Positions 1-42,057 of a stretch of DNA of 42,057 nucleotides are shown piece after piece; the first letter of the stretch is position 1, and each line of letters begins with the position of its first letter. The position numbers and the translations under genes were made by a program. The notes under the pieces were generated by a model, which did not search any database, was not told the origin of the DNA, and was given only the letters and a program-made list of their open reading frames with translations. Source of the stretch: an uncultured Oscillibacter sp. GTDB taxonomy: Bacteria > Bacillota > Clostridia > Oscillospirales > Oscillospiraceae. Location of the stretch: NCBI GenBank assembly GCA_950097265.1, contig CATNDJ010000015.1, positions 1-42,057 on the forward strand. Reading direction: 5' to 3'.

Positions 1-320
1 GACCAGTAAAGCTGGAGAACCTCCTGGTCGCCCGCGTGGGTGTCCAGGTACAGGTTCAGCTCCTTGATGGCAAAGTCCAGGGCCATCAGCTCCACCAGGG
101 CGGTGTTGGCCAGCTTGGTCTTGGCCTGAATGGCCGCCTTAAAGGGCAGGTCCAGGCCGGGGAACAGGGTGCCCGCCTGCAGGGCCTCCGCCCGGCTGAA
201 GCGGGGAGGATTCTGCTCCTGCATGGGAATATAGGGAAACGCCAGCGGCGCGCATTGGCCGGGGAGCGTACCCGCTCCCACGCCGCAGGAACCGCCGGTC
301 GGCTGATTCGGTCTTTCCAT
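1..320 (-). CDS. CotJA-CotJB-type spore coat fusion protein (C-terminus cut by window edge)
   Basis: The frame is open from an ATG at 320 to the window edge (106 codons). Residues about 24-63 resemble CotJA: a Pro-rich AFPYIPMQ segment, then AGTLFPGLDLPF. Residues about 70-106 resemble the start of CotJB: a helix reading ELMALDFAIKELNLYLDTH. In Bacillus these are two small adjacent genes (cotJA, cotJB) whose products, with the manganese catalase-like CotJC, enter the spore coat from the mother cell. Here both modules are in one frame with no stop between them. The start is fixed by AAGGAGG at 329-335, eight bases upstream. A perfect sigma-E type -10 element lies about 50 bases upstream. A cotJC gene would be expected just beyond the left edge, which I cannot see. 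Family identity is from recognised motifs; the fusion is read directly. Confidence 0.82.
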   Translation of the reverse strand, partial: MERPNQPTGGSCGVGAGTLPGQCAPLAFPYIPMQEQNPPRFSRAEALQAGTLFPGLDLPFKAAIQAKTKLANTALVELMALDFAIKELNLYLDTHAGDQEVLQLYW

Positions 321-371
321 ACTACTTTCCTCCTTGTGTAAGGGTGCGCGAGAACGCCTCGCGCTCAGTTC

Positions 372-379
372 ATTGTATG
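372..379 (-). promoter_or_regulatory. Putative sigma-E -10 element for the cotJ fusion gene
   Basis: The minus strand reads CATACAAT, the textbook -10 element of mother-cell sigma-E promoters, about 50 bases upstream of the cotJ-type start. The -35 region about 14 bases further up is not a good match, so only the -10 is claimed. cotJ is under sigma-E control in B. subtilis, which fits. Confidence 0.45.
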
Positions 380-436
380 CGGAGGGAAGCGGGGAGGCCA
401 CCGGAGAGACAATGGGACAATTGTTCGGGCCGCGGC

Positions 437-465
437 TTGCTTTTTTGGATGGGACTTGCTATAAT
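437..465 (+). promoter_or_regulatory. Sigma-A promoter for cwlD-radA
   Basis: TTGCTT at 437-442 and TATAAT at 460-465 are separated by exactly 17 bases. The predicted transcript starts near 472 and has a leader of roughly 85 bases before the GTG start of cwlD. A vegetative promoter makes sense because radA is a housekeeping repair gene. Confidence 0.65.
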
Positions 466-558
466 AAAAAACAAGGCCCCTGAGGGGAAAGGCGGTATAT
501 GGGATAAGCCGGGGGACATATCTTCTTAGCACGAAGATTTGCGAAGGGGGCGTCGCCC

Positions 559-1296
559 GTGGTCATCCTGCTGCGAAAACGCGACCTGATTTTTTCCTGC
601 CTGTTCTGCTGTTTCTTCTTGGGACTGGCGGCGGTGCTGTGGCAGGGAAGCGCCGTGCCGGTTTTCCACGTCCGGGAGGAAGTTCCCGTTACCGTAGTCA
701 TCGACCCCGGACACGGCGGGGAGGACGGTGGGGCGGTGTCTCCGGATGGTGTGGCGGAGAGCCGGATTAACTTGGCAGTGTCCCTGCGGGTCCAGGACTT
801 GCTTCGTTTCGCGGGGCAGCGAACCCGCCTGACACGGAGCGAGGACGTGACCATCTGCGACGAAGGATTGGATACTATGCGCCAGAGGAAGACTTCCGAC
901 CTCAGAAACCGGGTGAAGCTGGTAGAGGAGACGGAAAACGCCGTTTTGCTGAGCATTCACCAAAACAGCCTGCCTTCATCCCCGGTCACCCACGGGGCCC
1001 AGGTGTTTTGGAACCGGCGGGAGGGCGCAGAGGCGCTGGCCGGGAGCATACAGGGAACCCTGAATACTGCTGTAAATGCGGGAAACGATAAGCTCCCCAG
1101 GCAGATTCCCGAAAGCATCTATTTGATGAAAAACATCACCGCGCCGGGAGTGCTGGTGGAGTGCGGCTTCCTGTCCAACGGGCCGGAAACGGAACGATTG
1201 CAGAATCCGGCTTATCAGCTTCGCCTGGCAGCAGCCGTCACGGCGGGATATCTGAACGCCGGAAACATCGAAAACGAATTTGGAGAGTCCAAATGA
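559..1296 (+). CDS. cwlD: N-acetylmuramoyl-L-alanine amidase, CwlD-like
   Basis: Amidase_3 family, 245 aa. An N-terminal signal-anchor (about residues 9-28, LIFSCLFCCFFLGLAAVLW) is followed by the catalytic domain with the zinc-site motifs in order: VIDPGHGG (His), AESRIN (Glu), SIHQN (His) and a late VECGFLSN carrying the catalytic Glu. CwlD removes peptide side chains from peptidoglycan in the forespore membrane space, as the first step toward the muramic-delta-lactam of spore cortex. A secreted single-domain enzyme of this length matches CwlD rather than a large cell-separation amidase. The start is GTG, with AAGGGGG at 544-550. Its stop overlaps the radA start in an ATGA junction, so the two genes are translationally coupled. 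A vegetative amidase role cannot be excluded. Confidence 0.85.
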   Translation: MVILLRKRDLIFSCLFCCFFLGLAAVLWQGSAVPVFHVREEVPVTVVIDPGHGGEDGGAVSPDGVAESRINLAVSLRVQDLLRFAGQRTRLTRSEDVTICDEGLDTMRQRKTSDLRNRVKLVEETENAVLLSIHQNSLPSSPVTHGAQVFWNRREGAEALAGSIQGTLNTAVNAGNDKLPRQIPESIYLMKNITAPGVLVECGFLSNGPETERLQNPAYQLRLAAAVTAGYLNAGNIENEFGESK

Positions 1297-2657
1297 AACA
1301 GCCGAAAACACTTTTTTACTGTACGGAGTGCGGCAATGAGACGCCGAAATGGGCGGGGCGCTGTCCCGCCTGCGGCGCGTGGAACACAGTGGTAGAGAGC
1401 CCGGAGCTTCCGGCGAAGGGAAGGGGGAGGGTCCCTTCCTCCCGGAGCGCGTCTTCTCCCAAGGCCCGCCCGGTGACGGAGTTGGGGAACGGCGCGGAGA
1501 TCCGATTTTCCACAGGAATGGGAGAGCTGGACCGGGTCCTGGGCGGCGGGGCCGTCAGGGGTTCCTTGGTCCTGGTGGGCGGCGCGCCGGGCATCGGCAA
1601 GTCCACGCTGATGCTTCAGATCTGCGGAAAGCTCTGCCGGTTTGCCAAGGTGCTGTATGTATCCGGCGAAGAATCCCAGCACCAACTGAGCCTCCGGGCC
1701 CAGCGGCTCCATGTGGAGCGCGAGAGCCTTCTGGTCCTGTCGGAGACCGGTTTGGCGGAAATGCTGGAGGCCGTGGGACAGGAACAGCCGGATGTGCTGA
1801 TCGTAGACTCTATTCAAACGCTTTATAACGATGCGCTGGATTCTCCGGCGGGCAGCGTCAGCCAGGTGAAAGACTGCACTATGGCTCTGATGCGGCTGGC
1901 CAAGGAAAATAATATTACCGTGTTTGTCATCGGCCACGTGAATAAAGAGGGCTCCATTGCCGGGCCCAAGGTCTTGGAGCACATGGTGGACTGCGTGCTG
2001 TACTTCGAGGGCGACCGGCACACCTTCTGCCGCATTTTAAGGGCGGCAAAGAACCGCTTCGGGGCCACCAACGAAATCGGCGTCTTTGAAATGGGGGACA
2101 GCGGCTTGACAGAAGTGGAAAACCCCTCCCAGATGCTGTTGTCCGGCCGGCCGGAGGAGGCCCCAGGCACCTGCGTTACCTGCGCGATGGAGGGCGCCCG
2201 GCCCGTGCTGGCGGAGGTTCAGGCCCTGGTGGTGAGCTCCGCGGGGGGGAATCCCCGGCGGACCAGCAATGGATTTGACTACAATCGGGCGTCTATGCTG
2301 CTGGCGGTGTTGGAGAAGCGGGGCGGGCTGAAGCTGTCCGCATGTGATGCCTATCTAAACATCATCGGCGGACTGCAATTGGACGAGCCTGCCGCAGACC
2401 TGGCCGCCGTAGTGGCACTGGCCTCCAGCTATTTGGACAAGCCTGTCCCCGGTGACCTGGCGGCCATTGGAGAGGTAGGGCTTACCGGAGAGCTGCGAAG
2501 CGTCAACCAATTGGCTCAGCGGGTGGCTGAGGTCCGGCGGCTGGGGTTTAAGCGTTGTGTGATTCCGGCTCATCGGGGCTTGGAGAACTGTTCAGGCCTG
2601 CAGCTGTTGCCCGTTCGGAATATCGGTGAGGCGATTCGAGCCGTTTTACGGGGATAA
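1293..2657 (+). CDS. radA: DNA repair protein RadA/Sms
   Basis: 454 aa with the full RadA architecture. An N-terminal zinc finger (C10, C13, C24, C27) is followed by a RecA-like ATPase core with Walker A GGAPGIGKST near residue 96 and Walker B LIVDSIQT. The RadA-specific KNRFG motif lies near residue 252, and a C-terminal Lon-like domain follows (PVPGDLAAIGEVGLTGELR). RadA is a hexameric DNA-dependent ATPase that helps extend and process recombination intermediates. The frame is open further upstream inside cwlD, but the ATG at 1293 in the ATGA overlap is chosen because the zinc finger begins ten residues later. The 3' end overlaps a convergent small gene. Confidence 0.96.
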   Translation: MKQPKTLFYCTECGNETPKWAGRCPACGAWNTVVESPELPAKGRGRVPSSRSASSPKARPVTELGNGAEIRFSTGMGELDRVLGGGAVRGSLVLVGGAPGIGKSTLMLQICGKLCRFAKVLYVSGEESQHQLSLRAQRLHVERESLLVLSETGLAEMLEAVGQEQPDVLIVDSIQTLYNDALDSPAGSVSQVKDCTMALMRLAKENNITVFVIGHVNKEGSIAGPKVLEHMVDCVLYFEGDRHTFCRILRAAKNRFGATNEIGVFEMGDSGLTEVENPSQMLLSGRPEEAPGTCVTCAMEGARPVLAEVQALVVSSAGGNPRRTSNGFDYNRASMLLAVLEKRGGLKLSACDAYLNIIGGLQLDEPAADLAAVVALASSYLDKPVPGDLAAIGEVGLTGELRSVNQLAQRVAEVRRLGFKRCVIPAHRGLENCSGLQLLPVRNIGEAIRAVLRG

Positions 2658-2763
2658 AGTGGACGCAGGCGCCGCCCAGGGCGGGCACGCCGGCAGCGGC
2701 GGCGCTGTCCAGCGTGCAGAGGCCGTCGGATTGATAAACACATTCACTGGTGCATGGAATCAA
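2548..2763 (-). CDS. Small Cys-rich protein of unknown function, TTG start
   Basis: 71 codons. The first 38 residues look like a small metal-binding module: C4, C8, C16, C33 and H35 in the arrangement CxxxC-x7-C-x16-CxH, around YQSDGLCTLD. Short proteins of this kind are common in Clostridia and have no assigned function; zinc or Fe-S binding is inference from Cys/His spacing. The start is TTG, supported by GGAGG six bases upstream on the minus strand. The last third (after about residue 38) runs antisense through the 3' end of radA and is low in recognisable pattern, so the functional part is probably the N-terminal half. It is convergent with cwlD-radA. Confidence 0.6.
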   Translation of the reverse strand: MIPCTSECVYQSDGLCTLDSAAAAGVPALGGACVHFIPVKRLESPHRYSERATAAGLNSSPSPDEPESHNA

Positions 2764-2913
2764 GGCGATCCTCCGTTCTGTTTAATCGTGATGAGATAGT
2801 TTGACCGGAACGGCGGATTTTATGAGAGCGGCCAAAAGCCGGACGGGTCCCGCCGCCGGGACAGACTTTAAACATAATGCTTGAGGGAGGAGGCAAAAAG
2901 ACGGTATAAGCGA

Positions 2914-2942
2914 TTGAACAAAATAAAAATTTTGTTTAATTT
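2914..2942 (+). promoter_or_regulatory. Possible promoter with inverted repeat upstream of xer gene
   Basis: TTGAAC (2914-2919) and TAATTT (2937-2942) are 17 bases apart; the -10 match is weak. Between them lies a perfect inverted repeat, AACAAAAT-AAAA-ATTTTGTT (2917-2936), which fills the spacer and could be an operator. The rest of 2764-3009 shows no gene or RNA that I recognise. Confidence 0.3.
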
Positions 2943-3009
2943 AGGGGAGGGCAAACGGCTTGGAAACCTCTTTTTAAAACCGCTTTCCTCCAATAACGTC
3001 TAAAGTTCT

Positions 3010-4029
3010 ATGACCGATTATCGCACCGAGGCCCCGCCGATCCTGCGGGACTTCCTCGCTTACCACGAAACCGTTAAAGCCCATTCGAAGCGGACTGTGG
3101 ACGAATATTTCCTGGACCTGCGGAACTTCTTTCGCTACCTCAAGCAGACCCAGGATCCCGGCTTATCCAGATTGGAGCTGGATGAAATCGACATTTCCGA
3201 TGTGGACCTGGACTTCGTTGCCGCCGTGACGCTGACAGATATTTACGGTTACATGACCTACTTAAGCCGGGACCGGGTTCAGCACCAGAAGAGCCGGACA
3301 TCCGATTACGGTCTAAACGTTGCGTCACGGGCCCGGAAGCTGGCCACCATCCGGTCGTTTTACAATTACCTGACAAATAAGGTTCACCTCATTCGTGAAA
3401 ATCCTGTCAAGGATATTGATTCGCCAAAACTGAAGAAAACGCTGCCCAAGTACTTGACCCTGGACCAGAGCGTAGAGCTGCTGGACTCCGTAGACGGCAA
3501 AAATCAGGAGCGGGACTATTGCATCCTGACGCTGTTCCTCAACTGCGGGCTGCGAATCTCGGAGTTAGTTGGTTTAAACCTCCGGGATATCCAGGGCGAA
3601 TCCATCCGGGTCCTGGGCAAAGGCAACAAGGTCCGAATCCTCTATTTAAATGACGCCTGTCAAGATGCGCTGAGGCGCTATCTGGCTGTCCGCCGCCCAA
3701 TCTCCGGGCGGGATGCGAACGCGCTGTTTCTGTCCTCCCGAAACGAGAGGATCAGCCGTTCCACAGTCCATGCCATGGTAAAAAAGAGGCTGTCCGCCGC
3801 CGGAATCGACGAGAGCGAATATTCTTCCCATAAGCTCCGCCATACTGCGGCCACGCTGATGCTGCAAAACGGCGTAGATGTTCGCGCGGTTCAGGAAGTT
3901 TTAGGCCACGACCATCTGAATACCACGCAGATTTATACTCATATAGACAATGAAGCCTTGAGAGTAGCTGCAAAGGCAAATCCCTTGTCACATATGAAAA
4001 ATGCAAAGAAACAAGAGGATTCCAAATAG
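3010..4029 (+). CDS. Tyrosine recombinase, XerC/XerD type
   Basis: 339 aa. An N-terminal SAM-like core-binding domain (about residues 10-125) is followed by the catalytic domain. The active-site set is complete: R182 in NCGLRISE, K207 in LGKGNKVRI, H274 and R277 in SSHKLRHT, H300 in VLGHDHL, and Y309 in TQIYTHI. These enzymes cut and rejoin DNA through a 3'-phosphotyrosine; XerC/D members resolve chromosome dimers at dif. It stands alone, with its own promoter region and terminator and no phage or integron genes beside it, so a housekeeping Xer role is more likely than an integrase. The sequence does not let me choose between XerC and XerD, and no dif-like site was recognised nearby. Confidence 0.88.
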   Translation: MTDYRTEAPPILRDFLAYHETVKAHSKRTVDEYFLDLRNFFRYLKQTQDPGLSRLELDEIDISDVDLDFVAAVTLTDIYGYMTYLSRDRVQHQKSRTSDYGLNVASRARKLATIRSFYNYLTNKVHLIRENPVKDIDSPKLKKTLPKYLTLDQSVELLDSVDGKNQERDYCILTLFLNCGLRISELVGLNLRDIQGESIRVLGKGNKVRILYLNDACQDALRRYLAVRRPISGRDANALFLSSRNERISRSTVHAMVKKRLSAAGIDESEYSSHKLRHTAATLMLQNGVDVRAVQEVLGHDHLNTTQIYTHIDNEALRVAAKANPLSHMKNAKKQEDSK

Positions 4030-4030
4030 A

Positions 4031-4060
4031 AAAAGCCCGCCGGTTGAAAGGCGGGCTTTT
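4031..4060. terminator. Bidirectional intrinsic terminator
   Basis: AAAAGCCCGCC and GGCGGGCTTTT form a perfect 11-base stem flanked by A and T runs on both sides. It ends the xer transcript and can also end the convergent amidase-like gene. Confidence 0.88.
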
Positions 4061-4115
4061 TATTGTTATACCGGTTTCATGGAAGCTCCGCTGCCTGCCG
4101 TTTTTCAGCAAAACT

Positions 4116-4619
4116 TTAAGGCCGCATAACGCCTCTGATGTGCAGGAATCGAATTTTTCGGTATTCGTAGGTAGACAGCGGCCGGTAATCCGCATCATAG
4201 CTGTGGGCGGCAATCAGGACATTTTCCGGCGTTATCGGGCTTCCAACGGACACCACGATAGGCGAATGCTGGTATTCCTCTCCCTTGAAGGATAACTGGA
4301 TCAGGTCTCCAGGCTGCAGGTCCTGCAGCTCGCAGGGCTCCGCCAGCGGCCCGATGGAGAAATTGTCCCGGGTCAAAAAATTGTAGAGATATGGAACCCC
4401 CGTCCAGGCCGGGGCTTTCCGGTTTGCGTCAATGTAGTACCAGCCGTAGGTCGGCGTGAAGTTCATGACGCCGCTCCCGGCGTAGATGCACTGGGACGCA
4501 AAGTTGGTGCAGTCCCCGCCCAGGTGCTCGTAATCGTAAAAAAGCGGGTTCCGGCCATAGGCCCATTGGTGGGCGTACAACACGGCGGCTTCCCGGTCAT
4601 ATGGATGCTCCAGCAGCAT
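4116..4619 (-). CDS. Putative amidase-domain (Amidase_6-like) protein
   Basis: 167 aa from the ATG at 4619. The start is preferred over one eight codons earlier because AGGGGAGG sits just ahead of it and the earlier ATG has none. The protein matches the putative amidase domain family (PF12671-type): YDREAAVLYAHQWA at the N-terminus, then GGDCTNFASQCIYAGS with the likely nucleophilic Cys, TYGWYYID, and a C-terminal HSPIVV segment with the likely His. The family has an NlpC/P60-like cysteine-hydrolase arrangement and often occurs in cell-wall-associated proteins of spore-formers. No signal peptide is visible, so it is probably cytoplasmic or mother-cell located. The substrate is unknown. Confidence 0.75.
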   Translation of the reverse strand: MLLEHPYDREAAVLYAHQWAYGRNPLFYDYEHLGGDCTNFASQCIYAGSGVMNFTPTYGWYYIDANRKAPAWTGVPYLYNFLTRDNFSIGPLAEPCELQDLQPGDLIQLSFKGEEYQHSPIVVSVGSPITPENVLIAAHSYDADYRPLSTYEYRKIRFLHIRGVMRP

Positions 4620-4673
4620 ACCGCTCCCCTCCCCTTTCCCCATAGGATATGAGGAAAAAGGTGAAAGGGTGCG

Positions 4674-5513
4674 TCAGCGTTTTGCCACCGGCAGCCAGAC
4701 CTGAAAGCGGCTTTCCTCTCCGGGCCGGTTCAAGTAGACCTCGATGTCCGGGGCCTTAGCCCACTCATAGCCGGAATCCGGCAAGTACTCTGAAACAATT
4801 CGTTTTTGAAGCTCCTGCATGGCCTCCGGCAGACGGCCCGTCCCGGTGAAAACCGCCCAGGTTGCGGCAGGCACTGTCCATTCATGCATTCCCTCCGGGG
4901 CGGGCGCGCTGGAGGCCACGGCGATATAATAGTAGTTTTCTCTCTCGTCACAGGTGCTTACACCCAGTATTCCGGCCGGTTCACCGCCCATCAGCGGAAA
5001 CAGCTCCGCCTGCCGCGGGCCGATCTCCGCCCAGAATTTCGGGACCACCTGAAAGCTCTTCTCCACGTCCATGGGCAGCGGCGTGCGGAAGCCCACAATG
5101 CGGAAAGCCTCCCGCTTCACGATTTGATATTCCATTTCCTCGGCTCCTTTGAGTACAAATTTGAAGCGGATACATGGAAAAGCTTTCAGTTTCACTCCCG
5201 CTTGCTTTGCCTGGGATGGAGGCACCTTGTGCACCGCCTGAAAAGCCCGGTTAAAGGCAGTGGGTGATTCGTAGCCATAGCGCAGGGCTACCTCCAGCAC
5301 CTTCTCGCCGCTCTGCAGATCCGCCGCCGCCCGGGTCATGCGCCTCCGGCGGATATACTCGCCCAGCGGCACTCCGGCCAGGTAGGAAAACATCCGCTGG
5401 AAGTGGTAGGCGGAACAGCCCGCCAGCCTGCCCAGCTCCTTTGGGTCGATGTCCCCCTCTAAGTTTTCTTCCAGGTAGGCCAGCGCCTTGTTCCAGTCGT
5501 TCGGCCAATCCAT
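4674..5513 (-). CDS. AraC-family transcriptional regulator with GyrI-like effector domain
   Basis: 279 aa. An N-terminal pair of helix-turn-helix motifs (about residues 5-105) carries the AraC signature: LGRLAGCSAYHFQRMF, then YESPTAFNRAFQAVH. A C-terminal GyrI-like ligand-binding domain follows, starting near MEYQIVKREAFRIVGF and ending ...IEVYLNR. This HTH-first layout is that of the SoxS/Rob/BmrR-related regulators that sense small, often hydrophobic molecules; the ligand here is unknown. The start at 5513 is set by AGGAGGGG five bases upstream; an ATG seven codons earlier would place the ribosome site inside the gene. It precedes the amidase-like gene on the same strand with a gap of about 54 bases, so the two may be co-transcribed. 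Confidence 0.87.
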   Translation of the reverse strand: MDWPNDWNKALAYLEENLEGDIDPKELGRLAGCSAYHFQRMFSYLAGVPLGEYIRRRRMTRAAADLQSGEKVLEVALRYGYESPTAFNRAFQAVHKVPPSQAKQAGVKLKAFPCIRFKFVLKGAEEMEYQIVKREAFRIVGFRTPLPMDVEKSFQVVPKFWAEIGPRQAELFPLMGGEPAGILGVSTCDERENYYYIAVASSAPAPEGMHEWTVPAATWAVFTGTGRLPEAMQELQKRIVSEYLPDSGYEWAKAPDIEVYLNRPGEESRFQVWLPVAKR

Positions 5514-5591
5514 GACATCCCCTCCTTTTTTCAAAGTATACCACGTTTCGCTGCCGCCGTCCTCTCTGTTTCCTTGCGGAAAGAACGAGGA

Positions 5592-5623
5592 AAAAGCGGA
5601 GACGCCGGAGCGCCTCCGCTTTT
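5592..5623 (-). terminator. Terminator of fba
   Basis: A GC-rich hairpin (AAAAGCGGAG paired with CTCCGCTTTT, with an inner CGC/GCG step) lies just after the fba stop on the minus strand and ends in a T run. Confidence 0.75.
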
Positions 5624-5641
5624 CGATTACGGGTGAGTTTC

Positions 5642-6610
5642 TCAGAAAGCCTTGTGGTCGCAGCCCAGCACGTTCACCAGCTTGTGAGCCACCATCTCCT
5701 TGATGGCCTGACGGGCGGGCTTCAGATACTGGCGGGGATCAAAGTGGTCGGGATGCTCGGCGAAGTGCTCCCGGATGCAGGCGGTCATGGCCAGGCGCAG
5801 ATCGGAGTCGATGTTGATCTTGCAGACGGACATGGACGCAGCCTTGCGGAGCTGCTCTTCGGGGATGCCCACGGCATCGGGCATCTTGCCGCCAAACTTG
5901 TTGATTTTCTCAACAAAAGCCTGAGGCACGGAAGAAGAACCGTGGAGCACGATGGGGAAGCCGGGCAGACGCTTGGAAACCTCCTCCAGCACGTCGAAGC
6001 GCAGCGGGGGCGGGACCAGCTCGCCCTTTTCGTTGCGGGTGCACTGGGCGGCAGTGAATTTGTAAGCGCCGTGGCTGGTGCCGATGGCAATGGCCAGGGA
6101 GTCGCAGCCGGTCTTAGTCACAAACTCCTCGACCTCTTCGGGACGGGTGTAGGAGGAATCCTCGGCGGAGACGTTGACTTCGTCTTCCACACCGGCCAGG
6201 GTGCCCAGCTCGGCCTCGACGACGACGCCGTGATCATGGGCGTATTCTACGACTTTTTTGGTGACCTCGATGTTTTCGGCAAAGGGTTTGCTGGACATGT
6301 CAATCATGACAGAGGTGAATCCGCCGTCGATGCAGCTCTTGCAGAGCTCAAAGCTGTCGCCGTGGTCCAGATGGAGGCAGATGGGCAGATCCGTCTCAAT
6401 GATGGCGGCTTCCACCAGCTTCATCAGGTAGGTATGGTTAGCATAGGCCCGGGCGCCCTTGGAGACCTGAAGGATCAGGGGAGCCTCCAGCTCCTTGGCG
6501 GCTTCGGTAATTCCCTGGACGATTTCCATGTTGTTGACGTTGAAGGCGCCGATGGCATATCCTCCGTTGTAGGCCTTTTTGAACATTTCGGTGGTGGTAA
6601 CCAGTGCCAT
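5642..6610 (-). CDS. fba: Class II fructose-1,6-bisphosphate aldolase
   Basis: 322 aa. It reversibly cleaves fructose 1,6-bisphosphate into dihydroxyacetone phosphate and glyceraldehyde 3-phosphate using zinc. Visible motifs: GAFNVNNMEIVQ near the start; HLDHGD with D82 and the zinc ligand H83; SVMIDMSSKP; EAELGTLAG; IGTSHGAYK with a second zinc His; and VLHGSSSVP with the third and the phosphate-binding loop. The start at 6610 is chosen because AGGAG is nine bases upstream; the ATG three codons earlier directly abuts the ribosome site. It is divergent from pfp across a 242-base regulatory region, which puts two consecutive glycolytic steps back to back. Confidence 0.96.
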   Translation of the reverse strand: MALVTTTEMFKKAYNGGYAIGAFNVNNMEIVQGITEAAKELEAPLILQVSKGARAYANHTYLMKLVEAAIIETDLPICLHLDHGDSFELCKSCIDGGFTSVMIDMSSKPFAENIEVTKKVVEYAHDHGVVVEAELGTLAGVEDEVNVSAEDSSYTRPEEVEEFVTKTGCDSLAIAIGTSHGAYKFTAAQCTRNEKGELVPPPLRFDVLEEVSKRLPGFPIVLHGSSSVPQAFVEKINKFGGKMPDAVGIPEEQLRKAASMSVCKINIDSDLRLAMTACIREHFAEHPDHFDPRQYLKPARQAIKEMVAHKLVNVLGCDHKAF

Positions 6611-6722
6611 AACGATCATCTCCTGACAAATTTTATTTGTCCCGCCTCCAGTCCGGTGCGGAAAAAGGGCCCCGGGCCCCCTTTCCCTCCCTTTGCAGAG
6701 ACGAAAACGATTTTCTTTTATG

Positions 6723-6750
6723 ATAATATCACAAAAAAAATAAAATGCAA
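6723..6750 (-). promoter_or_regulatory. Sigma-A promoter for fba
   Basis: On the minus strand TTGCAT (6745-6750) and TATTAT (6723-6728) are 16 bases apart, leading into an fba leader of roughly 105 bases. It lies immediately beside the divergent pfp promoter. Confidence 0.5.
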
Positions 6751-6753
6751 GTA

Positions 6754-6782
6754 TTTACAATCCTTTTTTTAAATGGTATGAT
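6754..6782 (+). promoter_or_regulatory. Sigma-A promoter for pfp
   Basis: TTTACA (6754-6759) and TATGAT (6777-6782) are exactly 17 bases apart. Leader length is about 65 bases. The -10 lies within an inverted repeat (separate entry). Confidence 0.62.
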
Positions 6783-6794
6783 AAAAAATACCAT
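6773..6794. promoter_or_regulatory. Candidate operator: inverted repeat over the pfp -10
   Basis: ATGGTAT, eight bases, ATACCAT: a perfect 7-base inverted repeat that covers the -10 and probable start site of the pfp promoter. The position is typical for a repressor site. The cognate regulator is not known. Confidence 0.45.
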
Positions 6795-6852
6795 GGGCTT
6801 TGTTCCCTTGGCTTTAAAAGGAAGAAAAAATTTTTCGAGGAGGCTGTTTCTC

Positions 6853-8091
6853 ATGAGTGAATTGAAAGGCGCCTGCATTTTTGGCCAGTCCGGAGGCCCC
6901 ACTTCCGTCATCAATGCCAGTGCTTACGGAGTCATCCGCACCGCGCTGGAAAATCCCAATATCACCCGCGTCCTGGGTGCGGAACACGGCATCAAGGGCG
7001 TGCTGAACGACCGGCTGTTCGACATGGGCCAGGAAGACCCCGCCGAGCTGGAGCTGCTGAAATACACTCCGTCCTCCGCACTGGGCTCCTGCCGCTACAA
7101 GATGAAAGACCCAGACGTGGACGACACGGACTATAAGCGCATTCTGGAAATCTTCAAAAAGTACGACGTCCGCTACTTCTTCTACAACGGCGGAAACGAC
7201 TCTATGGACACCTGCAACAAAATCAGCAAATACATGCAGAAGGTTGGCTATGAGTGCCGGGTCATGGGCGTACCCAAAACCATCGACAACGACCTCTTCG
7301 GGACCGACCACTGCCCCGGCTTCGCCTCCGCCGCCAAGTATATCGCGACGAGCTGCATGGAGGTCTATCAGGACGCCCGGGTCTATGACACCGGCATGGT
7401 CTGCATCATTGAAATCATGGGCCGCCACGCGGGCTGGCTGGCTGGAGCCGCCGCCCTGGCCACCGCTTACGGCGCGGGCCCCGACCTGGTCTATCTCCCC
7501 GAAGTGGATTTCGACATGGACCAATTCCTGGCCGATGTGGACCGTATCTACAAGGAAAAGGGCAACTGCATGGTAGCCGTCTCCGAGGGCATCCACTACG
7601 CCGACGGCTCCTTCGTCTCCGAGGCGAAAACCTCCGCCACCGACGGCTTCGGTCACGCGCAGCTGGGCGGCCTGGCCGCCATGCTGGCCGACGCCGTGAA
7701 GCAGAAGACCGGCGCCAAGGTCCGGGGCATTGAGCTGAGCCTGCTCCAGCGCTGCGGTGCGCACCTGGCCTCCGAGACCGATATCGAGGAGTCCTTCATG
7801 TCCGGTAAGGCCGCCGTGGAAAATGCCGTGGCGGGCATTACCGATAAAATGGTGGGCTTTGAGCGGAGCTACGAAAACGGTCAGTATGTCTGCAAGACAA
7901 AACTGCTGGGTCTCACCGACGTGGCCAACACGGAGAAAAAGGTACCCCTGGAGTGGATCAACGCCGCCCACAACGGTGTGGAAAAGCCCTTTATCGACTA
8001 TGTGCTGCCCCTTGTTCAGGGCGAGCCCAAGCTGCCCAAACAGGATTCCCTGCCCCGGTTTGCCAAGCTGAAGAAGGTGCTGGCGAAATAA
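6853..8091 (+). CDS. pfp: Pyrophosphate-dependent 6-phosphofructokinase
   Basis: 412 aa of the PfkA superfamily. The N-terminal loop GQSGGPTSVINAS is followed by GGNDSMDT (residues 113-120) and GVPKTIDNDLFGTDH (139-153). In the family, Asp in place of Gly at the fourth position of GGDG(S) (here D116) and Lys in place of Gly in PKTIDND (here K142) mark use of pyrophosphate rather than ATP; D145 and D147 belong to the catalytic TIDND. It phosphorylates fructose 6-phosphate reversibly, saving ATP in fermentation. Two later motifs fit: MGRHAGW and the C-terminal RGIELSLLQR. The start at 6853 follows GAGGAGG; an in-frame ATG 36 codons earlier lies within the promoter. Product assignment is strong; PPi use is inferred from the two residues. 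Confidence 0.92.
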   Translation: MSELKGACIFGQSGGPTSVINASAYGVIRTALENPNITRVLGAEHGIKGVLNDRLFDMGQEDPAELELLKYTPSSALGSCRYKMKDPDVDDTDYKRILEIFKKYDVRYFFYNGGNDSMDTCNKISKYMQKVGYECRVMGVPKTIDNDLFGTDHCPGFASAAKYIATSCMEVYQDARVYDTGMVCIIEIMGRHAGWLAGAAALATAYGAGPDLVYLPEVDFDMDQFLADVDRIYKEKGNCMVAVSEGIHYADGSFVSEAKTSATDGFGHAQLGGLAAMLADAVKQKTGAKVRGIELSLLQRCGAHLASETDIEESFMSGKAAVENAVAGITDKMVGFERSYENGQYVCKTKLLGLTDVANTEKKVPLEWINAAHNGVEKPFIDYVLPLVQGEPKLPKQDSLPRFAKLKKVLAK

Positions 8092-8104
8092 CGTTTCTGC
8101 TGAA

Positions 8105-8132
8105 AGCGCCCCGCTCATATGAGCGGGGCGCT
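8105..8132. terminator. Bidirectional terminator between pfp and the sigma-factor partner gene
   Basis: A perfect 12-base stem, AGCGCCCCGCTC / GAGCGGGGCGCT, with a four-base ATAT loop lies midway between two convergent genes. It is followed by TTTT on the plus strand. Confidence 0.85.
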
Positions 8133-8140
8133 CTTTTCGT

Positions 8141-9193
8141 CTATTTCTCAATGCCGGACCAGGCCAGAAGCCATTGGCCCTCCTGCCGGATCAGTTCCAT
8201 AGTTAAATAGTTATAACTCTCTCCTTCTTCCTGATTCAGCCGGTGCTTGACGGAGACCGTGGCGGAAGACGGGTCCTGATCGTCGTCCGGCGCGTAGTCC
8301 ACGGAGGCCACGGATAGATGCTCCCAGACGTCTTCGCCGTAAGCGTACGGGTCTGCCCCCTCCGCCAACAGATCGGAGATGCCGGAGAGATCATTGGACA
8401 GAAGCGCCGGAAACAGGCGGTCCGCCGCCTCATAGAGGGAGCGCATCCACTCGGGGACGATCTCGCTTCGGGAGACCACCCGGAAGCTGGAAACCATGTC
8501 ACGGAACCGCGCGCCCATTCCCTCCTCCGCCTCCAGGAAGTAACGTGCAGAGAGAACGAAGGTCCCTCCCTGTCCGTCTTCCACAAACCAGAGCTCCGCC
8601 TGCTCGGAATCCCAATCTGTGCCCGCGCTGGCGCGAAGATAAAGGCTGCCCGGCAGAGCGGCGGCCATTTCTTCCGTGGTCACCCCCGCATACCGCTCCT
8701 TAAGAGCGTTCTCCGCGTCCGCCCGGGCCGCATCGGGAGCCAAGCTGGGCAAGTGAAGAATATCCAGTCCCAGCTCCGGAAAATTTTCCGGTAAAGAGTT
8801 GATATTCCTAATGCTGTAAAGCCCATTTTCTTCACGGACTGAAAACTGCTCTTCATTGACATAAATAAGGAAATCCACCGCTTCCTCCTGGGGCTGAGAG
8901 GAAAAACTCAGCAGACGCAAGGTCCCGATCTCTCTTCCCCTCTCCGGCAGGACAAGCCGGGCGACATCAGGGTCCGGCTTCTGCGGGTCCTGAAGCTCCG
9001 GCGTCACGCCGGAAACGCCGGGCGGTATTGTCCGCAGTGAAAATACATAGCCTGCCGTTAGCGCCAGCGCCAGGCAGGCTGCGGCGGCCAGGCTGTACCC
9101 GGGCCGGCGGCTCCGACTCTTCCGTTCGCTGCGGGCCACCAGCTTCGGGTCCGCCCCGCCGATGGCGAGGAACAGCCGCTCCTGATCCTTCAC
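8141..9193 (-). CDS. Membrane-anchored putative anti-sigma factor
   Basis: 350 aa from a GTG that overlaps the sigma-factor stop (GTGA junction) with AGGAGGG just upstream. The layout is a cytoplasmic segment of about 30 residues rich in Arg/Lys/Ser, one membrane segment (about residues 33-52, YSLAAAACLALALTAGYVF), and a large outside domain with no motif I recognise. Position and topology (short inner part, single membrane span, sensor outside) are those of an anti-sigma factor that holds its ECF partner at the membrane. The inner part lacks the HxxxCxxC zinc anti-sigma signature, so regulation rather than direct homology is the basis. The frame remains open 80 codons upstream inside the sigma gene, but that part is antisense-like and has no start signal. 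Confidence 0.62.
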   Translation of the reverse strand: MKDQERLFLAIGGADPKLVARSERKSRSRRPGYSLAAAACLALALTAGYVFSLRTIPPGVSGVTPELQDPQKPDPDVARLVLPERGREIGTLRLLSFSSQPQEEAVDFLIYVNEEQFSVREENGLYSIRNINSLPENFPELGLDILHLPSLAPDAARADAENALKERYAGVTTEEMAAALPGSLYLRASAGTDWDSEQAELWFVEDGQGGTFVLSARYFLEAEEGMGARFRDMVSSFRVVSRSEIVPEWMRSLYEAADRLFPALLSNDLSGISDLLAEGADPYAYGEDVWEHLSVASVDYAPDDDQDPSSATVSVKHRLNQEEGESYNYLTMELIRQEGQWLLAWSGIEK

Positions 9194-9744
9194 AGCAAGC
9201 CCTCCTTTTCTAAATACAGCCGCAGCTTCTCCCGGCTTCGAAACAGGCTGGTCCGCACGGTGGTTTCCCGCATTCCATAGCGTTTGGCAATATCCGCCAT
9301 AGGCTCTGTAAACCAGTAGCGCCTGAGGAACACTCCGCACTCCCGCTCCGGCAGAGCGCGGAGAAAGCGGTTTACCGCCGCTTCCAGCTCCACCGTTTCC
9401 AGAGCCTGTAGGGTATCGGCCGGCGAAACGCATTCCGCCAGCTCGTCCAGGACCAGGAGCAGTTCTCCCCCGCCCCGTTTCTCCGTGCGGTTAGTCCGCC
9501 AGCGGTCAAAGGCAACATTCCGCGTGATCTTCCCCAAATACTGAGCCAGCCGGTTTGGCCGGTCCTCCGGCATGGCGTTCCACGCTTTGAGCCAAGTGTC
9601 GTTGACGCATTCCTCTGCGTCCCGGCGATCCGGCAAAATGTTCCGGGCAATGCTCCGGCAGTAGCCGCCATATTTTTCTCCGGTCTGCCGTATGGCCTCC
9701 GGATTTCGGGACCAATACAGGTCTATAATGGCGCAGTCTTCCAT
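9190..9744 (-). CDS. ECF-family RNA polymerase sigma factor
   Basis: 184 aa. The sigma-2 region carries DRRDAEECVNDTWLKAWNA and YLGKITRNVAFDRWR (core binding and -10 recognition). A linker is followed by the sigma-4 helix-turn-helix ADIAKRYGMRETTVRTSLFRSREKL. No sigma-1.1 or sigma-3 region is present, which defines the ECF class. The start has a GAGAGGGGAG ribosome site. It is followed at once by the membrane partner with a 4-base overlap, the usual sigma/anti-sigma pair. An ECF-like promoter (GGGAAC, 16 bases, CGTC) just upstream suggests autoregulation. The signal and target genes are unknown. Confidence 0.9.
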   Translation of the reverse strand: MEDCAIIDLYWSRNPEAIRQTGEKYGGYCRSIARNILPDRRDAEECVNDTWLKAWNAMPEDRPNRLAQYLGKITRNVAFDRWRTNRTEKRGGGELLLVLDELAECVSPADTLQALETVELEAAVNRFLRALPERECGVFLRRYWFTEPMADIAKRYGMRETTVRTSLFRSREKLRLYLEKEGLL

Positions 9745-9788
9745 ATTCTCTCCCCTCTCCGTTTCCTAAAAGAGCCCTCACTACTATA

Positions 9789-9814
9789 GACGGAAAAAAC
9801 CGGCGGGCGTTCCC
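9789..9814 (-). promoter_or_regulatory. Putative autoregulated ECF promoter
   Basis: On the minus strand GGGAAC (9809-9814) and CGTC (9789-9792) are 16 bases apart, about 45 bases upstream of the sigma-factor start. An AAC-type -35 and a CGT-type -10 at this distance are the general hallmark of ECF promoters, and no sigma-A promoter is visible here. Confidence 0.45.
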
Positions 9815-9832
9815 GGCAATCGTTTCTTTGTG

Positions 9833-9859
9833 AAAAACCGTCCGCCAACAGGCGGACGG
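9833..9859 (-). terminator. Terminator of coaX
   Basis: On the minus strand, CCGTCCGCC, a TGTT loop and GGCGGACGG are followed by TTTTT. It lies about 60 bases after the coaX stop and insulates the sigma-factor unit. Confidence 0.85.
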
Positions 9860-9921
9860 TCAAAGCCTCCCATAAGGGTATGGGGTATGGAAATTGCGCT
9901 GTTGTAATATCCGCCATGCCG

Positions 9922-10692
9922 TCAGCGGTTTTTCTGGTAAATGGTCCACAGCCCGTCCATCAAAAGGAACTTGTCGTAGATAATCCGGTTTCGACAGTAG
10001 CGCACGATTACCGGAGCATTTCCCCCGGTGGCTACGACGCTGGCTTCCCGGCCCGGGAACTCTCCCCGGATGCGGTCAATGATGCCGTCCAGCATTCCTG
10101 CGGTGCCGTATACGATGCCGGAGCGCATGCAGTCTTCAGTATTCTTTCCGATGAGAGACTTGGGATGTTGCAGGGAGATATCGGGAAGCTGGGCCGCCCG
10201 GCGGCTCAGGGCTTCCAGGGAGACGTTGACCCCCGGCAGCAGCAGCCCGCCCTCATATGTCCGGCCCTCGGAGATGACCCCGATGGTGGTGGCCGTTCCC
10301 ATGTCGATGGTAATGATGGGAGGCGTGAACTTCTCCAGCGCCGCCACGGCGTCCGCCACAATATCCGCTCCTACCTGGGTCTGCACGGTCAATCGGATAT
10401 TCAGCCCGGTCTTCACCCCAGGCCCCACCACCATGGGGGGCTTGCCCAGGAGACGGGTCAGGGCCTTTTCCATCATGAAGTTCAGCGGCGGCACCACGCT
10501 GCACAGAATGGCCCCGGTGACGTCTTTGTAGCTGAAATGATAAAGGGTAAAGAGGTTCATCAGGTCGATGCTGATCTGGTCGGCGGTTTTGCGGCTGTCC
10601 GTGTCCAGGGAGGCCAGAAAACGCAGGGTTTTGTCCTTATCGAAAAGTCCTACGGAGGTGTTGGAGTTGCCCACGTCGATGGCAAGCAGCAT
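9922..10692 (-). CDS. coaX: Type III pantothenate kinase
   Basis: 256 aa. It phosphorylates pantothenate, the first step of coenzyme A synthesis. The ASKHA-fold motifs are visible: LAIDVGNSNTSVGLF at the N-terminus (phosphate 1), the DSRKTADQI segment, and PPIITIDMGTATTIGVI (phosphate 2/adenosine region) with GGLLLPGV following. Type III enzymes need a monovalent cation and are insensitive to CoA feedback, unlike CoaA. The start at 10692 is set by AAAGGAG eight bases upstream; a start 17 codons earlier lacks a site. It is a single-gene unit, divergent from ogt. Confidence 0.94.
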   Translation of the reverse strand: MLLAIDVGNSNTSVGLFDKDKTLRFLASLDTDSRKTADQISIDLMNLFTLYHFSYKDVTGAILCSVVPPLNFMMEKALTRLLGKPPMVVGPGVKTGLNIRLTVQTQVGADIVADAVAALEKFTPPIITIDMGTATTIGVISEGRTYEGGLLLPGVNVSLEALSRRAAQLPDISLQHPKSLIGKNTEDCMRSGIVYGTAGMLDGIIDRIRGEFPGREASVVATGGNAPVIVRYCRNRIIYDKFLLMDGLWTIYQKNR

Positions 10693-10796
10693 GGAGGTCG
10701 CTCCTTTCGTTTCAGGTTGATTTCTATGTTTATATAGTAGCACGAGCCGGGCCGTCTTGCAAGGCCGGATGAAAGCGGTCAGATAAATAAAAGGAC

Positions 10797-10825
10797 TTGA
10801 AATAATACATTTGTTCTGGTATAAT
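10797..10825 (+). promoter_or_regulatory. Sigma-A promoter for ogt
   Basis: TTGAAA (10797-10802), 17 bases, TATAAT (10820-10825): a near-perfect consensus. The leader is short (about 25 bases) and carries AAGGAGG before the start codon. Confidence 0.8.
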
Positions 10826-10854
10826 CAGAGCATCCGACAAAGGAGGCATGGCGT

Positions 10855-11385
10855 ATGACGTATCTGACGAAGCTGCCCTCCCCCCTGGGCCCGCTCTTCC
10901 TGGCCTCCGACGGAGAGGCGGTCACCGGTCTCTGGCTGGAGGGTCAGAAGTATTTTGCCGCCGGGCTGGAGCCGGAGGCGGAAGAGCGGCCGGACCTTCC
11001 GGCTTTTCGCCGGGCGGCGGCCTGGCTGGACGCCTATTTTGAAAAGCAGGACCTCCCTCCCCTGCCGCCCCTGGCTCCCAAGGGCAGCGCGTTCCGGCAG
11101 AGTGTGTGGGAGCTGCTGCTGGAAATCCCCTATGGGCAGACCTCTACTTATGGAACCCTGACGGAAAAGCTGAAAGCTTCCGGCGTTCCCGCCGCCCCTC
11201 AGGCGGTGGGCGGCGCGGTGGGGCACAATCCCATCTCCATCCTCATCCCCTGCCACCGGGTGGTGGGAGCAGATGGAAGCTTAACGGGTTATGCCGGAGG
11301 CATTGAGAAGAAGCGCTTTCTTCTGGAACTGGAGGGTGCGGATCTGTCGGGGCTGTACGTGCCGAAGAAAGGGACGGCGCTTTGA
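10855..11385 (+). CDS. ogt: Methylated-DNA-protein-cysteine methyltransferase
   Basis: 176 aa. It repairs O6-methylguanine by moving the alkyl group to its own Cys in a one-time reaction. The acceptor is C133 in ILIPCHRVVGADGSLTGYAG; the helix-turn-helix with YGQTSTYG and the HNPISI segment precede it. A short N-terminal domain (SPLGPLFLASDGEAVTGLWL) is of the Ogt/MGMT type. There is no AdaA zinc domain, so this is a plain repair enzyme and not the Ada regulator. The start at 10855 has AGGAGG eight bases upstream, and the gene has its own strong promoter and terminator. Confidence 0.94.
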   Translation: MTYLTKLPSPLGPLFLASDGEAVTGLWLEGQKYFAAGLEPEAEERPDLPAFRRAAAWLDAYFEKQDLPPLPPLAPKGSAFRQSVWELLLEIPYGQTSTYGTLTEKLKASGVPAAPQAVGGAVGHNPISILIPCHRVVGADGSLTGYAGGIEKKRFLLELEGADLSGLYVPKKGTAL

Positions 11386-11406
11386 AAACGTAAAAAACGT
11401 CAGCAT

Positions 11407-11444
11407 AAAAAGGCGGGCACTGGTGATCCAATGCCCGCCTTTTT
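11407..11444. terminator. Bidirectional terminator between ogt and spoIVA
   Basis: AAAAAGGCGGGCA and TGCCCGCCTTTTT form a perfect 13-base stem around a 12-base loop, placed between convergent stops. Confidence 0.9.
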
Positions 11445-11449
11445 ATAAC

Positions 11450-12925
11450 TTACAGAATGATGCAGATCAGCCCGCCGCTGCCCTCGTTGATGATGCGGGT
11501 CAGGGTCTCCTGGAGCTTCTTCCGGGCGTCCTCCGGCATCCGCTTCAGCTTACCCTGGAGGTCGTCGCTGACCAGCTCGTGGAAGCTCCGGCCGAAGATG
11601 TTGGACTGCCAGATTTTGCTGGTGTCCCCCTCGAATTCCTGAAGGAGGTAGTTCACCATGTCCTCCGACTGCTTCTCATTTCCCACAATGGGCGAGACCG
11701 CAGTTTCGATATCCGCCCGGATCATGTGGATACTGGGGGCGCTGGCCTTCAGCTTCACGCCGTAGCGTCCTCCCTGCTTCATGATTTCCGGTTCTTCCAG
11801 CTTCAGCTCGTCGATGCTGGGCACCACGATGCCATAGCCCGTCTCCTTCACGTCCCGCAGGGCTCCGGCCACCTTGTCATACTCTGCCTTTACCGCCGCC
11901 AGGCGGGTCAGCAAGCTCATCAGGTCCCCGTCGTCCCCCACCTCGAAGCCGGACTGCTCCGACAGGGTGTGATAGAACAGCTCCCGGGGCAGGCCGAGGC
12001 TGGCCGCCGCAACGCCGGTGCCCAGGTCAATGGTGGTGATTTTGGCCTCGCTGATATTCTCGCAGCTCCCCAGGGCGGCGATCACGCCTTCCACCTCCCG
12101 GATGTGCTGAAGCTGAGAGGTACCCTGTCGTACGGCTTCGTAGAGGCTGGCCTTGATGGGGTGTTCCGTGGGCAGGGCGTCCACCCAGGGGGGCAGGAAC
12201 AGATCCAGCTCCTGCATGGGGAACTCGTAGAGGACCGCCCGCAGGATGTCCGCCACGTCCTCCTCCCCCAAATCCAGGCAGTTCACCGGGACGCAGTTCA
12301 CCTCATAGCGGGAGGCGATGTCCCGGGCGATGGCCTCTGCCCGGTCGGACTTGGGGTCCACGGAGTTCAGCAGGACAATGAAGGGCTTTCCCAATTCCTG
12401 GAGCTCCCGGACCACCCGCTCTTCCGCCTCCAGGTAATCCTCCCGGGGAATATCGGCCACGGTGCCGTCGGTGGTGACGACAATTCCGATGGTGGAGTGC
12501 TCCGAGATCACTTTCCGGGTGCCGATTTCCGCCGCCTCGGTCATGGGGATCTCATGGTCGTACCAGGGCGTGGTCACCATCCGTGGCGCGTCGTCCTCAA
12601 ACTGGCCGATGGCTCCCCGGACCATGTAGCCCACGCAGTCGATGAGCCGCACGGAGAAGGACGCGCCGCCCTCCAGCTGAACCTGGGCCGCCTCCTCCGG
12701 GACGAACTTGGGCTCCGCCGTCATGATGGTCCGGCCGGAGCCGCTCTGGGGCAGCTCATCCCGGGCCCGCTCCTTGCGGTATACATTTTCAATGTTGGGA
12801 ATCACCTGGGTTTCCATGAAGCGCTTGATGAAAGTGGATTTGCCGGTCCGCACCGGACCCACCACGCCGATGTAGATATCCCCCGCCGTGCGGGTGGCGA
12901 TATTCTGATAAATGGTCGTATTCAT
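11450..12925 (-). CDS. spoIVA: Stage IV sporulation protein A (coat basement ATPase)
   Basis: 491 aa, the same size as B. subtilis SpoIVA (492). An N-terminal TRAFAC-type ATPase carries Walker A VVGPVRTGKSTFIKR near residue 21 and the SpoIVA-typical DCVGYMV and TTDGTVADIPREDY segments. A long middle domain and a conserved C-terminus follow, ending GGLICIIL. The protein polymerises on the outer forespore membrane with ATP hydrolysis, forms the coat base, and is anchored by SpoVM. The start at 12925 (MNTTIYQNIATRTAGDIYIG) matches the family; upstream in-frame codons have no ribosome site. A sigma-E-like promoter lies just upstream. Partners SipL and SpoVM are encoded about 4 kb away. Confidence 0.98.
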   Translation of the reverse strand: MNTTIYQNIATRTAGDIYIGVVGPVRTGKSTFIKRFMETQVIPNIENVYRKERARDELPQSGSGRTIMTAEPKFVPEEAAQVQLEGGASFSVRLIDCVGYMVRGAIGQFEDDAPRMVTTPWYDHEIPMTEAAEIGTRKVISEHSTIGIVVTTDGTVADIPREDYLEAEERVVRELQELGKPFIVLLNSVDPKSDRAEAIARDIASRYEVNCVPVNCLDLGEEDVADILRAVLYEFPMQELDLFLPPWVDALPTEHPIKASLYEAVRQGTSQLQHIREVEGVIAALGSCENISEAKITTIDLGTGVAAASLGLPRELFYHTLSEQSGFEVGDDGDLMSLLTRLAAVKAEYDKVAGALRDVKETGYGIVVPSIDELKLEEPEIMKQGGRYGVKLKASAPSIHMIRADIETAVSPIVGNEKQSEDMVNYLLQEFEGDTSKIWQSNIFGRSFHELVSDDLQGKLKRMPEDARKKLQETLTRIINEGSGGLICIIL

Positions 12926-12962
12926 AGCATCCCGTCCTTTTTCCGCTCCATATTCATGTTCC

Positions 12963-12992
12963 AATCTATGCCCGTCCGGCGGAAAGTATGAC
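12963..12992 (-). promoter_or_regulatory. spoIVA: Putative sigma-E promoter of spoIVA
   Basis: The minus strand reads GTCATACT, 14 bases, CATAGATT, close to the sigma-E pattern (GTCATATT and CATACAAT with 13-15 spacing). The start codon is about 38 bases downstream. The sipL-like gene has the same arrangement. Confidence 0.5.
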
Positions 12993-13065
12993 GGCCCGTC
13001 TTGTTTTGGAGAAAACGCACAAGGAAGTTTCCTTTCTTCCAGAGCTGATTTGGTCGAAATCATGC

Positions 13066-13094
13066 TTTACAGGATCTCTTTAATATGGTAAACT
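13066..13094 (+). promoter_or_regulatory. Probable sigma-A promoter for the amino acid transporter operon
   Basis: TTTACA (13066-13071), 17 bases, TAAACT (13089-13094). The leader then holds a small hairpin, GAACGG...CCGTTC (13109-13127), before GGAGG. No riboswitch was recognised. Confidence 0.45.
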
Positions 13095-13146
13095 GCTACC
13101 GTATTAAATGAACGGGACCACCCGTTCCAATTTGGAGGATGAAAGC

Positions 13147-14034
13147 ATGATGAAAAGCAAGAAGTTTTGGGCCCTTCTGCTGGCCCTTGCTATGGTCCTG
13201 AGCCTGGCCGCCTGCGGCGGCAACTCCGACAGCGGCGCGAAGGATACCCCGCCCGCGGATTCCGCCCCCGCCGGGACGGATGCTCCCGCCAAAGGCGGCG
13301 ATCAGCAGGACAGCGACCTGGCCTATGTTCAGGGCAAGGGCACCCTGGTGGTGGGCATGACGGACTTCGCTCCCATGGATTACCGGGATGCCGGCGGTAA
13401 TTGGATCGGCTTTGACGCCGACATGGCTTCCGCCTTTGCCGAGAGCCTGGGCGTCAAGGTGGAGTTCCAGGAGATCACCTGGGATTACAAGGTCATGGAG
13501 CTGGACGCCAAAAGCATTGACTGCGTCTGGAACGGCATGACCCTGAACGACGAAGTAAAAGCGGCCATGGACACCGGAAACGCCTACTGCCTCAACGCCC
13601 AGGTTCTGGTGGTCCCCGCCGACAAGGCTGCGGACTTTGAAAACCTGACCAGCCTGGAGGGCCTGAACGTGGCCGTGGAATCCGGCTCCGCCGGCGAGGA
13701 CGCCGCCGAGGCCCTGGGCGCTACCACCACCGCCGTGGCGAAACAGGCCGACGCGCTGATGGAGGTTTCCGCCGGCACGGCCGACGCCGCCGTCATCGAC
13801 CTCTTGATGGCCGGAGCCATGATCGGAGAGGGAACCAACTACGCGAACCTTACTTATACGGTCAACCTGAACACCGCTCAGGGCCTGGAGTCCGAGGAGT
13901 ACGGCGTGGGCTTCCGCAAGGGGTCCGACCTGGTGGCCGCGTGGAACGACTTCTGGGCCGCCGCTATCGCCGACGGTTCCGTCCTTGAGACCGGCACCAC
14001 CTATGGCGTGCAGGAATCCCTGATTCTGGAGTAA
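13147..14034 (+). CDS. Amino acid ABC transporter, substrate-binding lipoprotein
   Basis: 295 aa. A lipoprotein signal peptide (KKFWALLLALAMVLSLAACGG) puts the lipidated Cys near residue 22, followed by an acidic Ser/Pro/Ala-rich linker. The domain is of solute-binding family 3: GTLVVGMTDFAPMDYRD, WIGFDADMASAFAESLGVK, then DCVWNGMTLNDEVKA. It captures a polar or charged amino acid outside the membrane and delivers it to the permease encoded next. The exact substrate cannot be read from sequence. The start at 13147 has GGAGG eight bases upstream, and a second ATG follows at once. A perfect hairpin behind the gene probably keeps its mRNA in excess of the rest of the operon. Confidence 0.92.
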   Translation: MMKSKKFWALLLALAMVLSLAACGGNSDSGAKDTPPADSAPAGTDAPAKGGDQQDSDLAYVQGKGTLVVGMTDFAPMDYRDAGGNWIGFDADMASAFAESLGVKVEFQEITWDYKVMELDAKSIDCVWNGMTLNDEVKAAMDTGNAYCLNAQVLVVPADKAADFENLTSLEGLNVAVESGSAGEDAAEALGATTTAVAKQADALMEVSAGTADAAVIDLLMAGAMIGEGTNYANLTYTVNLNTAQGLESEEYGVGFRKGSDLVAAWNDFWAAAIADGSVLETGTTYGVQESLILE

Positions 14035-14057
14035 TCTCCTTCCCCGCATTGATCCGC

Positions 14058-14086
14058 AAAGGCAGAGAGGTTCCCTCTCTGCCTTT
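14058..14086 (+). terminator. Intercistronic hairpin after the binding-protein gene
   Basis: AAAGGCAGAGAGG / CCTCTCTGCCTTT make a perfect 13-base stem with a three-base loop and no long T run. It may act as a partial terminator or mRNA 3'-end protector, the usual way to make binding protein exceed membrane components. Confidence 0.6.
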
Positions 14087-14129
14087 GGACGGTTTTCCTC
14101 CCCGAAATTTCCAATGAGAGGACGATTTG

Positions 14130-14819
14130 ATGATTTCCTTTTTTGCCTCCGCCGAATTTCAGACGGTCCTGTCTGCCCTGAATACCGGCTTTGTCAAGAC
14201 CCTTCAGCTCTTTTTTGTCACGCTGGTGGGAGCCGTCCCCTTGGGGCTGGTTATCTCTTTCGGCTCCATGAGCCGCATCCCTCCCCTGCGGTGGCTGACG
14301 AAAACCGTGGTCTGGATTGTTCGGGGCACGCCCCTGGTCCTTCAGATCATCGCGCTCTACTACGTGCCGGGGCTGAAGGGCTTCCATATCTGGAGCGGAG
14401 GGGAGTCCGGGCGGTTCACCGCCGTGGCGGTGGCCTTTGTCATCAACTACGCCTGCTATTTCTCGGAGATTTACCGGGGCGGCATCCAGGGCGTGCCCGT
14501 GGGGCAGCAGGAGGCCGGGCTGGTGCTGGGCATGACGAAGCGGCAGATTTTCTTCAAGGTCACGCTGCTGCAGATGATTAAGCGCATCGTCCCGCCCATG
14601 TCCAATGAAATCATTACCTTGGTCAAGGACACCTCCCTGGCCCGGGTCGTGGCCTTACAGGAGGTCATCTGGATGGGCGAGTCCTTCATGAAGGGCAACC
14701 AGGGTTATGCGGGACTGGTTTGGCCGCTGTTCTTTACGGCGGTGTACTATTTGGCATTCAGCGGTATCGCCACCATCCTTCTGGGGAAGCTGGAAAAGAA
14801 ACTGGAATATTTCCGTTGA
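14130..14819 (+). CDS. Amino acid ABC transporter, permease
   Basis: 229 aa, HisM/GlnP family (polar amino acid class). Several hydrophobic spans are visible: LQLFFVTLVGAVPLGLVISF, FTAVAVAFVINYACYFSEIY and the C-terminal FFTAVYYLAFSGIATILLG. The EAA loop that docks the ATPase is clear: GQQEAGLVLGMTKRQIFFKV. WIVRGTPLVLQI is a signature of amino acid permeases. The start is ATG 14130 with AGAGGA seven bases upstream; a TTG one codon earlier is possible. Only one permease is encoded, so a homodimer is expected. Confidence 0.93.
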   Translation: MISFFASAEFQTVLSALNTGFVKTLQLFFVTLVGAVPLGLVISFGSMSRIPPLRWLTKTVVWIVRGTPLVLQIIALYYVPGLKGFHIWSGGESGRFTAVAVAFVINYACYFSEIYRGGIQGVPVGQQEAGLVLGMTKRQIFFKVTLLQMIKRIVPPMSNEIITLVKDTSLARVVALQEVIWMGESFMKGNQGYAGLVWPLFFTAVYYLAFSGIATILLGKLEKKLEYFR

Positions 14820-14835
14820 GAGGAGACTGACGGCA

Positions 14836-15603
14836 ATGGCGATTTTAGAGGTCCAACATATTGAAAAGCACTTCGGAGACACCCAGGTCCTCAGCGATAT
14901 CAGCTTCTCTCTGGAGGAGGGCCAGGCCCTGTCCATCATCGGTTCCTCCGGCTCCGGCAAGACCACCCTGCTCCGTTGTTTGAACTTCCTGGAGCGGCCG
15001 GACCACGGCACGATCTCCGTAAAAGGCGGCGTTATCTTCGACGCGTCGGACCCCTTAACCCAGGCGGAAAAGGACATCCGCCAAAAGCGGCTCCACTTTG
15101 GCCTGGTGTTCCAGAATTTCAACCTCTTCCCCCAGTACACGGCTTTGCAGAACGTCACCCTGGCCCGGGAGCTGCTGGCCAAGGAGCGGGGCGGCGAGAG
15201 CAGGGAGGACATTGTGAAGGCGGGCCGGGAGCTGCTGGACCAGATGGGCCTGGCGGACCGGGCGGACCACTATCCCCACCAGCTCTCCGGCGGGCAGCAG
15301 CAGCGGGTGGCCATCGCCCGGGCGCTGGCCCTCCACCCGGACATCCTCTGCTTCGACGAGCCTACTTCCGCCCTGGACCCGGAACTTACCGGAGAGGTAC
15401 TGCGGGTCATCCGCTCCCTGGCGGAGCAGAAGACCACCATGATTATCGTTACCCACGAGATGGCCTTTGCCCGGGATGTGGCGGACCAGGTGATTTTCAT
15501 GGACGGCGGCGTTATTGTAGAGCAGGGCGATCCCAGGGAGGTTATCGACAACCCGAAGGAAGAGCGAACCAGGCAGTTCCTCTCCCGGTATGCAAACGGC
15601 TGA
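14836..15603 (+). CDS. Amino acid ABC transporter, ATP-binding protein (GlnQ-like)
   Basis: 255 aa with all ABC ATPase motifs: Walker A GSSGSGKTTLLR, Q-loop GLVFQNFNLFP, signature LSGGQQQRVAIARAL, Walker B ILCFDEPTSALDPE and H-loop IIVTHEMAFARDVAD. The NLFPQYTALQNVTLA segment and length are those of polar amino acid importers (GlnQ/HisP). It powers the transporter formed with the two genes upstream. The start at 14836 has AGGAG after the permease stop 17 bases earlier. The frame is open into the permease gene, but those residues are out of family. Confidence 0.95.
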   Translation: MAILEVQHIEKHFGDTQVLSDISFSLEEGQALSIIGSSGSGKTTLLRCLNFLERPDHGTISVKGGVIFDASDPLTQAEKDIRQKRLHFGLVFQNFNLFPQYTALQNVTLARELLAKERGGESREDIVKAGRELLDQMGLADRADHYPHQLSGGQQQRVAIARALALHPDILCFDEPTSALDPELTGEVLRVIRSLAEQKTTMIIVTHEMAFARDVADQVIFMDGGVIVEQGDPREVIDNPKEERTRQFLSRYANG

Positions 15604-15612
15604 GACGCACAA

Positions 15613-15650
15613 AAAAAGAGTGCGGGAGAAGTTTTCTCCCGCACTCTTTT
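15613..15650. terminator. Bidirectional terminator between the transporter operon and the sipL-like gene
   Basis: AAAAGAGTGCGGGAGA pairs with TCTCCCGCACTCTTTT around a short loop, flanked by A and T runs; the last bases touch the stop of the convergent gene. Confidence 0.88.
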
Positions 15651-17188
15651 CAGGCTCTTTTTCTGGGAATCAACAGCATCTGATCCTGGGGAATATCCCC
15701 CTCCCCCTCCAATTGGTTGGCGGAGAGGATAGCCGCGATGGTGGTATTGTATTTCTTCGCCAGGTCCCAGGCGCTCTCCTGCCGCCCGATGCACCGCAGG
15801 ACCAGGGAAGGCGCGCCGCCCAAATCCTTGGCGGTCTCCGTGTCCAGCTTGGCGGCGGAGACACAGACCTTTTTCACCCTGGCCGCCGCTTCCACGTGGA
15901 AGTCCACCGGGAAGCGCACCTCGATGCCCCGGTCCCCCAGGGTGCCTTGGACCTCCTCGGCGCAGACGGCCCGAGCGGTAATCCGGCAGTCCTCCGGCAG
16001 CTCCAGCTGGCAGCCGGCGTCAATGCTTCGTTCCGCCACCAGCGGCACGCCGCCCTCGTCCAGGTACATAGCCCGTACCGTCACTCCGGCCCGGAGAACG
16101 GCCATATTTCCCTCACGGCTGACGGACACCGCGCCGCACTTGGCGGAAAGAGCCAGGATGGACTCCGCCACCACGCCGATTTCCAGCACCTCCCGCAAGG
16201 TCTGACGGCGGGTCAGGTTTTCGCAGAAGCTGGTGATGCTCAGCGGCGCGGCCTCATAGGTCATGTCGTAGGCAGTGGAATACAGGTCGCTGAGCAGGGT
16301 CAGCTCCTGTTCCTCCCGCAGCAGCGCCGTGGCGTGAAGGTACAGCGTCACGGCGATCTGGCGTCCCTCCGGGTCGTCGCCGTCGATTTGCAGATCTGTG
16401 CCCGTTAGCTGAAGCTGCAAGCTGGCGGAGGAACCCTCCTGGGCTCCCTCGACCTCCATAATCTGGGAAAAGGGCAGCTCCGAAGAGGCGGAGCCGCAGC
16501 CGCCGCCCAAGTCCCGGTAGAGCAGGCTGATGGAAAATACGCCCTTGAAGATCAACTTGCTTCCCACAATCTTTGTCTCTGTGACGGTGCTGGAAACCTG
16601 GCTGGTCAGCAGCTCCGCCGCCCCTACTCTCCCTGGGGAGAGGTTCATTTCTTCTGTAAAGGTAAAATCCTTTTCGGCAATGTGTGTCAGAAGGATGGCA
16701 TGCTGTTCCTCCTGGCGCTTTTCCACCTGGAGCCCCGGTTCTGCCTCTGTGTCCTCACAGAAGGTCAGCGGCTTGCGCTGATAGCCGGCTACGCGGGTCA
16801 CCAGCTTGCAGTGGGTGAAAATTTTCCGGGGGTTCAGCATCCGGGCCTCCAGAAACTCCGTTTCCGTTTCCGCCGTCAAGTGCTGGCAGCCCGGCAGGGC
16901 CCGACCGTCGCTCTCGGCTGTAAAGGGAATGGCAAATTCCAGCGTGCGGACGCCGCTCTCTCCATCGGGGGTATAGAGCACCGTAACCCGTACGGTGCCG
17001 GAGAGCTCCGCCTTTCCGTCCCGCAGCTCCCGACTGTGGAGGTAGACCTTCCCGTCCGTCTCAATGATGCGGGCGATGTCGGGGCAGTAGTCCGGCACGA
17101 TGGTCTCCGCCGTTTCCTCTTGGGTCAGCGTCAGCTCCCCGCCCGTTTCGTAGGCGTCCAAAGACACTTTTTTTAAATCCAGTTCCAT
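15650..17188 (-). CDS. SPOCS (DUF3794)/LysM protein, SipL-like coat morphogenetic protein
   Basis: 512 aa. SPOCS-type modules recur along the chain (VPDYCPDIARIIETDGKVYL near residue 31, another near ELTLLSDLYSTAYDMTYE, a third in VEVRF-type sequence near residue 415). A C-terminal LysM-like domain (about 460-512) contains ESAWDLAKKYNTTIAAILSANQL. This order and size match SipL of Clostridioides difficile, whose LysM domain binds SpoIVA and which serves in place of Bacillus SpoVID. spoIVA and spoVM nearby support the call. The promoter resembles that of spoIVA. AAGGAAGGAG precedes the ATG. Other SPOCS/LysM proteins of unknown role exist, so orthology is likely but not proven. Confidence 0.82.
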   Translation of the reverse strand: MELDLKKVSLDAYETGGELTLTQEETAETIVPDYCPDIARIIETDGKVYLHSRELRDGKAELSGTVRVTVLYTPDGESGVRTLEFAIPFTAESDGRALPGCQHLTAETETEFLEARMLNPRKIFTHCKLVTRVAGYQRKPLTFCEDTEAEPGLQVEKRQEEQHAILLTHIAEKDFTFTEEMNLSPGRVGAAELLTSQVSSTVTETKIVGSKLIFKGVFSISLLYRDLGGGCGSASSELPFSQIMEVEGAQEGSSASLQLQLTGTDLQIDGDDPEGRQIAVTLYLHATALLREEQELTLLSDLYSTAYDMTYEAAPLSITSFCENLTRRQTLREVLEIGVVAESILALSAKCGAVSVSREGNMAVLRAGVTVRAMYLDEGGVPLVAERSIDAGCQLELPEDCRITARAVCAEEVQGTLGDRGIEVRFPVDFHVEAAARVKKVCVSAAKLDTETAKDLGGAPSLVLRCIGRQESAWDLAKKYNTTIAAILSANQLEGEGDIPQDQMLLIPRKRA

Positions 17189-17231
17189 GAAGAACTCCTT
17201 CCTTTCCCGGCAGGCATAGAATCCATGTCCT

Positions 17232-17261
17232 ACTCTATGCGCCGCAGGGGCGGGTTATGTT
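17232..17261 (-). promoter_or_regulatory. Putative sigma-E promoter of the sipL-like gene
   Basis: The minus strand reads AACATAAC, 14 bases, CATAGAGT. The spacing and -10 core (CATAGA-T) match the element upstream of spoIVA. It lies directly after the spoVM stop codon. Confidence 0.45.
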
Positions 17262-17262
17262 C

Positions 17263-17331
17263 TCACACCTTGAAAATCTTCTTCAGAATCCCCCGGAGCA
17301 TTTTAGGGGACTTCCAAACCACGATATTCAT
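17263..17331 (-). CDS. spoVM: Stage V sporulation protein M (22-residue peptide)
   Basis: A 22-codon reading frame starts at ATG 17331 with GAGAGGAGG seven bases upstream and ends TGA. It aligns without gaps to B. subtilis SpoVM (26 aa) at K7, P9, K10, L12, G14 and I15, and the C-terminal half is an amphipathic basic helix (RGILKKIFKV). P9 is the residue known to matter for recognising the curved forespore membrane. SpoVM inserts as a helix in the forespore outer membrane and recruits SpoIVA. In B. subtilis spoVM lies at the end of the same priA-def-fmt-rsmB-rlmN-prpC-prkC-rsgA gene run that precedes it here, which strongly supports the call. It shares a strand with the Gly-rich gene 21 bases upstream. 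Confidence 0.88.
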   Translation of the reverse strand: MNIVVWKSPKMLRGILKKIFKV

Positions 17332-17352
17332 ATGACGCCTCCTCTCAAAACC

Positions 17353-17562
17353 TTAACGCCGGCAGCAGACGCAGCCGCAGCCAATCAGCAGAAACGCAAC
17401 CAGGAACATCAGCACGCCCACCGGAAATACCGCGGCAATCAAGATTCCCGCGCCCAGGGCCACGGCGAACAGGCCCAGCAGGCGGATTCCCCCGCCGCCG
17501 CCGTTTCCGCAGCCCCAATTTCCAAATCCTCCTCCTCCAAAGCTCCCGTTTCCACAGCCCAT
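17353..17562 (-). CDS. Small Gly-rich membrane protein, function unknown
   Basis: 69 aa from the ATG at 17562, preceded by AAAGGAGG nine bases upstream. The N-terminal 25 residues are almost only Gly, Cys, Asn and Phe (GCGNGSFGGGGFGNWGCGN). Two hydrophobic stretches follow (LLGLFAVALGAGILIAAVF and VGVLMFLVAFLLIGC), then a Cys-rich end, CGCVCCRR. I do not recognise a named family. It sits between the rsgA terminator and spoVM and probably shares a transcript with spoVM, so a sporulation or spore-membrane role is possible by context only. No convincing promoter was found in front of it (a TATATACT box lacks a good -35). Confidence 0.68.
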   Translation of the reverse strand: MGCGNGSFGGGGFGNWGCGNGGGGGIRLLGLFAVALGAGILIAAVFPVGVLMFLVAFLLIGCGCVCCRR

Positions 17563-17620
17563 TGCGGCCCGCCTCCTTTCCTTCCTTTCCAGTATATACG
17601 CCGGGGCCGTCCATGGTGTA

Positions 17621-17654
17621 AAAAACACCGCCTCAAGTTTGGAGGCGGTGTTTT
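17621..17654 (-). terminator. Terminator of the yicC...rsgA operon
   Basis: On the minus strand AAAACACCGCCTC and GAGGCGGTGTTTT form a 13-base stem with a seven-base loop and a T6 run, immediately after the rsgA stop. Confidence 0.9.
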
Positions 17655-17655
17655 C

Positions 17656-18537
17656 TCACTTTTTTTCCCGCCAATCCTGGAGGGGCTTCAATTCCTCGTA
17701 AAGGCGGAGGTAACTTTCATGGCGGCTTTTCTGAATCTCCCCCCGGCGGAGGGCTTCCAGCACGGCGCAGCCCTTCTCCCGGATGTGGCTGCACCCTACA
17801 AAGCGGCATTCCCCCAGATAAGGGGCAAACTCCAGGAAGGTCTCCGGCAGCCGGCGCTTCAGCTCCAGATCCAATTCCTCCGCGTCGAAGGAGGAAAAGC
17901 CCGGCGTGTCCACCACCTCCGCCCCGCAGGAGAGGCGGTGAAGCTCCACATGGCGGGTGGTGTGCCGCCCCCGGCCCAGGGCCGCGCTGACCTCCCCTAC
18001 CTGCAAATGAAAATCCGGGTCCAGCGCGTTTAAAATGCTGGATTTCCCTACGCCGGAATTACCTGTAAAGGAAGATAGCTTTCCAACTATCAGCGCCTTC
18101 AAATCCTCCATTCCCTCCCCGGTTTTCGCGCTGACCCGCAGGGTCGGGAAGCCGGAGGCATGATAAATCTCAAAGAGGCCGTCCGCCGGGTCCAGGTCGC
18201 ATTTATTCAGCACCACCGCCACCCGGCAATCCTTCAGCGCGGCGATGGCCGCCACCCGGTCGATGAGGAAAGGAGCCGTTTTGGGAATGGCGGCGGAGGC
18301 GATGACCACCAATAGGTCAATATTGGCCACGGCGGGCCGGGAGAAGGCGTTCCGCCGGGGCAGGATTTTTTCGACGAAGCCCTCGCCGCCGCCCAGCTCC
18401 CGGACCTCCACCCGGTCTCCCACCAGGGGGGAAATCCCCTCCTTGCGGAATTTCCCCCTGGCCCGGCATTGCAGAACCATCTCTCCAGTATCCACATAGT
18501 AGAAGCCGCTGAGGGCCTTTTGAATGCGTCCCGTCAT
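17656..18537 (-). CDS. rsgA: Ribosome small-subunit GTPase RsgA
   Basis: 293 aa. An OB-fold N-terminus is followed by a circularly permuted GTPase: NKCDLD (G4, near residue 110), then GNSGVGKSS (G1, near 157), then VVDTPGFSSF (G3). A C-terminal zinc site follows (ECRFVGCSHIREKGCAV). RsgA/CpgA checks late 30S subunit maturation and in Bacillus is a substrate of the kinase PrkC, encoded just upstream. The start at 18537 is one base after the prkC stop (TGATATG); an in-frame codon 17 residues earlier lies within prkC. It is the last gene of the operon before the terminator. Confidence 0.96.
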   Translation of the reverse strand: MTGRIQKALSGFYYVDTGEMVLQCRARGKFRKEGISPLVGDRVEVRELGGGEGFVEKILPRRNAFSRPAVANIDLLVVIASAAIPKTAPFLIDRVAAIAALKDCRVAVVLNKCDLDPADGLFEIYHASGFPTLRVSAKTGEGMEDLKALIVGKLSSFTGNSGVGKSSILNALDPDFHLQVGEVSAALGRGRHTTRHVELHRLSCGAEVVDTPGFSSFDAEELDLELKRRLPETFLEFAPYLGECRFVGCSHIREKGCAVLEALRRGEIQKSRHESYLRLYEELKPLQDWREKK

Positions 18538-18538
18538 A

Positions 18539-20542
18539 TCAGTCGAATTGCACTTCCTGGGTCTGATCCTGAGCAAGTACGCCGTCAAAATAGACTTTGA
18601 TGGTTTGCGTGCCGGACCCCTTGAGCCTTACGGCGGCTGTCATGTCGGAACAAGCCACCCGCTCAGCATACTGGGGATTTAACTCATCACCCACATAAAC
18701 CTCCACCAGGACCGTCGTACCGCCATCCTGGGGCAGGGGGATTCCGATAGAGGTTTCTTTAATTGTAATACCCTGGCTGACCTTGAATTTGATGGTGTCC
18801 CATTCGTTCACCGTCGTGAGCGGCTCAATGCTCTGCCAGATGACGCTGTTGGGCTCGGCTTCGCTTTCCACATATTCAATGTCGGCATTGGTACAGGTTA
18901 AATGCAGAGAATCCGCCAAGGACCGCAGTACCGCGTCAATCTGCATGCCGACGAAATTGGAAACCACCACCGGCTTCTGCTCCGGTCCCTTGCTGACAAT
19001 CAGCCGGACAATATCTCCGTCTTTCAGTTCCTCATGCTCGGCGGGGATGCTGCGGATAATAAAGCCCTCTGTAATCTCGTCGTTGAACTCCATTTCGGCC
19101 TCGTCGGCCATGATTTCCAGGTTGTATTTCTCCTTCAGGCTCTTCAGTATCACATTGGCCTGGGCCACGGTCTTGTTTGTCACGTCCAGCATCTCTCCCG
19201 TGTCCTCTCCGGCGCTGACCCAGACCTCAATGGTCAAATTGTCGCCCTTGCGGTGGCTTCCATCCGTGGGATTCTGCCGGACGATGATTCCTTCCGGGTA
19301 CTCGCCGTTGAACTCGCTGCCCTTTTCCACCAGGGTGAAGATATCCTTCACATCGGTCAGATTAGCGGCCTGTTCCGGCGTGTAGCCCACCACCAGGGGC
19401 ACCACATAGGTCTGAGGCTCCTGGGCCTGCTGCCCGATGGACTCGGAGACCATCTTGAACAGTACCGCCGCCAGGGCCATGGCCAGCACAATGGCCACGC
19501 CCACCAGCACTTTCACCCCGGCGCCTCCGCCCCGGCGGGGCGGCTCGTAGTCGTCCTCATAGTTCCGCCAGCGTTCCTTAGCCCGCTCCGATTCCCGCTC
19601 CCGCTCCCGGTTTTTCGGCGTGGGATGAAGGGTCCGATCATAGGTGCGGATGGGCTGGGTGGGTTCCGCCGGCTCCTCCGGCCGGAGGTCCATCATGGTG
19701 AAATCCAGGTTAATGTTGGGGTTCTTCCGGAAGTCCTCCAGGTCGGCAATCATGGCGTCGGCAGAAACATAGCGGCGGCTAAGGTCCGGCGTCATGGCCT
19801 TCATGCAGATCAGCTCCAGCTGCGGCGGAATTTCCGGGTTCAGCTCCCGGGGGGCCAGGGGCACGGCGCTGAGATGCTGGATCGCCACGGACACGGCGGA
19901 ATCCCCTTCGAAGGGCAGCCGCCCGGTGAGCATCTCGTACATGACCACGCCGGAGGAATAGATGTCGCTCCTGGCGTCGGTCCGCTCCCCCCTCGCCTGC
20001 TCCGGCGAGATGTAGTGGACGGAGCCCAGGGCCTCCTGGGTCAGGGTCTGGGCGGAGTTCTCCAGGCAGGCGATGCCGAAATCGGCTACTTTCACGCTGC
20101 CGTCCCGGAGAACCATGACGTTCTGAGGCTTGATGTCCCGGTGGACGATACCCCGGCTGTGGGCGTGGCTGAGGCCCCGCATAATCTGGGTGATGAAGTG
20201 CAGGGACTCCCGCCAATTGAGCTGGCCCCGCTTCTCCATATACTGCTTCAGCGTGATGCCGTCGATGAGCTCCATGACGATATATTCCGTGTCTCCTCCC
20301 CGGCTCACATCGTAGACCGACACAATGTTGGGATGGGACAGCTGGGCCACGGCCTGGGACTCCGCGTTGAACCGGCGGCGGAAGTCCTCGTCCTGGGCCA
20401 GGTCGCTTTTCAATATCTTTAACGCCACGAGGCGGTTCAGCCGGTGACACTTTGCCTTGTAGACCACCGCCATGCCGCCGGTGCCGATGCGCTCCAGAAT
20501 CTCATAGCGGTTGTCCAGCATTTTTCCAATGTACTGATCCAT
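18539..20542 (-). CDS. prkC: PASTA-domain Ser/Thr protein kinase
   Basis: 667 aa. The cytoplasmic Hanks kinase (about residues 12-275) has a Gly loop IGTGGMAVVYKA, K42 in VALKILK, HRDIKPQN and DFGIA. A Pro/Arg/Glu-rich juxtamembrane segment and one membrane span (about 345-365) follow. Outside there are about three PASTA repeats, starting VPLVVGYTPEQAANL, DVTNKTVAQANVIL and VSNFVGMQIDAVL, then a C-terminal all-beta extension. It senses peptidoglycan fragments and phosphorylates growth and translation proteins; in Bacillus it triggers germination in response to muropeptides. It is paired with its phosphatase prpC upstream. The start is an ATG with AAGGAGGAG. Confidence 0.96.
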   Translation of the reverse strand: MDQYIGKMLDNRYEILERIGTGGMAVVYKAKCHRLNRLVALKILKSDLAQDEDFRRRFNAESQAVAQLSHPNIVSVYDVSRGGDTEYIVMELIDGITLKQYMEKRGQLNWRESLHFITQIMRGLSHAHSRGIVHRDIKPQNVMVLRDGSVKVADFGIACLENSAQTLTQEALGSVHYISPEQARGERTDARSDIYSSGVVMYEMLTGRLPFEGDSAVSVAIQHLSAVPLAPRELNPEIPPQLELICMKAMTPDLSRRYVSADAMIADLEDFRKNPNINLDFTMMDLRPEEPAEPTQPIRTYDRTLHPTPKNRERERESERAKERWRNYEDDYEPPRRGGGAGVKVLVGVAIVLAMALAAVLFKMVSESIGQQAQEPQTYVVPLVVGYTPEQAANLTDVKDIFTLVEKGSEFNGEYPEGIIVRQNPTDGSHRKGDNLTIEVWVSAGEDTGEMLDVTNKTVAQANVILKSLKEKYNLEIMADEAEMEFNDEITEGFIIRSIPAEHEELKDGDIVRLIVSKGPEQKPVVVSNFVGMQIDAVLRSLADSLHLTCTNADIEYVESEAEPNSVIWQSIEPLTTVNEWDTIKFKVSQGITIKETSIGIPLPQDGGTTVLVEVYVGDELNPQYAERVACSDMTAAVRLKGSGTQTIKVYFDGVLAQDQTQEVQFD

Positions 20543-20557
20543 GCAGCTCCTCCTTCC

Positions 20558-21289
20558 TTACAGCTTCTTTGCCAGGACGACGGTGACGTTGTCCGACGCG
20601 CCGCGGCTTTTGGAGATGGCCAGCAGGCGCTCCATGCAGGTGTTCGTGTCGCCGTGGAGGACCTCCCGCATAATCTCTTCGTCCGTCACCGTGTTCACCA
20701 GTCCGTCGGTGCACAGTAAAAGGAAGTCCCCCGGCAGGAGCTGGCAGGTGTAGCAGTCGCACTCCGGGTCGACGTCCGGACCCAGAGCCCGGGTAATCAG
20801 GTTTCGGTTGGGATGCCGGCGGGCCTCCTCGACGGTGATGTCTCCCCGCTCTACCATGTGCTCTACCAGGGAATGATCCCGGGTCACCTGGCGGATGCGT
20901 TCCTTATTGATATGATAGGCCCGGCTGTCCCCCACGTTGGCGATGACCACGCCTCCGTCAAAGGAGACGGCGGAAACCAGGGTGGTCCCCATGCTGTGGT
21001 ACTCCCGGGAGGTTTTGGCGGCCTCCCGCACGGCGCGGTTCGCCAGGGCCACCGCCACCACGGAAATCTCCCGCAGCCGGTCCGGTTTCGCCTCCTGGGA
21101 CATGCGCTTTTCCATCTCCGCGGAAAAAGTGTCCACAGCGATGCGGCTGGCCAGCTGCCCGCCGGCGGCCCCGCCCATTCCGTCGCAGACCACGCAGATC
21201 GTGTGTCCGAAGGCCGTTTTCACCGCGTAGGCGTCCTGATTCTCTTTACGGACGAGGCCGGTGTCGGTCATGCTCCATATGTTCATCAT
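20558..21289 (-). CDS. prpC: PP2C-family Ser/Thr protein phosphatase
   Basis: 243 aa with the metal-binding PP2C motifs in order: TDTGLVRKENQDAY, VVCDGMGGAAGGQLAS, VIANVGDSRAY, LCTDGLVNTV and GASDNVTVVLA. It removes phosphates placed by PrkC, giving a kinase/phosphatase switch. The ATG at 21289 overlaps the rlmN stop (ATGA) with GGGGAG upstream; a second ATG follows directly. The frame is open 80 codons upstream within rlmN but without family sequence. Confidence 0.95.
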   Translation of the reverse strand: MMNIWSMTDTGLVRKENQDAYAVKTAFGHTICVVCDGMGGAAGGQLASRIAVDTFSAEMEKRMSQEAKPDRLREISVVAVALANRAVREAAKTSREYHSMGTTLVSAVSFDGGVVIANVGDSRAYHINKERIRQVTRDHSLVEHMVERGDITVEEARRHPNRNLITRALGPDVDPECDCYTCQLLPGDFLLLCTDGLVNTVTDEEIMREVLHGDTNTCMERLLAISKSRGASDNVTVVLAKKL

Positions 21290-22323
21290 TGGGAATTCTC
21301 CCCTTTCTCTGCTTCCGCCTTTCTGCGGAGCTGTCCGCAGGCGGCGTCTATATCTCCACCCAGGCTCCGCCGCACGGTAGCGGTGAGGCCGTGAGATTCC
21401 AGACGTTTTTGAAACGCCGCCGTCCGGCGGGAGGGCCGGAAGGGGCTTTCCGCCACGTCGTTCAGCGGAATCAGGTTTATATGGCCGGGCATTCCCCGCA
21501 GCCGCTTGGCGATGAGGTCCGCCTGCCAATCCTGGTCGTTCACGCCGTCGATCATGGCGTACTCAAAGGAGATCCGCCGCCCGGTTTTCTCAAAATACTC
21601 GTGACAGGCGGCAAACAAATCCTCCACATCATAGGCCCGGTTGACGGGCATGAGCCTGGACCGGGTCTCGCTGTCCGGCGCGTGGAGGGAAACGGACAGC
21701 GTCAATTGCAGCTCCAGCTCCGCCAGGCGGCGGATGCCGGGCAGCACGCCGCAGGTGGACAGGGAGATGTGCCGCATCCCGATATTCAGCCCGTCGGGAC
21801 AGTTCACGATCTCCAGGAATTTCAGCACGGCGTCCAAGTTGTCCATGGGTTCGCCGATGCCCATCAGCACAATGTTGGAAATGGGGGCGCCGGAGTCCTT
21901 CTGTGTAAAAATCACCTGGTCCAGCAGCTCCCCAGGCGTCAGGTCCCGGACCTTTCCCGCGACGGTGGACGCGCAGAAGGCGCAGCCCATCCGGCAGCCC
22001 ACCTGGGAGGAAATGCACACGGTGTTCCCGTGGCGGTAGCGCATCAGCACAGACTCAATGCAGTTGCCGTCCGCCAGCTCCCAGAGGTACTTGATGGTGC
22101 CATCCCGGGCAGAGACCTGCTTCCGGGCCGCCGACGGGACGCTCAGGGCGCAGGTTTCCTTCAGCCGCTCCCGCAGCGTCAAAGGCAGATTTGACATCTC
22201 GTCAAAGGAGGATACACCCCGGCTCAGCCAGGAGAAGACCTGCTTTCCCCGGAAGGCGGGCTCCCCCATGCTCTGGAGAAAATTCCGCAGCTCCGGGAGG
22301 GTCATGGATTTGATATCGGTCAT
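21286..22323 (-). CDS. rlmN: 23S rRNA (adenine-2503-C2) methyltransferase RlmN
   Basis: 345 aa radical SAM enzyme. The 4Fe-4S cluster Cys are C110, C114 and C117 (GCRMGCAFC); family motifs include MGIGEPMDNLD and the C-terminal IPLNDVAESPFRPS. The second catalytic Cys expected near LSTCGVLPGI is present. It methylates A2503 in 23S rRNA and also certain tRNAs. An ATG at 22323 is chosen over a TTG four codons upstream. It overlaps prpC and lies nine bases after rsmB, in a tightly packed operon. Confidence 0.96.
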   Translation of the reverse strand: MTDIKSMTLPELRNFLQSMGEPAFRGKQVFSWLSRGVSSFDEMSNLPLTLRERLKETCALSVPSAARKQVSARDGTIKYLWELADGNCIESVLMRYRHGNTVCISSQVGCRMGCAFCASTVAGKVRDLTPGELLDQVIFTQKDSGAPISNIVLMGIGEPMDNLDAVLKFLEIVNCPDGLNIGMRHISLSTCGVLPGIRRLAELELQLTLSVSLHAPDSETRSRLMPVNRAYDVEDLFAACHEYFEKTGRRISFEYAMIDGVNDQDWQADLIAKRLRGMPGHINLIPLNDVAESPFRPSRRTAAFQKRLESHGLTATVRRSLGGDIDAACGQLRRKAEAEKGENSQ

Positions 22324-22331
22324 GGTTCGCC

Positions 22332-23648
22332 TCAAATGCGCCGCGTCATGCGGCAGATGTAAAAGCCGTCGGTGTCGTGGAGATGGGGCCAGAGGGTTGT
22401 GTGTCCCTCAACTTGTCCAATGGGCCCCGGCAGGGTGAACCTTTCCCGGGAAAACTCCGGGTGGGTCCCCAAAAAAGCGCCCGTCACCTCCTCGTTCTCC
22501 TCCGGCAGAATGGTGCAGGTGGAATACAGCAGGGTTCCGCCGGGCCGGACATAGCGGGCGGCGTTCTCCAGGATGGCGCTCTGAACCACCGGCAGGGGGA
22601 AGAGGCTGTCCGCCTTTTTCCGCCGGATATCCGGCTTTTTGCGGAGAATGCCCAGGCCGGAGCAAGGCGCGTCCACCAGGACCAGGTCAAAAGTATCCTT
22701 CCACTCCTTCCGGAAATCCCGGCCGTCGGCGGCCTCTGTGCGGATAGACGTCAGGTCCAGCCGGGCCGCGCCCTCCTGAATACGCTTCAGCTTATTCTCG
22801 TGGAGGTCGCAGGAGACGATCTCTCCCCGGTCCCCCATGGCAATGGCGGCGGCAAAGGACTTTCCGCCGGGGGCGGCGCACACGTCCAGCACCCGGCTTT
22901 CAGGTCGAAGTTCTGCCGCCAAGACCGCCAGGCGGGCCGCCGGGTCCTGAATGTAAATCATGCCGTTTTGGAACGCTTGCAGACGCTCCAGGTCTCCCGT
23001 GCCCAGCAGAAACAGGCAGTCCGGCAGCCAGGGGTGCGCCGCTGTCCGGACGCCTTCGGACTCCAAAACCTTTGCCGCCTCCTCTGCGGAACAGCGGCAG
23101 GTATTGACCTGAGCGGCGGCGGAAGGCTGGTTGTTGCTGTTTGCCAGGAACGCCTCCGCCCCCTCCCGGCCCAGCAGGGCCAAAAGCCGCTTCACCAGCC
23201 ATTTGGGATGGCTGTAACGGATGGAGAGGTATTTCGCCTCGTCCCGGTCCGGAATGGCGGGCAGGGCTCCCTTTTCCCGGCAGAGCCGCCGGAGGACGGC
23301 GTTCACCAGTCCCGCCGCCTGTCCCCTGCCCGCGCTCCTGGCCAGTTCCACCGATGTGTGGACAGCGGCGCTGTCCGGCACCCGGTCCAGGAATAGAATC
23401 TGATAAGCTCCAATCCGCAGCACGTCCGCCAGGGGCGGCTGAAGGCGGTCCAGCTTTTGAGAGCAGAATTGAGAAAGGTAAAAGTCCAGCAGCGTCTCAT
23501 TCTGAATGACGCCGTAGACGATGCGGCTGCACAATCCCGCGTCGGCGGGAGAAAGCCCCTTCAAATGCGTTCCCAGCGCGGCGTCCGCCCAGGCCCCCCG
23601 CACGCGGCAGGCGGTCAGAACGGCCAGCGCCTCCTTCCGGGCGCTCAT
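22332..23648 (-). CDS. rsmB: 16S rRNA (cytosine-967-C5) methyltransferase RsmB
   Basis: 438 aa. An N-terminal NusB-like RNA-binding domain (about 1-140) is followed by a Rossmann methyltransferase with SAM-binding VLDVCAAPGGKSFAAA. The two catalytic Cys motifs are LVDAPCSGLGILRKKPD and LLYSTCTILPEENE. It makes m5C967 in 16S rRNA. The ATG overlaps the stop of the upstream metalloprotease gene. Confidence 0.95.
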   Translation of the reverse strand: MSARKEALAVLTACRVRGAWADAALGTHLKGLSPADAGLCSRIVYGVIQNETLLDFYLSQFCSQKLDRLQPPLADVLRIGAYQILFLDRVPDSAAVHTSVELARSAGRGQAAGLVNAVLRRLCREKGALPAIPDRDEAKYLSIRYSHPKWLVKRLLALLGREGAEAFLANSNNQPSAAAQVNTCRCSAEEAAKVLESEGVRTAAHPWLPDCLFLLGTGDLERLQAFQNGMIYIQDPAARLAVLAAELRPESRVLDVCAAPGGKSFAAAIAMGDRGEIVSCDLHENKLKRIQEGAARLDLTSIRTEAADGRDFRKEWKDTFDLVLVDAPCSGLGILRKKPDIRRKKADSLFPLPVVQSAILENAARYVRPGGTLLYSTCTILPEENEEVTGAFLGTHPEFSRERFTLPGPIGQVEGHTTLWPHLHDTDGFYICRMTRRI

Positions 23649-24388
23649 CCCCGGCCTCCGCCCCGGCGGCCGTCACGCCCGCCGCGGCCCAGGAAGATCA
23701 GCACATAGCGCAGCAGCTGCAAGGCGGACATCAGCAGAGCCGCCACATAGGTCAGCGCCGCCGCCCGGAGGACCTTCCGGGCTCCGGCCAGCTCCTCCTC
23801 GTCCAGGAGTCCCCGGCTCTCAATGGTCTCCAGAGCCCGGCGGGAGGCGTTGAACTCCACCGGCAGCGTCACAAGCTGGAAAAACGTAGTCAAAGAGAAC
23901 AGCAGGATGCCCGCCAGGAAGAGACTCTGACTGTAGAACAGCAAGCCGATAAACAGCAATATCACAGAGCAGCGGGAGCCCAGGTTCGTCACAGGCACAA
24001 TGGCGCTCCGCAAATGGACGGGGGCATAGCCCACGGCGTACTGAACGGCGTGGCCCGCCTCGTGGGCCGCCACGCCCACCGCCGCCACGCTGGAGGCAGC
24101 GTAAACGGCCTGAGAGAGATAAATGGTGTTGTCCCGGGGGTCGTAATGATCCGTCAGCTTGCCCCAGGTGGAGGTAACGGCCACGCCGTAGACCCCGTTG
24201 GCCCGGAGCACCGCTTCCGCCGCCTGGGCGCCGGTAAGGCGGCGGCGGTTGGGGACCTTGCTGTACTTGTTAAAATTGCCGCTGACCTGGGCCTGAGCCC
24301 AGAGAGAGAGGATCATTACCGGAATCAGCAGGAGAACATAGATGTTGTTGGCCAGGAAGTCTCCATAGCCACCATAATAATAAGGCAT
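23645..24388 (-). CDS. YugP-type zinc metallopeptidase, membrane protein
   Basis: 247 aa. An N-terminal membrane span (IYVLLLIPVMILSLWAQ) is followed by the zinc site H109-E110-x-x-H113 in VAAHEAGHAVQYA. More hydrophobic spans follow (VILLFIGLLFYSQSLFLAGIL, ALTYVAALLMSALQLLRYV) and a Gly/Arg-rich tail. This is the Zn-dependent protease family 2 (YugP, DUF/PF04298); substrates are unknown. Family members occur in many Firmicutes. Here it is wedged between fmt and rsmB within the translation operon, which is not the Bacillus arrangement. The start is ATG 24388 with GAGG; GTG two codons earlier is less likely. Confidence 0.88.
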   Translation of the reverse strand: MPYYYGGYGDFLANNIYVLLLIPVMILSLWAQAQVSGNFNKYSKVPNRRRLTGAQAAEAVLRANGVYGVAVTSTWGKLTDHYDPRDNTIYLSQAVYAASSVAAVGVAAHEAGHAVQYAVGYAPVHLRSAIVPVTNLGSRCSVILLFIGLLFYSQSLFLAGILLFSLTTFFQLVTLPVEFNASRRALETIESRGLLDEEELAGARKVLRAAALTYVAALLMSALQLLRYVLIFLGRGGRDGRRGGGRG

Positions 24389-24403
24389 AAGCACCCTCGA
24401 ATT

Positions 24404-25324
24404 TTAGCGTTGGATGGGATGTCCCAATAAATATGCGGCGGCGGTCATCCGTTTTCCGCCTTTCGCTTGAAGCTCCGTTACCCGGAGGGTCTTTCCATCG
24501 CCGCAGGCGATATCAATGCCCTGTTTCCCCGCCGCCGTGACAGCGCCGGGCCTGGCTTCGGTCTCTTCCCCGGTCTCCCGGACGGCGTAGAGCTTCATTT
24601 CTTCGCCGCTGATGACGTCCGTCGCGGCGCAGGGCCAGGGAATCAGGCCCCGGACCTGGCAGCTGATTTCATGGGCGGAGCGGGTCCAGTCCACAGGGGA
24701 GAGCTCCTTCCCCAGCATGGGGGCGTAAGTGTGTTTCTCATGGTCCTGTGGCGTGCGGGAAGCCGTGCCGTCCACCAAAGACCTGACCGTTTCCGACAGC
24801 GCCTCCGCCCCCAGCTCCGCGAGGCGCTGAGTCAGGGCCTGGGCGTCTTCCGTCTCCCCGATGGCAGTGGATTTTTGCAGAATCACGTCTCCCGCGTCCA
24901 GCTCCTTGGCCATATACATGATGGAAACGCCGGTTTCAGTCTCCCCGTTCAGTACCGCCCAGTTGATGGGAGCCGCCCCCCGGTACTTGGGCAACAGGGA
25001 CGAGTGGACGTTGATAGAACCCCGGGGCGGGACGTTCAAAATGTCCTCCGGCAGCAGCTTTCCATAGGCCGCCACCACGGTTAACTCCGGCTCCAGGGAC
25101 CGAACCAGCTCCAAACTCTCGGCATTCCGCAGGGACGCGGGCTGATAGACCGCCAGATTTTTTGTGAGGGCATATTCCTTTACAGGTGTTGGCATCAGCT
25201 TATGACCCCGGTTTTTCGGCTTGTCCGGCTGAGTGAAAACCCCGCAGATCTCGTGCCCATCCTCCACCAGGCGGCGGAGGGAGGCCACAGCGAAATCCGG
25301 CGTGCCCATGAAAAGAATGCGCAT
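24404..25324 (-). CDS. fmt: Methionyl-tRNA formyltransferase
   Basis: 306 aa. It adds a formyl group from 10-formyl-THF to initiator Met-tRNA. MRILFMGTPDFAV is the usual start; the catalytic N105 and H107 lie in GSINVHSSLLPKYRGAAPI and D143 in KELDAGD. The C-terminal OB-fold includes EISCQVRGLIPWPCA. The start overlaps the def stop (TGATG). The gene pair def-fmt handles addition and removal of the N-formyl group. Confidence 0.96.
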   Translation of the reverse strand: MRILFMGTPDFAVASLRRLVEDGHEICGVFTQPDKPKNRGHKLMPTPVKEYALTKNLAVYQPASLRNAESLELVRSLEPELTVVAAYGKLLPEDILNVPPRGSINVHSSLLPKYRGAAPINWAVLNGETETGVSIMYMAKELDAGDVILQKSTAIGETEDAQALTQRLAELGAEALSETVRSLVDGTASRTPQDHEKHTYAPMLGKELSPVDWTRSAHEISCQVRGLIPWPCAATDVISGEEMKLYAVRETGEETEARPGAVTAAGKQGIDIACGDGKTLRVTELQAKGGKRMTAAAYLLGHPIQR

Positions 25325-25824
25325 CAATCCGTCCCCTCTTCCTCCCTGAAATACTCCTCTACCTCTTCGTCCGTCAGGAAGCGGTCGATATGTTCCGTGT
25401 AAAGGTGGCCGTCCAAATGCTCCAGCTCGTGGCAGAAGCAGCGGGCCGTCAGGCCCTCGCCCTCTACTTCGAACCAATTCCCGTCCCGGTCCTGGGCCCG
25501 GACCCGGACATAGCTGGGCCTGGTGACCAGCCCCCACTTCCCAGGAACGCTGAGGCAGCCCTCGGGGCCGGTCTGTTCTCCGCTTTGCTCCACGATAGAG
25601 GGATTGATCAGCTCAATGTACTCCTCCGTATCGTCGTCCATCACCACGCAGGCCCGGCGAAGTACGCCTACCTGAGGGGCCGCCAGCCCCGCGCCTCCCG
25701 CCTCGGCAAGCGTCTCCAACAGGTCGTCCATCAGCGCGTGCAAACGGCGGTTAAAATCCGTCACCGGGCGGCAGACCTTATTCAGGCAGTCCTCTCCCTG
25801 CACCACGATTTTGCGCAATGCCAT
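25324..25824 (-). CDS. def: Peptide deformylase
   Basis: 166 aa. Three metal-site motifs are present: GGAGLAAPQVG (residues 43-53), EGCLS (C90) and CHELEHLDG (H132, E133, H136). The last deviates from the common HEIDHL only by Leu-Glu for Ile-Asp. It removes the N-formyl group from nascent proteins at the ribosome exit. The C-terminal acidic tail (DEEVEEYFREEEG) is an ordinary extension. It is 12 bases from priA and overlaps fmt. Confidence 0.96.
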   Translation of the reverse strand: MALRKIVVQGEDCLNKVCRPVTDFNRRLHALMDDLLETLAEAGGAGLAAPQVGVLRRACVVMDDDTEEYIELINPSIVEQSGEQTGPEGCLSVPGKWGLVTRPSYVRVRAQDRDGNWFEVEGEGLTARCFCHELEHLDGHLYTEHIDRFLTDEEVEEYFREEEGTD

Positions 25825-25836
25825 TCTCTGAACCTC

Positions 25837-28281
25837 CTATTCTGCGGCGTTGCACTCCGCGAAAAGATTGAATCCCCGGTTGGCTCCGTTTCCGGCGAAA
25901 GCCCGCAGCAGCCCGCCGATTTCCTCCCGGGTCTCTTTGTTGTTTTTGCCTACCAGCAGAACGCGGTAGCGGTAGCGGTTGTTCACCTTCAGCACCGGGG
26001 CCGGGGCGGGGCCCAGGACCTCGCCGTCCCCAAAGCGCTTCCGGAGCTGGTCGCGGATGCCGATGGCCGCCCGGAGCACTGCCCCTTCCTCCGCGCCGGA
26101 GACGGTAAGGGTAAACAGGTCCGCGAAGGGCGGAAGCCGTCGGAGCCGCCGCATCCGAATTTCGCCTTCATAAAAGCGCTCATAGTCCTGCCGGGCGGCG
26201 CACTGGATCACGTCGTTTTCCGGCGTATAGGTCTGAATGACGGCCCGGCCGGACTTTCCGCCCCGGCCCGCCCGGCCCACCACCTGGGTCAGCAGGCTGA
26301 AGGTCCGCTCCGCCGCCCGGTAGTTCTCCAGATACAGCGAGAGGTCCGCCGCCAGAACGCCCACCAGGGTCACGTTTTCAAAATCCAATCCCTTAGCCAC
26401 CATTTGGGTTCCCAGCAGAATGGGAATGCGCTCCTTCTCAAAACGGCGCAGCAGCTTTTCGTGGCCTTCCGCCGTGGTATCCGCGTCCATTCGCAGAATG
26501 CCCGCGCCGGGAAATAGGCCCGCCAGCTCCTCCTCCACCTTCTGCGTCCCCGCCCCAATTCGCTTCATAATGCCGCCGCAGGAGGGGCATGCGTCAAAGC
26601 CCCGCTGGGAGTGACCGCAGTGGTGGCACATCAGCCGCCCATTGGCAAAGTGATAGGTCAGCGGGGCGCTGCACCGGGGACATTCCGGAACATAGCCGCA
26701 CTCCCCGCACAGCAGCATCCGGCTGCCGCCCCGGCGGTTCAAAAAGAGGATGCTCTGTTCCCCCGCCTCAAGATTCCGTTCCAGCTCCCGCCGGAGGTCC
26801 GCCCCCACAAGGCCGGGATTTCCCGCCTTAATCTCCTGACGGAGATCGGCAATCAGAACCTGCGGCAGATTCTGCTCGTTGTACCGGCGGCGGAGCAGCG
26901 CCTTGTGGTACTGCCCCTCCGCCGCCGCCCAGGCTGTCTCAACGGAGGGCGTGGCAGAACCTAAGACCAGCAGCGCTTTATCCCGGGCGCAGAGGTATTT
27001 GGCAATATCCCGGGTGTGATACCGTGGAGGATTTTCCGAGAGATAGCTGCCCTCCTGCTCCTCGTCCAAAATGACAACGCCAAGATTCCGCAGAGGGGCA
27101 AAAATCGCGGAACGGGTGCCCAGCACCACCTTGACCTCTCCCCGGCGGACGCGCTTCCACTGGTCGTAGCGCTCCGTCATGCGGAGGCCGCTGTGCAGCA
27201 TGGCGACGTCCTCGCCGAAATAGGAGGAAAATTTCGCCATCATCTGCGGCGTCAGCACAATCTCCGGCACCAGGACAATGGCCGTCCTTCCCTTGGACAG
27301 TATCTCCTGGACCAGCCGTAAATAGACCTGGGTTTTTCCGCTGCCGGTCACGCCCTGCAGCAGCGCGCCGGAGGTCCGGCCCGCCGCCGCCAGTTCACGG
27401 AGTCCGTCAAACGCCTGCTGCTGCTCCTCGTTCAGCACAATAGGCGGACCAGGCTCCACATTTACAGGAAGGGAGACCCGCAGTTGCTCCATCTCGGAGA
27501 AAACCAGCAAACCCGCCTTCTCCATTCCCCGGAGAATCCGGAGAGAAGCGCCGGTAAAATAAGAAATATCCGCACAGGCGGTCTTTCCGTTGGCGGCCAG
27601 CAGCTTCACCACCTCATAGCGGGCAGGGGAAGAACGCCGCTTTGCCTCCGTCAGGGCCAGCGCCTCCTCGGAGCTGAGGGCCAGTTCCGCCATCAGCCGG
27701 GTCTTGTCCCCCACCTTCTGCTTCGCCGCCGTCTCGTGCCAGACAATTCCCGCTTTCTCCAGAGCCCGGAGGGCCGAGAGCACGTCGTCCCCATGGGCGT
27801 CCCGCAGGGCGTCCAGCCCGGCGGAGCCGCCGGAGCGCTCCAGCGTCTCCAAAACCTCGGGCCCATGGCGGACGCCCGCCGCCGCGGCCCTGGCCGTCTC
27901 GGGGTCCAGCTCCGCCTGGAGCCGCCAGATTTCCCGGAGGCGGTACCACAGCCCGGCGGGCAAAATGGTCCGGACTGCCTCGGACATGGTGCAAAAGTAA
28001 CGCTGGCGCATCCAGAGAGCCAAGGCCAGCCCCGCGCCGTCCAGCACCGGCTCCCGATCCAACAGGTTGGAGAGAGCCTTTAAGCCCCGGACTTTTTTCC
28101 CCTCGCCCCGGGCCAGAATCATACCCTCGGACAGCTTGTTCCCCCTGCCAAAGGGCACGGTCACCCGGACGCCGGGAATCGCCAGTTCTTCCAGCCCCGC
28201 CGGGACCAGGTAGTCGTAGGGCTTATCAATATGATAGGGCGCGGCGCTGACCGCCACTTTTACGATGGCCGCGGTTTCCAT
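25837..28281 (-). CDS. priA: Primosomal replication helicase PriA
   Basis: 814 aa. An N-terminal 3'-DNA-binding domain (PYHIDKPYDYLVPAGLEEL) and a winged-helix region are followed by the helicase core: Walker A GVTGSGKTQVYL near residue 310 and VVILDEEQEGSY (DEEQ box) near 404. A zinc region with paired Cys (about residues 523-575: CGECGYVPECPRCSAPL, CHHCGHS, ACPSCG) splits the helicase, then TQMVAKGLDF and VGRAGRG. It restarts collapsed replication forks by loading the replicative helicase. The start has no strong ribosome site, only CCCGG, so coupling to rpoZ upstream is likely. Confidence 0.96.
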   Translation of the reverse strand: METAAIVKVAVSAAPYHIDKPYDYLVPAGLEELAIPGVRVTVPFGRGNKLSEGMILARGEGKKVRGLKALSNLLDREPVLDGAGLALALWMRQRYFCTMSEAVRTILPAGLWYRLREIWRLQAELDPETARAAAAGVRHGPEVLETLERSGGSAGLDALRDAHGDDVLSALRALEKAGIVWHETAAKQKVGDKTRLMAELALSSEEALALTEAKRRSSPARYEVVKLLAANGKTACADISYFTGASLRILRGMEKAGLLVFSEMEQLRVSLPVNVEPGPPIVLNEEQQQAFDGLRELAAAGRTSGALLQGVTGSGKTQVYLRLVQEILSKGRTAIVLVPEIVLTPQMMAKFSSYFGEDVAMLHSGLRMTERYDQWKRVRRGEVKVVLGTRSAIFAPLRNLGVVILDEEQEGSYLSENPPRYHTRDIAKYLCARDKALLVLGSATPSVETAWAAAEGQYHKALLRRRYNEQNLPQVLIADLRQEIKAGNPGLVGADLRRELERNLEAGEQSILFLNRRGGSRMLLCGECGYVPECPRCSAPLTYHFANGRLMCHHCGHSQRGFDACPSCGGIMKRIGAGTQKVEEELAGLFPGAGILRMDADTTAEGHEKLLRRFEKERIPILLGTQMVAKGLDFENVTLVGVLAADLSLYLENYRAAERTFSLLTQVVGRAGRGGKSGRAVIQTYTPENDVIQCAARQDYERFYEGEIRMRRLRRLPPFADLFTLTVSGAEEGAVLRAAIGIRDQLRKRFGDGEVLGPAPAPVLKVNNRYRYRVLLVGKNNKETREEIGGLLRAFAGNGANRGFNLFAECNAAE

Positions 28282-28290
28282 TTCCGGGCT

Positions 28291-28503
28291 TTACGCTTCT
28301 TCAGAAGCGCTCTCGCCGCCGCCGGTAAGCTTGCCGGCCGCCACTTCATGGATGGCCAGGGTCACCGGCTTTTCTTCCAGGTGCAGGCCGGTAGTCTCGG
28401 CTTCCTCGGCGATCTGGCGGGCCCGGCGAGCCACCACGTTCACCAGCATATAGCGGTTAGGAATATAAGAATTGAGTTTGCTCATAGCGGGATACAGCAT
28501 CAT
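28291..28503 (-). CDS. rpoZ: RNA polymerase omega subunit
   Basis: 70 aa. The omega core is clear: NRYMLVNVVARRARQIAEE, then KPVTLAIHEVAAGKL. It helps fold and hold the beta-prime subunit. The C-terminus is a short Gly/Ser/Glu tail. AAAGGAAG lies upstream of consecutive ATGs at 28503 and 28500; a TTG two codons earlier is too close to the site. It follows gmk in the conserved gmk-rpoZ-priA order. coaBC, usually next in Bacillus, is absent. Confidence 0.92.
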   Translation of the reverse strand: MMLYPAMSKLNSYIPNRYMLVNVVARRARQIAEEAETTGLHLEEKPVTLAIHEVAAGKLTGGGESASEEA

Positions 28504-28541
28504 AGTCAATCAGCTTCCTTTCCAGTTACAATCTATGGCGG

Positions 28542-29138
28542 TTACTTGCCGCTGATGATCTCCATGCGATCTATGGAGCGGCAGTGTTCCGCCGTCATAA
28601 TGGCATCCAGTTCCTCGGCGGCGTTTTCGATGGTGTCGTTGATGACAAAATAGTGGTACGCCCCGGCGGTGCGGCACTCCACCTTGGCCCGCAGCAGCCG
28701 TTTTTCGATTTTCTCCGGGCTGTCAGTGCCCCGGAGAGTCAGACGGCGGGCCAGCTCCTCCCAACTGGGAGGCGCAATGAAAATCAGAACGGCTTCCGGA
28801 CGCTTGTGGGCGATTTGCAGGGCGCCCTGAACGTCGATTTCCAGGATCACGTCCCGTCCCGACTCCATGGCCTCGTCCACGAAGCGCTTGGGTGTGCCAT
28901 AGAAGTTGCCCACGTACTCGGCATATTCCAAAAACGCGTCCTGGGCCATCCACTCGTGGAAGGTGTCTACGTCCAGGAAGTGGTAGTGGACGCCGTTCAC
29001 CTCCCCATCCCGGGGCGGACGGGTAGTGGCGGAAACGGAGACGTAAACATCCCTTCGCTTTTCCAGCAGTACTTTCAGCACGCTGCCCTTCCCCACGCCG
29101 GAGGGTCCGGACACAATAAAGGTCTTTCCCTTTTTCAT
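28542..29138 (-). CDS. gmk: Guanylate kinase
   Basis: 198 aa. It phosphorylates GMP to GDP with ATP. The P-loop GPSGVGKGS is at residues 11-19, followed by [20 protein letters not shown] (GMP site), [16 protein letters not shown] and the [10 protein letters not shown] segment. The LID has [15 protein letters not shown]. It overlaps remA by four bases. Confidence 0.97.
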
Positions 29139-29374
29139 GCTTCCTCCTTTTTCCCCGCGCCGAACTTCTCCAGCGGCAGGGCCGATAAAATCACATGATC
29201 GCTGTCCATAATGAAGATCGAGGCGGTCTTCCGCCCGTAGGTCGCGTCAATCAACATCCCCCGCTCCCGGCTCTCCTGGGTCATGCGGCGGATGGGAGCG
29301 GAGTCGGGGCCCACGATGGCCACCACCCGCTCCCGGGAAACCATGCTTCCAAAACCGATATCGATAAATTCCAT
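29135..29374 (-). CDS. remA: RemA-family DNA-binding regulator (DUF370)
   Basis: 79 aa. The family start [20 protein letters not shown] and the middle [19 protein letters not shown] match RemA, a ring-forming DNA-binding protein that activates biofilm matrix and osmoprotection genes in Bacillus. Its location between yicC and gmk is conserved. Whether it has the same targets in a gut anaerobe is unknown. Confidence 0.92.
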
Positions 29375-29377
29375 GTC

Positions 29378-30259
29378 TCACTCCACGTTCTGCACCTGTT
29401 CCCGCATCTTCTCCACCTCGGCCTTCAGGTTTACCACCACCTGAGCGATGGACACGTCGCCGCATTTGGAGCCGATGGTGTTGGCCTCCCGGTTGACCTC
29501 CTGGATGAGAAAATCCATCTTCCGCCCCATGGGCTCTGTGGCCTCCAGCATGGTCCGGAGCTGGGCCACGTGGCTCCGCAGCCGGACGGTCTCCTCGTCC
29601 ACCGCCACCTTGTCGGCGTAGATGGCCGCCTCTGTGAGGATGCGCTGGGGATCAATGGTCACGCTTTGCAGGGCCTCCTGCATCCGGGCGGTGAGCTTGG
29701 CCCGGTACTCCGCCACGGTTTCCGGGGAGCGGGCCTCCACCTGCCCGGTGTATTCCTCAATGGCGGATAAGCGGTTTCCGATGTCCTCCGCCAGCCGGGC
29801 GCCCTCCACGCCCCGCATCTCGTTGAAAGCCGCCAGGGCTGCGTCCAGCACGGCGCAGAGGTCGGCGCTGACCGCCTCCAGGTCCTCGTCCGCCTTGGTG
29901 ACGGAGAGCACGTCCGGGAACCGGGCCAGCACCTCCGGCGTGACCTTGTAGGCTACAGGGCCGCAGACCTCCGCCAGCTCGTTCAGCGCAGCGGCGTACT
30001 GCCCCGCCAGCTCCCGGTTGACCATCACCTTTGTCACGTCAGCGGCGGAGGCGTCCACGGTGACGAACACATCCACCTTCCCCCGGGAGACCGCCTTCTG
30101 GACCCGCTGTTTCAGCGCGTCCTCGGCAAAGATATACAGTCGGGGCATCTTCACCGTGCAGTCTAAATAGCGGTTGTTGACCGCCCGGACCTCCACGGTG
30201 ATATCCCGACTGTTCCTGTTCTCTCTGGCCCGGCCATAGCCGGTCATGCTCTTGATCAT
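29378..30259 (-). CDS. YicC/YloC-family endoribonuclease
   Basis: 293 aa. The N-terminus MIKSMTGYGRA and the segment EVRAVNNRYLDCTVKMPR are invariant in the family. The C-terminus has the DUF1732 part MDFLIQEVNREANTIGSK followed by VVNLKAEVEKMREQVQNVE. YicC proteins are metal-dependent endoribonucleases that in E. coli promote small-RNA turnover. It heads the Bacillus-like housekeeping order; 45 bases separate it from the Cys-rich gene upstream on the same strand, and I see no clear promoter between them, so read-through is possible. Confidence 0.93.
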   Translation of the reverse strand: MIKSMTGYGRARENRNSRDITVEVRAVNNRYLDCTVKMPRLYIFAEDALKQRVQKAVSRGKVDVFVTVDASAADVTKVMVNRELAGQYAAALNELAEVCGPVAYKVTPEVLARFPDVLSVTKADEDLEAVSADLCAVLDAALAAFNEMRGVEGARLAEDIGNRLSAIEEYTGQVEARSPETVAEYRAKLTARMQEALQSVTIDPQRILTEAAIYADKVAVDEETVRLRSHVAQLRTMLEATEPMGRKMDFLIQEVNREANTIGSKCGDVSIAQVVVNLKAEVEKMREQVQNVE

Positions 30260-30304
30260 GGTGATCTCCCCTTATCATTCAGATAAAACCGCAAATACGC
30301 ACAG

Positions 30305-30754
30305 TCAGTCCGGACAGCTTCCATTGCAGTTAATGCACCCGTTCGTAAAGCTCTCACAGCAGCACAGCATGCTGTATTCAAAGCACTTATAGCTACAGAA
30401 TCCGCCCGCGCAAATGATGCCGCAGACTGCCAAGTCGGGAAGCGCGGACAAAGTGCCGGCAGGCATTCCCTTGGGGCGGTATCGGTTTATCTCCTGCATC
30501 CGTTCCGCCGCCCGCTTGTACTCCTCGTTTCCCGGCTCCAGGCCCGCGGCGGCCTCGTAGTGCTGCCGGGCCTCGTCCAGCCAGCCCTTGCGGTAGCAAA
30601 CCGCGCCCTTGAGAAAATGCCACTCGGCGCAGCGGTCCTCCACGCCGTCCAGCAGCTCCTCCGCCCAGGAAAGCTCTCCCGCCTGGATATCGGAGCGGAC
30701 CTGCCGGAAGACCTGCCGGTCTTCGTCCCGGGTGTTTGTCGTGTGTCCGTCCAT
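30305..30754 (-). CDS. Repeat protein with Cys-rich tail (J-less paralogue 2)
   Basis: 149 aa. An N-terminal helical, TPR-like part (about 10-85) contains ELSWAEELLDGVEDRCAEW and GWLDEARQHYEAAAGLEPGN. A linker follows, and then a tail of about 45 residues holds ten Cys (for example AVCGIICAGGFCSYKC and SMLCCCES). The helical part is homologous to residues about 85-165 of the J-domain protein at 31300-31908 but lacks the J domain. It is a very recent duplicate of the next gene: 30616-30754 and 31143-31281 differ at only about five bases. The start at 30754 has AGGGGGA. Function is unknown; metal or Fe-S binding by the tail is inference. Confidence 0.75.
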   Translation of the reverse strand: MDGHTTNTRDEDRQVFRQVRSDIQAGELSWAEELLDGVEDRCAEWHFLKGAVCYRKGWLDEARQHYEAAAGLEPGNEEYKRAAERMQEINRYRPKGMPAGTLSALPDLAVCGIICAGGFCSYKCFEYSMLCCCESFTNGCINCNGSCPD

Positions 30755-30822
30755 AGTGTGGAGTCCCCCTATCTGTCGCCTGAAGCCGTATGAGTCATGA
30801 GGCCGGCTTGTGCCCCATGCAT

Positions 30823-31281
30823 CTATCCGCAACGGTTGCAGAAATCGGAGCACTCGTTACAAGGGATACAACAGCTTTTAAAGCAGCAATCACAGCCGCA
30901 AAAGCAGCATTGCCGGACACAGAATCCTCCCACACAGAGGCTTCCGCACGCCACCAAAACCGGAAGTGTCGAGGACAGCGTGCCCTCCAGAATCCCCTCG
31001 GGACTGTAACGCATCCCCTCCCGCATCCGTTCCGCCGCCTCCCGGTACTCCTCATTCTCCGGTTCCATCTCGCAAGCGGCCTCGTAGTGCTGCTGGGCCT
31101 CGTCCATCCAGCCCTTGCGGTAATAGATCTGCCCCTTGAGGAAATGCCACTCAGCGCAGCGGTCCTCCATGCCGTCCAGCAGCTCCTCCGCCCAGGAAAG
31201 CTCTCCCGCCTGGATATCGGAGCGGACCTGCCGGAAGACCTGCCGGTCTTCGTCCCGGGCGTTTGTCGTGTGCTCGTCCAT
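30823..31281 (-). CDS. Repeat protein with Cys-rich tail (J-less paralogue 1)
   Basis: 152 aa, the same plan as its neighbour: a TPR-like helical part (ELSWAEELLDGMEDRCAEW, GWMDEAQQHYEAACEMEPEN) and a C-terminal tail in which 15 of the last 41 residues are Cys (for example VRQCCFCGCDCCFKSCC). The spacing is irregular, unlike a ferredoxin or a classic zinc finger, and resembles metallothionein-like or disulfide-rich tails. No signal peptide is visible. The ribosome site is GGGAG. It lies 18 bases after the J-domain gene on the same strand. No known family name can be given. Confidence 0.75.
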   Translation of the reverse strand: MDEHTTNARDEDRQVFRQVRSDIQAGELSWAEELLDGMEDRCAEWHFLKGQIYYRKGWMDEAQQHYEAACEMEPENEEYREAAERMREGMRYSPEGILEGTLSSTLPVLVACGSLCVGGFCVRQCCFCGCDCCFKSCCIPCNECSDFCNRCG

Positions 31282-31299
31282 ACCCAGTCTCTCCCATTG

Positions 31300-31908
31300 T
31301 CAAATGAAGCAGCAGTATCCCCCATTGCACAGCGTATAGGCGCAGCACAGGGTCAGGCAGGGATTCCCGGCGCACAGGGTTCCGAAGGGCTCTCCCCCGG
31401 GCCGGTAGGGCGAGCCGTTCTGCATCAGGTTCAGCGCCCTCCGGTACTCCGGATTGCCCGGCTCCATCTGGCAGGCGGTCTCATAATACCGCATGGCCTC
31501 GTCCATCCAGCCCCGGCGGTAGCACACCGCGCCCTTGAGGAAGTTCCACTCGGCGTTGTGGTCCTGGATATTGTTCAAAAGCGCCTCCGCCCGGGCCACG
31601 TCCCCCATCTGGATGGCGGCCCGGACCTGCTGGAGGACGGAGGAGGACCCGCTGGAACCATAGGATTGCTGCCAGCCCCCGGCATAGGAGGAGCTGGAGC
31701 CCCCGGCCCTGTTCCCGCCGCTTCTCCGACGGTTGATCTCCTCGTAGGCGGCGTTGATCTCCTTCATTTTTTCTTGGGCCAGGTCGGCCAGGGGGTTGTC
31801 GTGGTAGTTGTCCGGGTGGTATTTCCTCGCCAGCTCCCGGTAAGCCCGCTTGACCTCCTCGTCGCTGGCGCTCTCCGAAATACCGAGTACCTGATAGGGA
31901 TCGTTCAT
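31300..31908 (-). CDS. J-domain protein with TPR-like repeat and Cys-rich tail
   Basis: 202 aa. The N-terminal J domain (1-65) has [20 protein letters not shown] and H31-P32-D33 in ARKYHPDNY, so it should stimulate an Hsp70 (DnaK). A Gly/Ser-rich linker (about 66-88) is followed by a TPR-like helical pair ([40 protein letters not shown]) and a short tail with seven Cys ([18 protein letters not shown]). It is not DnaJ: no G/F zinc-finger or client-binding domains. It overlaps the DUF5685-type gene by four bases (ATGA) and is followed by two J-less paralogues. It probably brings DnaK to a specific Cys-rich or metal-containing client; that is inference. Confidence 0.85.
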
Positions 31909-32795
31909 GTGTTTCTCTCCTGTGCTTCTCTCTTCTTACCTCCGCCTCCGCGGAAGGTCCCGTCCAGCACAGCCTTCCCAACGCGGAAAAGGCCGGCGTA
32001 AAGGGTGGTCTCCAAAACCGGCGTCCAAACGCCGAAGTCCCACAGCTCAAAAGCGGCGGCCATCATGTGGATGGAGTGGTCCAGGGTGGCGGCGAAGCTC
32101 ACCCGGGTTTCCTCTGTCCAAACACCGCCGGACAAGCCGTAGCGCAGGGCAACCGGATTGTAATTCCCGGAGGCGGCGTCTTTTTTCAGGTCGTCCGCCG
32201 CGTCCACCAGGTAGACCCAGCGGCCCAGGTGGTAAAGAATCTGCTCCAGCACCCGACGCTGCACCGGCTCGTCCACCGCCTGGGCGGCCCCCTGCAGCAG
32301 CACGGCGAAGGTGTCCGCCGCCCGGTCCATGGACGGGCAGTTCTCCCGCTCCAGCTCCGCCAAAAGACGGAGCTGGCGGCGGGTGGACTCGTCAAAATCA
32401 GGCCGGGCCCGGGCGGCCTTCCGGTAGGCCCGCTCCAAGACGGCGGAGGCTCCCCGGTACTTCAGGCCGTGGAGCGTATCGTGGTCCTCCACGCCGTCCC
32501 GGGCCTGCCAATAGGCTAAAATCACGCTCTCGTCCGCCGCCAGGGCCAGGGCCGGGGTGGTCTCCAGCCGCTCCCGCCCGTGGACGGGGTGGGCGGCGCA
32601 GCGCCCGTGGTGGACAGGCCCCTCCTCCCTCTCCGAGAGGAGGATGGCCAGGAAGGTAAAATCGTAGTTCAGGATGAACCGCGCCGCCGTCCCGTAGCGC
32701 TCCCCCAGGACGTGGCAGAGGCCGCAGTAGGCCCGGCCGAAGCGCTTCAGCTCCTCCTCCGGCAAATCCTGAGGCGGCCTGACGTAGCCGAACAT
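31905..32795 (-). CDS. DUF5685-family protein
   Basis: 296 aa. The N-terminus MFGYVRPP, then [14 protein letters not shown] (C24, C27, H28) and [11 protein letters not shown] are the hallmark of the DUF5685 family, which has no known function. The rest is predicted all-helical, with [20 protein letters not shown] in the last third; its acidic cluster and GNYNP recall helical metal- or prenyl-binding enzymes, but that likeness is not proof. It overlaps the J-domain gene downstream and the RseC-like gene upstream (TGATG), so the three are one translationally coupled set. A CxxC pair near the start invites a metal role. Confidence 0.78.
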
Positions 32796-33205
32796 CAGAA
32801 CAGCCGGACGATGGTGAAGGACAGCCCGCCCCTGGCCCGGAGGCGCCGGTCATAGCCGATGGCCCCCAGGATACCCAGGACGAAGCCCGCGGCGGCGGCG
32901 GTGTACTGAACCGCCACGCTGGCGGTCACCGCCATGGCCAGGAAGTAGCCCAGGAAAAACAGGGCCACGGGAATCAAATAAACCAGGGCCACAATGCGGA
33001 GCATTTTTTTTGTGCTGCTCTCCACTACGACCTTCTGCCCCGGAGCGGCCCCGATGGGGTTCCGCGCCCGGGCGTGGACCGCCGCGCCAGTGACGCCGCA
33101 GCCCGCGCACTCCTCGCAGTCGTGTCCGCAGGCGGACTTCCGGGGAACCGAGATCTCGGCGTGCCCGGCGTCCAGGATTCTCTCAACCGTTGCGATCTGT
33201 GTCAT
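32795..33205 (-). CDS. RseC/MucC-family membrane protein (SoxR-reducing type)
   Basis: 136 aa from the ATG at 33205 with GGGAGG upstream. The N-terminal soluble part contains C26, C30, C33 and C36 (SACGHDCEECAGCG). Two membrane spans follow (IVALVYLIPVALFFLGYFLA and AAAAGFVLGILGAIGYD). The family contributes to reduction of the SoxR Fe-S cluster and links to Rnf electron transfer in proteobacteria; its role in Clostridia is less clear. It overlaps the end of cdaR by 23 bases and the next gene by four, so it bridges the c-di-AMP genes and the Cys-rich block. Confidence 0.85.
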   Translation of the reverse strand: MTQIATVERILDAGHAEISVPRKSACGHDCEECAGCGVTGAAVHARARNPIGAAPGQKVVVESSTKKMLRIVALVYLIPVALFFLGYFLAMAVTASVAVQYTAAAAGFVLGILGAIGYDRRLRARGGLSFTIVRLF

Positions 33206-34577
33206 GGCTTCCTCCCTCCGTTTCGTCTCCAACGGGGGCGCTGGCCTCCACGTCCTCCGGTTTTGCCTCATCCTCCGGCGGCGGCTCCTCGCCGCCCTCC
33301 CGGATGGTGACCTGAATCTGATACAGTCCGCTGATGCCCACGTCGCCCTTGTTCACCGTCACTTCCGCGGGAATGGTATAGGTGCCGGAGGCGGCGGAAT
33401 AATCGTCCAGGTCCACCGTTACGGCAATGTCCTCTCCCGTGAGGGCGGCAACGTCCGCCTCGGTGCCAAAGACCTTCACCGCCAGGCTGTCCGTCAGCAG
33501 CTCCACGCGTTTGCCCTCCGGCAGGTTCAGCCAGGAGATATTTTCCGTAGAAATCGTAGCGCTGGTCATGTCCTTGAACCGGATGCGCAGGGCGGCCCGG
33601 GTGACGCCGCTGACATTTGTGCAGCCGTCCGGCAGGATGATGGGGTAGTTGGTGGTGGTGTAGTTCTCCGAGGCCGTGGTCCCCAGCTCCAGCAGGTTGT
33701 AGGCGGGACTCAGCTTCAGGGTCTCCACGTCCTTAAGCCTGGTGGCGTCCCCGGTGACGGCGATGGTCTGGGGTTCAATGACATACTCCGTGTTCCGGGC
33801 GCGGCAGCCAGGGGCGTCGATGAAGTCCACCGCCAGGTGCAGCTCCTTGGTGACGAACACTGGCAGCGTGGCCCGGACGGTCTCCGCCGAGGAGTAGATG
33901 CCGGACTTGTCCAAAATCCGGCCGTTTTCGTCATAATACTGGAGCTCCAGGTCCCGGGATACCGTCTCTACCGCGTTGGCGCCGATGTCCAGGGTGACCT
34001 TGGCGTAGCTGATGGGGTTGATGTCCTCCTGAAGGCCCCGGACCTCCACCTCCGTGTGGGAGAGCTCCACCTGCCCGGCGGAATAGGTGTCCGCCACGCC
34101 GCCCACCAGCTCGCAGCTGACGTCGATGGTCCGGCTGTAGAGCTCACTGATGTTTACCGTCGCCATGCCAAAGCTGGCGTTTTCCCGCTGGATGGCGTTG
34201 TTGCCAAATCTGGAATCCGTAAAGCTAACGACGTAGTTGACCCGCTGCACTCCGGCGCTGGTCACATCATAAAGGCTGGCGGTCACCCGGATATGCGAAC
34301 GGTCCAGGCTGGAAATCAGCCAGCGGGTGCCCTTCAGCTCCAAATCAATGGTGCGGTCCGTGTCCTCGTCTACCAGCATCAGCCCCCGGTCCGTCAGGGT
34401 GCTCTCATATAAATACTCAATGGGGATCTCCAGGAACTCCCGGGTTTGGGTCTGCGGCGTGCCGTTGGGGCCGCTGGTTAAATCGGCGTAGAGCCAAATA
34501 CCGGCGGCTACCAAAATGGACAGCAGCACATAGACGACCCTCCGGCGTCCGATCTTCTCGTTTTCCACCTTACGCAC
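33183..34577 (-). CDS. cdaR: CdaR, YbbR-domain regulator of the diadenylate cyclase
   Basis: 464 aa. One N-terminal membrane span (VVYVLLSILVAAGIWLYADL) is followed by several YbbR-type beta domains outside, each about 85-90 residues, with repeated segments such as VRGLQEDINPI, VTGDATRLKDVETL and VKVFGTEADVAAL. The end is a Glu/Pro-rich disordered tail. CdaR binds CdaA at the membrane and modulates c-di-AMP synthesis. It overlaps cdaA by eight bases. The glmM gene that usually follows in Bacillus is not present. Confidence 0.92.
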   Translation of the reverse strand: MRKVENEKIGRRRVVYVLLSILVAAGIWLYADLTSGPNGTPQTQTREFLEIPIEYLYESTLTDRGLMLVDEDTDRTIDLELKGTRWLISSLDRSHIRVTASLYDVTSAGVQRVNYVVSFTDSRFGNNAIQRENASFGMATVNISELYSRTIDVSCELVGGVADTYSAGQVELSHTEVEVRGLQEDINPISYAKVTLDIGANAVETVSRDLELQYYDENGRILDKSGIYSSAETVRATLPVFVTKELHLAVDFIDAPGCRARNTEYVIEPQTIAVTGDATRLKDVETLKLSPAYNLLELGTTASENYTTTNYPIILPDGCTNVSGVTRAALRIRFKDMTSATISTENISWLNLPEGKRVELLTDSLAVKVFGTEADVAALTGEDIAVTVDLDDYSAASGTYTIPAEVTVNKGDVGISGLYQIQVTIREGGEEPPPEDEAKPEDVEASAPVGDETEGGSHDTDRNG

Positions 34578-35442
34578 CTCCGTCCTTCCTGGAGCGCAGC
34601 AGGCCCGTCAGGCTGAATTTCTGCTTTTCCGTCCCGGCCTCCTCCTGCGGAAGCAGCTCGTTCCGCAGGAGGTTATCCAGGGTCTCCGGCTTCAAATGCC
34701 GTTTCAGCATTCCGCCGGTGGCCACCGAGATAGAGCCGGTCTCCTCCGATACGATGACCACCACCGCGTCGGAGTTTTCGCTCATGCCGATGCCCGCCCG
34801 GTGCCGCATGCCTAAATCCCGGGACAGATTCACGTTCTTGCTCAGGGGGAGCATGCACCCCGCCCCCAGCACCCGACCGTGGCGGACGATGACCGCCCCG
34901 TCGTGCATGGGCGCCTTGACAAAAAAGATATTTTTCAAAAGCTCGCTGGACACCGCTGCATCCAGCACTGTGCCGCTGCGGACCATGTCGTCCAAAAGAA
35001 TCTCCCGCTCGAACACAATCAGCGCGCCGGTACGGGACTGGGACATCTCCGAACAGGCCAGGACGGTCTGCTCGATGGTCTGCTCCAGAACGCTGGCGTT
35101 CTCCGTCCGAGTGAAGAGGGCCAGGATGCGGCGACTTCCCATCTCCTCCAAAATCCGGCGGATCTCCGGCTGGAACAGGATGATGAGCGCCAGCACCCCC
35201 ACCTCCACCATTCGGCTCAGCAGATAGTAGATGCCGTTCAGCCCAAACAGGTAGCTTAAAAGCAGAGCCGCCAGGAAAACAAACAGCCCCTTCAAAAGGC
35301 TGGCGGCTTTCGTAGTCTGCACCAGGGTCAGTACTTTATAGAGCGCGAACGCCATGATGGCAATATCCAAAACATCCGAAACCTCAATGGTCAGCAGATA
35401 CCGGCCGATGGTGGCAAACAGCTCCGTCAGCGTCACATTCAT
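34570..35442 (-). CDS. cdaA: Diadenylate cyclase CdaA
   Basis: 290 aa. Three N-terminal membrane spans (for example ALYKVLTLV and GLFVFLAALLLSYLFGL) are followed by a DAC domain with DGA at 181-183 (MHDGAVIVRHG) and R213-H214-R215 (GMRHRAGIGMSE). It condenses two ATP into c-di-AMP, the second messenger that controls potassium and osmotic balance and cell-wall integrity. A strong sigma-A promoter lies 85 bases upstream, so cdaA heads a transcript that runs through cdaR into the Cys-rich block. Confidence 0.96.
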   Translation of the reverse strand: MNVTLTELFATIGRYLLTIEVSDVLDIAIMAFALYKVLTLVQTTKAASLLKGLFVFLAALLLSYLFGLNGIYYLLSRMVEVGVLALIILFQPEIRRILEEMGSRRILALFTRTENASVLEQTIEQTVLACSEMSQSRTGALIVFEREILLDDMVRSGTVLDAAVSSELLKNIFFVKAPMHDGAVIVRHGRVLGAGCMLPLSKNVNLSRDLGMRHRAGIGMSENSDAVVVIVSEETGSISVATGGMLKRHLKPETLDNLLRNELLPQEEAGTEKQKFSLTGLLRSRKDGGA

Positions 35443-35525
35443 TTTACGTCGTCATCCCTTTCCTCTGGGCCGCCGGGAGAGCGGCTGTTTCCGCTGAGAG
35501 AAACGTCAGGTCATGAATACTATAG

Positions 35526-35554
35526 ATTATATAGAACCCGGCGGTAAAAAGCAA
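35526..35554 (-). promoter_or_regulatory. Sigma-A promoter for cdaA-cdaR and downstream genes
   Basis: On the minus strand TTGCTT (35549-35554), 17 bases, TATAAT (35526-35531). The leader of about 75-80 bases shows no known riboswitch; a small GTTTC/GAAAC inverted repeat is present. Confidence 0.72.
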
Positions 35555-35594
35555 GGTAAACCACGGGAAAATTACCGGAAAATTCACGGTCTGT

Positions 35595-36728
35595 TCAGAA
35601 AACCCGTTCCACCACTCCCTGGACCGCCCGGATCAGCCGGGCCGTCTCCTCCGGCGTGTTGAAATCGGAAAAGCTGACGCGGATAGTGCCGGTGTCCAGG
35701 GTTCCCGCCGTGCGGTGGGCGTAAGGGGCGCAGTGGATGCCCGCCCGGACGGCGAATCCCCGCTCCGCCAGGGCGGTGCCGAAGGTCTCCGCATCCACGC
35801 CCTCCGCCGTCAGGGACAGTACGCCCGTCTGGTGCCGGAGGCCCGGGGATGCGAACAGCCTCAGGCCCGGCAGGGACTCCAGCCCCTGGACCGTCATTTG
35901 AACCAAGTGCTTTTCGTGGGCCAGAATTTTCTCCATTCCGCCCCGGCGGACATAGCGGATCCCGGCCAGCAGCCCCGCGATTCCCGGCATGTTCAGGGTG
36001 CCCGCCTCCAGCCGGTCCGGCAGGAAATCCGGCATCCGCTGCTGGATCGACAGGCTGCCGGTGCCTCCCTCCAGGAGAGGCCGGGTAAGCACGTCCTCCC
36101 GGCAGAGCAGCACACCGGTGCCCTGGGGACCGTACAGGCCCTTGTGCCCCGGCATGGCGGCGAAGGCCGCGCCCAGGGCCTCCATGTCCAGGGGCAGGAC
36201 CCCGGCGGACTGAGAGGCGTCGATGATGAAGGGCACGCCCCGGTTCCGGCAGATGGCGGCGATCTCCTCCACCGGCTGGATAAAGCCGAAGACGTTGGAG
36301 ACGTGGCTGCAAACCACGGCGTCGGTGCCGGGAACGATGAGGCGGTCAAACGCCCTGGTCACCGCTTCCGGCTCGAACAGCGGTGCAGCGGCAACAGAGA
36401 CGTTCGCTCCCAGGGCCTCCAGAGGCCGGGTGACGGCGTTGTGCTCATAGCCGGAGACCACCGCCCTCCCTCCCGGCGGGACCAGGCTCTTAATGGCAAT
36501 GTTCAGGGCATGGGTGGCGTTGAGGGTGAAGACCACCTGTTCCGGATTTCTCAGGCCGAAGAGCTCCGCCAGCTCCGAGCGGCACTGAAAGGCCGTATCG
36601 GCGGCCCGGGCGGCGGCGGGATATCCCCCCCGCCCCGGCGAGCTCATGGAGGCCAGGGCCTCCCACATGGCGGCGGCGACGGAAGCGGGCTTTTGGAAGC
36701 TGGTGGCGGCGCTGTCGAAATAGATCAT
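35595..36728 (-). CDS. Class V aminotransferase, cysteine desulfurase-like
   Basis: 377 aa PLP enzyme of the NifS/SufS group. Visible parts: YFDSAATSFQKP; the cofactor region with EHNAVTRPLEAL; FIIDASQSAGVLPLD; the Schiff-base Lys K196 in MPGHKGLYGPQG; and the likely sulfur-carrying C333 in RAGIHCAPYAHRT. A desulfurase moves sulfur (or selenium) from cysteine to a carrier. The DUF3343 protein encoded just before it, with a four-base overlap, is a family often proposed as a sulfur or selenium carrier, which fits. It is not next to iscU/suf genes, so a role outside general Fe-S assembly is possible. Confidence 0.87.
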   Translation of the reverse strand: MIYFDSAATSFQKPASVAAAMWEALASMSSPGRGGYPAAARAADTAFQCRSELAELFGLRNPEQVVFTLNATHALNIAIKSLVPPGGRAVVSGYEHNAVTRPLEALGANVSVAAAPLFEPEAVTRAFDRLIVPGTDAVVCSHVSNVFGFIQPVEEIAAICRNRGVPFIIDASQSAGVLPLDMEALGAAFAAMPGHKGLYGPQGTGVLLCREDVLTRPLLEGGTGSLSIQQRMPDFLPDRLEAGTLNMPGIAGLLAGIRYVRRGGMEKILAHEKHLVQMTVQGLESLPGLRLFASPGLRHQTGVLSLTAEGVDAETFGTALAERGFAVRAGIHCAPYAHRTAGTLDTGTIRVSFSDFNTPEETARLIRAVQGVVERVF

Positions 36729-36976
36729 GTCCCCACCTCCTGATATAAACCTTTTTGAAACAAAAATATTTGAACGGGGTCCAGGCCGTCCCTGTGGAGG
36801 GCGGTCAGGGCCTCCGGCAGATCGGAAATCGCTACGCGCACGGCGTAGGCGCAGCCCATATCCGTCAGCTCCCGAGGGGGCCGGAAGATATGGCAGCGGA
36901 CGCCCGCCCGTCCCAAGGACTTCTGCATCCGCTGGGCATAGGTAACGGAGCGGGCCAGGATGATATAGTGCTCCAC
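36725..36976 (-). CDS. DUF3343 protein, putative Se/S carrier
   Basis: 83 aa from a GTG at 36976; AAAGGAGG lies seven bases upstream, whereas the ATG eight codons earlier has no site. The family motif is clear: YIILARSVTYAQRMQKSL, CHIFRPPRELTDMGCAYAVRV with C28 and C42. C42 in GCAYAVRV is the usual conserved Cys. Members sit beside cysteine desulfurases or selenium genes and are thought to carry persulfide or selenium, though this has not been shown here. ATGA overlap with the desulfurase supports a functional pair. Confidence 0.82.
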   Translation of the reverse strand: MEHYIILARSVTYAQRMQKSLGRAGVRCHIFRPPRELTDMGCAYAVRVAISDLPEALTALHRDGLDPVQIFLFQKGLYQEVGT

Positions 36977-37038
36977 AAACACTCCTCCTTTCTCTCCCAT
37001 ATTATGGAGACGGAGGAGAAAGGTGCCTGAGGCGCGCG

Positions 37039-37064
37039 AAAACGCCCCGCTGGAAGGCAGGGCG
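37039..37064 (-). terminator. Probable terminator of ispD-ispF
   Basis: On the minus strand CGCCCTGC, six bases, GCGGGGCG (one G-U pair) then TTTT, about 27 bases after the ispF stop. Confidence 0.5.
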
Positions 37065-37090
37065 CCGTGTACTGTTGGGAGTATATGCGT

Positions 37091-37579
37091 TTAAGGGTAA
37101 AGGCGTTCCACCAGCGCCACGGCGTGGGCCGCCATGCCGGAGCCGTCCCCGGTGAAACCCAGGCCTTCCTCGGTGGTGGCCTTGACGTTGACCTGTTCCG
37201 CCTCAAGACCCAGGGCGGCGGCGATGTTCTCCGCCATTTGGGCCTTGTAGGGGGCGACCTTCGGCGCCTGGGCCAGCAGGGCCGCGTCAACGTTCACCAC
37301 GGCGAAGCCGCGCTCCTTCAGGAGGCGGCCCACCTCTTCCAGCAGCTTCAGGCTGGAAATCCCTCTGTAGGCCGGGTCCGAATCCGGGAACAGCTTCCCG
37401 ATGTCTCCCAGCCGGGCGGCGCCCGCCAGGGCGTCCATAACGGCGTGGACCAGCACGTCAGCGTCGGAGTGACCCAGAAGGCCCTTTTCCCAGGGAATCT
37501 CCACGCCGCCTAAAATCAGCTTCCGGCCCTCCGCCAAACGGTGTACGTCATAGCCGTGACCCACCCGCAGATTCGTCAT
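37091..37579 (-). CDS. ispF: 2-C-methyl-D-erythritol 2,4-cyclodiphosphate synthase
   Basis: 162 aa. It closes the cyclic diphosphate of the MEP isoprenoid pathway. Metal ligands are D11 and H13 in GYDVHRL and H45 in [16 protein letters not shown] and [15 protein letters not shown] are typical. The C-terminus [19 protein letters not shown] is family-conserved. It overlaps ispD by four bases. Confidence 0.97.
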
Positions 37580-38307
37580 CGTCCTTCCTCCCGGGCCCTC
37601 ACGATAGCCTCCGCCAGAATCAAATCCGCCGGCGTGGTAATCTTCAGGTTCTCCTCTTCCCCTTCCACCAGGAAGACCACTTTCCCCAAGCGCTCCACGG
37701 CGGAGGCGTCGTCGGTAACGGGGGCTCCCTGTTCCAGAGCGAACTGGAGGGCGGCCTTCAAGAGGCTGGCCTCAAAGACCTGGGGCGTCTGCACGGCCCG
37801 GAGCTGCGTCCGATCCAGGGTCTCCTCCACGCCGCCGTCCTCCCGGACGGCTTTCACCGTGTCCTTCACCGCCACGGCGGGCGCGGCGGCGGAGCAGCGG
37901 GCGGCGGCGGCCACAACGCGGTCAACCAGCTCCGGCGTCACTAGGGGGCGGGCGCCGTCCTGCACCGCCAGCAGTTCCATTTCCGGCGACGCTTCCAAAG
38001 CCGCCAGCAGCACGGAGTGCACCCGGCTCTCCCCGCCCCGGATCACCTTGGTGCATTTTGTCAGCCCATAGGTCCGGCAGAGCTGGGAAATCTCCAGAAT
38101 ATCCTCTTCCCGGGCGGCGACGACGATTTCATCCACGCTTCCGGCCACCTGAAGAGCCGCCAGGGTCCGCACCAGCACCGGCACGCCTTCCAGCGGCTCC
38201 AGCAGCTTGTTTGCGCCGCCCATCCGGGCGGAGCTGCCCGCCGCCGCCACCAAGGCGGCACAGCGGGGCCTGCGGGCCTCCCGCGCTTTTTTGAAAAACG
38301 GCAGCAT
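37576..38307 (-). CDS. ispD: 2-C-methyl-D-erythritol 4-phosphate cytidylyltransferase
   Basis: 243 aa. It couples MEP to CTP. Motifs: [19 protein letters not shown] (nucleotide site), [13 protein letters not shown], and [12 protein letters not shown]. The ATG at 38307 is chosen because AGGAGG is nine bases ahead; an ATG three codons earlier abuts the site. A short basic N-terminal extension (about 15 residues) precedes the catalytic core. It is part of an ispD-ispF operon, possibly transcribed with carD upstream (29-base gap). Confidence 0.95.
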
Positions 38308-38336
38308 CGCAACCATCCTCCTTGCCCTGACGGGCC

Positions 38337-38834
38337 TTACTGCGGAACCGGCGTTTTCTGCATGACCGCATGATCCAGCCGCGCCTCTGCATCCTGATAG
38401 GCGCAGCCTTCCACCAGCGAAATCTCTGAGATAATAATCTGTTTCGCGTTGTGGAGCATTTTCCGCTCCCCCGTGGAGAGCCCGCGGCGGGAGTCCCGCC
38501 GCATCAGGCCCTTCACTACCCGGGCCACCTCGTTGAGGTCCCCGCTTTTCAGCCGGAGGAGATTTTCCTGATAACGCTTGTTCCAGTTTGCGCTGGACTC
38601 TACCTCCAGGGCGGGGATACCGGCGAAGAACGCTTCCGCCTCCGCCTCCGAAATGATGGACCGGATGCCGATGGCCTGGCAGTTGGCGGTGGGTATCTTC
38701 AGAACCAAACCGCCTACGGGCATTTTGAAGACATAGTATTCCTTCACCATGCCCGCTACCTTTTCCTGGACGACATCATCGATGATACCCGCACCGTGCA
38801 TAGGATGCACGATCAGGTCCCCGATTTGGAACAT
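38337..38834 (-). CDS. CarD/CdnL-family transcription regulator
   Basis: 165 aa. The N-terminal Tudor-like domain (MFQIGDLIVHPMHGAGII, then YYVFKMPVGGLVLKIPTAN) binds the RNA polymerase beta subunit; the helical C-terminal part has GLMRRDSRRGLSTGERKML. Family members stabilise open promoter complexes at rRNA and other promoters. The ATG at 38834 follows AAAGGGG; a GTG two codons earlier is possible. The 189 bases upstream, to the but gene, show no clear promoter or other feature. Confidence 0.9.
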   Translation of the reverse strand: MFQIGDLIVHPMHGAGIIDDVVQEKVAGMVKEYYVFKMPVGGLVLKIPTANCQAIGIRSIISEAEAEAFFAGIPALEVESSANWNKRYQENLLRLKSGDLNEVARVVKGLMRRDSRRGLSTGERKMLHNAKQIIISEISLVEGCAYQDAEARLDHAVMQKTPVPQ

Positions 38835-39023
38835 GGACACCCCTTTCTCTGTCGCGGCCTCCGCCGCTGTGTTGTCTGCCTCTTGATCCGCTTGATTCCA
38901 TGCTGGTTCGAGTTCCGTGCCGACTTTTCCGATTCCGTGCGAAAGACTGCCCTGGGTAGGGACTGCTGTTCAACAAAATGCAGGCAAACACCACACAGCA
39001 GAGGCCCCGCAGAGAGCGGCGGC

Positions 39024-40373
39024 TCAGCGTTTGTTGGAACGCCGCCAGATGCGCATTTTCTCCGCCTCGGCGATGAGCTCTTCCCGGAACTGGGGGTGGG
39101 CCAGGCCGATGAGCCCTTCCGCCCGTTCCCAGGTGGACTTGCCCTTGACGTTGAACTTGCCGTATTCCGTCACCAGCCAGTGGAGGTTCGTGCGGGTGGC
39201 GGTGACCACGGAGCCCTCCGCCAGCGTGGGGCGGATGCGGGATTTGAGCTGCCCGGTCTTTTTATCCATGAAGGAGGAGGAGCAGCAGATGAAGCTCTTT
39301 CCGCCCTTGGCCAGGTACGCGCCCATGACAAAGTCCAACTGTCCGCCCGCGCCGGAGATGTGGTTGATGCCGGAGGACTCGGAGGAAACCTGGCCATAAA
39401 GGTCGATGTCAACCGCTCCGTTGATGGAGGTAAATTTGTCAATCTGGGATACCCGGGCAATGTCGTTGACATAGCCCACCGGCGCGGCCATGCACTCGGG
39501 ATTGTTGTTCAGGAAATCGTAGAGCTTCTGGGTTCCGGCGGCAAAAGCGTAGGTCTGCCGTCCCCGGTCAAAGGGCTTGCAGGCGCCGGTAATGCGGCCC
39601 GCCAGGGACATGTCCACAAAGGCATCCACGTACATCTCGGTATGGACGCCCAGGTCCTTCAGGTCCGACTCGGCAATCATCTTTCCGATGGCGCTGGGCA
39701 TGGAGCCGATGCCCAGCTGGAGGCACGCGCCGTCCTCAATTTCCGGCATGACGAGATTCGCCACGGCCAAATCCACCTCGGAGGCCGGAGCGGATCCGCC
39801 GCCCAGGATTTCCATGGGGGGGTTCTCCCCTTCCACCACCATGGCCACATCGCTGATATGTACCCAGTTTTCGGTGCCGCCCAGGCAGACGGGCATATTT
39901 TTGTTGACCTCGACGATAATGGTTTTGGCGCACTCGCAGACCGCCTTCAGGTGGGAGCCGCCGGGGCCGAAGTTGAACCAGCCGTGCTCGTCCATGGGAG
40001 CCACCTGAAACATAGCCACATCCAGGGTTTTGATGCAGTTGCGGTACCAGCCGGGCAGCTCGGAATAGCGCAGGGGAATATAATAGGCAAATCCCTCTTT
40101 GATGGCCTTCCGCTCAATGCCGCTCATGTGCCAGGAGTTCCAGGCAAAGTGCCCGGCGGCGTCGGGCACGTCGAAGATGGCGGGACGGCGGGTCAGGATG
40201 CCGCCCCGGATGTTCACGTCCTTCAGCTCACCCATCCGGGCGGCCAGGGCCTTATCCAGCGCATTGGGAGAGCAGACCGTCCAGCCGTAGTCCAGCCAGT
40301 CGCCGGACTTGACAACCTTGACCGCTTCCTCGGCCGTGGTCAGCTTCTGACGGTATTCCTCCTGATAACTCAT
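39024..40373 (-). CDS. but: Butyryl-CoA:acetate CoA-transferase (likely)
   Basis: 449 aa. It moves CoA from butyryl-CoA to acetate in the last step of butyrate formation. The sequence is very close in motif content to the But enzymes of gut butyrate producers: the start [54 protein letters not shown], and the catalytic Glu E246 in [29 protein letters not shown] and the C-terminal MRIWRRSN also match. 4-hydroxybutyrate or related CoA-transferases are close homologues, so the acyl substrate is not certain. The start is ATG 40373, with GGAGG eight bases upstream. It has its own strong promoter. Confidence 0.88.
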
Positions 40374-40411
40374 AATCGGTTCCTCCATATCCTATGTTTT
40401 GTTTTCCGCCT

Positions 40412-40428
40412 CTTCGCAAGCTGCGAAG
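40412..40428. repeat. Inverted repeat in the but leader
   Basis: CTTCGCA, three bases, TGCGAAG: a perfect 7-base stem located about 35 bases downstream of the predicted transcript start and 39 bases before the but start codon. It may be an RNA hairpin or an operator half-site pair. Confidence 0.4.
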
Positions 40429-40462
40429 GGTAAACTTCCGCAGTATGACATCACTATAAATT

Positions 40463-40491
40463 AGTATAACATCCCTTGGAAAATATTGCAA
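40463..40491 (-). promoter_or_regulatory. Sigma-A promoter of but
   Basis: On the minus strand TTGCAA (40486-40491), 17 bases, TATACT (40463-40468). The leader is about 83 bases. Confidence 0.72.
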
Positions 40492-40524
40492 CGTCAAAAC
40501 GTGAAAAAAATAACACTATTTTTG

Positions 40525-40554
40525 AAAAAAGCGGCAGGCCCTTGGGCCTGCCGC
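40525..40554 (-). terminator. Terminator of the ispH-rpsA fusion gene
   Basis: On the minus strand GCGGCAGGCC, CAAG loop, GGCCTGCCGC, then TTTTTT, about 34 bases after the stop codon. Confidence 0.92.
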
Positions 40555-40587
40555 TGAAATCTCAGGGTCTTCACGGTTTGCGGAGGC

Positions 40588-42057
40588 TTATTCCTCCACG
40601 TCCGCCTCTTCCTCCGCGGGCTCCTCCACAGAGGGAGCCAGCAGGGCGCGAATAGACAGGGAGATTTTCTTCCGCTCCTCGTCCACGGCGGTAATCTTGG
40701 CGTCCACAATCTGCCCCTCGGCCAGCACGTCCTCCGGCTTCTCGATGCGGCGGTCCGCAATCTGAGAAATGTGGATCAGGCCGTCCACGCCGGGAACCAC
40801 CTCGGCAAACGCGCCGAAGGTCATCAGCTTGACCACGCGGACGGAAGCCACGTCGCCCACGGAGTACTTGTCCATGAACACCTGCCAGGGATCCACGTTG
40901 TGGTCCTTGACGCCCAGGGAAATCTTCCGCTTCTCAGGGTCGAAGGAAATCACGTAGACCTCCATCGTGTCCCCGACCTTGCATACCTCGGAGGGAGTCT
41001 TGATGCGGCTCCAGCTCAGTTCCGAGATATGTACCATGCCGTCTACGCCTCCGATGTCCACAAACACGCCGTAGCTGGTCATGGATTTTACCGTGCCGGT
41101 GTAACGCTTGCCTACCTCGATGTTGGACCAGATCTCCTCCTGAGCGGCCCGGCGGGCCTCGTCGGAGACGGAACGGATGGACCCCACCACCCGGCGGCGG
41201 GCGCGGTTGACCTCGGTGATGCGGAGCTGGACCTTCTGACCCTTCATGGCGGAGAGATCCGCGCCCCGGGGCTGGCCGCTCTGAGAGGCGGGAACGAACA
41301 CCCGCACGCCCTTGACGGACACCACGATGCCGCCCTTGTTTTCCTCGGTGACGGTGCCTTCCATCACGGTTTTCTCTTCCACGGCCTGTTCAATGTTCTC
41401 CCAGACCTTCACGGCGTCCAGCCGCTTCTTGGAGAGCTCGGCATAGCCCTCCACATCGTTGACGCGGACGATGTAGGTTTCGATTTCGTCGCCCACCTTC
41501 ACCACGTCTTCGGGTTTGGCGTTGGGGTCGTCGGAAAGCTCGCTGAACTTGATGTAGGCCGCCTGCTTGGCGCCCACGTCCACCTGCACCTCCGTCGGCG
41601 TGATTGCGGTGACGATGCCGGTTACCTTCTCTCCTGTATTTAAAGTTTTGAAGGACTGGTTCAGCAGTTCCTCAAAGGACTCCTCGTTGCTCTCCACCGC
41701 TTTGATTTCTTCACTCATGGCTGCATATACCTCCTTAATAATGCCCGCTGGCGTGGAAGCACCGGCCGTAAGGCCCGCAACAGAACAACCACTGAAAAAA
41801 TCCGGCGGGAGCTCGTCCGCGTTTTCAACCTGGACAACGCGGGGGCAGCTCTCCTTACAAATTTCCGTCAAATGTTTGGTGTTGGCGCTTTTACGGTCTC
41901 CTACCACGACCATGACGTCCGCTTTCGCGGCGAGAATGGCCGCTTCAGACTGACGCTTATGCGTAGCGGTACATATTGTATCAAATTTTTTTGCGTTTGT
42001 ACACTCTTTTTTTACGATTTTCCAAGAAGTTTCAAAAAGTTCACGAATACACGTGGT
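40588..42057 (-). CDS. IspH-ribosomal protein S1 fusion (N-terminus cut by window edge)
   Basis: The frame is open from the right edge. The first ATG in the window (41913) is internal: the 48 codons before it continue IspH, with FDTICTATHKRQSEAAILAA, whose Cys is the third ligand of the IspH iron-sulfur cluster. IspH ends near CSVAGLTAGASTPAGIIKEV. An S1 part follows with four S1 RNA-binding domains (for example GEKVTGIVTAITPTEVQVDV, GKRYTGTVKSMTSYGVFVDI and HISQIADRR) and an acidic tail. IspH makes IPP/DMAPP in the last MEP step; S1 proteins bind mRNA on the 30S subunit. This fusion is known in many Clostridia. An AAGGAGG within the junction could start S1 alone. Confidence 0.93.
   Translation of the reverse strand, partial: TTCIRELFETSWKIVKKECTNAKKFDTICTATHKRQSEAAILAAKADVMVVVGDRKSANTKHLTEICKESCPRVVQVENADELPPDFFSGCSVAGLTAGASTPAGIIKEVYAAMSEEIKAVESNEESFEELLNQSFKTLNTGEKVTGIVTAITPTEVQVDVGAKQAAYIKFSELSDDPNAKPEDVVKVGDEIETYIVRVNDVEGYAELSKKRLDAVKVWENIEQAVEEKTVMEGTVTEENKGGIVVSVKGVRVFVPASQSGQPRGADLSAMKGQKVQLRITEVNRARRRVVGSIRSVSDEARRAAQEEIWSNIEVGKRYTGTVKSMTSYGVFVDIGGVDGMVHISELSWSRIKTPSEVCKVGDTMEVYVISFDPEKRKISLGVKDHNVDPWQVFMDKYSVGDVASVRVVKLMTFGAFAEVVPGVDGLIHISQIADRRIEKPEDVLAEGQIVDAKITAVDEERKKISLSIRALLAPSVEEPAEEEADVEE
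41718..41736 (-). promoter_or_regulatory. Internal ribosome binding site and start for a standalone S1 protein
   Basis: AAGGAGG (41730-41736 on the minus strand) lies 11 bases before an in-frame ATG (41718, MSEEIKAVESNEES), exactly at the IspH/S1 boundary. The spacing is slightly long but usable, so the gene may make both the fusion and free S1. Confidence 0.45.

Follow-up and report, generated by a model that had tools for sequence, protein, structure and literature searches.

Several enzymes of the isoprenoid-synthase superfamily, including ComQ, the P domain of ChrPC and PalQ, act post-translationally on polypeptides, as is proposed here for the DUF5685 protein. The second aspartate motif of ComQ is degenerate. 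According to the available parts of the sources, these characterised trans-IDS-like prenyltransferases act on tryptophan and PalQ requires a peptide terminus (PMC13290415), and the ComQ gene adjoins that of its small peptide acceptor (PMC4008528). DUF5685 differs from the ComQ/PalQ type in its full second motif, its invariant cysteines and the absence of a Pfam isoprenoid match, and its partner carries a cysteine tail on a predicted co-chaperone, whereas the ComQ/PalQ type targets tryptophan.

The eukaryotic enzymes FTase, GGTase-I and Rab GGTase have an alpha/alpha toroid fold. In the accessible portion of PMC13290415, a zinc thiolate is reported to activate the cysteine in eukaryotic protein prenyltransferases, and the substrates of the Rab enzyme include XXCC. 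These enzymes resemble the proposed system in the C-terminal cysteine acceptor, 77 of the 152 tails of relatives ending in CC; DUF5685 differs in its fold, in the lack of any sequence relation seen and in following no CaaX rule.

Cysteine string protein (CSP alpha, DNAJC5) is likewise a J-domain co-chaperone with a cysteine-rich domain, and its cysteine string is not at the extreme C-terminus. It is localised to membranes through this lipidated domain, as stated in the part of the article available (PMC10903463), and differs in being eukaryotic, palmitoylated and without an isoprenoid-fold enzyme. ORANGE (DnaJE1) and phytoene synthase also combine a cysteine-rich DnaJ-type protein with an isoprenoid-fold enzyme, but ORANGE, a holdase, lacks the J domain and has a zinc finger of the CxxCxGxG kind, and the available text describes no modification of its cysteines (PMC12063368). 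The polyprenyl diphosphate synthases (PF00348) share with DUF5685 the overall fold and the helix position of both aspartate-rich motifs; DUF5685, however, has no Pfam match of this kind and no evident GGKRxRP-like IPP site, since no Lys or Arg is invariant or nearly so ahead of D100 among 35 diverse sequences. In open-licence PubMed Central papers, among the matches listed, no description of a DUF5685 system or of bacterial cysteine prenylation was found; DUF5685 appeared merely within a list in the part of one paper available (PMC9403866). So far as we found, cysteine prenylation is known from eukaryotes and has not been reported from bacteria.

The locus and the pairing of DUF5685 with a cysteine-tail gene

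The window, i.e., the whole stretch of 42,057 nucleotides that was analysed, belongs to an uncultured Oscillibacter sp. (assembly GCA_950097265.1, contig CATNDJ010000015.1). A preliminary description had noted five close minus-strand genes rich in cysteine, and all of them are present among its open reading frames (Table 1), including the four cysteines near the N-terminus of the RseC-like protein. The start/stop coupling it reported was also seen, with overlaps of 1 base (RseC/DUF5685) and 4 bases (DUF5685/J). NCBIfam cut-offs were reached by none of the RseC, DUF5685, J, T1, T2 and YbbR proteins, and neither Rfam families nor tRNAs were detected in the window. T1 and T2 lack the J domain; T2 comprises 149 aa from its ATG, and a longer GTG frame begins at 30853. 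The DNA of T1 and T2 is 89% identical over 266 bases, and both show about 74% identity to the J gene over some 220 bases of the TPR part, so they look like local duplicates of its 3' half. A T1-like gene was also found in one relative (L142) and in neither of two others (L140, L141), and T1, T2 and the J gene were the only tail-type matches in the window's own genome.

Table 1. Features of the DUF5685 locus (window coordinates).
Feature	Position	Strand	Evidence and remarks
RseC/MucC-like membrane protein	32795..33205	-	RseC_MucC PF04246, E 1e-25; overlapping neighbour, outside the conserved module
DUF5685 protein, 296 aa	31905..32795	-	Pfam E 1.1e-60; predicted isoprenoid-synthase fold, proposed tail-cysteine prenyltransferase
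C24-x-x-C27	32715..32726	-	Candidate metal/thiolate site; 160/160 with a residue in the column
D45	32661..32663	-	Candidate metal ligand; D in 156, E in 5 among 161
C66	32598..32600	-	Candidate metal ligand; 161/161; in the single beta-hairpin 61-77
First aspartate pair, D100xxxD104	32484..32498	-	C-end of helix 81-104; D100 161/161, D104 160/161
Second aspartate motif, D198xxxD202xxxD206	32178..32204	-	At or just past the C-end of helix 177-201; all three 161/161
J-domain/TPR/Cys-tail protein, 202 aa	31300..31908	-	DnaJ PF00226, E 3.2e-17
J domain with HPD, residues 3-58	31735..31902	-	PF00226, E 3.2e-17; HPD seen directly
TPR region, residues 92-159	31432..31635	-	TPR_16 and TPR_14 matches, TPR_14 alone above cut-off
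Cys-rich C-terminal tail	31303..31380	-	7 Cys, end CCFI; proposed prenylation site
T1, J-less TPR/Cys-tail paralogue	30823..31281	-	15 tail Cys; lineage-specific duplicate
T2, second J-less TPR/Cys-tail paralogue	30305..30754	-	10 tail Cys

Conservation was followed in 147 genomes of the order (Oscillospirales) and 299 of the phylum, and 60 order loci were read. DUF5685 is present in 111 of the former and 33 of the latter. A tail-protein match accompanies it in 110 of the 111 order genomes, DUF5685 being cut by a contig end in the last one (G126), and the cysteine-tail gene lies directly downstream in 59 of the 60 loci, the remaining one (L061) reaching a contig end. When C-[DE]-C-M-G-G-D was searched for as an exact DNA pattern, it was found once each in 35/147 and 9/299 genomes, all 44 matches lying 390-758 bases from the DUF5685 match, and its reversed-pattern control gave 0 matches. 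The pairing is therefore real and beyond chance, and the lack of conserved linkage that would have spoken against the DUF5685/J/Cys-tail system of the preliminary description was not observed.

Five genomes appeared at first to hold DUF5685 only; four of these have a short J-plus-tail gene right after it, missed because the profile used (A7) requires the TPR. In the two tail-only genomes, the tail gene lies at a contig edge (G142) or a hydrophobic segment stands in the protein without a cysteine tail (G145). L216, a named locus in which no tail gene adjoins DUF5685, has two A7 matches elsewhere in the genome; G302 has no A7 match but a short cysteine-tail frame inside its cluster, and in G280, again without an A7 match, the DUF5685 match holds an internal stop.

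The predicted fold of DUF5685 and the proposed reaction

The protein matches DUF5685 (PF18937) with 205.8 bits against a gathering cut-off of 26.7. Structural modelling indicates a class I all-helical isoprenoid synthase fold, with a best Foldseek match at E 3.6e-3 and none reaching E 0.001, and each of the two conserved aspartate-rich motifs ends a long helix. No Pfam isoprenoid family, including PF00348 and PF00494, was matched at E up to 1. The fold may be closer in kinship to the squalene/phytoene synthase subgroup (PF00494), whose aspartate spacing the DxxxD and DxxxDxxxD motifs resemble. The ComQ-type pseudo-second motif (Asn first, Asp second) is absent, the three aspartates of the second motif being fully kept. 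Searched against PDB sequences, A1 matched designed helical proteins, along with further weak hits that are unrelated, and no relative of the window protein turned up among viral contigs. The modelled fold and the invariant aspartates support the earlier suggestion that DUF5685 acts as an enzyme.

It is proposed, with about even confidence, that DUF5685 prenylates the tail cysteines of its partner, an Hsp70 co-chaperone, which is thereby anchored in the membrane. DUF5685 would transfer the prenyl group from a prenyl diphosphate donor to the C-terminal cysteines. Ionisation of the diphosphate would depend on Mg2+ held at D100/D104 and D198/D202/D206, and activation of the acceptor thiolate on a candidate Cys/Cys/Cys/Asp site (C24, C27, C66 and D45). 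Once prenylated, the tail would keep the J/TPR protein at the membrane, where DnaK would be recruited. Several observations speak against this proposal: the characterised trans-IDS-like enzymes act on tryptophan, DUF5685 keeps three aspartates where the motif of ComQ is degenerate, no Pfam isoprenoid family and no Foldseek match at E 0.001 was obtained, profile comparison with the polyprenyl-synthase-like set gave no significant similarity, and many tails would also suit metal binding.

The cysteine tail and the alternative explanations

The constant element of the partner is its extreme C-terminal cysteine tail and not the J domain or the TPR. At least one of the four C-terminal residues is a cysteine in 149 of the 152 tails, and of the 59 J-type proteins at the order loci 57 carry the HPD motif (missing in L046 and L063). 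The co-chaperone of the proposed system usually occurs once per genome. Some tails hold as few as 4-5 cysteines amid hydrophobic residues, and in three J/TPR proteins (G145, G112 and G004) a hydrophobic segment replaces the tail with no DUF5685 alongside, an absence that for G112 and G004 refers to the 2 kb read there; both of these genomes have a DUF5685/Cys-tail pair elsewhere. The segment of G145, followed by about 40 polar residues, has a hydropathy of 2.69, the sole computed value, those of G112 and G004 having been judged by eye. The highest value among 74 cysteine-tail proteins is 1.86 (Cys scored 0), so a few of them are fairly hydrophobic too. Together, the cysteine-poor tails and the replacements point to membrane anchoring.

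The alternative that survives best, although we consider it unlikely, is that DUF5685, like squalene/phytoene synthases, forms a small isoprenoid and is served by the J/Cys-tail protein as its own chaperone, the bacterial equivalent of ORANGE in plants. The aspartate spacing noted above and the nearly constant co-occurrence of the two genes agree with this, as does the link of ORANGE to phytoene synthase. ORANGE acts as a holdase on its targets and has a DnaJ-type zinc finger but no J domain (PMC12063368). A chaperone of this kind is, however, hard to reconcile with the tail as the constant element, with tails that lack the CxxCxGxG repeats of ORANGE, with hydrophobic-segment J/TPR proteins that exist without DUF5685 alongside, and with order loci in which no polyprenyl-synthase-like gene, the one isoprenoid family sought, was found.

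Quite improbable is the explanation that the tails bind Zn or Fe-S and, with DnaK, mature or protect metal or thiol proteins while DUF5685 assists. Many tails do combine 7-11 cysteines in CxxC-rich spacing with conserved acids (CADCCCECMGGDLI), a pattern suiting metal binding too, and C24, C27 and C66 of DUF5685, as well as a zinc-ribbon membrane protein next to some pairs, would fit; but an isoprenoid-synthase fold with diphosphate-type aspartates kept would be superfluous for a metal chaperone, some tails have just 4-5 cysteines in a hydrophobic setting, and a hydrophobic segment is able to take the tail's place. For the metal, Fe-S or redox pathway of the preliminary description the analysis found no positive evidence, and membrane anchoring is the more probable reading.

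Neighbouring genes and significance of the system

Of 80 named relatives, most of them close, 71 showed RseC, but only 14 of the 60 order loci did. RseC is also kept in L269 (G001), where DUF5685 and the tail gene were not found; it was dropped as a component. An ECF-S-like gene (Mem) comes next after the tail gene in 52 of the 60 order loci, and the Mem proteins of relatives conform to the ECF transporter S-component fold. As an essential third component Mem is weakened by its absence from 15 of the 111 DUF5685 genomes, its presence in 9 genomes without DUF5685 and the unlinked position of the window genome's own copy (G000:C4); its tie to DUF5685 is thus looser than that of the cysteine tail. 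This looser tie argues against the least probable alternative, that DUF5685 prenylates a lipid, sugar or RNA with the cysteine-tail protein as a targeting or regulatory subunit. A zinc-ribbon membrane protein adjoins some DUF5685/tail pairs.

The suggested link to DnaK gained support: five genomes have Hsp70 genes in the vicinity of DUF5685, and three of these have GrpE there too, but the two J-type proteins without HPD speak against it. Five distant genomes encode nearby a polyprenyl-synthase-like protein whose second motif is of the ComQ type (N-D). It reached no NCBIfam cut-off, and the order loci, in which this was the one isoprenoid-pathway family sought, yielded no such gene. Sequence homology of DUF5685 to these neighbours was considered and rejected, the hhalign probabilities of 2.7 and 0.1 being nothing significant. 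In distant lineages, where Hsp70 and GrpE share these surroundings, the neighbour may be a ComQ-like second prenyltransferase or a donor synthase.

More broadly, we tentatively suggest, at somewhat less than even confidence, a dedicated bacterial cysteine S-prenylation system in which a zinc-thiolate DUF5685 enzyme would modify an intracellular co-chaperone to form a lipid-anchored platform for Hsp70 recruitment, convergent with Rab prenylation and cysteine string protein. DUF5685 has so far had no assigned function; proposed for it now are a fold, residues that may be catalytic and a possible substrate, and two proteins together with a mass spectrometer would allow a direct test. If the proposal is true, a lipid-anchored J-protein would have evolved in bacteria independently of cysteine string protein.

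Linkage of DUF5685 to Cys-tail genes

The neighbourhood of DUF5685, a protein with a predicted isoprenoid-synthase fold, was compared in 60 loci from the order, 20 from the phylum and 80 from named relatives. The gene immediately after DUF5685 encodes a Cys-tail protein in 59 of the 60 order loci, the exception (L061) running to the contig end, and in 17 of the 20 phylum loci; L135 carries a Cys-rich C-terminal extension on DUF5685 itself, and the tail gene lies ~7-8 kb away in L137 and L138. The named loci, mostly close relatives of the window and hence not independent counts, have the Cys-tail gene after DUF5685 in 76 of 80 cases; L161, L186 and L209 run to the contig end, and L216 has tail-profile matches elsewhere in its genome. 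The association of these genes, proposed in the preliminary description from the window alone, is thus conserved. The phylum loci were drawn from 33 DUF5685-positive genomes; of the remaining 13, three belong to the order set, two (G302 and G394) were read later and eight fall outside the locus reading, among which G230, G232 and G267 have the exact tail DNA pattern (encoding C-[DE]-C-M-G-G-D) adjoining DUF5685. This pattern gave 44 matches, one per genome, each 390-758 bases from a DUF5685 match.

Across 147 order genomes, DUF5685 was found in 111 and the TPR-plus-tail profile A7 matched 108 (E <= 1e-10): both in 106, DUF5685 alone in 5, A7 alone in 2 and neither in 34 (Fisher p 1e-25, without correction for shared ancestry). 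Most A7 matches reach positions 119-126 of the 126-position model, and the tails of the 106 genomes were read in part. On inspection, DUF5685 is followed by a short J-plus-tail gene in four of the five DUF5685-alone genomes; in the remaining one it hits the contig end. As a control, DUF5685 was also detected outside the phylum, in Thermotoga maritima.

The constant part of the system is the Cys tail. Its carrier is a J-domain/TPR protein in most cases, a J protein without TPR in six (L125, L129, G045, G079, G105, G146), a J-less protein in L133, L136, L139 and the window paralogues T1 and T2, and DUF5685 itself in L135. Among 152 tails, at least one of the final four residues is Cys in 149, 77 end in CC, and the number of Cys in the final 32 residues ranges from 4 to 11; some loci have hydrophobic tails with 4-5 Cys, e.g. 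LCFGLCIADLCCPFC. The HPD motif of the J domain is kept in 57 of 59 order proteins.

The window locus and its surroundings

The window corresponds to contig 15 of a draft genome of 2.49 Mb, and its closest named relatives are Oscillibacter, Dysosmobacter and further Oscillospiraceae. The five genes, Cys counts and start/stop overlaps described earlier were all borne out. The YbbR and CdaA genes lie upstream on the same strand and YicC downstream; since these neighbours, with remA, gmk and priA, are missing at many other order loci, they are not part of the cassette. The short gene after the Class V aminotransferase is presumably DUF3343. The ECF-S-like membrane-protein gene (Mem) of relatives was absent from the stretches of the named relatives L140-L196.

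T1 and T2 appear to have arisen by duplication of the J gene's 3' half, and the three are the only such genes in their genome. L142 has one T1-like gene and L143 a shortened T2-like frame; neither was found in L140 and L141, which are closer relatives. The duplication is local to the window lineage. The first 266 bases of T1 and T2 (window 30305-31281) are 89% identical in DNA, and their Cys tails have strongly diverged.

Features of the window and of compared loci
Feature	Location	Remark
Block cdaA-ybbR ... yicC-remA-gmk-priA, cassette inside	window 25837-35442	remA, gmk, priA assigned by us from sequence
Class V aminotransferase (PF00266), then short gene	window 35595-37000	upstream of cdaA in many relatives
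ECF-S-like Mem gene of the window's genome	G000:C4:88722-89222 (L274 5720-6238)	away from DUF5685 locus
GrpE and two short (~510 aa) Hsp70 genes	L137 1032-5498	beside Cys-tail gene
GrpE and two short (~510 aa) Hsp70 genes	L276 5807-10144	beside Cys-tail gene
Polyprenyl-synthase-like protein	L276 10144-11169	ComQ-type pseudo-second motif
Polyprenyl-synthase-like protein	L277 8782-9813	ComQ-type pseudo-second motif
Polyprenyl-synthase-like protein	L137 5498-6643	ComQ-type pseudo-second motif
Polyprenyl-synthase-like protein	L135 9117-10064	ComQ-type pseudo-second motif
Polyprenyl-synthase-like protein	L278 3957-4643	ComQ-type pseudo-second motif
Small membrane protein, C-terminal zinc ribbon	L120 9043-9465	named by eye
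Small membrane protein, C-terminal zinc ribbon	L052 8384-8779	named by eye
Small membrane protein, C-terminal zinc ribbon	L318 216-638	named by eye
Small membrane protein, C-terminal zinc ribbon	L319 143-613	named by eye

Hsp70, polyprenyl-synthase-like and membrane proteins

The GrpE, Hsp70, Cys-tail, polyprenyl-synthase-like and membrane-protein genes lie together in G370, G394 and G200 (the last protein being DUF2232-like in G370 and G200), with DUF5685 on the opposite strand; the covered part of the G302 cluster contains the tail, polyprenyl-synthase-like, membrane and DUF5685 genes. In L120, Hsp70 is likewise found 61 bases upstream of DUF5685, and in L126 it is located downstream of the pair. 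Over 176 scanned stretches, Hsp70 was near DUF5685 in five genomes and the polyprenyl-synthase-like protein in G370, G394, G200, G302 and G295 (in L135), which are called distant as our own label rather than from a tree; neither gene occurred at any order or named DUF5685 locus. The GrpE and paired short Hsp70 genes of L137 and L276 possibly form a dedicated Hsp70 system.

The polyprenyl-synthase-like proteins keep the first motif in all four full-length copies, in which the IPP-site Lys is Met or Arg, and N-D-x-N-N replaces the second motif in all five. None reached an NCBIfam cut-off; the best sub-cut-off match was family 2 encapsulin cargo polyprenyl transferase in four of five. According to a review, the second motif of ComQ has Asn (or Gly) at its first position and Asp at its second, and changing this Asn to Asp drastically lowers activity (PMC5331326). 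N-D-x-N-N fits this Asn-then-Asp order, so a ComQ-like signature is present near DUF5685 in five genomes, a finding that is suggestive only.

Three J/TPR proteins from the A7 search, in G145, G112 (C95) and G004 (C97), lack the Cys tail, and each carries a hydrophobic segment in its C-terminal part (computed hydropathy 2.69 over 19 residues in G145; judged by eye in the other two). Each gene adjoins one for a zinc-ribbon membrane protein, which at other loci is seen together with DUF5685/Cys-tail pairs. No DUF5685 was found within the surrounding stretch (7 kb for G145, 2 kb for G112 and G004); the G145 genome has no DUF5685 match, and G112 and G004 have DUF5685 away from this gene. With three proteins as its basis, such a replacement is what would be expected if the tail and DUF5685 do the job of a membrane segment. 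The G145 protein matched 29 of 36 DUF5685-negative genomes (E <= 1e-12); apart from G145 itself and a contig-edge tail gene in G142, these matches were to the J domain of ordinary-DnaJ-like frames of 280-415 aa. In some loci the zinc-ribbon protein adjoins the J/TPR gene with DUF5685 present or absent.

A possible tail-cysteine prenylation system

The most economical reading, to which we give about an even chance, is that DUF5685 would prenylate the tail cysteines and the J/TPR protein would act as an anchored co-chaperone. Eukaryotic enzymes owe their Cys selectivity to a zinc thiolate, and peptide-prenylating trans-IDS-like enzymes are known, but with Trp as the target (PMC13290415). By analogy, C24, C27, C66 and D45 of DUF5685 may be the counterpart, a candidate zinc-type thiolate site. 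It is unlikely, though worth weighing, that the J/TPR/Cys-tail protein is instead a dedicated chaperone and DUF5685 a small-molecule enzyme. The metal or redox pathway suggested in the preliminary description appears improbable, and about equally improbable is that DUF5685 prenylates an acceptor other than the tail.

Protein and peptide prenylation are already known as a kind. If tail-cysteine prenylation by DUF5685 is true, three things would be new: the bacterial protein cysteine as acceptor, the enzyme family and the co-chaperone client.
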